A stretch of DNA of 64,000 nt, taken from Heliocidaris erythrogramma. Its lineage: Eukaryota > Echinodermata > Echinoidea > Camarodonta > Echinometridae. The stretch lies in the NCBI GenBank assembly GCA_025617745.1, contig CM046853.1, forward strand, positions 4,336,873 through 4,400,872, given 5' to 3'. Of this stretch, positions 1 through 64,000 are shown one piece after another. Both the position numbers and the translations under genes were made by a program. Within the stretch, counting starts at the first letter, position 1. Every line of letters begins with the position of its first letter. The notes under the pieces were generated by a model, which was not told the DNA's origin, made no database searches, and worked only from the letters and a program-made list of their open reading frames with translations.

Positions 1-1279
1 TTCATGAATGGGCTTATAATATGCTCTATCAATGTACTAATTTAATCATTTTTGGTCACTCTGCTGTGAGACCATCATAGTAAGTCTAAATTTAATGGTG
101 AAATTGGCAGTTTAACAATGTATACAGTTGTGATAAGAGTGTGCTAATAAGAATGAACTATTACACGCACAGAATTCATAATTCTCTAAATTAAAATGAA
201 ATTGTTAGTCTGCCATGCACAATGCAGCATTAAATTACATGCAAACTGCTTCTAAAGATTCTCTTAAAACAGGCTGAATGGTAGATGTATTTATATCAAT
301 GCACTCTAATGCTCTTAGTTTATTCATGAGCAAACATCCAACAATTTAAACACATAAATCCCAATGAAATAGTTCAGTGTTTAGAACTTGAAGGGTAATA
401 TTATCAAGAAGTATTACAATTGAGTGTCTTGTGATCACCAGGAAAGTATAAACAGTTATCAAATATCAGAATTAATGAACATGGTTGCTGTGTTTGTTGA
501 AAAATATTAGATCAATATCTATATTAGTAAAGTAATTTGAAATAACACTATTCAACTGTGAACAAATTGACAATGTTGTTCATTTGCTCTAAAAAGTATA
601 TAGGAATAGGCTAACATTATACATACACTAGAGTTTAATTGATGAATTCAATGCTTTCTTTGGGCCTCTATAGACAATAAAGATCAAGTACAGTACAGGC
701 ATTACAACATGCAAACAAAACATAGCAGGATGACATGACTTTCTTGAAAGGATATACTACATGTAAAAGGAGAAAGAAAGTGCTACATAATTTATAACAG
801 ATCAACAGAAAACATTTGAACAGCATGCGCTGCACTAGGAGAGGGATAACTGCACATGGTAACACAAAGACATTCTTTTGAAGAAGGAAAGCAGATCCAT
901 GGTCAGACAGAATCACATGCACTCCAGAAGAATCTTCCCTCCAATCTACAACCTAGTCAGGTATTCTAAACACAATGCTGTGTATCACTAGTCTGGATAT
1001 TACTTTTTGTACCTCGTCTAGTAAACCCACATTTTGCTGGTAAATCTTATCATCGTAAGTACCGCTGTGAAGGTCTATTTCCATATACATATTGTCGATA
1101 TAACTGCATTCTTTGGGTGCATCCTTGTCTCACATTTTCAATTCTTATTAATGACATAGGAAACATTTAAAAGAAAGCAATATCTTGGTGAAAAAGAAAG
1201 CAATTTAGTATGAAATGGCACTCATGCAGCACTAGATATTTCTTTTATATTTTTTGATCTTGGAAAGAATGCAATTTTG
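1..1279. other. 3' flank or further intron of the DOCK gene
   Basis: No confident exon, repeat or gene. It is AT-rich. The minus strand between about 1128 and 950 has a 58-codon open frame (see findings) that I could not assign. Confidence 0.5.
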
Positions 1280-1506
1280 TTAGAATGGGTAGAGGCAAAG
1301 ATAATCCAGACTAGTAAAGAGAGAGAGAAACCTACGGTTGGGATCGATGCCACCTGAACCCCCTGAGCTCGGTCTTGAGCTCATCTTTCTTGGGGGTAGT
1401 TGAGGGGGACGTTCCTCGGGGTATGAAGCCTGACTGTCTGCTGATATCCTGCTCATCAGAGAAGACACCGAAGGACTCTCACTAATACGGGAAGATGATG
1501 TCACTC
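1280..1506 (-). CDS. DOCK3/4: DOCK exon 41 (last seen; terminal or internal)
   Basis: Acceptor ATTCTCAG, phase 1 entry. Encodes SRISESPSVSSLMSRISADS, then EERPPQLPPRKMSSRPSSGG and SGGIDPNR. PPQLPPRK is a proline SH3-ligand motif, as in exon 40. The frame runs to a TAA at 1280-1282, giving a simple C-terminus. A donor GTAGGT at 1335 would instead end the exon at 1336 and lead to exons I cannot place. An AATAAA on this strand at 319-324 is a weak polyadenylation candidate. Confidence 0.8.
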
Positions 1507-4500
1507 CTGAGAATTCTGTTCATACCATGGTATGTTTGGAGATCAACAAAGGTTGCAGTCAAATCAAGTGAAACAAAAAAGAATTGCTCCATTTTATGGA
1601 AGGCGATGTTTGAGGAATATGGATACCAAATTGCAGCTTGTGCAATTTCTGATGTTTTTTTTTTTGCTATAACTATCTATAGTATGTTTTAAGAGAATAA
1701 ATATAACCAACAAAATGGTAAATTGTAAACTAGCATACATGAGTGGACAGGCTGATAAGATAAATAAGCACTCTGAGAAAATAAGAGACATTCAAAGATG
1801 GACCAGCTTCTTTTCAGATCAGAAGTAATCAACATCACAACTTCCTCTCATATGTACATACAAGATATATGAAAAACATGCAAATGAAAAATGTTGCTTC
1901 AAAACTAAATTTGAAGAAAATATGATACATGATGAATGATTTACTAACAAAAAAAATATTCTTTAAAAAAGCCTGCTCTTCTGAATGGAATAACTACATG
2001 TACTGTACGTAATGAAGAAAAATGTTACTTCTAAGTTCTTTCTAATGCTTACAAAAGTAATTTCTAAACCAAACTTTTAAGGTAGAAAATGGCCCGAGAA
2101 AGGTAAATATGCAAAGGGCCATTCTTTGTTAAGTGAAACTTTTTTGACAAAAATGAAGTTCATTCTTGCTGTTTTTGAATAGTATATTCTTGAAGAGTAA
2201 TGTCTAAAGTTACATGGAGCACACTTTCTTTTTTAATTGAAGACCCAATTATGCTAATTTGCATACAATTACATTGGCATAAATTAAAGTAAAAAAAACC
2301 ATCTTTTTTCACTGTAGTTCATCTCTCAGTATGAGCTTTAATAGGTTTTGCCACTATATAGTGAAATCATACCCTTTCCAGGCTCTTTAAATATTGCACA
2401 ACTAACTTTGTCACACATATGACCTGAGTGCAAATGGTCAAGTGCATATGTACTGGGCAAGTCATGTTTATAGTCTTTTTCATCTATTATTGTTAAGCTT
2501 CTTGACTTAATAATTCTGTTTTCACTTTTTGGATTCCTCTTGCTTTAATAATCCTCTGAGTTGATCGTGTAACCCTATACAATTATGATCAAATTGTTAT
2601 TAGCTATTGTATAATATATTTAATATAATTGGCTAATGGAAATGTTTATAAAACAAGCTGAAGATGAATATACATGCATATCAGCATGAAAACTTTGATT
2701 TTATATACTTTGATTCTTTGGTCTGAACATTAAATAATGATAATAGTAAATGTCAATGATAATTAAATATAATTATAATAATAATTACAATAACAATAAG
2801 AATTAATAATAATACTACTATGTCTCGTTTACCCAGGGTAGCCTCATCAGTACCAATTACTTTTCTCTATAAGGGCCCTGCAAGTATTATTACCAGCAAG
2901 ACAACTGCAGCGCTCAGTGCATTCAAGAAATAAATCCCACAGGTACCCACTTACTACACCTGGATCAAGCATGGCAAATGCAGATTGAACCCCATAACTT
3001 GTGATCTGCAACATGGTTACTTATCCAGTAGACCAAAACACCACAATATATCAATAAATGATATCAATAAATGTATGAAAATGAAAAAGAAAAAAGATTG
3101 TTTGTTCCCTGGGTATTTTTCATAAAGAAAAGACCTTAGAATGACTTTCTACCATATTGATGATAATTTGTATAAAGCTATTGCAAATTGAATTGAAAAT
3201 ATTAAATATTATGATTTTTCAATAGTTTACCAAATCTGTACACACACGTGACCCCCCAATGTCACACACGTGACCATACATCATGATACAAAATATTACA
3301 TAACAAATATGTATCTTATGCAACTTTCAACAGAATTGATGCTATTTTCTAAGAGATAGTACCATGAAATATATCTACCATAAATATGAACATTGAAGCT
3401 TTTGAAAATTCAGAGGGATTTAAAGATGAAATGTGAGTTTGATAAACCTGCTTCTATGCGAAGTCACACACGTGACCTGAATTTTTTTACCTCTGACGTA
3501 GAACAGGTATTATCATTTACCTTTTTTTGTTATTAAATCCATGTACATACATGAACCAACACACTTGGAAGGTTGTTAAAATTACAGGGCTCACAATAAC
3601 ATGTAACTAAGAATGGCCTAATGCCTATCTTCAGTTGAACTTGAAATGTATGTATAGCCCAAACCCGTTGTATATTTAAAATTCCACCTACAGACCTTCC
3701 CAAATAAAGTAACAATGCAAAATACAATGTTATTCCATGATGTTCCTTCATCTGTTACATAAGTCCCAAGTGATCAGATCAAAGTCTGCGATCTAGGCCC
3801 TCTAGGGTGGACTTTTAATTTGTTTCTCTTTATTTTTCATTCTTAAAGTCTCTGTTTTGTGCATATAGTTCTCCAGCATTTGAATGCAAGTTTTTAACGA
3901 TTGTCTTCTTGCCAAGAAGATCCCAGGCAAACATGATGAGCTGTAACAGAATTCCAGGCCTTATCAACAGGTTTATGGTAATCTTCTATATCATTCCAAA
4001 GATTTGAAGAGATCACCAATGCAAACACCAGAAATAGTATCCCAAGAGATTGTCTTCCCGCCATCATGCTTATCAGTAGAACAAAGACATTTATCCAGAA
4101 GAATGAATCTCCATACAACATCCTCTACCATAATGAGAATGTTGGCTACGATGAAAATGAAAACTTTCTTGAGAGCCTTCACTTGATGATTCTCAGAACT
4201 TTGTTCAGAATAATCTTTCTTAATTTATCTTAACTTATAACTTATCTACTGGGTTTTTTTTACCATGCTTTGTATAGCATACATCTTTACTGTAGATGTG
4301 ATTTTCATTGCAGGGCAATCTTGTAAAACAGTGTTTCAACCACTGTTGAGGGTACCTGGCTGAACGAATAATAAAATAAGATAGTTACCTGAGCCTGATG
4401 AGTTAGGTCTTGAGCTTCCTTTCCTTGGTAAGACTGGTCTATCTTCTTGGTTAGATGATGAGGATTGACTATCTTGAGATAGACGAACTGATGACATAGA

Positions 4501-7500
4501 TGGACTCTCACTTGTTCGGTTTGATGATGTGGATGATATCGTTGAATCATTGACATCAGTCACAAACTCTTGTATTGCTAATTCAAAGGACAAAAAGATA
4601 ATTGATACAGGCAAAGTCTTTCACAGTGATGAAAATAAAATCAGTGAAATTGAAATTCAAACAGGTAAATTCGTACTAAGTTTAACTATACACAATGTTG
4701 AACATAGATGAAATGAACCATTATCCATATGGAAAATAAGAAAAACTTGCGTGATATTTCCATAATAATCATACCAAGGAAATAAAACAATTCAGGATTG
4801 GCATATATTGCCTTTATAAAACTCGGAGTAAGTTATTGTTTATATGAAATAAAATTCAAAGAGCATTATCAAATGGCAGTCCTACTATTAGCCAATCAAA
4901 ATCTTTTTACTATATCTAACTCCCCATAAATAATCTATTTTTTAACAACATATTTGTGTCTGTAGTCAATTTCCAACCAAGTTAAACAAAAGCCTAATCA
5001 ATTTAAAGAGTAAATATGAAAAAATGTACCTGAATTGCTGTAAGGTGACAGTATAGTTGGCAAAGAATCCTTCCTCTTTGTAGTCTGCCTCTATAGAAAG
5101 GAAATAAACCCAACGGCGAGCGTTAACTCATCTTCACATACAATGTATGGTAAAAGATTATCAATTCACAGGATGAATATGTTCCATGTACATTTTCAGA
5201 ATTTCTCTGCAGGAGCTGAGAAGTTAAATGCTTTCTGAAGGTCAGCTCTTCAGGAATACACGTCATATCATATTCATGAAAACAGAAAATAGAGATTGAG
5301 CATCGAAAATTGTCATCAACAATTTGACAAGTGAAAAAAAAACACTGTCAAACTTGAAAGCACATATAAAATGCTTTACATTATGATTGTTTGAGATTCA
5401 TCATATTCATCATCACATTTTCTTTCTATAAAAAGCTGCATTCTTTGAAATCTTTACCCCTGTATGTTCCATATGAGGGTAAGTAGGTGCACATTTAAAG
5501 TGTACCAATCACCTGAAAAAATAAATTTTGTACAGCTAGAATGTATAAAGTTAACCTCAACAATTGTTTAGATGATCTTCTACGGGTTACAGTTACAGAG
5601 TATGAAGAAATTAAATGAAAACATAAAAGTCCCTCGCGCAGAACGAAACTCCAAGTTCGGTTCCATGCTAACTATATTTTGTGCGAGTGCTTACGGGTCC
5701 GTCGATTAGTCAACTGTAATGTTTATTTAGGGAGTATCTAAATTTGCTATATCTCTTTATAGAGTCAATATTTAAAGCTCATACTGTGAATGGCAACATG
5801 AAGCCCCTAACAGAGAGCAAAATATTTGTTGGTGATTGGAACCCTTTAATACATTCATTCTAGGATGAATTATTAAGTGTTTCCTATTCTACTCCATGCT
5901 GCCACTTATAAGAAGCCATACAATTAACAATGGCAGCATGCAGAGCCTGCCAAAGTCTTTTGCAAATAAAATGATAACAAAATACTTGTAGCAGCCAAAA
6001 AAAGACCCTCAAATAAAACAATTACTGTAACAAATACAAAACCAATAACATGAAACAAGAAGCACTGATTATTCATAAAGATGCACAAAATATGCTATTT
6101 GACAATGACTGAAATATCTGTATATTGTACCCTGAAAGATTAAAAACACTTCACATGATAAATGATATCTAGATGAAAACATGTTTTAGCATGGACCTGT
6201 GTCATGTCATCAAGAATAACAGTTCTTAGCCTTAGAGTGTTTCAATGTAAAATGAACAGAGCAAAATGACTTTAATAGGTTTATATGACAACTTCAGGAT
6301 GACACACTGATAACACACTGATAAACCTGCTGTGGAGTTCTACAATCTCAGAACTGGATTAGATTTAGAAGGGTGAATGTAATAGAGAATAAATAACTGA
6401 CAGCACTGATTGATATCTAAGGAAAGGAGGGAATTAGCCACAAACATGCAACATGTTTGGTTTGAAAATGTAATTGTCACTAGAATAGGCAAAGAAAGAC
6501 AGAAGTTACATGTCAACTACAACTCTTCAAGGGGGTAGCATGTAATGTCATTATCAGCCTAGCCCATATGTCCATTTTTCTTTAAATCATACATGTATCT
6601 TTATTAAATAGTGACTTGTATGACTAAAATCTAATTTAAGATGATGCATAAGCCATTTAAGAGTTTCTCAATCTCCAAGTTTGCATTTCACTTTATGATA
6701 TCCTTGCTGTACTTTGTGTCATAACTTTCTGTTTGCTATAATGATATCCACAAAGGTGGATCCAGAATTGTGAGAAATGGGGAGGGGGTGCTAAAATGTT
6801 TGAAAATCTTGATAGTCCACCATCCCAGGACTTATTAAATGTAACAACAACATAGCCATTTTGTTTTAGGTGAAGAAAGGGGAAAATTGGCATATTATTC
6901 CCTATGTGGATGCGCTTTGAATCCATGGTATATTTGTCTGTTGCCAGTGTGCCCCAAATAGGCTGGACATCCCTGGAATTTTAAACTATACAGAAAACTA
7001 TGTAGGTAAAGAAAATTCACTTTGGTTACAACTATACTGTTAATGTTATATGTACACTCTACACTGCTTATACAATAATTTTTTTTTTGCCAAAATAATA
7101 CCATGAAGTTCTGTTTACTTGAATTATGATATTGATTATAATAGTTTATTCATTTTACCCTTTGCCATTAGGAATGGTTTAAATATAGCTTGCATGTTCG
7201 CTTTCCTATTATTTCATAATTCTAAATCAAGAATTCCTTTTTGTTTTTGCTAGGATCACAAGATATAAGAAAAATAAAATAAAATATTTTCATTAACTAA
7301 TATACGTACATATACCTGATTGATTATAAAATGAAATATCACATAAGTAGTGGTTTACAAAATTTAGTCCTGCAGACTTAAATTCAAGCTATGATTAATG
7401 GTAATACTTTAAGTTACATGTGTGATTAAGATACGATCAAAGGGGAAATCCACTCTCAAATCAACTTGATTTTAAAAGAAGCAGAAATTCAAAGAAACAG

Positions 7501-9376
7501 ATCAATGACACTTTGGGCAAAATTCAATAAGAAGTTATAAATTTTTGAAGTTGTAATTAATCAAACACAATCTGGCAACTCCATGAGGTATCTTGCGAGC
7601 TCCACTCCCATTTGCCCTGTCCTGAAAAAAGTCATAAATTTCCATTTTCTACAAAGAAAATATTTTATCATACATGCACCCTAGATATTATCATTTCATT
7701 TACGCTTTTTATGCTTTACTGGTCATGCAATTACATTTTGAAAGAAACTGTCTGGAAGCAATTGGGAAAGGTTGTGCATGTCTAAATAAGAATTGATGTA
7801 TCCTGTGAGGTTTCGGAATCATCAAAATGATAAGGAATCAACCTAAACTCACTCAAAAGCACATGCACTGTCAACATAAATGGGTATATGGGACTACACT
7901 GAATGTTCGGCCCGAACACTTCAGCTATTTTTTGTCATATTTCGAATATAAAAGGCACTGGAAGAGAAATCCTTTTCAGGGGACATTTGGACTATGATGT
8001 TCCATCCAAACTGACATTAAAGGAATGAGAAAGCTCACAAATTATTGTTCACCTTTCCCAACACTCAATCTTCCTTTAACATTGAAGAATTCAAAGTGGC
8101 TAAAAGTTTAACAACAAAATATGAAATTGAGAAATATACATCATGCATATGTTTTAGATGAAAAGAGCATTAAAATAATCATCTCAAAATATTATTTGGA
8201 AGAAAAAATGTTATTATTTACTAAATACGATATACTTTTCATATGACAATGTAGCAAAATGACTCTATCAACCACTTACAATGGTTTCTAATGAAAGATA
8301 TGACAATAATAAACTGATGTGATATTTAAAGCTAACATGTTAAAAGAAAAGAATGTCTTTGACCATCCTATAGGCATCTGTAATTCTTTGACAAAAAGTC
8401 ATATGAAAGGATATACTTTTAAAAATATATTTTTATATATATTTATATATAAAATTTTCTTGAAGAAAATTAAATGGGTTAAATTAGTAGAAGCAAAATG
8501 TATATGAAGCTCAAGCCCATCCCATGAACAAAATTATAAAATATCATGGACAAAATGTTAACAGCTTTGAATATGAAAGTGAAAGTCTTATAGGAAACAA
8601 TAAGGAAAATATAGCTCAGCTGGATGTTAAATTAGTAGAAGCTTGGCTCTAACCTAGCTAAAGACCAGCCCATAAACGAAAATTATAAGTTTTCCCTGCT
8701 CAATATGTGTTAACAGCTTTGAAATTCAATAGATGCCATATGGTAGAAAATAGCTTGATGGCAAAGGAGACGATTGTAATACACAAGTAATGTAAAGTAT
8801 GTAGCGCATATAGTTTTCCAATGATATTTAGTATACCTGTGTTGGATCCAAAGTAGTAAAGACAGATTGAGATCTATTCCGCGACTGTGGGTACAAGCAA
8901 AATCATTCAAAACTGTCATGTGTATATGTAATCAACACTTACGATGTAGTTGAAAGTACATGCCTGTATCCTCTCTGGCTCAGAGCGTATTACAAAATGG
9001 ATCTGACACAGCCCATTACCTTAGATATACTTTAAAAGGAGTGAATCCTTCCATTTAGATCAATGAAAGGGAATGCAGAGAACAAGGAATAAGCGGTAAA
9101 AAGCCATCCAAGATTTGATTCCACATCCTGGCAAAGGCATATGTATGCATGTACAATGCATGTCAATAAAGACTGCAAAATGACTTCACTAACGTAATAA
9201 AGCCAATGCTGAAATAAAAATTTTTGATAAAAAGAGAATAAGCATGTTAATGTAGATAGACAAATCATGTTATAGACTTCAATCAACCACCTGCAGCATC
9301 GCAAAGTCATTTTTAAGAAGGCATCAAAAAATTGTTAAAGCTGTAAATAAATTTCATCAAAGTAAAGAACAAATTG

Positions 9377-9412
<36 letters not shown>

Positions 9413-12400
9413 CATCGTCTTACTTTTTTCAGTTTAATTACTTTTTATTTACCTATTCATTTAGTTGGGGGGGGGGGGGAATTATTTTGCAAACTGAATA
9501 AGGAAAGAAAGGAATAAGCCAATGTACTGTGCTCTCATAATCCACTGACATTGATAGCTTCCGTTACCTGAATGACAATGATGCAAACAAAATTATCTTG
9601 TAGTGAAGAGACTAATATACTTCAATACTTTCAATATTTTGAAGTTTTTGTTTATTATTCACATGACAATGTTACAATTACTGAGTTTATGTCATATTTT
9701 TCATATTTATCATTATTGCTGTAGGGCAGCAGCAATATTTCTTTGACAATTATTACTTCTAACCCCAATCTAGGACCAATTTCACTGGCCACTAAAATCT
9801 TTATTTGTTACAGATTGTTCAAGTAACCAGCTAAGTTTGATGATATCAGGATGTTTTGCATTCCTATTTGTGTCTTAACCCCTCCCAAGCCGTGGGCGGC
9901 AAATCCCGCCCAAAACTTTGAGTGTTGAAAATTTTGTTTAGTCTCAGAATGGCTAGAAAATTCTTCTTTATACAGAAACTTATGTCATCAATATAATGTT
10001 TCTTCCTATGCAATATATCTTTGCCCAGTTTGCTCAACAAAAAAAATGCTCTTGAAAGTTCGTTTTTTACAATTGCTCAAAAATCTGGTGGCAAGGAGGG
10101 GTTAAGTAGTGTATGCCTAAAAATCTTTGAACAGGCATTTATTTAGTTCATTAGGAAAAATATGAAATAATTACGATGTTACATAAAATTAGACTTTAGC
10201 ATACAATGACAGTAAAACAATAAGAGGTATATCAGTACAAGTTTCCTCATGAAACTGTGGAGTGAACTTGTGGTTACGAGAAACAAAAGTAGACCCAAAT
10301 ATGACACACAAAACAGACACATTTATATGCATCACACCATCTACATTTGCCTACATAAAGCAGCTTTGATATTATGCAAAATCAAGTAACATTCTAAAAC
10401 ACCACTGCAATTTTTTGTTAGCACAAGCACAAAGGAAAATTCATCATCTAAATTAGCAAAGCAGCATAGTACAGAAACTTAGTATGATACAGAATGAAAT
10501 AATTCTTTTAAAAATTGATAAAGATAGAATGGTGTAAATGATAGCAGGCAAATATTAAAAACAGAAAAATAAGTGTAATTACATTTCCATGCAAAATAAA
10601 TATTTAAATTGGAACATTGCAAAACTAATATTGAAACATAAAACATCATATGCAAGCAGGCAAAAGTGGCCCAAAATATTCAACGAATGAAATCAAATAA
10701 TAAATGAAGACCAACAAAAAAACCTGAAACAATAATTTAATAACATAATAACAAATGATAGACAATATCTGACTTATATCAGACCCAATTCCACTTCTCT
10801 TGTGAACTCAAATGAGTTACATGACACAACAGTCAAAATGAACTGATTTTTTTCAAAACATACTATTTTTTTTTGGTTGTTGACCTTGCTCATATCCTGT
10901 CTCTAAAGCTCTGTAGAAACAATTTTTTTTTTATAAGTATGTTAACCAATATGAACACACCTTGCTTTAAGAATTGAATTCATACAAATAGAGTGTCTTT
11001 TGACAACTTTAGAATCATGTATTGTGAATAGTAAAAGGAACAATGCTTTCCTTTCACATGACACAAACTCTGTATAAACTTCATTCGTAACAAGTCAGAG
11101 TAGATCATTGGAATTACTGATATGTTCTAAAACCATGCGTTACTTCCAGCTAACAAATGCTCCATCAAACAAGGCAAACACAAAACTATATTTACTGGGT
11201 CACTAAATGCATGAAAATTCCAGAAAATTTTAGAAATGGAATAATGACCTTCATTTATCTATCGAAATCTTCAAATTCATAGGCAATGTTTTCCAGCTAA
11301 TGAGAGCCAATGATTAATAAAAAAAGTGCACCGTGTGGAATTGAGTCCTACATGAATACATCTACTTAAGCCCATCACACACTATACGATCTAACAGCAA
11401 TCCAATTTTGAAACAAATTGCAAGAACATTAAATACGAGGATATGAACATAAAATCTACTCATTAATGTTCCTAATGGTCATATGAATAGTAAAATAAGA
11501 TTTGTAGGATAATGAAGGCCTACAAATGAGTCCAAATCAGGCACAGTAACTTGACTACTCTGACATTACTATGATTCGCGGCTGATGAAGCCATTTCTCT
11601 ACAATACCGGGCAATTACGATTTTTAATATTCCAATGACTTTTAGGAACCCCAATCAGGAATATTTTACAGGTTAAAATTTTCCTATCAAAAGTTGCAGC
11701 AATTTCTTACAAAACTGCATCACAGTCAGATTGTCTAATGTGTGATGGGGTTTAAATGCTAAATGAAAATGAAAAGTACAATGTATGTACCGGCAGAATG
11801 CGGATGTATCCCATGGGATCTACATGCGAGACATGATGCTTGGTATTGGGAGGAGGTGGTGGCGGCATATCAGGAGGAGGCATTCCAGGGGACTCTTGTA
11901 CCTCTTCGGACATAGGGGTGGTGGTAGATATGGTGGCTCTACCACGCTGTAACGTGCCCCCACCCTCTGGCATAGTGCGGCTCTATAGTAGGGAAGGGGT
12001 ATTTAGAGGGGTGCACAAAGTGGCAGAGATTAAGAGAGAGGGGGTGGATAAAGAGGAGATTTCAAAATTACACAGAGCAGCAGATTTAAATGCCATAATG
12101 AAGAATAAAGGAAGGAATTCAAGTGATGCATAGATGAAAGAAATATTTTACAGTGAGGGTAGGGAATGTGTGATGGAAATAGGATGGGATTTATAAGGAA
12201 ATGTAGCCAGATGGAGAGAGAGGAAGAGAGTAGGGTTAGTGTTGATGAAGGAAGAATTGTTTGCAAAATTGGAGAGAAGGTATGATAAATGGGAATTTGC
12301 TAGGTAAGGTTAAATACAAAAGAAAAAGAGGGATAAGATTTACATTGGCAAAGTCAGATACAAGGGAGGAAAAGTAAATCGGAATATAAGAGAGGGGAGG

Positions 12401-15400
12401 GGTAGATTTACGACAGGAAAATCATGGAGCAAGAAAAAAGGAAAAGACCGGAAAGCTTTTAAGTTAGAGAAACGCATATGTCAGAGAAGCTATTAGCTTT
12501 AAAAGTGAGATACATATGAACCTACAAATTGAACCATTAGCATTTAGGTTGAAAAAAATGAGAGTAATTGATACTGTCTGTTTCAAAATTCCAATGCATA
12601 TAAGATGCCATATCAGAAATCCATAATATAATATTTAATATTTTTGAGGGTTCATCATGAAACAATAAGTATCATAAGATGAGCACAAGGTCAATTGGTT
12701 CTCTTTTATTTTGGTTTTATAATGTATCAAAGTGGTGCTATTTTATAAGCTTTAAAGTCTTGTTGCATGCAATTGCTCAAAACTGATGCAATGCTTTCCC
12801 AAATCCTTCACCAAGATGTAACCCTGCATTTACACACACACACACAAAAAATCATTATTTCAAGCACGCAAAAGCATTTTTTTTAAAAGCATATAAAGCC
12901 ATTTCATCACCTTACATTCAGCCAAACAGCCAAATATAATCGCAGAAACAAATATCAAAACAAAATTAAATGGTAAAACATCAACATGAAACTAGAAATC
13001 TCCATTGCCGTCCAATGTGAATGTATCCCCCGGTACTGGCAGCGACTTTTGCGTCATCCTTTTTTTCGAAGGAGGGACAAAGAACCTTCACCCTCCCCTC
13101 CCTCAAACAAAAGGATCATGTAGAGACCACCAAGATATCCACTAAAATATGACTTTTGACCCTATAAAAGACGGAACACTGGGGACAGCATCACCAAAAA
13201 CTGTAGCGGTCTAGATTAAACTATGATGGACCTCCATGCAAAATCTGAAAGAAATCAGTCATAAAATGTGACTGCCAGATTGCATGCAAGACAGCAACCA
13301 AAATATGACATTTGACCCTATAAAAAGCAGAACACTGGGGGCAGCGTCACCAAACACTGAAGATGTGTTGATTATACTAAGACACATCTCTATACAAAAT
13401 TTGAAAGAAATCCGTCAAGAAATTTGGCAATTAGAGCGCACGAAAGATATATGTCCTTGGACCTTATAAAGGACGAAACAACGAGGGCAGCATTATTAAA
13501 AAGTGTAAATTTGTAGATTGCATCAAGATACATCTCCATACAAAATATGAAAGGAATCCGTCAAGAAATATGGCCTGCAGAGCGCACACACGACATCGTC
13601 CACAATATGACCTTATAAAAGACGGAACACTGGTGTAGCATCACCAAAAACTAAAGATGTGTAGATTGACCAAGATACACCTCCATACAAAATTTAAAAT
13701 AAATCCGTCAAGGAATGTGGTATCCTCCAGCATTCTGCTAGGGGATACAAAAAACATAGTTCACGCAGAGCAAGGAGAAAGTGTTTTTTAACTTGAAGAT
13801 GCAGAGCAGGTTTGGCAGGAAAGGAAAGAACTGCTGAGTGTGAAGAAGAGAGATCTACAAACATAACAATAATTCCAACTACACATAACACAATTGAGAA
13901 AAATGCTATTTGTATACCATTTTGCCAATCACAATTCAAGTATGCTTTTTTGCTGCTTTAAATCAAACATTTCAACCATGACATTACCTTTAATAATTTT
14001 GAAAAAATAATCTGCCATTTCACATTTATTCAACACAACAAGCATAAATTATCTTTCAAACAGTGTCATGAAGGACACAGTTCTAAAGAAAAATATTTGT
14101 AAAAAAGACATTTTTTAATATAATACAAATGAAACATTATACAGGTGCATATACCAATAAAACTCATTCAGCATATAAAGCTATTTTGGTGGCACATTCA
14201 CAAAAACACATTAAAGCAAGGATTTATTTCTTTTGGTTTGGCAAGCACTGATTAAAAAGTGAGGATGAGCTCTTGGGTGTATGTTATACATTACCGGTAT
14301 TGTATCCACTGGAGTTTGAAAGTAGAACTTGCTAGTTTGTCTATCTCTTGCTCTGAAAATATAACATTAAACAGAACACAACATCTCTCATTGTACCAAA
14401 TGCATGTACATTAAAGCGTAAACCATTCTACTATATATACTGTATATTTGAGAATAGTATACTTAAAACTAACACATAATTTATAAAAAATACTAGGAAA
14501 ACTAAGATTTCTATACTTTTTTCAACCATTCATTATTCTTATGTATATATATTTTTTTTAAAGTGTCATTCTTTTCCATTACAGGGGTGAATGTCATGAT
14601 TTAAATGAGAGTATTAAACTCTAATGCTGCAGTCACAGATAGCTTTTTTGTTTTTAACATAAAGATACCAGGAACAATATTTAACCTTATAATTCAACTT
14701 TTGAAAGTTTGTACATAATATTTTGAAAACTTAGAGGCTAAGAAGAGATTATAATGCTCAGATTCTGATTTCTCTTTTAGCATAACATTTATATCAAACT
14801 TTTTTCATATAAACTATCAGTACTTGTACTTACGTGCCCAAGTTTGTATCTGATGGGTTCCTTCTATATGTTCTTGTTCCAGATGTGACGTTAGCGATTG
14901 GTTGTGGTGAAGGCTGGACTTGTCTAGATGCCGGCCTGGCCTTGGAATAGACTTTAGGTTGGCCCTAGAAATTTAACATTAATATTCTTATGGATCATTC
15001 ATAGTCAATGGTTGGTGCTTTAAAACTTCAGAAGAGGCTCAACAAAACAAGCCAAGGCTGGGGAATTTTACCTAACTTTACATGATTTTGATGGATTTCC
15101 ATAACCAACACATGTACAATGGACAGATGGGAAATCTGATACAGACAATTTAAACACTGAAATATTATTTTTCTCTTTTCTATGGAACCAAAGTGCACAA
15201 ATCAACTTCTGGAGAAGTTTCTCATATTTAACCAATCTGATCTTTTCTGTGCAATATTATTTTCTTATTACAATATCATATAAACATGTACAGTCCTGAA
15301 ATTGTTTCATTACTGGTTTTCTAATTCTTCACCACAATTCCCTTTGTTATCATTATTACCACTGGACTTGATTCATAAGACACATGTCTCTTTGAAACAC

Positions 15401-18400
15401 ATTCTACTATTTACTGTACCAATACTTTTGAAAAATCTAGTTGATATAATAGTTGCAACAGCTTTACTTTACAGAGTCTAGTCTTTTTTATTAATTATTG
15501 AATTATTACATATGAAAATTTTAGTCCGTGGAAGGTTGTCACGTTGTTTTAATAATACACCAAAATTGAATTGAATTGAACTGAAGTGAACTGAACCAAC
15601 TGCACTCTTCCTGTGGAGGTGGCGAGGGTGAATCTGGGCCCCATTTCATAAAACTTGTTATCAATAACAAGTTACAATAACAGTTATAAGCTATTGAAAT
15701 ACTTGCGTCTGATTGGCTCAAAGCAAATTTGTTATAGCTTTGTGGCAGTTGTCAGTGATAACAAGTTTCATGAAGCAGGGCCCAGGTCTAGTGGTAAGTT
15801 TACTTTTCCACTCCAACATACAAGTGATTATAATTAGTAGCAATAACAACTTCTTAGGCGAGGCCAATTATTTAATAACTGTTACTAACATTTTCTTTCT
15901 TTTTTTATAACAACAAAATATGATCTAAAGGAAGACTTACCAGTCCAAATTCCTTCATCAGCTTGGCAAGTTTCTTCTCCAGGTTAAGATGGAAGTCCAT
16001 CAATTCTTCAGAACACAGTTCCTTGTGTAGCAACACTCCATCATCCAAGATCTTCAACTATAACAACATCAACAAATATTGTTTCAATTACTTTTTTCTC
16101 TTGATCCATCATTGTTTTATAATCCAAAGGAAGTTTAAGCCATGTAAGTATACATTGTTTGTATTTGATAAAGATTGCTGTATCACGGCTGAAAGTGGTG
16201 AATACTAAAACTCATTATCATTTCTATTATAGGGCCATGAATCATGTCCATTGTATATCTACAGGTAGTCTTAAAGTGTGTCTGAAGCACACCGTTGTCC
16301 CTTGTTCAAACCAACATAAAAACTAGACATAATTATAGTTTTCTTATCTTCAAGAAAGTGTTCAAACATTTCTCTTCAAGTCGATTCTGATATATAAGAG
16401 TTACTGTAGCTTAGTTTTTAATACATGTACGGACTGAGTACATATATATATATATATCAATCTATCAGGAATTCTTGGAATAAATATATTGAAATCCATG
16501 AAAGTTATTCTACCTGTTCCACCATTAGATCCTTGAGTTTGATGATAGCATCCTTGTCAGTTGGGTTATTCTCTTCATACTCAAGAGTCAGGAATGTCTG
16601 AAAAGAAAAAAAAAAGGATAAGCTGGCTAAATTGTTCTACCAGGTGCTAAATCAATTGTAACTTGCAGGAAAATAGTTACTAAAGATCTTCAGTGATTGT
16701 CTTTAAATTCCAGCATTGGGAGTCATGGGTAAATGCTCTTTCTTTGCTGCTCCTCCCAATAATTACAATATCCAAAGTCCGAAACACTATATCATGTGAT
16801 ATGCGCTATACAAGAATGGAACATTAATTCTAAGACTACTCTTATAGCGATGATGGCTTCTTTTATAGCAGACGTATCCACCACTGTGCTCAAGGCACTT
16901 GCTCTAAACATACAGTAAGTATCACAGAAATCAAAATTCGTAGTCAGTGCTTCAATAGAGAACATTTATTTTCCATTATACTCCTTGATATTTTTCAGAT
17001 AGTGAGTTGGAATATTTTATAAAATGATTCTGCTATATAGGTACAACGTAATACATATAAAGCTTTCACAGTAAGGGAGGGACCAACTTTCTAGTATTTA
17101 ATATCATTAACCCCTACCATGCCGTTGCAATGTGAGTGTTGAACAATTTGTTTAGGCTCAGAATGGCTTGAAAATTCTTCCTCATACGGAAACGTGTGCC
17201 TCCAATATTATGTTTATTCCTATGCAATAAATCTTTGCCCAGTTTGCTCAAGAAAAAAACTTATTGAACGTTAATATTCAACTCATGAATGTTCATTTTT
17301 GACAATTGCTCAAAAATATGGTGGCATGGAAGGGGTTAATTAATGAGCAAATATTTGTGTAGATTAATTTGAAGGACTCACATCTTGGTAGACTTTAATG
17401 CCTCCCTGCACAGCTGCTTCTATAGTTCCTTGTAGCACCATACTAAGAGGGTTGATGTTAGAGCTTCTATGGGCTCTATGACCTTGGATCTGTACTTTCA
17501 TTGATGTGTTCTTCTCTGTCATCACATTGATGGCATTGGCAATGGGTCGGATCTCAACCTGTTGACACACGACAAAGTCCACTCAATATTATTTATTACA
17601 TACTACTTAAGGTTCTACTCCCTATTTTCAAATTTATAATTGGTCCACATGATCATTGGCAGCACAGAAACAAAAATATTATGAAATATGTTTCAAAAGA
17701 TATATATAATATGTTTTAAAAGAAATCGCAGCAAGTACAGAGCTTTTGCTTCAATATTTCTAGAAAATATTGCAATAATCAAGCAAAAACATGACCTCCA
17801 TATCAATGGAATTCATTGATCTAATAAAAGATCAACCAATTCAGTATTTCATACTAGTAACAAATTCAAAGGTCATGCCTAAAGTGGTACATACTATAAA
17901 TAAACAACAAATGTGCATACTTAATTAGGCAAAATGAAATATATAACTACTGTTAGTGAAGGCATAAAAATTGGGATGAAAATTCTTGTAGTGATTCCAA
18001 CACTTAAAACATTGTAAGAATATATTTTTTAAAGGATATTGTAGTAATAAATTTGAGATTTGGAGAACAAAGAAGAAAAAACATAAAACAATACTTGTTC
18101 CTCAATGCAAACACCACTGCAAGATAGAAAGAAAGATTTAACTAATGAATATTTTCTGCAGAATGTGCATGTTAGCATGTTATATTCAAATGTATTTATT
18201 GAACAAATTGGTCTGCAAATGGTTGACTTCTTAAAAACCTAAAATAAAACACAAATCATTAAGAAAAGAAATCAATTTCACCTCTTCCGTTGAAACCAAT
18301 GTAAGTTCATTAGGAATAATACTCACAAGTTTTGTCTCGACAATCTCAGACCAGTTCAACAAACCAGGTAACGTAGAACCTGTAGTCAAGTAAGTCCTCT

Positions 18401-21400
18401 CTACCCACAGGGTCTACAAATAAAACAACAAGAATTCCTTATTCTCATATCTAGTGAGGGATAATGTCTAAATAATATGTATCTAATCTTCTGTGGAATG
18501 ATATTTGCATATCAGTAAAAAACTTTTTTGTTATATATTACCTTGAATATATTTTAGAATAAAAGTGTCAAAATTGTCCAAACAAAAAACAATATAATAT
18601 ACATCTAAAGCTGATAATTCATAGAGAGATTCTCCAATTTATTATGCGCTTCATGAATTCATCTGTATTGATATTATTATTAATCCATATTCATGAGAAT
18701 GTGAATTAGGTTTTAGAAAAGCACAAGAAAAGTACAAGACCAAACAAGTCATTGTTTTGACTGAAGAGAGGAAAATAGAAGACATCAAAGTAAGTTGTGG
18801 AAATAAACAAATGTTATACAAAATCCTCCTAATAAGCAGAGCGCTCACAGTGGTTCACAAAGCAGATAAGATCACATACCTTGAAATCCTGTGTCTTATC
18901 CCTCTCTCCCCTATGGAATGGTCTGTCAAAGCTAAACACACTGATGTCATAGCTTTCTGCAAAGTGGCGAATGTTTGGAGGCACACTGCCCTCTAGGTGA
19001 GGGTGTTGTGGAGGAACACAGTTCACGTGTCTCACCTCAATGTCTGTATCATGGTAATGTTAAGGTTTATCCATTGTAAAAAGTAGGATATGATCAATGA
19101 TAGTGAAAAGAAGATCTTTATATCTTAATTCAGGATGAAATGATACAACTACTATAGGAATCTTACGCTTTCTTACTGCAATCATTCAGAATTGCATAGT
19201 ATGAATATAACTGCAAAAATATACCTAATTCCTATCCATACTTTGTACTCGATGAGGAATCCCTTTGACAGCTCACATAGTAAACTATATTAGGATTTAG
19301 ACATTTAGACATTTATGGACAGCTATAATTTCCTATTTCTTCTGGAATATAGAAACTTCTTAAAGCTGCATAAATTTTCCACCTGACTTTACACTTCAAT
19401 CAGCATGTTTTCATAGTTTCATGACATTCAGTTTTTCTACCATCTTCATTGATATCATGAATGTCAGGAATAATTTTTAAATGATAAATGACACTAAACA
19501 CAAAACATATACCTAGGGCAAGAATGCATATAAAAGACGCTTGATCTGTACTAAACCAAAGATAATTTAATAGAGATGTGTATTAAAGAGGAAATACAAT
19601 CGTCTCCAACGGGTTCAAACATGGGCTTGTATGTATTTAATGTGATACATGTATATTGAATATTAAAGGGCAATCCAACCTTGGTAATAAGATGATTTGT
19701 GTGAAAGCAGAAAGATAAGAAAAACAGGAAGGTGAAAATTTGAAAGAAATCGGACAAGGACTAAGAAAGTTACGGATGTTTGAAAAATGAGATCACTACA
19801 TCTATTATGACATTTTTGTGGACAACTCTCCCGTTTGTCGTACCAAAAAATATAATTAGTTTGCGGTTTTCTTCGAGGCGCTTTTACCCTCGGGGCAGTA
19901 CTCAAAATATATTGGAGATAGCATATTGTTATAGGTCCTCATGAAAGAAAAAGATCCTACTGAGTAATACATTTTGAAAATAGTGACATTTTAGTAATTT
20001 TGTGTGTTGGAGCGAATGGGGGAGTTGTCCACTGCTACATCACAGTGACATTACCTATTCGGCCAATTTGAAATTCCCATATGTATAGTGATTACAACTT
20101 TCAAAAATTTATAACTTTCTTATTGCTTGTCCGATTTCGTTCAAACTTTCACCAATCTGCTTTTCTGATTTTTCCTCTTTCTTTCAAACCAACTTGCTAA
20201 ATAGGTTGGATTTCCCTTTAATCAACCATTTCTGTAAGTATGATGAAAGGATACATTGATCATATAAGAGAAGATCTTCTTCAGTTGGAGGTTGTTTGCT
20301 AGTCCAGGCTCTAGCTTGAGGGAAGTCTGCCTGGAATCTCTGTATCACTATCTGAGGTTGATCAAACGGCTGACCTCGGTAGATGTATTCACGGTGCTAA
20401 TGTAGGGATTAAAAATTTACATGCTAATTCAATCTACACCATAACTTCATCCTCAACTGCTATTGTTGAGTACTGATTATAACTTTTAAAGTGTCAAAAT
20501 TCTATTTTAAGCAAATAATATGCAATATAGCAAAGATAATAGCATAAATAATAAATTGATAGGATGAGCATTAATAATCTATCAAGTGAATTGTCATGAA
20601 GAGTTGTCTTTATTCCTTGTGCATAATTACAATACAAAGATGATCATAAAGCAACAGATAGAATTGATACAAATCTAAACAAATCAAAACTGATGAAAGA
20701 AGACATCGGATGAATCTCTTCAGATGTTTAGTAGAAGGAAGCTTAATGCATACTTACTTTTCTGAGGATGGGGTAATTCCCAAAGAACTTGATTCTGAAG
20801 AAGGTTGGTGGCTGTCTTGGCTGGTTCCTAATGTTCTCAAAGAACTGAGCTTGTGTTACCTAGAAAATAAGAAGATCAAGTTATATTGGGAACGTTTAAG
20901 GCTAGTTCAAATATACTAAAAGTATATATTATATATGTATTATTAATACATATTTAAAAAAAACTGCAGAGGTTTCCTGCATCTGATGTGAACAAACCTT
21001 TAATGATGCCAAAGAAAACTGAGCTTGTGTACATGACCTGTAGATTCAATTTAACAGAGTATTACAGTACATACATGTATTTGAAAGAAGTAAGTCTGGA
21101 CTGATTCATCCAAACATCTAAACATGATTTATTTAAACATCCATCAAGAATACTAGTATTCTGATCCTAATTATATACATGTATTAAACCTTCATTAAAC
21201 ATTAGTGATCAGAAACGAGAAACAGTATTTTTTTTATTTTTTAAGAATGAAAAAATATGAGAAAATAAGAAAATATGAGTGAAACAAACAATATTTGAAG
21301 TTCACCAATCTCATCTGCCACTCACATGAATCATTAAAAGCTTGAAGGACTTACCAGTTGTACACTGAGGTTCTTGTAGTCAAACTGCTTGGCCTCATAC

Positions 21401-24400
21401 TGAATAGCCAACTCTTTACACAGAGGAATGCCATACTCCCACACCTACGATATTGTAATATAAAATCAAATATAGTAACACAACTCACTATCAAGGGCTA
21501 CGATTAGCATTTATTATGTAGATGTACAACATAAACAAATGCAAGGTGCAAATAAATGACATGCTTGCACTTAGATGGTGCACACATTGTGGGTGCAGGC
21601 TTGATGTGTTCCCATGTCAATAATTATAATGATAAGATCTTATATCCTAAGCATTTCATCCACACAGAAGGATGTGAGTCAATAGAACTAGAAATAAAAT
21701 CATCATTATTTCACTATTTTTTCCTGACAGTAGTCTCAGTTTAACTTGTTCTGCTGCTCACATTAATATTCAATTGTACCTGCATTTTCTCCTATCGTAT
21801 CCATGTTTTTGTTTTTCTTCACACCTTCATCAATACTGGTCATCATTTTATTAGAGAGGATGACCATCTTCATCTATTAAACTACACACAGTGACCTGAC
21901 ATAGGCTCAGGCAACATTTGCTATGGATTTCTTATTTCATCAAATATGTAGGGTTAGGGTTAGGTTAGGGTTAGGGATAGCATTGGGTCTAGGGTCAGGG
22001 TAACAACTGGGCGTTGGGTGAAGAATATGATTAGGTTAGGGTAAGGTATAGCATTGGGTCTAGGGTGAAGTTAGGAACTTGATTCATGTTAAAAATTGAC
22101 ATGGAGCACTTGTCATAGGAGCGTGTTGTATAATCTCTACAGAATCCTTACCTGGCCTTTCTTGACTAGCTCAATGATGTCACCATAGAGCTTCGTCTTA
22201 CGCTCTGTCTCTGTCTGTTGTTCGTGTCTCTTGTCTGGAGGCAGTATGTTATCTGTCCAGTCTAGAGTCTTAGCTAACATCAGGAGTGTATGAGCAGCCT
22301 CAGTGTAATCTCCAGCTGATAGATGAAGATCATGGAGACGATAGATGTACCTCATGTAGATGTCCTTCCGTCTCTCATCATCCTTGTAGAAGTTCTGATC
22401 ATGGAAAATAAGCAAGATCAGGGGGGCGTTTCATGCAAGACTTGTCAGATATTTTATCCGACAAATTTGCTCTCAGCCAATCAGATGCAAGGATTTTAGT
22501 AGCTTATAACAGTTGTCGGATAAAATATCCGACAACTTCCTTTCATGAAACGCTCCCCAGTAAACATCTTTAGATTACACAATGTTCCAAATTTCAACTT
22601 TCATTTCACAGCTGCACTTCTGGGAGCCTTCCAGAGGCAAGGTAACCAATCGTACATAGATCAATTAGAGAGAAACTGGTTCAGGAAGCACGAGTTCATA
22701 AAGATCATAGAGAATAGAAATGAATGGACAAAACTTGTCACATCATTGCAATCATACTCAACTTTGTAGCAGCGTAGTAGTATCAATACCACTGAAGATT
22801 CTACTTCAAATTCTTTCTCTAAATCGTACTTCAAGCAATCATAAAGATAGAGATACATGACTTGGAATACCTTCTAAGGGAAACAAAATTCAGCATGTTA
22901 GGATAAATGAAGATAAAATGTAGACTAAACAACATGTGTGAAGTAGGAAGGATGCTCAAGTTATCAAAAAGTGTAGAATATAAATGAAAGAGAGTCTACT
23001 AACCATGAGTTGGTAAATACAGCTGAGCCTGAGGTAGCGGTTCTCTACTGACTTGTTACATACATTCCTGTAGTCAATCAGTCTCTCAAGAAGACGAGAA
23101 ACCTTCTCAACAAACTGCTCTCCTTCTTCCTTCCAGGTCTGAGCAGATATCTTTTCTCTCAAGCTTTAACAGAGATATAAACTAGGTATTCTCAATTGCT
23201 CCTTAAAGCCACATATTCCTAGGTTCTCATGGGGTACTTGACACCATTCGGGTGTTTACCTTATAACAGGTGTTGTGAATCACCGAGAGTGAACTTCACT
23301 TTTAATGACAGGCAGTTCTTATGTAATACATTGTTCCCTCCTCCTACTACAGTGTAAGGAAATGTCATCATCATAAATCTCCCCAGCTTGAGTAATTCTA
23401 AGGTAGGACAGACCCATGGTCAGACCCATCTCCCTGGTTTCGCTGTCTGCCTGTCTGCCTTGGAGACCTCACACATATTAATTGGTTATTCAACCTAAAT
23501 CTGGTGTCAGCGATTTCATGATACAATGCACATGGACACAGGCGACTCAGTACCTTTAAACAAAAGGACCGTTTGTTTGAAAAAACATGTTCTTTTTTCT
23601 TTTTCAAAATATAACCATTAATATAAACATCAAAAGAAGATTTTATTACGTAATGGTCAAGAGAGGTTACATGAGCGCCCTACCTGCGCATGTGCAGTCA
23701 ATTAGTTTGTCTCGTGTGCCATGAAGTGTAACATCAATACTCAAAATGAATCTTCAAGACTGGTATGATCAACACCTACATGTACAATCATCAGTATTAT
23801 AGGAACATAGGTCATAAAATTAAAGACTTACATTTTGTTGAAGAGGAATGTGTATTGTTCATCTCCTTTGTTCTGCACACAAACCATGTCATCAAGCTTG
23901 TCAATCAGATCATCCTCAAGCTAAGGTCAAATCAATTGTAAGAAAATAATTGATAAATAAAAATAAACAGGATTATCTTGAAGCTCAAAATAATCAGTTA
24001 AAACAAAAGTTTTAAAATTTAACTGAAACTATAAACGCAATATATCAGGTTATCTTCAAGCTATAGAAAATCAATCACATATACAATACAAAATTTGTAT
24101 AGACCATGAAAATTTGGATGTATCCGTGAACATTTGACATGAGATCCCACCAAAAAAAAAAAAAAATCTTGCTAAACTGACACAAAGTCTATAATCTTGC
24201 ATCAGAAAGAAAACTAATAATATATCTACACAAGTATATGTGGGACTAACCTTGATGAAAGAAGACTTCTGCTGCATCTCTGAGCACATGATGTCAAAGA
24301 TGAGCGGTAGACTAGCCTTACGTATGCCATCATGAGGTATCATGGTCACCTCCAGAAAGAGTCGGGTCAAATGACTGAATTGACTCTTGTACTGACCTGA

Positions 24401-27400
24401 AACAAATCAAGATTGAAGCTGAGTGTTGAAAACAAACATGAAGACAAACAAAAAAGAGAGTCTTTTGGTCATACTATAGAAGCTTTGCATCAAACGTTAT
24501 TTTCACAATTTGAATATGCAAGCATTCACTTTTGTACTTTGCACTGGATCCGTGAAAGTTAACTTCATAACTGAAATACACTGTAATATCACTGATTGAG
24601 TAGAATTCAGTGTTTTCTTTCTTCATGAACATGTGCAACATCTATGATAAAACCGTTAGCAGATTCTTATGGATGATATTGATGTAAGGTTAATCTAATA
24701 TCATGATGATGATTTACCTAGACTGTTCCACTTCTCAATCATCTCAGTTGTCATCTCAATCCTCATGTCACCAAACTTCTTTTTGAGTCTCTCTTGCTTG
24801 GCTGGTGTGAAGCTTTCTAACTGAAGCACTGGCTGAATGATGAAGTATACTGCTAGCTCAAAGTACTGAGATCTCATCTATACACAACAAAATAAGTTAA
24901 GATACTACATGTATTAAATCTTAAACAAAACAACCATCCTTAAATCATTTCAATTTGGAAATAAAATGAGTACAAAATATGGGCTTTGCGAACATTTTTC
25001 AGACTAGTTTAAAAAGAAAACTTGTTAATTACAATGCAGAAATAGTAAGGTTACAGGAAATTGCATATTACAAGATTGTGTAGTTTTCAAATAGGGAAGA
25101 TTAAAGTGTCTTTACTATGACATTGCATATGTATAAATTAAGTCCCTGAAGGTTCAATACAAGCTTGGCCAGCCAAGAATTCCATTAGACTGAAATGATG
25201 TGTAAGGAATAAAATTGAAGAATAATAAGCTATTCGACATCCAGTTTATATTCTTGTATAGCCACCTAGTTGGTTAAAGTAAAATATTTCCACAGGAAGT
25301 TAAATAAATATGATGCAACTTTATGTGTCAAAACTGAATTTTGAATGCAAAATGCTTTCTACATTGAAAGATATTATTTCCCAATCGGTAGAGATCCTGT
25401 CCTATTCCAACGATTACATCCTAAAGAAATGTTCTGAACTCTTCCCCAGCAGGGAACATTTCCTTTAATCTACATGTAATTCCTGATTGATGCACTATAC
25501 TTATACTGTCTAGACCTGGGCCCCATTTCATAAAACTTGTTATCAATAACAAGTCACAACAACCATTATTAGCTACTACAATCATAGCATTTGATTCATT
25601 GAGAGCGCATTTGTCATTGATAACATGTTTTATGAAACGGAGCCCTGATTTGTTTTGAATACATACCCTGTTTATGTCATCATGATTGAGATCTGAGCAG
25701 AACTTCTTGATGGCTGAAAGAATGACCCTGTAAACATGAATCATAAAATAGAACACAATGTAAGAGCTAGCATTGAGGGAGAATCATCATAATCCATTTC
25801 ATGCAACATCGATAGTCATGGATGACTGCCAAAAGACAAACTTACATTTTAATGTTTAAGGTTTGTACATTAATAAGATAATGATCCTCTGAGGCCGACT
25901 CATCCTTGAAATACATGTATATAGAGAGGGACAGGCAAAGACTACAGGGCCACATTGCATAAAACTTACCATTAATGGTAACTTTGCCATCAATGGTAAC
26001 TCCAATGGAAACCTTGATTTTGATTGGCTGTTGAGTGATGTTACCATGGTAGTTGCCATTGATAGTAGAGTTACCATTAATGGTAAATCTACAATCAATT
26101 AAAAATCAATTAAAAACCATTAATGGTAACTCTACTATCAATGGCAACTACCATTATTGGTAACTCTACTATCAATTAAAAATTAATGTACCTGCCTTCA
26201 AATATCCTCCCAACATTGCACAGAGATTAAAGGCTAAAATTGACAAATTCTGAAAGAATGACCCTGGTGAAATGAATTATACATGATATAACATCAGTCA
26301 TAGACATGAGGGAGCATCTATTAACCATCTTCATTGATATGAATCCTGCAACCATATCAGTCTAAAATAATTATATGATAATGAATGGCCTTGAGGGGGA
26401 TACAAGGATATATCGCAAGAGCTATGAGCATATTTCACGAGTCGGCACGACGAGTGAAATATTTTCAAAGCAAGTGCGATATACCCTTCTGTTCCACGAA
26501 TGAAAAGCCATTCAATATAATTGTTATTAATTGTATGTAACCTAGTTCCTCAATTTTCACCATTACATTGCCAGGTCATCCGGGTACTTATGCGCAAACC
26601 ATGAGATACGCCAATTTTTCTGGTCGCCTGAAAACCCTTCATACAAATAATAATTCTCAATAATGACTGCTATACAAACCCACATTTACATTTTGTGCAA
26701 GAGTAAACTTCCCAACCACCATTATGGCTGAATAGTCCTTAAGATATAAACCTAAAGCCCACCACACACTATACGATACCACTGCGATCTGATTTTGAAA
26801 AAAATTGCAATAACATTAGATATGGAAACTTAAACACCTATAAACATCCTGATTGAGGTTCTGAATAATGATATGAATACTAACAAGAGCCCCAGGGGAC
26901 ACGACGCTCACCTGAGGTGGATCAATTCACATCTGGTGCATGTTCTTCCTAGCACATGAACAACTTTCATTCTTCATCTATAGAGGTATCTCTATACACA
27001 ATACCAAGTCTGAGCTTCCTACCAAGTTCGGTTAAATTCCAATCATGGGTTTTGGAGAAGAAGCTGAAAATGTAAAAGGTTTATGGATGGCGGACAACTT
27101 GCCCCACCCCCCCCCCCTCCAGTATGTTACCCCCACAGACCCCCTATAGGGCCACCCAGAAAAAAATCTCCATACACAATACCAAGTCTGAGCTATTCCT
27201 GGTACTGGACAAGGTGTTTGAAATTTACAGAGCTTTTACACTTGGGGGCCCTCCCCCTGGGCCCCCCTGGGGACCACATGTACCATTTTAGCAACTTTGG
27301 GTCCCCTACCCCCAAGGATGATTCCTACCAAGTTTGGTTGAATTCCGATCATGTGTTTTGGAGAAGATCAGAATGTACATTTTGCCTGGCAGCGCCCCCC

Positions 27401-30400
27401 CCTCCAGTATGTTACCCCCACAGGGCCCCTATAGGGCCACTCAGAGAAATTTCATGAACAACATTCATTCTTCATCTATAGAGGTATCTCCATACACAAT
27501 ACCAATGAGCTATGCCTGGTTCTGGAGAAGAAGATGTTTGAAATTTACATAGCTTTTACAATTGGGGGCCTTCCCCCTGGGCCCCCCTGGGGGCCACATG
27601 TACCATTTTAGCAACTTTGGGTCCCCTACCCCTAAGGATGATTCCTACCAAGTTTGGTTGAATTCCGATCATGTGTTTTGGAGAAGAAGATCAGAATGTA
27701 CATTTTGCCTGGCAGTGCCCCCCCCCCCTCCAGTATGTTACCCCCACAGGGCCCCTATAGGGCCACTCAGAGAAATTTCATGAACATTCATTCTTCATCT
27801 ATAGAGGTATCTCCATACAAAATACCAAGTCTGAGCTATGCCTGGTTCTGGAGAAGAAGTTGTTTGAAATTTACATAGCTTTTACAATTGGGGGCCCTCC
27901 CCCTGGGCCCCCCTGGGGGCCACATGTACCATTTTAGCAACTTTGGGTCCCCTACCCCTAAGGATGATTCCTACCAAGTTTGGTTGAATTCCGATCGTGG
28001 GTTTTGGAGAAGAAGATGAAAATGTAAAAAGTTAACGGACGACGGACGACGCACGACGGACGACGGACGACGCACGACGCACGACGCATGACGCACGACG
28101 GACAAATTTCCATCGCAATAGCTCACTAGAGCCATAGGCTCAGGTGAGCTAAAAATCTAAATTGGGTGAATTGCAAGCCTTCTTGTGGGAGGAACAGCCA
28201 AATCGGCTTTGAATCATAGACAATGGCACAATCAGTATGGCGTTACTGTGATTTGGCACCAATTTGGCTTTCCTTCCGAGAAGAAGGCTTCCTATCCCCC
28301 CAAATTCCTATTTCATCATTCATATGAGTATCCAGAAATTCAATCATTAAGATTTTACTTGTTTGAATGCTTACATGTATATCAAATGCTGGCAAAGTCT
28401 TCCCAAATCGGATCATATTGAGATCGTACAGTGTGCAGTGGGTAATACATTAGGGGAAAGGTCAGAGATTATAGGACAAAAAGTAACATACCTGTTGACA
28501 ACCATTCTCATAGCTGCCCAGTCCTTTGCATAGATATCCTTGGTGACACACTCAGCAAAGAGCATGAGTATACCATTGAGAAACTCTTGTCTATAATGTA
28601 AGTTTGAGAAGTGTTCTGTCAACTGAACATAATGTTGCTCCTTCATCAAACGTAACATCTCCATCAGGCATGTGATGCAACGGGTCTGGTCAAAGAAATA
28701 ATCAGTGCATATTCATTACATTTCTATCATGAATTACAGAAATATGCTTTAAATATACAGCAGTATCATAATATACATAAAATTTCACAAAAATGGCAAG
28801 AATTACTTGTGTGTTGACAGATGATAATGGTGAATATTCTAATTTTATATTAAGTTGTCTTTCTAAAATTTAAGAATATACATAGTGAAAAAAGCAACAT
28901 ACTTCAGAAATCTTTTTCTCCTGTGTTTGGAAATAAACCATTTTGATTTATCACACTTCCTAACATATCTAAGAAGCATAAATTCATAATTTCCTCAAAC
29001 TACTCCTTTAAAGTTCATCACATTAAAAAAAATACTTTGGTACACGTACATTCAGACAACAAATCAATCTGAAAAGAGATTTTGCACATGATAGCACAAA
29101 GTTTACTATATAGAAGAATGCACGAAGGAACATATTGCAATGACAGATGATGAAGTCATAGGTATGCTATAATACATAAACATATGATGGGAACAAAGAG
29201 AAAAGAAATTCATTTACAGGGGAAACTCGATATAACGAGGCCGTCAGGACCGAAGGATTGCCCTCGTTATAGGCTTTATCTCGTTATATCAGAACATATA
29301 TAAAAATGCACATATGGGACTAGATTCTACATGTACACTAATAATGAATGTACACATTCTTCTGCCGCCGCTTATGTATTCATTTGAAAGCTATGAAGGC
29401 ATTAATAATATGTTATTCTCAAATTAGCTAATACAAAATCGGATCATGTCGGAATGCGTTAAAAGCATTATTTTCAGATGTTGAGTTACCGACTAAGAGT
29501 CAAGTCCATCACACTTCCGCACTGAATATCGGGACGGCGCGTGTACTATCAGCATAGAGCATACTCATGGTATGAAAAAGACCCTCTCATTCACACTTCG
29601 GGGCCGGTCTCCCTGCACTGTGACATGAATAAAAAAAACGCTCCCTGTGTTGTGATACGGATAAAAAGATGCTGCCTGCGCTGTGTGATACAAATAAAAA
29701 GACGCACCCCGCTTCACATCGCGATCTCTACTATATGCTCGATCATGTGTGTGATTCTTCAGCTGAATGATTTCTGTCCATTTGAGGCACATGAAATTTG
29801 CTTGCTCGTTATAACGGGAATGATTACCAATCTTTTTCTTTGATTTAGAGGCACAGGATTTAGCTCATTATAGCTGATGCCTCATTATACATGTAGCTGA
29901 CCTCTCTATAAAGGTTCGTGCCGCCATAGAATTACACGCAACTAAATTCGGGACTGTGACAATGTTCTCGTTATAGCTGTTACCTCGTTATAGCCGACCT
30001 CGTTATGTCGCGTTTCCCCTGTACAATGATCAGAGCACATTTTATTCCAAAGATTTAATGTAGGTAACACACAAGAAATATGTATCTGCATGATATTGGA
30101 ATAACATATTCAGAGCACAAAAGAGCATACCATCAGCTAAAAAGTGCATACTATAGAAAGCAACAACAAAGATACCACCAGTACTTCGGTTTTCCACTTT
30201 TTCTTCAGGCAGCAGTTTGCATATATACATAATCTGTCATCATCTGGCCTGTACAGGTTCTCATAAAACAGAAATGTACACAGCCTTTTTATACCTTTTA
30301 AAATCTTTTTCTCAGTGTTCTTTATTTCTTTTCTTCTTTGCAGCTGACACCACATGTATCACTAACACAAAATTTACAAGACAACATCGTATTTATGGCA

Positions 30401-33400
30401 TCTTTTTAATTGTTTGAAGGCAGTGTTCTATTGAGTTAACGATCGCAAATCACAAAGAAAGGCAGGATCTTCCAAGTCATAACATGTGGATATCATGTCA
30501 GGCATGATACACCATGATACACCACCATTGGCATCAAAACAGCGAACAGGTAAAGATAAACAGGCAATGTGAATATGCAAAGAGGTCAAGTTACTTTGCT
30601 GAAACACAGAAATACAGCTTGTATGGGTTAAAGGATACATGTTTATGTAAATGACACAAAAGTTTCTTTGAGGATGATAATTAGAAGTGAATACTTTTTC
30701 CCTGATGAAAGGAGAAGTAACATAAAACTTGGAATGGATACATCATAACTACAATGTAGATATATCTTAGCTTGCCAAATAATCTTTTTTTTTAGAGAAA
30801 ATGCTTGCAAAATTAACAAAGACTTTAATTTATCCACAGCAAAATTAAGATCAACAAAGACATCTTGGTTGATATCTCCTCAATACTCACTTTCCTTTTG
30901 AACAGCTTTGAGAACATTCAAATAAATAAAAGACAAATATCAATTGACAAATAACAATGATTTCAATATTGTGAAAAATAAATACAAAGAAAAATGCCCC
31001 TATCATGTTTATTTCTTCGACGTAATGCATTTAATTTCGCATGACAATTACAATTTCAAAATTTCTCAAGATGCTAAATGTTTCAAGATATTAAAAAGAA
31101 ATTTCTTTCTGTATGACCAGCAATCATTAACGTCAGTAAGAATATTAAAGATGCTACTCACATGCAAGTCTGTCATGTTCTCTGAGGATGGCACCATGCC
31201 AAGGATCTCTCTGAAGAGATGATGAATCACCAGACCGATCTCTTCTTCCACTTGCTCTGTCTGTACAAGGCAAAAGTTTGTATCAAAATTAGACTAGTCA
31301 TTAAATGGGGTTGGAGCAATTTTTGTTACATATCAAAAGTGAGGAACTATGTCTCTTATCAACCGTAACAATGTTTGCTAAAATTTAGTTCAGCATAAAA
31401 AGCATAGCCATTTATGTTGGGAAGTACTCTAGCTTCATGGTGAATCATCATCGCAGACCAAAATTGTATAGAATGTTATATAAATGATATGTCCATGTAA
31501 CAGTTGTAAATAAAGAGTTGTAAATAAAGAAATGCATTTTAAGCAAAGCTTTGAAATATTACCAACTGAAACAGGAATAATTCTGGTGGGGCATACTACT
31601 ATACATATTCAGTGCATAAAATTCTTCAACAGATGATTTCATCTTCCATGTGAAATAGAAGATCTCATACCACCATTACATGGACATCATTATAATTTTT
31701 GCCCCAACCCCATGGGATAACCCCCAAATAATATTTACCATTGAATAATATTGCCAGCTGAATAATGAAATCCACATTTTAATTGGGACTGAAAGGTGCA
31801 CATATTCCCTACTGAGCAGCAATACCCTATTATCGATTTTATACGTAATTCACACCTCCGAAACGACTCTGAACTGACCAATAACTGAGAAGAAAAAAAT
31901 CTTGGTCATTCGGGGGTGATTGTATGGTGTATGGTTGGTGTGGTGTTGTCTTGTCTGTATGACTGGGGTATAAGACAGTGTAGGTTAACTGTGAGAGTGT
32001 ATCTAAGGTAGTAAGAATGTCTTCTATAATAGAAATAAAGACATCAAACATTACCCTGTAATGAATATTAGATAGTAATTTTTTTTACCTGTGACAGCGT
32101 ATGCAAGGTAGTCAGAATGTCTTCTACAATAGCGATGCAGACATCAGGTAGATGCTCACCCTGGATGTGATGCTGAATTTGGGTAAGACATGGTTGAAGA
32201 AGAACTCTCCTTGCCACTGAAAATAACAAACATGAATCCTCGCAGTTCATTGCATTGCTTTGACTCTTCTTGACTTCAGTATTAGAGCAAATTACCATTG
32301 CATTGATAAATGAAAGTTTATATAAAACACATTAAAATCTATCTATAGATGTCCATGATATGCTGACATAACTACAATCACTTTCATTGAAACGGTCAGG
32401 ACATAATTTGCTTTGTATAGACAAGTTCATGTTTTTCCCCCCTCTCTCTTTCTCTTTCTACATGTACATGTTGTATCTTCTGAGGCTTTCTCCACTACTC
32501 TTCTCTCCTATTACATTAAAGTGACAGTAAACTGAGTAAACCTCACAGAGATCCTATAATAGACACTAGAGGGCGTACTCCTTCAGATCGCTGTGCGGAA
32601 TTGAACAGGCCGCGCACCATCTTAATCCAGGCAAAAACTCTGCTCCTTGCCCGGATTACCCATAGGCGTAACGCATAACACTGTGGGATAGAGTTAGACA
32701 AATCACTTTTCTGTACTGTTTTGTTTGTACTATTCGGTTCGTATAGCTCCATGCTACCTAAAATTCACATGACCAAATATTGTTATGTTTTAATACCTTT
32801 TGCTTGTCTTTTACGCATGTATTTATTTGTTATCTAATTATTTGTTCTTAGTAGGTGTGCTGCATAGTAGTATTAATGCCATTTTCACATGAAGATGATC
32901 ATGGTACGCCAAAGATTAAAAATGTTCAGTGGCCTTTTTCTAAGAACCGCCCTTCATCATCATGGTCCCAGAAAGATATGTCCAAAGTAATCAGTCGTCG
33001 AAGCGATATACGCTGACAAAGAGCATTACCTATGGATGGGTGACTAAACTTGATTAATGAGATGGTCAGAAACATTCATAAATTCATATTTTGAGTGACA
33101 TCACAGACTTCGATTTTCTCAAAGTTTTGTGAAATAGACACCAAAGTCATCTGTTATGGAAATTTTGTATCTTTTATCTGATTTATTTATTTATTCAAAA
33201 CGAAATGTTGATTAAAAAAATAAAAATAAAAACATTTGCAGCTTGTGGGCCGATATTGTAGTATATTATGGAACTGTGATACATCCAGCATAAATACCAT
33301 ATTAGAGATAAAAATGCATCCACACATTTGTAAATAATGACAAGAACAAGCTTTAGTAACAAGGCATAAATGATCACTATGATCAGTGTTCAAAAACAAT

Positions 33401-36400
33401 CCTAAAAAGTATCTGTTTAATTTAGCCTATAATTGATTACCATTACCTTTGATTCATGTCCGTACCTCTCCTATTGCACGTTTGTTTATTTGTCATGTAT
33501 TTCATCTTTTGCACAAGTTGCGCCTTGAGCATTTGATCATCAAGTGGATTTGGCGCCTTATAAATCTTATACTTTATATGTTATATATTTATTATTATTA
33601 CTAGAAAGGTTTACGGTTTATCACCATGTGATAGTCCTGAAAAGGACTGTTTGTGATCTTTCGTGAGTTATGGTAGTTCTTAAAAGAACTTTTATCGACG
33701 TTTCGACCAGTGTACTCTGGTCGTCATCAGGATGATAAGGTTGAAGGAGCTACCAATCCGCCCACTCACCACCCAACCATTGGCCACCCAGCTAACCAAT
33801 CACCAATCCCCATTCATCTATTAGCCAACCAAATGACCAATCCTATCAACATTCTGTTCCTTCCAGCATATATATACCTACTTTTTCTCCTTCAACCTTA
33901 TCATCCTTTTCAGGACTATCACATGGTGATAAACCGTAAACCTTTCTATTATCCTTCCACCATGAAAACATTCAAAGATCATTATTATTATTATTATTAT
34001 TAATCATTATTATTATCATTATAATTATTATTATTATCATTATTATCATTACTATCATTATTATTATAAAGCCCCTATGTGAAAAAAAAATGAAGGGGGG
34101 GGGAGCCTATAGAAAGAGGACAAATTAAAAGAGAAAGGGAGAAACTAGAGCAAGAGAGACAGAGAGACAGAGACAGAGAGAGAGAGAGAGAGAGACAGAG
34201 AGAGACAAAGAGAGACAGAGAGAGAGAGAGAGACAGAGGCCCGAATTCACAAAGGTGGTAATAGATTTGTACCATGGTTGATGCAGATTGTGTGGTATAA
34301 GTGCGCTTGATTTCGCGCATACACTCAGAAAGATCCAATAATGAACGGACGGACATTTGAAAAATGTTGTAGGTTTGAAAGCCTGTAGAAAATAAGTATT
34401 TGACTGAAGCGAGCTATTTTATGTTTCATTGTGAAGGGCATATCTGAAGGACTTGAAATTTGATAAAATTTGGTTGCCATGGTTGCCTTCTAAAATGATA
34501 ATCCATAAAATATTCAATGTCATGGACGGACAAAATGCCTACCCTAAATTCAATTCAATTCAATTCATTTTATTGGTCCATGATATATAAAAATACATAG
34601 AAAATTAGCCTCCACTGGCTGAAAATAAGTAAATCACGATAAATTACATACATGAACATGTGAAATAATGAGACATATAAAAGAAGAAAAACTGTGCACA
34701 TGTACGTACATGAATAATTCAAAAATCTAAAAATTTAAAAGAGACAAAAGGCCAACTCCTAGGACACTTAAAAAAAAAAAAATCGGCCGAGGAAGGTCGC
34801 CCAGGGGAAGAGAAAAAATAGTTATCTGGTGACATTGTTGATGTGAAGGTGTGAATCAAATCAGTCTCTCCAGATCTCATTCCTGCAATGATATCATCTG
34901 TCAATCATCAGTCAGCTACATTCTACAATAGACAGTGAAATGTAACTTTCCCCAGCTCAGCACATGCTCACAATAAAATTGCATGCTTTTGAACAATACC
35001 TCAATACCATTCTTTTCCTGGTGATCCTACAGCATGTCTGACCTAGCAACTACTATGTAGGCATTGTATGGTCTATTAGAACAGATGGTCATCTTTGGCA
35101 AAGCTACATACCACTGTCTCTCCTAAGCTCACTAATGATTGACAGATGATGTCACTGCAGGAATGAGATCTGGAGCATTTTTTTTTAGGGTGGAGCTTAG
35201 CATGTTTGAGAAATTGATTTCAAAAAATATTTAAAAATCTATGAAACATATTTAGATGTTTGAATAACAAAATATGAGTTGTATGCATCCCTTCACATCA
35301 AACAGAAATCAACTTGCATTTGGGTTGCAGTGGACTTTAAGTTGCATATGGTGATAAACACCCGAGGAACATAGTACAGGAAAGTCGTACCCGTATATAG
35401 CACCTATGGGTAATCAAGGCAAGACGCAGATTTTTTGCCCGGATTAAGATGGCGCACGCCCTGTTCAATTCGGCACAGCAGCGATGCGCACACGCTATGC
35501 ATAGTGCATGCTCTAGTATCTATTACAGGATCTCTATGGTAAACCTAAATAGCGACATCTTTCAACAAGATTTGTCTGTGCCTCTCATTTTCCCATTATG
35601 CCCCATTCTAGTTTGTAAAAGCTTAGAATGTACCTTTACACAATTTCCCACAGTGCCAAGTTAAAAGTAATAGTTTGAAATATAAAATTTGCCTAATATT
35701 CAAACAAGATGTTTGACAAAATTCAAAATAAAATGCAATTGATTTCCAAATTCTAAGCTTAATTTTGCAATCACTGTAAGATGGTGCTGTTCAAGTTTTG
35801 CCAGTTTAATGTCATTTTAACACAACTTACTAGGTGACTTGAAGAGTGTGCTGTTGATGGCTTCTTTGATACATTCCAGCTTGCTTTGTAGAACACTTGT
35901 TCTCTTCAGTGTAAGTGGTATACAGACCAGTAAGTCTGCTGTGAACTGGCTCACCTCAGGTGCTGTGTACATAGCCATGGCCATCAGCTCATTGCATATG
36001 GTGCTGAACTTCCTCAACACCACCAGCTGGACAAAAACACCACAAGAATTTCACAATAACATCTCCTCAGTCAAGACAGCTTTAAAAGAAGACACCACTG
36101 ACAAATTTTAGCACTTTTACAATTTTTAATGTTATAAAACTAGTCAGATTGACCAAAAAACTCATCGCTCAGGTCGATAAAATCATAGATCTCGATTTAA
36201 AAAAAATAAATATTACAATATCTACTAGTACGAGCCGCAAAAATCCGTTACGTCACTGCAGCACTACTGGTTTTACCATGGCAAATCACGGTAATGCCGA
36301 TTTGGAGCAATACACAGATCGCTTTCACAGCGCCTATAAAAATGCTATTTGTGAGACAATTATGTATGACAAAAAGAAAATGTTATTCATTTTTCAGTTT

Positions 36401-39400
36401 TTGGTATTTTTTAATATTATCTGCTGAAAAAATAAAGTGCTTTAGCAAAATTTTTTCACAATTTATCGAATTAATAAAATTAAAATTGGCACTACTGTTT
36501 GTGATCGTTCGTACGTGCTTCCCATTAACGCGTGTACTTTAAAGCACGCGCGGAAAGCTAATGCAGCAAGCTGCATTGTTTACGTTCTTACGTTCGCGAT
36601 ATAGATAGCAAGTACGACATTAACATAAATTCCTGGTTAATCTGCAAGTAAAATCTGATCACATTCTTCAATAAGCTTGTAATCTAAGCTAAGGAGATGA
36701 ATGAGGGATTTTCTGGGCGAAGAAAGATTGCTTGCTTGTAAAGATTTTGTGGGAGAATATGGTTGGTACAGCGTCTGGCTTTAGCAGCTTCCTGGGTTTG
36801 TATCCCAGGCACACGGCTTGTAGGTTGGTCTCGAACGCCAAAACGTCAAAATGGTCTTCACAGACCACTCGAAAACGGGAATAAATGTACGTTTTGACGT
36901 TGAATTTAATTAGTTGTTCCAATGTTCCTTATCCATACAGCACACCTTTCTCTATCCTTCTTCGGATCAGGGATGGCAAAAAAAGATTTTACGGGACAAT
37001 TTCACGACGATTCGAATAGTAAATTGCTTGGCACAACGGCATTTTTGCAACTCCACGAAAATGTATGCATGCTATATGCGCTATCGTCTGCTTTTACGGA
37101 CGCGTAACGCACACGCATTGTGGTGGAAACTCAAAGTGCTGCAATGACGTGACAGCTTTGGCCGACACGAGCCAATTTGCGTATCGACAGTGGCAAAATC
37201 ATACTTTTTATATCAAAATATACGCACTTGTAGGCTGTTCAAAAATTACAATTTCGATACTGATTAGTTCCTAGGGACATGCAGAACAACATATTTTTTC
37301 AAAATTTGCCAGTGGTGTCTTCTTTTAAGGCTGGAGACAAAGTACAGTCTAGTCAGGAATTATAATTATTCTTTGTAAATATCCACTTTCAATAACAATA
37401 AGCTCAAGCCTTTTAGTAGAGTTCATTCACTTCGCAAACCTGATTTGTCAAAAATTATACAGTAATTGCAAGATTCCATGCTGAATGAATAGAATCTAAC
37501 CTGATGTTGCTCCAGCTTGTCATCATCTTTCTGCATGAGAGTATTGATAGAATGGAAGAGATTCCTGATGGAGTCCTGCATATCACCATCATGGACATCA
37601 CCAGTAGCCCTGGAAGGATATGACCATACATGTTAGATCATTCAGTCTTGCTTGTTGAATTAGATATCAGTGTACAGCTACTACGTATTACGACTACTAC
37701 TACTACTGGTTACATCATGGACATCACCTTTCAGCATACCTATCCCTAATCCTAACAACAAACCTAACCTAACTCAAAAACCCTTGCATCCCTAGCCATT
37801 GATGTCAAGGGCAAATGTCTCTACAGCACATGTCAGATCATCTCTTAAAGTACTTGCCATTCTCTCTCCCTCACTACTAACAATTACAATTCACTTTTAC
37901 TCCTACTTTTTGATAGCATTATTATCATAATACATGTAATTCTGTCTTCTACTTTTGTTTAATCATCAACTCACATTTTGTAGAGGATGTGAGACCTGAA
38001 GATGAACTTGAAGAGATATTGAAGTCCTTCCAGCATGTTGGTGATGTGATATTGCTTCTGTTGTAACGCCTTGTCAATATACATCATCAGATAGTGCACC
38101 AAGAACCTATCATCAAAATGGTTATACATGTACATGTATGTATATAAAAGGCTTTACACTAAAAGGAAAATATCATTATATTTCAGGGGGGATAATGTTT
38201 GTATATCCAAAATGAACTTACATAACTGTTAAAACAAAACCACCAACAACAGTGAAACGTCATTTTATACATACCTGTAAGTTTTGTGAATAACGTTTCA
38301 AATGAATATAGTTTCACATTTTAGCGAATAGTTAGGTTCTCTTTGAAGCATCTCATAAATATATTTAATGGGCTTGAATACTAAATTCAAGAGAGAACAC
38401 AGCACTCTGACTTTGGTACCCACAGGACACTAATACTCACTGATGTGCTAACGTGCTCACAAAGTGATTCTCAATGTAGGTGTCCAGAACTGTTGTGAAT
38501 GACTTGAAACGTTGGTCACCAAGCACACTGATGATGTGAACCTACCAACATACAACAAACAATATTCTTCAAAATGAACAGTTCAATAGAAATTTTGTAT
38601 CCCCATAAAGAGAATCAATGATGGAATGGTACTTGTTTATTCTATTATCTGTCAAAAGGTTCATAACCATTTAAGGTGAAGGCTTATCCAATAATATATC
38701 AATAATTATCATTACATTGTGTATATAGTACTAACATGCAGAGGTCAAAAAGTTTCAAGATGCATATCTGTCTGGAGAGGTATTTCTCCAGCGAATAAAA
38801 ATTCACTAGCAGTGATGTTCAAAATTGCTATTTCTAAAGTCATAGCTCTGAAAGACCTTTTTGTCAATACATGTACTCTGTTTATTCATTTAATTAAATC
38901 AGGCAAAGCTATGAATGTATTGTCTCACCAGACATTCAAATATCTGTCGTCCATATTCTTCCGTTCTCTCATCCAATATGGAGAAGAGCGCATCCAGGAT
39001 GTCCTGAAGTACCTACAAATATAAGCCATAAAACAAACAGTGATTTAAATGCAAGCTTAGACAAGCTAGAGAAGAAAAGAAATGAAAAATTACAGCCCTA
39101 ATTAAAAATATCCAAATAGCAAGAATGAACAACTGAAGGAAAATCAACATCACTTCAAGACCATTTGAAAGCAACACTAAAAAGGCAAGTGTGCTGTAGT
39201 GTAGGAAAGACAATATTTGGCTTTATTGCATGAATGTGTAAGTGATCTTCATGGTAAGAATAGTACTGCTAGAAAAGGAGATATCAGGGTAATTCTCCAT
39301 ACAAGCTATTCTTTATAGATGATCTTCATATCTGAGAAAGAATCAAATTTTTGGGATCTTGTTTTTCCGAGTATCCTAAACATGACAAAAGTTACTGTTA

Positions 39401-42400
39401 TGAGAAATACTGCCTCTATACGAATGATTATTTTGCAAGAAATGAAATGCAGCATTACAACATCAAAAACATTCATGGTAAATGAAATACCTAAATCCTG
39501 CTGGAACATTTATATTATATTGGATGGCTCTGAATGGGATACCGGAGAATATTCCACGAGTTAGGGCCAATATTGCACGAATCGAAGATGAGTGCAACGA
39601 GTGGAATATTTCTGGTATTCCATGAAATAAAGCCATCTAACATAATTATTATTATCTATACCCTACAGGAAAATGATTTAGAACTTAATAAAAATCACTT
39701 TAACCAACCACATTCAGTTAATAGAGCCCCTCATCATACTTCATTGTGATCACACAAGTTTAACTTAACCTCTTTATGACGTCATGTGCGTATGTGTGTA
39801 TGCGTTGCATTGTTTGCGCGCACCAGAAAAACCAGACAAAATACGGCATAATATTGCACGGCAAGTTTAGCACTGTAGCCTATGGGGAATTCAGCGATCC
39901 GTGCAATATGCTCTCATATTGCACGCGCAAATCAAGCGGACAAAAATATGCGTTTTTAATGCGCCGCTAAAATGCCTCATATAGGTAATAATGAATATTA
40001 TTGAATACTAAAGCCTCAAGATCTGATCAGAAAATTACAAGGATTTTATCTATTGATAACATCATTGTAATGATTGATATCTTGATCTGTCATGTTATCA
40101 TGATCACACATTTTCCATTAATAATGAAAAACTACAATGTACTCCTAACTGTATTGTAAATGAATCTAAGACTGACCCTGACAATGTCTTGACCAGTGAC
40201 ACTGGTGAGTTTCTCTAGGATAGCATGTAGTCTGTCTGGATGTTGTCTCCATTTCAGCAAGCCAAGCAGGTTGACTATTGAATGGAGAATGAAAACAAAT
40301 CACAAGAGGATAACAACTCAATTTCCACAATGACTGAGAAGCTATAAAGGTCTAAATTTGGGGTTTGAATGAGGCGTCTACATGTACATACTTCCCATCT
40401 CCTACTTTAAATTACAATCATCAATGTTTGTAATAATTCCAAGTAAAAATTATTTCTAGTTTCTCGTCCCCACCCGCATACTTTTTTGCATCCTTCTCCT
40501 TTTTTTTGTTATTTGATATTTTTGTTTGAAAAAACAACAACAAACAAACAAAAATTTAAACCACCAAAATTTTGCTGCAGACCCCTAAAATTAAAACTTG
40601 ATGCCTTTGGGGGGTTTAAACGGACCCCAGAAGAATATAAATATAAAGGGAAGCCATGCCTAATAGCATTTGTATGTGCGGCGGCCATCTTGGAAAATCA
40701 TCAACTATCAAATAACACGGTACACCCTCCTCCTCCTCATTTTCGTAAAATACCGGCAAGAAACTACAAATCAATTTTACTTGGCCTAATACTTACTGTT
40801 CTGAACTAGTTTTGTTGAGCAGATGACTGTTTTGACAGTGAAAGTATCTCTCTGATTCAACTCATACATGTCATTGCTTGTTGCGTTGCCCTTCGCAACC
40901 ATGTCAGCTGAACAGTATGGCAGCTTCAGGTAATGCTCAGGATTCTTGAAATCATGGTGATCCGTACACTGTTAGGAAAGATAAAATAATTCAAATGACA
41001 ATTATTATTGAGCAAAACCTTGGACTGTTATGACACAAACATTTCAAGTTTGTACATTTGTGATTTTGTTAAATTTACATCTAGAAGATAACAATCTTGT
41101 AGTAAAGATAAAACTTAACAAGAGCCCCAGGGGGCACGACGCTCACCTGAGGTGGATCAATTCACATCTGGTGCATGTTGTCTCTAGCACCACCAGGAGA
41201 TATGTTAGAAATTGAAACAACTAGGAGGATGTACATGAGATGATGTTAGAAATTAACATAATTCCCCCTCCCCCCACCCCATGGTCTACAATGTCATGTA
41301 TTATTTGAATCTCCTACATCTAAGGATGATTCCCACCAAGAGTGGTTGAATTCCGATCATGTGTTTTGGAGAAGATCAGAATGTACGTTTTGCCTGGCAG
41401 CGCCCCCCCCCCCCCCAGTATGTTACCCCCACAGGGCCCCTATAGGGCCATGCACTCAGAGAAATTTCATGAACAACATTCATTCTTTATCTATAGAGGT
41501 ATCTCCATACACAATACCAAGTCTGAGCTATGCCTGGTTCTGGAGAAGAAAATGTTTGAAATTTACATAGCTTTTACAATTGGGGGCCCTCCCCCTGGGC
41601 CCCCTGGGGGCCACATGTACCATTTTAGCAACTTTGGGTCCCCTCCCCCTAAGGATGATTCCTACCAAGTTTGGTTGAATTCCGATCATGTGTTTTTGAG
41701 AAGATCAGAATGTACATTTTGCCTGGCAGCGCCCCCCCTCCAGTATGTTACCCCCACAGGGCCCCTATAGGGCCACTCAGAGAAATTTCATGAACAACAT
41801 TCATTCTTCATCTATAGAGGTATCTCCATACACAATACCAAGTCTGAGCTATGCCTGGTTCTGGAGAAGAAGATGTTTGAAATTTACATAGCTTTTACCA
41901 TTGGGGGCCCTCCCCCTGGGCCCCCCTGGGGGCCACATGTACCATTTTAGCAACTTTGGGTCCCCTACCCCTAAGGATGATTCCTACCAAGTTTGGTTGA
42001 ATTCCGATCATGGGTTTTGGAGAAGAAGATGAAAATGTAAAAAGTTAACGCACGACGCACGACGGACGCCGGACAAATTTCCATCGCAATAGCTCACTCG
42101 AGCCTAAGGTGAGCTAAAAAGGTCCCTAGTTCCTATAGCATGCCTGATTGTAAGCTCCTTGCCACTATCAAAAATATAAGATAATCCAGCAATTTATTCA
42201 ATCTCCCAGTCTCTCTCAGCACAGGCAAACTGGTAAAATTTATTTCTTGCAATTTACTCTGCCACTGATTATGGCTTGTGGAGCTAAAAAGTTGAGAGTA
42301 TTAATTTCCATAGCGCATAGAGGTATTGTTTTATATGTGATACTGACTGTGAATATTCATTAAGTTATTATTATTATCAACTACATTTATGTATGAAATG

Positions 42401-45400
42401 TATACATAAACCGTCTCTCACACTATTTCAATGCTATAACTATGGTTAGAGATAAAAATGCAGCTTACCTTATAGACAAAGAGACTATGGGTACTATCTT
42501 CTACAGCAGTTCCATCTTTCTTCATGAGTGGCATAAAGGCCATTGCAAACAGACGCTTCTCTCTTCTCCCTGTTAAAACAATTGTGAAATTCATTATTTT
42601 TTTAGCAATGTTATAAAATGAAAGTCTACTTTTATTGGTAATTTTTTTTTAGTTCAGAAGACATTCAACTCTATTGGCAATTAAAATATGCTCTCTTTCC
42701 CCGACAGAAAAGAAATTTAAAGGAACATTTGCATTAAGTGGATTTAGAAGCAATCAGGCTCTAATATGTAGAGGTGTCGTGGTCTAGTGGATACGTCACC
42801 GGACTGTGGATCTCGTGGTTCACGGTTCGAGTCCCGCCGTGGCACTAATGTCCTTTGGCAAGACATTAATCTACATTTGCCACTCTCCACCCAGGTGTAG
42901 TAAATGGGTACCTGGTAGGAATTTATTCCTTGAATGCTTTCAGCGCCTCATAGGGCAGCTGGGCTAAAGCCAGGGTAATAATACTTTGGCGCTTAGAAAC
43001 ATTGTATTAAGCGCAACATAAATGTTATGTATTATTATTATTATTAATATAAGTTCAATTACTGAAGTAAATAGGACCTCATATAATATTTCTCCAAAGA
43101 GCATAATTATTACAATCAAACATTATTTTACTCAAACAGAATCAGTATAAGGGGAAATCAAAGTAATGTATACTGGCACTTTGAGCAAAATATCTGGGAC
43201 ATATAATCAGTTCCTTCAAAACTTTAATGTCGATGCCTAAATCAAATATTGAAAGTAATAAGAGAACATAAAAAGTAAGGAAAAAGGTTCTAATATACTG
43301 ATGCATTGAAGCTTGGTTGAAACTGAAACTACACCGTATAGTGGTAAACCTTTTGTATCACATCCATCATCTACAGTTCAAATTCAATAACACACAAAAG
43401 TGACATGATTTGTACCTTCATAAATGCAACAGCACACTCATATTTTTGAAGCTCAACAGGAAATGTTAACCGCAAGTGGTGTACTGCGAATAACTGGCAC
43501 TTATTCCTGTCATACATACATGTACATGTACATGAAGATTTAGCTGATATACTGTATTATTCTCACTATCAATATAAATAGGTTTAGATGTAACAGATCA
43601 AAATAGCTCAATGTATGAATTAATCAAAAACTATTTACTCAGGTTAAGTACACATATACATGTAGGTTCCATCAACTTTTTCACATCATTGTGCAAGAAT
43701 GGGGAAAATAAAAAAAAAATGGGGAATATAAAACAAGAATCACAAATATCACTGAAGGTGATTAATACCCCTGCCCCAATGTGTGTGCTAAATTTCCTGA
43801 GCATTGCTCCAAAAACAAGGAAGTGGTTTGATCTGCAATATTTTCCTGTTTTATTGCAATATTCCGTTGCCATGCAGTTTCCGACACATTTAACAAATCT
43901 GTCTTGCACATCTCCATCCCAAGAAAAATGTGTGTGCCAAATTTCATAAGCATTGCTCGAAAAATGAGGAAGTAGTTTGATCCACAAGATTTCAACATGA
44001 TTTATTGCCATAATATGCCGTTGCCATGCATTTTTCGACACATTTGACAAATATGTCTTGCACATCTTCATCCCACGACCAATGTATGTGGCGAATTTCA
44101 CGAGCATTGCTTGAAAAATGAGGAAGTAGTTTGATACGCAAGATTTGTAATGGACCGACCGCCTGACCGTACGCTGATTCCTATATACCCCCTTCAAACT
44201 TCGTTTGGCGGGGGTATAATGATAGCAGTATAAAATAATTGATATGACTCAAGTGTTTATTCAGAACAAGAGCAAATGCTGATATTATATTCGGAAAATA
44301 GCGTTAAACACGGACATAATATGTACTAAAATACTAAAGCTTTTCGACATGCACTCATCAGAGTTATTATATTGTTTCGTTTTCTGGCGTTCTGTTCATT
44401 CATGCGAATTTACTCTGATGAGTGCATGTCGAAAAGCTTTAGTATTTAAGTACATATTATGTCCGTGTTTAACGCTATTTTCCGATTTTGCAGTACCAAG
44501 CACTGATATTATATTATTAAATAATCATGATATTACATCAAATTAACATCCAAAATATGGTAATATATGTTCCTGTACTTTAGGGTGCTGAAATCTGTAA
44601 ATTAAAGCAAGTCATTAAACCATAGATGGACAAATATTCATGATTCACCACATAATTTCTTTCACTAGTATGATTATATGTTTACAAAATGGAGTTGATT
44701 AACAAATCAATGAATTAAACAAGCCTCACTGCAGCAAAAGTCTAGTATCGGTTTTCTGGATTGACACCCTTCGGTCCATATTCTACTAAAATTTGAATCC
44801 AATGCCAAGTTTAAGCTTTGTCTAAAGTCGCATTAACAAACTAGAAAGTGCTAAGTGTTCTCTTTGTTTAACACAACTTAGTCCAAGAGTCAGGTTTAAC
44901 TGAATCAGTAGAATGCAGGCCTTATAGTTTGGAGAATTCTGAATAAAAGACAACCTTCCCATCAGAGTATCAAGATGAAATATTGGATAAAGATCTAAGA
45001 TCAGACTTACTATTATCTCTTGAGTAATGTCTGAATTCAAAGCGTTTGTGGGTATCTTTGAAGCTGTCCATATTACATAAAGACCTGAGATCAGACTTAT
45101 TATTATCTCTTGAGCAGTGTCTGAATTCAAAGCATATATGTGTGTATCTTTGAAGCTGTCCATATTACATAAAGACCTAAGATCAGACTTACTATTATCT
45201 CTTGAGTAATGTCGGAATTCAAAGCGTATGTGGGTATCTTTGAAGCTGTCCATATTACATAAAGACCTAAGATCAGACTTACTATTATCTCTTGAGCAAT
45301 GTCGGAACTCAAAGCGTATGTGGGTATCTTTGAAGCTGTCCATATTACATAAAGACCTAAGATCAGACTTACTATTATCTCTTGAGCAATGTCGGAACTC

Positions 45401-48400
45401 AAAGCGTATGTGGGTATCTTTGAAGCTGTCCATAGGAACATTGAGTCTGACTAGTTCATTCCAGCGTGGGGCCTGAACGTGGAAATATACCACCGATCTA
45501 TACTCTGCCTCAGCTTCTTCATCATCTACCAGGCAGATGCAGGACTAAAGAACAAAAGATGGATTTTCTTTTTATAATTTGGCTAGTCATAAAGCAAATT
45601 TTTTTTATAGAGAATCAAAATTATAGTTAACTAGCTTTTTAAAACATATACTATATTCCATTTGAAATTTCTTATTCATGTTTAATACCAAACACTAATC
45701 AAGTTTCAAATATTACATCAACACAGCACACTATAACAAGAAGGACGTTGTGGCAGATTAGCCTTGTATGCAACAAGTTATCCAATAAAATCTACTACTA
45801 CTACTACTACTTGAAGCTCTATCATTTACAAATTCTAATTTTTCTATATGCTTCCTTCCCTTTCTGATTAAAGAAATGTGCTAAAGACTACGTCTTTTAG
45901 ATGCCATTAATTCTCTGTAGTTTGGCACTGATCCCCGGTTTTTTTTTTTCATAACAGTAATGAAAATAGCGAAATTTGTGCATCTGTAAAATCATTGGTT
46001 CATAATGATACCAATACTTTACCTCATAGTAGGTCAATCTATTGGCTAGAAAATGTGGAAATGAATATTGTGAAGAAGAGTTCTGTAGTATGAATAGTAG
46101 AAAGTGAAATTGACTTACGATCTTCTTCCATTTCTCATCAATTGTACACATGGTCACCTCAATGTTGCGCCCAGCGTTTTTGTCCAGAAATTCAGCTCTC
46201 TCCAGGGCAATGAAGAGATCATTCCGCAGGTCACCTTTACAATAATCATAAACAAATATACGCCTTAAAGATAAAGTTGAGTTCTGGTCATGAGATTGAA
46301 TTGTGAAAGAAAATGTCTCAAAGCAATTGGGAAAGATTGATTATATAGCAAATAAAAAATTGGTGTATGCTGTAAGGTTTTGGAATCACCAAAATGATAA
46401 GAAATTGACTAAATTCTACTGAGAGTCACATGCAGTGCACACAGAAATGTGTATATGGGACTGCACACAAATGTTCGGCCCGAACATTTCAGCTGTTTCT
46501 TGTCATATTTTGAATGTGAGAGCATTTAAAGAGCAATCCTTTTCAGGGAACATATCTACTACGATAATCTTCCAAACTAACATTAAAAAAAAAATTAAGA
46601 TTTTTCCCTTTCCCTTTAAGATGTATTTCAGTAGAGAATTGTAATTGTATATCTCTTTATTTCATATATAATATATTTCATTCAGCTTTTCTAACAATTT
46701 TTAACACTAAAACTATGTGGCTATACCCTGGATGAAACTGGGGGCATTTTTAATAATATGTTAATTACTTTTGAGATGTCATTACTGCTATCCACAGTTT
46801 CGATTTTCAGCAATCAATTACTTTCACATCCCAATAATTTGTTTGTTTCAAGGAGTTGATCATAATATGATCCTGTCAGTCAGAGAGTTTGTGCCCTTGT
46901 AATTTTATGAGAATACAGAGAGTAATAAAAGGATACTTTACTATCTTAGAAAGAGGAATAAACAATCAACAAATCATGAAACCATTCTACATAATGATAG
47001 ATATCAGACACAAATGCACAAAAAAGGATTTCTTTCAAATCAAGGGGGGTCAGTCATACGTGCCATTTCGTTATTAAACATATGTACAGTGTAAGTTAAA
47101 GATCTTTATTTCCTTGAGTATCTAGATGTTCTACAACTAAAACAGCAATTTCCTTTTCACTTCTCCAATGAAGACCATTCTTCCAATACAAAGATAAAAA
47201 CAGTTGAATCCTTCTATAGAAATACAGAGGGCTTTTTGTCATTTCTAATTTGATATATTTTTATTTGTTTTCTTATCCGCATGAATAGAACCCTACAAGG
47301 AAGAGGGAAGCTTAGAAGCATATCATGTGTGATATTTATTATCAAGCAAATCAGCAAAGACAAGATATCTATACCTACAAGCAAGTGTTAACCTGCATAG
47401 TGGTTATAAGACATATTGTCTTTTTGGAGCCAGAAGGGTGTTAACTCTGTACAAATGATAGGACTTAATGCCCTTCTGGCTCCAAACAGACGATATGTTC
47501 TTTACCCCTACTAACTTTTAGCAACACGGAGGATTACCTCCAAATCTTGTACTTAATAATTTGATGGATGAAATATGGAGATCTATAGAGTACCAAAGTG
47601 TGACGTCATCAAATTTTGATTTTTGTATTTCAGTATTTTTATGACCATATTTAGGTAGAGCATGATGGAAAACGTTCACACATCAAATTTGACATGAATC
47701 AGTTCATGGTGGCCCAAGTTATGGCTATATGAATATCTAATTAGCCCCATTGAAGTCAGTGTAAATTGGCCTGGTTCTTAACAGTTTAGAACCAGGCCAA
47801 TTTAACACTGACTTCAATGGGGCTAAGGAGGTATTCATGCGGCCATATCTCGGGCCCAATGAGCCAACTGCCATAAAATTTGGGCTCTGGATGTTTTTCA
47901 CCATGTTCCTTTGAGATATGGTATACAAAATGTCAAAATGAAAAAATAGCTTTTTGTGACGTCATCACTTCGGTACTCTATTACCATACCTGGCATGATG
48001 ATGTCACTGAATCCAAGCTTATGAGTGACACTGTGACCTTTGTTGAATAGAAGATGCTTTTCTTTCTTCAGGCTGTCTAGGTGACCATGTAGCATCAGTA
48101 ACTTGACTGTGATACCTATAACATTTAGAATCAAGACAGTCTTGATTATTACATGTTTTCTTCAAAGCAATTCAATTCTCGCTACCCCAAATACGCAATT
48201 TTGCCAACAGATGGCGTTTGTCATGCAAACCATGCATGCGCAGTGCTGACAATAACCAGATCGGGTCGACAAGCGTTTGTCTTTTTGCATTGAAAATGTA
48301 CACAGGTATCATAAAAATCCTCGAGTTTGAGTATCAATTGATCAACATGTTTGAAACGATACCATGATTTATTGAGACAATTGCTTGCATTTTCAAAATT

Positions 48401-51400
48401 TGAGTGGTTTATGTCATGCGATCAAAAAATTAAGCATTTTAGCACTCATTTTGTTCATAAGCCGTAGTATTTCAATACGGACCGGAAGTGAAGTTAACGA
48501 AGATGCGGACCATTTCCATGTATAATATTGCCCTCTACGTCGAAAATTGCGTATTTGAGGTAGCAAGAATTCATTACAGTGATTGAAGAAAGCTTAATGC
48601 TTTCAACATGTGATCAACAGGCATGAGATGTGTTTACCTGTGTAATGGTTCTGTACGACTGTTCACTTTGAATGAATCAATTTATGTGACAACGTTTAAT
48701 GCCTCTTCTGTTTCTCTTTCTCAAGATTCAAAATAATATCTTCCTATGTAAAATGACCCTGTATTTGGAAAAAAACTACTCCTCAAAATTAAGCAGTGTG
48801 CAACATTAAACACTATTAAGTATAATTTAAAACTTTACCTGATGCAGAAGCTTTAAATCAGGCAATCACCCTTTTTTAATGTTTGTTTAAATTAAATAAC
48901 TGTCATTGTATTATTCCTTGGTCTTTTGGGGGGTTAGTTCGCACTTTGGAAAGAATCATCTATCTATAAGTTATTGTAACTTTATGATGATCCAACCACT
49001 TCATAATTAACGTTGAGAAGGCTTACGGTTCACCATGTGCTTAGTCCTGAAAAGGACTGTTGAGTAAGAAGAAGAGAGTGGAGAAAAGTTGAGAGGAGAA
49101 GAAATGAAAAGGCGAGATAGAAATTCAGAGAATTTAGAAGTTTCAGACGTTTCGGAGAGTCAACCTGTCGAGTCTTCTCCACTCTCAGCTTTCTCATCTG
49201 GTTTACAGTCCTTTTCAGGACTTCACACATTCAAGAAAGATTATTTCTACATTCTCTGAATTTCTATCTCACCTTTCCATTTCTTCTCCTCTCAACTTTT
49301 CTCCACTTTCTTCTTCTTACTCAAGAGTCCTTTTCAGGACTAACCACATGGTGAACCGTAAGCATTCTCAACATTATCAGTACCACCATGCAACCTCTAC
49401 CTTCAAAGATCATCCCACTTCATAATTCACTTTGGTGTGTTTTTGCAAAATGTTATTGTCTTTTCCACTTTTGTAAGAAATCTCTTTATTCTTTGAATTT
49501 TTTTGCATGTGTTTTTTTAAATGAAAGTGTTGAATAAATTCAATTCAATTCAATACAATTTGATCTAATCACTATTTACCTATATTGCCTGAGGCAGATG
49601 TGCCTTTTCTGCTTGTATTCTTGATGATTTGATCATGTAGTGAAGCAAAGTCTTTCTCATCTGCTGCATTTGCTACACTAAAATACAAAAAAAAAAATAT
49701 ATATATATATATACACATATATGATTTACTGCATAGATTTAGTGCATATCTTTTGGGCTACAAACTAACCATCAATTATCAAAATAGCAGATATGATTTA
49801 TAAGCTATAAAAATCTGTCATGCAGATGTCTCATCACAATAAAACTACTACTTAAATCAAAGTCACAACTTCAAATGAAAGACAAGTATAGTAGGTCATG
49901 AACAGAATTAATTTTGATAGGTTATTCTAATAGAAGTAAGTAACTGATTGGTAAGCATATGTATTTACATTTTAAAGTGCATCAATATTAGCCTGCCAAG
50001 GTATCAAACAGCACTTAACAGAAATTGTATTCTCTTTTGTGATACTTTGTGAGTTATATTACCAAAAGAGAGTAATATATATACTTAACACTTACTATAT
50101 TTTCATGACTTCTTCCTTTCCTTCTCTGCCGTCATCATCAGGCATCTTCAGAATATGGGTGACCTTCAACACTGAATAGTGAAAATAGAAATAAATCTAG
50201 TGATTTATGTTGACAATGTGACAAACAGTGATATACGATTGAGATGAATGCAATCATAATATGCTGTTGCCAGATGAACTGAACCTAAATCCAATCTATT
50301 AAATAAATGAAATAAAAAACTCAAAACTTGTGACATTAACATACATGTAAATTCTTTCTAATATTTTGTAGCCAAGCATCAGATTAGTGGCAGAACAGCG
50401 GTCCAATGCCAAGCATTTCATTGTTTAAAACCAAATTACTACAACTCTCTTTTCCTCAATTAAGATGATAATCCTCAAGCAACTAGTCAATTTAACAGGA
50501 CACTAATTTGTTATTCCTCTGGATGCTTCACTTGCTTTTATAGTTCTAAGATAAATTAAGCATCCATCAATTTCTACACTTTAGGGTTGGTCTTGCAAAC
50601 ATGAGCACAGTACATGCAGAAGGCATCAGGACTATTCTTCATGTATCAAAACTTATTCCATGTAATTATAAGTCCATACTCTAATTGGGCAAGTCCACAA
50701 TATTTGGCAAATTTGTTGTCCCAAACATTACTAAGTATAATGGAATAATGAACATAATTAACATTGAAAGTATGATTGATATTTCATCTGATCCATGCTA
50801 TCTAATTGACACAATCATCAAATAGAGTAGGCAACATATGGGACAAAGTAGATTGGACTTTGCAATGACATACCTCCATAGCCATAGGGTCTTCTGTAGT
50901 TCGGACCAGTTGCTTTCTTGTCAATGTTTTTGGCTTGTCTCATCTGTCCACATCGTATGATATGACAGGTAAGGTAAAGATCCCTCTCCATATCTATGTT
51001 GCTCATATCCTACACGGCACCAACAATAATAACGACACATTTATGGTCCATGGTTCATGCTCCATGGTTCTGCTCCACAGTACAATATTACTCTAATTAA
51101 TAGATACACCCAATCAAGATCATTACGTTCCCAAAACTCAGGATTTCTTTTTGTTCCCAAATGCACTACTAAGTGGGGGGAAAGAGCTTTTGTTCATGCT
51201 GGGCAGTGGCGGATCTACGAGGGGGAGTTTAGGGGGTTTAAACCCCCCCCCCCCCCTTGGGCTGCCAAGTAAAAATTTAATGTGCATAGAAAAACGCCAT
51301 CATAATATGTCCTGGGGGGTGTTTCATAAAGCTGTTCGTAGAGTTACGAATGACTTTACGAACGACTGGAACATGTTCTTGGGTGCTATACTAATCAGAT

Positions 51401-54400
51401 TATCAATCATTTAGCACAAGAACTGATCACCAGTCGTGCGTAAAGTCGTGCGTAACTTACGAACAGCTTTATGAAACACCCCCCAGACCCACACAGTATG
51501 TTCCTATAGCACTCTGTCTCAGGCTCAGTCTCCATTGCGTTAGTAGATGCCAGGAAAACATCACTTACGGGGGTTCAAAATAGCAAAAAATTAAGTTTCT
51601 ATTGGAATGTGCAAGAAACTTGCAAGCACTGCATTTTGACAAACAAAAGTATTTTCTGTCCTAGATACAGGTAAATTGCTTTGGGCATGTACACCAACTA
51701 ACAAAATTAAATTGATTTGAAGCTCTTGCAAGAGTTCAGTAATCTGTTTGATACTGATCCAGAGACAACTCAAGATGAAACCCATTGGAAAAGCAAGTTG
51801 AAGTAAATTTACATCATTTCCAACATTTCAATTGTGATCATAGTCAGCCCCTAACCGACAATCATGATGTTCTACCCAGTGTCATAGGAGCTCAGTACCA
51901 GGTTGAAGCTCAAATTGTCAAATAAGATTGTGTAGTGTCAGGATGACTTACTGTGAAAATCGTGACTAGATTACCAATCTTCTCCACATTGAGAGGTGCA
52001 CCCTGTCTGTTGAACTTTGCAAGATACCGCTCTCTGAATATTAAAACAAAAGATTTATCTGTCAAGATTAAGAGAAAAACAGAGAATAAAAAGATGCACA
52101 GAAACTACAGCTAGAGATACAGAGAGAAGAGAGACTGCTGACTGAAAGGTTATTTAAAAGCTTGATCACCAAGATTATACATGTGTGCTTATCAAATGTT
52201 CTTGCAAAAAAGATTCTTCCAAAAGTCAGATCGTATAGTGTCTGATGGGCTTTAGACAACTTACGTGATGAATGTGCCCTCTTTAGCATCATAGAGAGCA
52301 AAGAAAGCTTCAGCTGCTTCTCCTGTATTGATCCCAAAGTTGACCAGCTGAAGGTGGAGATGATGCGCAAAAGCTTCTACAGGTTCTGACGACTATAAAA
52401 GAAGATCAATACATTACACTTCCTGCCCTAATCAATTTACAACTGAGCACCAAATAATAAATATTAGATTGTAAATTTTTGAGGGCAAAGCTGAAATACG
52501 TCTTCGTGGTAAGACCGAGAACAAAATCATATAGCAGTTTGAAATCTTAAACAGCATTTCCTAGCAGGGTTTACATATCTGCCAAAAATGAAGAATAAAC
52601 TGAGCATCTACACATAGTGTACGAGACATGGTACTGCACGGCAATACTTTTCAGTCCAAAAATGGCTCACTTAAGCCCCCTTTCCACAGGATGGAGACCT
52701 TTGGTCAACCATTTGGCGACCAAAAAGTGGCAAGATCTCTCAGCAGTCTCCAAAATCCCACAAAAAATGCTCTGGAGATCCTTGAGCACTATTAATGACA
52801 AAAAAATTCAATTTTCAGCATATTTCACGGAGATCTACGAAGACCTATGAGTGATCATTGAAAAAAATGATTTGGGCGGAAAATTCACAAAAAATGTTGC
52901 GCTTGTTGGGAGATTGCCGAGAGATCATTGAAAGACTGATGAGACCGTTGAGCGGTCGTAGAGAGATCGCTAAGCATTCATTGAAAGACCGCTTTCCTCT
53001 GAGACCACTGAGAGACTGTTTTGAACCAGTTCAAAACTTGATAGAAACCATGGAGACTATAGAGATCATTGAGAGCTCTGTGGAAGACTGAGATTTTTTT
53101 TTTTTTCTTTGGGGGGGGGGGGTAGATTTGATGGTCTCTCAATGGTCTCGCCTCTGTGGAAAGGGGGTATTATATTTTGGTGTTACTTGATGGGGGTCGG
53201 GGTGAAATCATCATTGACAAAAAAATTGAACATAAGAAAAATAATTGGGATGCATGAAAAAGGAAAGGGATTGAGATTCAAATGAAAATAATTACTACAG
53301 TTAGAGTAAAAAAAAAAATAATAATATAGCAAATATCATTTTTAAGTAGAACACATGTTGAATAGTCATGAATAGAATATGTTCGTAAAGTGTAGAATAA
53401 CATGATCTCTCTCATTCATATTGACCCTGAAAAGGACAGTTTGCTCTTAGCTTAGCATTTTACATTTTTTTCATTTCATGATTTGAAAAGGATGTGCAGA
53501 CAAAATCATGTAAAGAGAATCAATTCTAAACAAACAGTTTATTATTCTCAATAGTGAATCAAAAACTTTCTTATAGTTGAGCCAGAAAAGTTTAGCCGAA
53601 AAGCCTATGTGAGAATCTTACACACTAAACTGTTTAGACACCTGGACTAGTACTTAAAGGAGAATTACGCTCAAAAATAAAGACAATAGTGTTCAAAGGT
53701 GTTATTAATTCCTACTTGTTAGACTTTATGGCTTCGCGTCAAAATTTACGAGATCGATACAAATCAAATTTTTCTGAGCAAAATCTACCAGCTGCTAGCA
53801 ATATGTATCGTCTGCTAGCAGCACATGGGGGCTGCCATTTTGTTTATGTGTACAAGAAGATTTTCTTAATCCAAATGCTCAATTGCCTTTTTCAAAATTA
53901 AAAACCCATTTGAGATTAAAAATATAGAATAGATATGTCAATTTATTTTTAAACTGAAGATTTCCTTATATATTTCTGTTGAAAATCGATATTCGCTTAA
54001 TAGAAATCTATTTTCTCGATACTGGACGTATGGGACGGAGCAAATTAATTCAAACTTTATGGATGCTTCTTCCCTGAGCATCTATAGCGGCAAACTATGC
54101 ATTCACCTGCTTTCGGATAATGGACTTGAAAAGTCAGAATGCATGCTGCATATATTATGTTTTGCTCTGTTTGGCAAACCCAAGAAAATAAATTTTTGTT
54201 AAGCAAAACCAGACAATTTAAAAGTATCATTATAAAGATTTAATTTTTATAATACGTATAAACACCCACTTTATATTTTCCGTCACATATGGGATTTTAG
54301 GTAATGAAGAAAATCAATTTAGGATTTGGATTCAAAATATCTTCCTGACTGGAACATTTCTCAATGGTTCATGTACAACTCCAAATCAGCAAGAAAATGG

Positions 54401-57400
54401 CAGCCCCCATGTAAATGAGTAGGAGACGATACCGGGTGTTGGAATATCTTTATTTATACCCTTTTCTGATATCTTATTAGAAAATGATTTAGGCCAATAA
54501 GTAGGAATATATTACACCTTCCAATATAAGTAAATTTGTAATCAGGGCTTAATTCACCTGGACTGGTACTTAACTATAAATAGAGCATATCTATATTTTT
54601 ACAATTTGAATGTTGAGAAACTTTCATTCTCAACAAAATGCTTTAATAAGCCACTTCGGAGATGCAATCTGAGCATGAGCAGATAAAGGTCATCTGTACC
54701 AAATTCTAAAACCCACTGACACTAATATTCGATATGTGCTCATGAATGTCATGTAATCATTATTCAATTATGCACTAATGGTGCATTCCATGATATCCAG
54801 GTGGAAGTATTCTTTTTAAAGGGGGAAACAAAAGCTATTCATGAGGCACCTCTATCACTCCCAGAGTTATTTTTCTGAAGTGCACATAAAGGGACCCTCC
54901 ATGTCTAAAATATCTGTGGATATTTGGGGTCATTTGTACCATGCGCTAACCCCGAACTGGCTTATTGCTAACAATTAACTATAAAAGACCCTAATTCCAG
55001 CTCTCTCGTGCAAATTACCTGTGCCTGGGCATTTGCATCTGGTACTTGCAATGATATAAGTGATAGCAATGGTTGCACGGAGGTCGCGACCGGCTATGAG
55101 TGGACCATCCCACGGCACACAGGGGGGGTGGACAGCATCACAACAGGGAGGCATGCCAGGATATTCACACAAAAATGGGTGACAATTAATAGAACAAATG
55201 AGGATGGACGAGTGAAGGTGAAAAGAAAATGCATACACACATCATGAATAACAATGAACAAAAGAAAAGGAGACAATCCAAAACTGAATATCTATGCATT
55301 AGTCAAAATAATTCACTAACAATCAGAGGAAGAAATCATTGTATCTTTTCCTGAGATTTGTTCATATACTATGCATGCTAAAAATAGCAGTACACCGTTA
55401 TATCAAATCATAATCATTGCTGAAAAGTGATTACTCTGAAATTGAAATTCACTGTATATCAATTGCTTTCATTTACTAGCATGTGACAAAGAAATATGAA
55501 AAATTCCTGATCATTGATTTGTTTTTTCAAGGGTGTTTTAGCTAAATCATCAATTTATGGTTAAACACATCATATTGAACAATTTCTACAGAATAGTTAG
55601 GTTAAAAGCTAAATTTAATATTGGGAATTAAATAAGGATTACAGCACAAACACAACCAAAGACAAGTTTTGTATTATTAGTTAAGTTGACCATCGGTGGT
55701 ATTCTGAGATTCAATTTATCTCAGATAAAATCTGAGATTTCAAGTCAGTGAGATAAAATACCCTTAAAATCTTTTTTAAATCGGTATTCTGAGAACCATT
55801 TTAGACAGATTTATGATGTGATAACCAATAAAAAATGTCCTTAGATTTCACTTTCATCATGCTTAGCCAATAGAATTGCTCTCCGCCAGTCTCTGGAGCA
55901 AGAAAGCGTGAATGCGTTATTTTTACAATTTTCGCTATGCGTGCCTCAAAGCGCAAATACACTTTTACTAGGATTTCCTTGAAAATGATTGAGGCAACTT
56001 CAGAGGTTTTAGAACACCATCACAAGCATCATTGCAAGTATGATATTAGTTGGTGTAGAAGTAGAATTTGATAATCATATGAGAATGTTGCTTGAGAAAT
56101 ATAGTTAATACATGTATTCAGTTTTATTGGTATATTTTTATCGCACCATCGCCCACTACTAGCCCGAAAATGTTGCACAGCCACTTACCGTGCATATTAG
56201 AGATAAAATAGCCTCTACCCAATTTTACGTTTTATTTTATTTTCCCCATAAAATATGGGAGTAAGCATTTAGAGCTGCGCGTATCATGCGTACAATTGTA
56301 TTGTGCGAACAGGTAGGAGACACAAGATAAAAAATGAAATAAAACTTGAGATAAAAAGTGGTCTCATAATACCACTTTTTAAAAAGATAAAATTAAAAAA
56401 ATATATAAATAAATGGTGCTCAAAATACCACCCCATTGCAATCAGATTACACATAGTACATACCAGTGCAGTGATTTTTGTTTCTTGGGAACTCCTCAGA
56501 TGCTGAAATGAACAAAAACAACAGAATCATTTATCAAATACAGAGGCTACAGGAATACAACAAATTCTAAATCTATCAATGTTGCTATAATGGTGCAAAT
56601 GACTCTGAAATACGCCATTTTGAAACAGAGAAGCATTTGTTTTGATGGACGCACTATTTGCTAAACAACTAAAATCATACTGGTGCGCACATCATGGTGC
56701 GTAAGAAAGGACAGCATATGAAGGTCAATTGTAACTTGGTACAAATGATCTTTATCTGCATATGCAGCAATTATAATGACAAACTGGCTTATTGATTTAA
56801 TTTTATGTTACATCTTTTTCACTAAAAGGCAGGCAAGACCCCCATTTGTATAAAAATGTTATTTATATCAATTCAGTGGACATTACAATGTTCAATCAAA
56901 AGATCTAGACTTTATGCTGATGAAAGCAACCATGTCTCCAAAATGAAACTGTCAATTTTTTACGTCAATAGGGCTGAAAGGAAAAGTCCACCTGGATTAC
57001 ACGTTGATTTTAAAAGAAGCAGAAAAATTAGAAAGACAGATTAGTGGGAGTTTGAGCAACATCCGATAAGAAATAAGGAAGTTATAAATTTTTGAAGTTG
57101 TAATCAAACACAAATTGGCAACTCTGTGACATATCTTGCAAGCTCCTCTCCCATTTGCCTTGTACCCAAAAAATCATTAATCTCCATTTTCTCTAATGAA
57201 AATATTAAATGATACATGTAATCATTGCTCATATGTTTTTACACAAAACATGTATAAAACAAATCTATTCCTTCATCAAAAACTATTAAAGAAATTACAT
57301 CATGGAGTTGCCAATTTGTATTTGATTGATTACAACTTCAAAAAGTCCTAACTTTCGTATTTCTTATCGGATGTTGCTCAAACTCTTAATCTGTTTCTCT

Positions 57401-58073: not shown

Positions 58074-58763
58074 CTACAAAAGGATAAAATTGTCAAAGAA
58101 AGTAATGATGTCAAAGCCAACAAATATTTAAACTACATATGCTGTTTTGAGTAAAACACAAATTTTTGTGAAGGCATAATATAATAATATATCAGTCCAA
58201 AGTGCATTTGTCCTCGGGGGAAAATGACCAGAAAATCTTGATTTACGAAGTATTAGATGCAGTCAAACAGGTTCTGGGTCCTCTCGCATAAAAAGTTGCG
58301 TTTCATGGCAACTCAAAATAATAAACTCAAGTCCCATATATACATGTACGCGATCCTGATCGGTTGAAAATCAAGTTGTATTTAATTTTTTTTCATTTGT
58401 TTAAACTTTTTATGCAAGAGGGTCCTTTGGGTTAAAATGAGAGAGAGCTCAAAGGAAACCAATAAAGGTGGGCACCATAGTATACCTGTAATCTTCAAAG
58501 TACCTTTATAAGATAATATATCTTATGTTTTGGTACTCCCTCAAAAAGTTTTCGTCAGATTTCTAGGATTTTTCGTGATAAATAGCACGATACTAGCAAT
58601 ACCAATAATGCTGTGACGATCTCACCTCCTGAAGTGAAATATTTTACAAATGAAAGGTAAAAAATAATTTATATTCCGGGCCAGGGATATAAATTCCAAA
58701 CAACGGCAGCGTGCACTATACACTATGATGCGTGCAAAAACCGATGAAGATTATGAAGATTAT

Positions 58764-59075
58764 GGCCCGTATTCTGAACTCTGGTTTAACTTAAACCATG
58801 GTCTAAATGTGTGGTTTAACTATGGGCAGCCAAATGTGACACAAATCTCTAACAGTAGATATTCAATTTATCAGCATTTTTGGTACTCAAACTTTTAAAA
58901 ACTGTCTGGGAATGATAAGTACAATAGTTTTCTGGACCATTAAAGCATGAGACCAGAATCCAGTAAACCTAAGGAACATACAGTGTAAACAAAGTTTTGA
59001 CATTTTTGGCTACCCATAGATAAACCACAGATTTAAACCATGGTTTAAGTTAAACCGGAGTTCAGAATACGGGCC
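58764..59075. mobile_element. Long-TIR MITE, GGCCCGTATTCTGAAC ends
   Basis: GGCCCGTATTCTGAACTCTG at the left and GTTCAGAATACGGGCC at the right; arms of about 80 bp contain TTTAACTTAAACCATGGT and ACCATGGTTTAAGTTAAA. 312 bp, little diverged. Confidence 0.92.
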
Positions 59076-59529
59076 TATGTGTATTCCACACACAGTGACA
59101 ACACATGTTGGGAGGGGAGCCATCAGGGTGAAAAGGTCCTGGGGTAGGGCAGTATGTTACCATGATATTGCGTTCCTTGCAGATATTTACAGTAAAATTC
59201 ATCGGAAATCATTGATGGAATACCATGTGATCTCGTACAAACCTCTTTTGATACAAGGAGAACAACATGAAACTATACTGAACACTTTCTTTCCAATTTT
59301 TTTTTTGCTATCAAAACTGTCCATGAGCTTTAAGGTCATGGATTTGATGAAATGATTGAAATGATGTACATTGTATCGAGATGGTCCACACACAAAAAAA
59401 TGGATTTCTTTAAAAATACATGTACATTGTACACAAGAGGGGAAAAAATCACATTATCTATCCAATCTTTAGAAATTCTCAGTCTATCAATTTGAACAGA
59501 ATCAGTGGTCAGCTGGTTATATACATGTA

Positions 59530-59818
59530 CATGTATTCATTGCTCATATATTTTTACACAAAACCTGTATGAAACAAATCTATTTTTTCATCAGAAACTA
59601 AGAAAATGAAAACTTCTGAAATTTTCTGTACTGAGCAAATGGGAGAGGAGCTCGCAAGATACGTCACAGCCAAATTTGTATTTGATTGATTACAACTGCA
59701 AAGATTCATAACTTTCTTATCTCTTATCATATTTTGCTCAAACCTTCACTGATCTGTTTCTTTAATTTTTCTGCATCTTTTAAAACCAACTTATAATCAG
59801 CTTGGACTTTCCCTTTAA
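59530..59818 (-). mobile_element. Right arm of TTAA-type foldback MITE
   Basis: ATTTGTATTTGATTGATTAC, ATTTTGCTCAAACCTT and CTTGGACTTTCCC then TTTAA, collinear with the right arm of 56976-57456. Confidence 0.8.
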
Positions 59819-60514
59819 CAATTAAGCAAACCATAACCCAATATTCTTAAATGCAACAATACAATTTCTCAAAAAATACATGAATTCCCAAGCAAACATA
59901 TGTACAGTACAGTACCGGTATTTAAATATGTTCCATCCACTTGTACATCAAAATAATTGGATTTTAATAAAATCTATTGTTTTACCCCTTGAACTTCCAT
60001 AAAGACATTGCATTACATGTTCAAAAGATATACAAGTCATGTACATGTATACATGTAGATGTTGTGTAGCTATAATTCTAAGAGACCATGTACAGTTACT
60101 CACATCCCATAAAAGCAAATGACAGATTGAAAGTGGCTATAATGTCAATTCTGCCTCACATATAAATCATCTATTAACAATAGCATGTTATGACAAAGAG
60201 ATCTTTAAGGAAATGGAGTGCCTTCCTCAAGTAATATTTCTAGTTTTAAACATAAACGAAACATATACTACTTTATACTACTAAGAGGATATATATTTAA
60301 GAGCAGTGTGCCATGATATGGTCTTATCAAAATAAAAGTTGAGCTAACCTCTCTCTTATGGTAAAGGGTGTGATAGCCAAATATTGCTTTTCAATATATT
60401 TTGGATATATAAAACAAACCTTGCAAACAAATAATGCATTAACTTTACAATAAGTGCTTATTATGGTAGAGAAGGGTAGATTTCAGTATTTCTTTTTATT
60501 TTCTTTTTTTTTTT

Positions 60515-63445
60515 TGATGATCTGGAATCTCTTATGTTAACTGTCAATTCCTCTGGTAAATCTGTCTGTGTGATGGGTGATTTTAATATTGATTTGCTGA
60601 GCAAAAGTCCTCACTCTCTTCGCTTCCAAAATATTTTAGATTCAAATGCATTCAGTATAATGATTGATAAGCCGACCAGGATTAGTGATCACTCGTCTTC
60701 ATTGCTAGATAACATTTTTATAAAGACATCTCAAGGCCGTTTTCAGTCTGGCTTGTTTTATTCTGAAATATCTGACCATCTCCCTGTGTTTTGCATATTT
60801 CATGGTTTTAAAACCAATGTTTTTCCTAAGAAAAGAGATGTAAGGAAGCGAAGAATTACTGATGAAGGGGTCTGTCGCCTTTTTTGGACCAAATTTCATT
60901 ACTTTTTCAATAAACATTTTCCATATGAGAAATCTAAAAACAAGATAAGAGGAAATCATCCATGGATAACCAGGGGTATTCTCCAATCAATAAAAAGGAG
61001 AAATATTCTTTATAAACGAAGTATTAAGCATTCAACGCATGAAAATATTGACAAATACAAGACATATCGGAACAGACTGACGTCAATTATACGCTACTCC
61101 CGTAAGTCATATTACTCCACACAATTTGAACAGGCAAGGGGCAATATGTCCTCTACTTGGAAAACTGTCAAAGATATATTACGTAAGCATGGAAACATTG
61201 CTACCCCAGAAAAGTTCACTCATGAAGGAAAAGAATATACTTCACCAAGAGATATTGCAAATGCATTTAACAGCTATTTTACTAATGTGGGTACAAATCA
61301 AGCAAAGTTAATAGATACAAATGGTACCAATTTTAGGAATTATTTACACAATTCATCCCAATTTTCTATCTTCTTCAGGCCAGCTAACTATCTAGAAATC
61401 TTCAATGTAGTATGTTTGCTCAAGAATAGTCACTCATGTGGCCATGATGAATTAAGCACATCCCTGTTAAAGCAGATTATTGGCTCAATTATAACCCCAG
61501 TTGTACACATTTGTAATCTCTCATTGTCGACAGGAGTGTTTCCTTCTAGTTTCAAACTAGCCAAAGTGATCCCGATTCATAAGAAAGATGATGCAAAGTT
61601 CATCTCTAATTATAGACCTATTTCAGTATTACCTAGCTTGTCTAAAATTTTAGAGAGAATTGTTTATAATAGGCTCTATGAATTTTTGGATAATCACAAG
61701 TACCTAAATTCTGAACAATATGGATTTAGGCGATGTCATTCTACCGACCTTGCATTGTTAAAATTTTACGACCGTGTGTCAACTGCCCTAGCAGCTCGGG
61801 AGCATGTTGTTGGCGTATTTATGGATCTCAGTAAAGCCTTCGATACACTTGATCACTCTATTCTTCTTTCTAAATTGGAGCACTATGGAATAAGAGGTAT
61901 TGCGTTACAGTGGTTTTCAAATTATTTATCTATGAGAAGCCAATATACCCATTGCAATTGTACAAATTCAGATGTTACTTTTCTAAAATGTGGCGTCCCC
62001 CAAGGATCTATTCTAGGTCCGCTATTATTTCTCATCTACATTAATGATATTTGTGATGTTTCCGCAGATTTGCATTATACCTTATTTGCGGATGATACAA
62101 GTGTCTTCTTGTCACATTGTAATATCCAAACGCTTGAACAAAAACTGAACTCAGAACTGCCAAAATTGACATTATGGTTCAGGAGTAACCTGCTCTCTCT
62201 AAATATAGGAAAAACCAATTTTATTCATTTTCAGGGAAGGAAATCTACAGGCAACAAACAATTAAATATTGAGGTGGATGGTATAGAGTTAGAGCGAAAG
62301 ACATGTACAAAGTTCCTTGGTGTGTATATCAATCAGAAGCTTGATTGGAGTGACCATGTGGCTCACATTGTTACCCCGATTTCTCGAAACATAGGTGTAT
62401 TGTACAGGGTTAAATGTTTTGTTGTTGATAGAATTTTATTGATATTATACAATACTCTTATACTACCATACATCTCATATTGCAATGTACTTTGGGCTAC
62501 ATCCAAGGTTTTAACTAACAATATCCTTCTCCTGCAAAAGAAAGCCATTCGCATATGTACTGGGTCTGGTCCCCGAGACCACACAAAGCCTTTATTTGTT
62601 AAGTTGAAGTGCCTGAAGGTCGATGATATAAACTACCTGCAAACCGCCTTATTCATGTTTCGTTTTAATGCCAAACTTTTGCCCGACTCATTTTCTTCTA
62701 TGTTTCAGCATAACAGCACCATTCACTCCTATCCCACCAGGCAGGCATCAAACATACATTTAGTCAATCCCCGCACAGCGTTAGCACATAAATCAATAAG
62801 ACATAGCGGTCCAGATATTTGGAATTCTCTTCCGCAAAATATCCGTAATTTGCAAACCCCACATTCGTTTAAAATGGCCGTAAAGCAAATTCTCCTTTTA
62901 AAGATGCATGAATTCCAAGGTACATAATTCAAAGGATGCTTTTATTTATGTTTACATTGTAATCGATGTTCTATGTATTGTACTTTACTATTACTTACTC
63001 ATCGAAGACTTGATAATATTATATTATTTGTCAACATTAGGGCACCCCATCTTTCTGATTCCTATTTTCTGCTTCTCTTTCCCTTGTAAATAAACTCTCT
63101 CTTCTTTTTTTTTCTATTCATATTTTTGTTTTTTATTCTATGTTATTCTGTAAATAAAGTTTGTTATTAGTGTCATCATTAGTTTTTTTCCTTTTATATG
63201 TATTATTTACAAAATGGAAAGGTATTGCAATGCTTCAAGCTTTAGCTTATATTGCCATACCTCTGCATGTTACTACGTTATCCATATATTGTACCTGTAT
63301 TATGATCATATTTGCCTTTTAATTCTGTTATTGAGTTACTCATACTTATTCTCATTTTTTTTTTTTTTTGGTCATAATGATCATTCTATGCAATACCATG
63401 TACCATGCAGAAATAATAATAAATAAATAAATAAATAAATAAATA
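60515..63445 (+). mobile_element. 5'-truncated non-LTR retrotransposon (LINE)
   Basis: The element runs from about 60515, next to a T14 tract, to an AATA repeat tail at 63409-63445. It contains one long intact reverse-transcriptase frame and about 0.5 kb of 3' untranslated sequence. The missing 5' part (ORF1 and first half of the endonuclease) is the usual result of incomplete target-primed reverse transcription. It lies antisense to the host gene, upstream of the first exon seen. The exact 5' junction and a target duplication could not be fixed. Confidence 0.88.
60534..62927 (+). CDS. LINE endonuclease C-terminus plus reverse transcriptase
   Basis: 797 codons without a stop or frameshift. 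Residues 1-100: end of an APE-type endonuclease (MGDFNIDLL, LLDNIFI, SDHLPVF). Residues about 330-600: reverse transcriptase, with FKLAKVIPIHKK, NYRPISVLPSLSKILERIV, QYGFRRCHST, GVFMDLSKAFDTLDH, GVPQGSILGPLLFLIYINDI and catalytic FADD (LFADDTSVFL). Residues about 650-797: thumb and the C-terminal region with TRQASNIHL and GPDIWNSLPQNIR. Motif wording points to the Jockey/CR1/L2 superfamily; clade not certain. The upstream frame is open only a short way, so the ATG at 60534 is not the native start. The intact frame implies recent insertion. Confidence 0.93.
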   Translation: MLTVNSSGKSVCVMGDFNIDLLSKSPHSLRFQNILDSNAFSIMIDKPTRISDHSSSLLDNIFIKTSQGRFQSGLFYSEISDHLPVFCIFHGFKTNVFPKKRDVRKRRITDEGVCRLFWTKFHYFFNKHFPYEKSKNKIRGNHPWITRGILQSIKRRNILYKRSIKHSTHENIDKYKTYRNRLTSIIRYSRKSYYSTQFEQARGNMSSTWKTVKDILRKHGNIATPEKFTHEGKEYTSPRDIANAFNSYFTNVGTNQAKLIDTNGTNFRNYLHNSSQFSIFFRPANYLEIFNVVCLLKNSHSCGHDELSTSLLKQIIGSIITPVVHICNLSLSTGVFPSSFKLAKVIPIHKKDDAKFISNYRPISVLPSLSKILERIVYNRLYEFLDNHKYLNSEQYGFRRCHSTDLALLKFYDRVSTALAAREHVVGVFMDLSKAFDTLDHSILLSKLEHYGIRGIALQWFSNYLSMRSQYTHCNCTNSDVTFLKCGVPQGSILGPLLFLIYINDICDVSADLHYTLFADDTSVFLSHCNIQTLEQKLNSELPKLTLWFRSNLLSLNIGKTNFIHFQGRKSTGNKQLNIEVDGIELERKTCTKFLGVYINQKLDWSDHVAHIVTPISRNIGVLYRVKCFVVDRILLILYNTLILPYISYCNVLWATSKVLTNNILLLQKKAIRICTGSGPRDHTKPLFVKLKCLKVDDINYLQTALFMFRFNAKLLPDSFSSMFQHNSTIHSYPTRQASNIHLVNPRTALAHKSIRHSGPDIWNSLPQNIRNLQTPHSFKMAVKQILLLKMHEFQGT

Positions 63446-64000
63446 TAGTGTCCAATAATCATTTAATGTACACATAGAAGATAGTGGCGCTGCATTTATA
63501 AAATTCTTTTTAAACCCTACATGTTGTATCATGTACATATATTTACAACTGTAGAATTTTCAGCGATCTCAAATACATCTGGTTGAATACCTTATAAAGG
63601 CCCACTCAGACATACATGTAAGGTGGAAAACTGCTGTTCATAAAACCACTGGGCAACAAAAGAATGTGCACTTCACATTTCTGTATTTTTGAACATGCAT
63701 ACAATGTACCAGTGAGTATGTGTAGCACCCATTGCCTTGTACATGAACATCTCTATTTTACCTCCATAACATAGCCTCTTGCCATTTATTTAAATGTTAG
63801 GTTTTCCAGCGGCATTTTTTACTGCTAATGTTCAAACAGAGCTTTAGTGTGTGTTTAGAAAACATATGGAAGAAGACTACAATTGCAAGCAAATGTTTAT
63901 TAAAGCTATGGACTATATGACTCAGACAGTCACTCAATATACACGTATGGAAAACTATTCCAGCTGTATTATATTGCATATTGCTACATTATGTTCATGT
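63446..64000. other. Anonymous sequence after the LINE
   Basis: AT-rich; no exon, repeat or RNA gene recognised. Confidence 0.5.

Follow-up and report, generated by a model that had tools for sequence, protein, structure and literature searches.

A five-copy tandem array across an exon–intron boundary of a sea urchin Dock gene, probably a near-neutral minisatellite spliced mainly at its first donor

At the 3′ edge of an exon encoding part of the DHR-1 (DOCK-C2) domain in a Dock gene of Heliocidaris erythrogramma, the last 61 nt of the exon and 29 nt of the adjoining intron are present as five tandem units on the minus strand (45433–44981). Most likely, this array is a near-neutral minisatellite of the 'mirage' type, derived from tandem duplication of the exon–intron boundary and spliced mainly at the first donor. 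Coordinates refer to the window, i.e., the whole stretch of 64,000 nucleotides analyzed, in which the array and its neighboring exons are arranged as follows (the labels 'exon 10' and 'exon 11' used in a previous sequence-only reading are that reading's own numbering):

46119..46234, minus strand: preceding DHR-1 exon, GDLRNDLFIALERAEF...DEKWKKI; donor GTAAGT at 46118; 5′ edge placed by eye; DOCK-C2 match below the curated cut-off
45373..45544, minus strand: 172-nt DHR-1 (DOCK-C2) exon bounded by acceptor TTCTTTAG and donor 1; phase 1 at its end
44981..45433, minus strand: the whole array (minisatellite), five tandem copies, each with 61 nt of exon end plus 29 nt of intron start
45344..45433, minus strand: copy 1; GTAAGT donor starting at 45372
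45254..45343, minus strand: copy 2, matching copy 1 at 90/90 positions; donor starting at 45282, which would add 30 residues in frame
45164..45253, minus strand: copy 3, with 2 substitutions; donor starting at 45192, which would add 60 residues in frame
45072..45163, minus strand: copy 4, 92 nt, 7 substitutions plus 2 inserted nt; donor at 45100 changed to ATAAGT
44981..45071, minus strand: copy 5, 7 substitutions, continuing into unique intron; GTAAGT donor starting at 45010, which would give a frameshift and premature stop
42469..42569, minus strand: next DHR-1 exon, in frame GRREKRLFAMAF...; acceptor TTTTAACAG; donor GTAAGC

Unit starts are spaced 90/90/90/92 bp and donors 90/90/92/90 bp. 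In copy 1, the exon-derived part comprises 61 nt (45433–45373) and the intron-derived part 29 nt, with the boundary inside the unit placed by DOCK homology and by the intron of a paralog. Relative to copy 1, two alignment columns differ in copy 3, nine in copy 4 and seven in copy 5. The sequence-only reading had correctly described copy number, a period of about 90 bp, the coordinates and the retention of GTAAGT in four of the five copies, but had given the spacing as 90/90/90/91. Its statement that the added residues repeat the strand THIRFEFRHCS each time applies to copy 2, which is identical to copy 1, whereas copy 3 reads THIRFEFRHYS because one of its two substitutions changes Cys to Tyr. 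The array is not a product of chance; Tandem Repeats Finder assigns it a score of 787 at period 90, and none of 200 dinucleotide shuffles of 44800–45700 yielded any array with this program. When the 1.06-Gb genome was searched with the array, with very common words being skipped, only the array itself was retrieved, by which a second copy elsewhere in the genome was ruled out within the limits of this search.

By its profile matches, the gene in the window is a DOCK family member with a DHR-1 (DOCK-C2) domain, accompanied on this strand by DOCK TPR and DHR-2 parts. The donor-1 product matches the DOCK-C2 profile at 90.3 bits (cut-off 33.6). Among 10 other open reading frames of the window, TPR_DOCK was found in three (two above the cut-off), while DHR-2 lobe A in one, DHR-2 lobe C in two (E between 0.0002 and 0.0014) and DOCK-C2 in one were all below the cut-off, and three gave no match. 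In a genome family search (9 matches from 13 scored candidates), the window gene was hit twice, separately and exon by exon, and no spliced retrocopy of it was apparent among the matches. DOCK1 is matched at 99.7 bits by a second Dock gene (C16) versus 79.3 bits by the window gene, and no DOCK3/4 chain is among the PDB hits. A motif of the window gene resembles Dock3/4, and the gene may, by elimination, belong to DOCK-B (Dock3/4).

Two lines of comparison point to donor 1 as the ancestral site. Splicing from donor 1 to the next exon gives a protein that is colinear with DOCK1/2/5 except for one residue, the alignment spanning 83 residues of DOCK1 and 90 of DOCK2 with one gapped residue; the donor-2 product, aligned to DOCK, breaks into two overlapping matches. 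Furthermore, an intron interrupts the same codon in the C16 Dock paralog (codon nine when F of FRH is codon one), likewise in phase 1, and no tandem repeat was found at the matching exon edge of this paralog. Donor 1 therefore represents the original boundary, and the earlier expectation that it gives the main product is favored by the same colinearity and by the array-free paralog sharing intron position and phase.

Donor strength does not distinguish the sites. U1 pairing is equal and rather weak for all intact donors (−5.6 kcal/mol versus −14.5 kcal/mol for the consensus), their sequences from −3 to +6 are identical, and donors 1 to 3 additionally share identical or near-identical 61 nt upstream and 29 nt downstream. 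RNA accessibility was dropped as a cause of donor choice, with predicted unpaired probabilities of donors 1, 2, 3, and 5 all being low (0.01 to 0.05); at a wider setting, donor 1 is predicted to be the least accessible of the five. Also dropped, by eye, was an internal mini-exon running from CTTAG to a later donor, as the acceptor-like site looks weak and is separated by only 16 nt from the donor within that unit. In older studies of duplicated donors, the intron-proximal donor was often preferred, an observation which was counted against the first-donor reading. More recent work with designed reporters, according to the published account, found the first one to predominate when tandem donors of equal strength were 2–77 nt apart in human K562 cells (PMC6783452). 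The Dock array resembles these reporters in that identical donors in series compete, but differs from such pairs in having four natural donors 90–362 nt apart, in an echinoderm, with the flanking 61 + 29 nt being duplicated as well (PMC6783452).

In the favored reading, the array would have arisen by tandem duplication of the exon–intron boundary in the Dock gene, and splicing would rely chiefly on the donor transcribed first ('first come, first served'). Copies 2 to 5 would then be excised along with the intron and evolve nearly neutrally, with turnover near copies 1 and 2 continuing via unequal exchange or slippage. Mirages of this kind have been described in amphioxus for Adh3 and the globins BflGb6 and BflGb9, with units of 10–72 bp (Adh3) or about 150–160 bp (globins), splice signals in many but not all copies, 81–100% identity among BflGb6 copies, homogenization except for copies at the cluster edge and, according to the authors, regular splicing by RT-PCR (PMC3087553). 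As reported for BflGb9, the 3′ boundary of an exon is duplicated in the Dock array (PMC3087553); likewise, each unit holds exon and intron sequence across a splice boundary placed by homology, and the splice signal is kept in many, not all, copies (GTAAGT in 4/5). Unlike the amphioxus cases, the array resides in an echinoderm rather than a cephalochordate and in a conserved signaling gene, and its period is a multiple of three and its frame open, which makes extra in-frame isoforms possible. In human genes within segmental duplications, internal tandem repeats at exon–intron boundaries, including coding intron modifications with 62–126 bp units, have been reported (PMC2812944). There too, minisatellite expansion in or at an exon edge alters gene structure, but the human repeats are described as varying among recent paralogs and having transcript support, whereas the Dock array is a single locus (PMC2812944). 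Known local tandem duplications within genes similarly copy a splice motif; the Dock copies, in contrast, edge an older existing intron and multiply only its donor, with no new intron needed.

The divergence among copies is largely in line with near-neutral evolution. Compared to copy 1, copies 3 to 5 are changed to a similar degree in both parts of the unit, at 11 of 183 positions derived from the exon and 5 of 87 derived from the intron, and together they carry three amino-acid changes (read from the alignment), one frameshifting insertion and one dead donor. Three alignment columns are informative on whether the copies evolve in concert, with edge copies less homogenized: copies 1 and 2 are identical, copies 4 and 5 are the most diverged, and one pair of sites, unit positions 40 and 47, occurs in all four combinations among the copies, as copy exchange or recurrent mutation would give. 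Arrays of period 40–500 cover 3.7% of the window, the five-copy array included, and 3.4% of random DNA from the same genome (199.5 kb, four contigs). An equally clean array (period 60–120, at least four copies, at least 85% match) was absent from the 199.5 kb of random DNA, which was counted against the near-neutral reading. Overall, the earlier proposal of a neutral minisatellite born at an exon edge gains support from the decay of copies 4 and 5, the amphioxus precedent and the published first-donor preference.

The same reading had alternatively proposed a donor array for length isoforms, with donors 1, 2, and 3 all used to place 0, 30 or 60 extra residues in a DHR-1 loop, which could alter lipid binding or stability. 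Translation confirms that the first three copies share one open frame with these additions and no stop, and the extra residues would enter the loop that links the RFEFRH strand to the LFAMAF strand, with a matched stretch of the domain on either side. Over whole proteins, the products of donors 2 and 3 reach 102.2 and 107.0 bits against the DOCK-C2 profile owing to multiple matches of the repeated strand; these higher scores were counted against the donor-1 reading. On sequence, three intact in-frame donors with identical −3 to +6 positions and near-identical local context make such isoforms possible, but little that was tested favors them, and they are considered unlikely. The one hint is an excess of synonymous changes: four of the seven variable exon-derived sites are synonymous in the copy-1 frame, above the expectation without constraint (binomial P about 0.03). 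Two of these four can be placed on the copy-1 lineage, and evidence for selection on the longer forms is slight. Against length isoforms, chance alone would combine a period that is a multiple of three with 10 open codons of intron in about 1 in 5 cases, donor 5 is as strong and would yield a premature stop in the next exon, copy 3 already bears its Cys-to-Tyr change, and splicing is reported to be undisturbed by the mirages of amphioxus (PMC3087553). Equally doubtful, if not slightly more so, is a variant in which the order of donors 1 to 3 determines how often each is used, and a fast-mutating copy number adds 30-residue steps to the DHR-1 loop that vary among individuals.

It is highly improbable that splicing noise or regulated loss involves low-level use of downstream donors, chiefly donor 5 with its frameshift, with transcripts entering nonsense-mediated decay and copy number tuning expression; donor 5 has stayed intact, splicing from it would run into a stop codon in the next exon, and every added donor would be one more competitor, but there is no specific sign of selection keeping donor 5, and donor 4 has decayed. 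Just as remote is an assembly error, in which the array was expanded or a truly shorter array misassembled: either copy 1 or copy 2, being identical, could be an artefact, and one amphioxus mirage was, by its authors' account, apparently aberrantly assembled in a genome draft (PMC3087553), but 26 contigs for 1.06 Gb would suggest a modern long-read assembly, and copies 3, 4, and 5 carry private changes, hence at least four distinct copies exist.

As a near-neutral mirage, the Dock array extends boundary-spanning minisatellites, reported from amphioxus and from human segmental-duplication genes, to an echinoderm, although further mirages, echinoderm ones included, may already be in print. With four identical donors differing mainly in order and distance, it provides a clean natural experiment on whether the 'first come, first served' rule extends to spacings above 77 nt and to cells other than human ones. 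Use of more than one donor would make the array a minisatellite that feeds protein length variation in a stepwise manner.

On the minus strand of the window a Dock gene is encoded. Among ten other minus-strand open frames submitted to Pfam, three match the DOCK TPR region (two over the cut-off), three match DHR-2 lobe A or C (all below the cut-off), one matches DOCK-C2 (also below) and three are without a Pfam match. The following two exons are relevant here:

45544-45373, minus strand, DHR-1 (DOCK-C2) exon carrying the tandem array at its 3' edge; encodes part of the domain
42569-42469, minus strand, next exon; also encodes part of the DHR-1 (DOCK-C2) domain

A length change in DHR-1 would be of interest because this domain is described as binding phosphoinositides in DOCK1, DOCK2 and DOCK8 (PMC7893821).

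The array runs from 45433 down to 44981 (minus strand) and comprises 61 nt of exon plus 29 nt of intron, five times in tandem (copies 1 to 5 in transcription order, copy 1 at 45344-45433). The donor sequence GTAAGT is present at 45372, 45282, 45192 and 45010 (donors 1, 2, 3 and 5), and ATAAGT at 45100 (donor 4). Hence, the five copies and four intact donors described in the sequence-only reading are indeed found, as are its first three 90-bp steps between unit starts, while the final step, given there as 91, measures 92 bp. No further GTRAGT was found between 45544 and the next exon, and none of 200 dinucleotide shuffles produced a tandem array. When searching 44970-45560 against the genome assembly of origin (1.06 Gb, 26 contigs), the sole match was the region itself, without a second copy elsewhere.

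For comparison, 15 arrays with periods of 40-500 are present in 199,500 readable bp of random DNA (20 of 60 drawn 10-kb stretches, on four contigs), where they cover 3.4% of the sequence. The window, with four such arrays including the donor array, shows a similar coverage of 3.7%, and an exon edge landing inside a tandem array is therefore no rarity in this genome before selection. Arrays with a period of 60-120, at least four copies and at least 85% match number zero in the random 199,500 bp versus one in the window, and thus the donor array is cleaner than most. Two other arrays, 27166-28026 (period about 326 bp) and 41313-42026 (about 321 bp), resemble members of a single dispersed repeat family, as stretches such as RNSTKLGRNHP and GDPKLLKWYMWPPGGP are common to their open frames. 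The intron bearing the donor array also holds, close to it, an array at 43778-44146 (154-bp period, 2.4 copies) adjoining a CCCCGCCAAACGAAGTTTGAAGGGGGTATATAG stretch, and an inverted repeat (44291-44364 / 44412-44485; 74-nt arms, 99% complementary, 47 nt spacer) that looks like a MITE-type element. Another contig of the assembly (C24, L034) is mitochondrial, as its COX1 gene contains 11 TGA codons in frame. Its protein is closely similar to sea-urchin COX1, and one segment reads RMNNMSFW by the echinoderm code (AAA = Asn) versus RMKNMSFW by the invertebrate code; the former is near universal across animal COX1. Codon use in this contig thus fits the echinoderm mitochondrial code, and the genome is accordingly assigned to an echinoderm, most likely a sea urchin.

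Copies 1 and 2 match at every position (90/90); copy 3 differs from copy 1 by two substitutions, copy 5 by seven and copy 4 by seven plus a 2-nt insertion. Copies 4 and 5 probably arose first and are now in decay, and a recent duplication or conversion probably produced copies 1 and 2. Pooled over copies 3-5, differences from copy 1 occur at about equal rates in exon-derived (11/183) and intron-derived (5/87) sequence. Of seven variable exon-derived sites, four are synonymous and three replacement in the copy-1 frame (as read from the alignment), a synonymous excess over the unconstrained expectation (0.2 per change) with P about 0.03 in a small sample. Synonymous unit positions 36 and 40 split copies 1-2 or 1-3 from the remaining copies, and these changes can have occurred in the constrained copy itself. 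All four combinations are present at positions 40 and 47, as inter-copy exchange or recurrent mutation would give. TAT is common to both sides of the unit junction (intron side ...AATAT, exon side ...CCTATGGAC), and so the first duplication may have been seeded by this short microhomology; immediately before the junction TAT, copy 5 has CC where the other copies have GT.

Translating the joined products bore out the earlier prediction that donors 2 and 3 would add 30 and 60 residues, respectively, in frame. Donor 5 is predicted to give a premature stop within the next exon, as would the dead donor 4 if used. Keeping the frame is only weakly indicative of function, since a period divisible by three and an intron part with 10 open codons would coincide by chance with a probability of about 0.2. 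The donor-1 product, read on into the next exon, is a peptide whose alignment spans 83 residues for the DOCK1 chain and 90 for the DOCK2 chain, with one residue gapped, and the donor-2 product gives two overlapping matches flanking the 30-residue insert. Whole-protein DOCK-C2 profile scores are higher for the donor-2 (102.2 bits) and donor-3 (107.0) products than for the donor-1 product (90.3). This reflects multiple counting of the repeated strand and is no evidence for the longer forms. In a Dock paralog on another contig (C16), more similar to DOCK1 (99.7 versus 79.3 bits for the window gene), an intron interrupts the codon that is split at donor 1 (the ninth, numbering the F of FRH as one), likewise in phase 1, and the corresponding exon edge bears no tandem repeat. 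Donor 1 thus probably lies at an intron position predating the split of the two genes.

The intact donors are all alike at -3 to +6, with modest U1 pairing (-5.6 kcal/mol versus -14.5 for the consensus), and predicted accessibility is low at every donor, without an advantage for donor 1; they differ in their order and in distance. A large library of designed reporters, with spacings of 2-77 nt assayed in human cells, showed predominant use of the first donor in tandem pairs of equal strength (PMC6783452). For amphioxus genes with mirages, i.e., minisatellites spanning an exon-intron boundary, splicing is reported to be regular (PMC3087553). Donor 1 therefore probably makes nearly all mRNA, with copies 2-5 removed together with the intron. 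In some older in vitro work, the intron-proximal of duplicated donors was favored; under such a preference the Dock transcript would be spliced at donor 5, giving a broken mRNA that selection is unlikely to tolerate.

The amphioxus mirages (PMC3087553) are the same kind of structure as the Dock array, and both clearly testable sequence features of a mirage (2/2) are found here. The array is accordingly classed as a further mirage, in an echinoderm. On the concerted evolution of mirages, it offers the identity of copies 1-2, with copies 4 and 5 the most diverged, and one four-combination site pair (40/47), among three informative columns. Boundary-spanning repeats have been described in human genes within segmental duplications too (PMC2812944), and tandem duplication of splice motifs has been proposed as an origin of new introns (PMC2891723). 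What sets the Dock array apart is its in-frame period together with its several identical donors, a combination well suited as a natural test of how donors are chosen.
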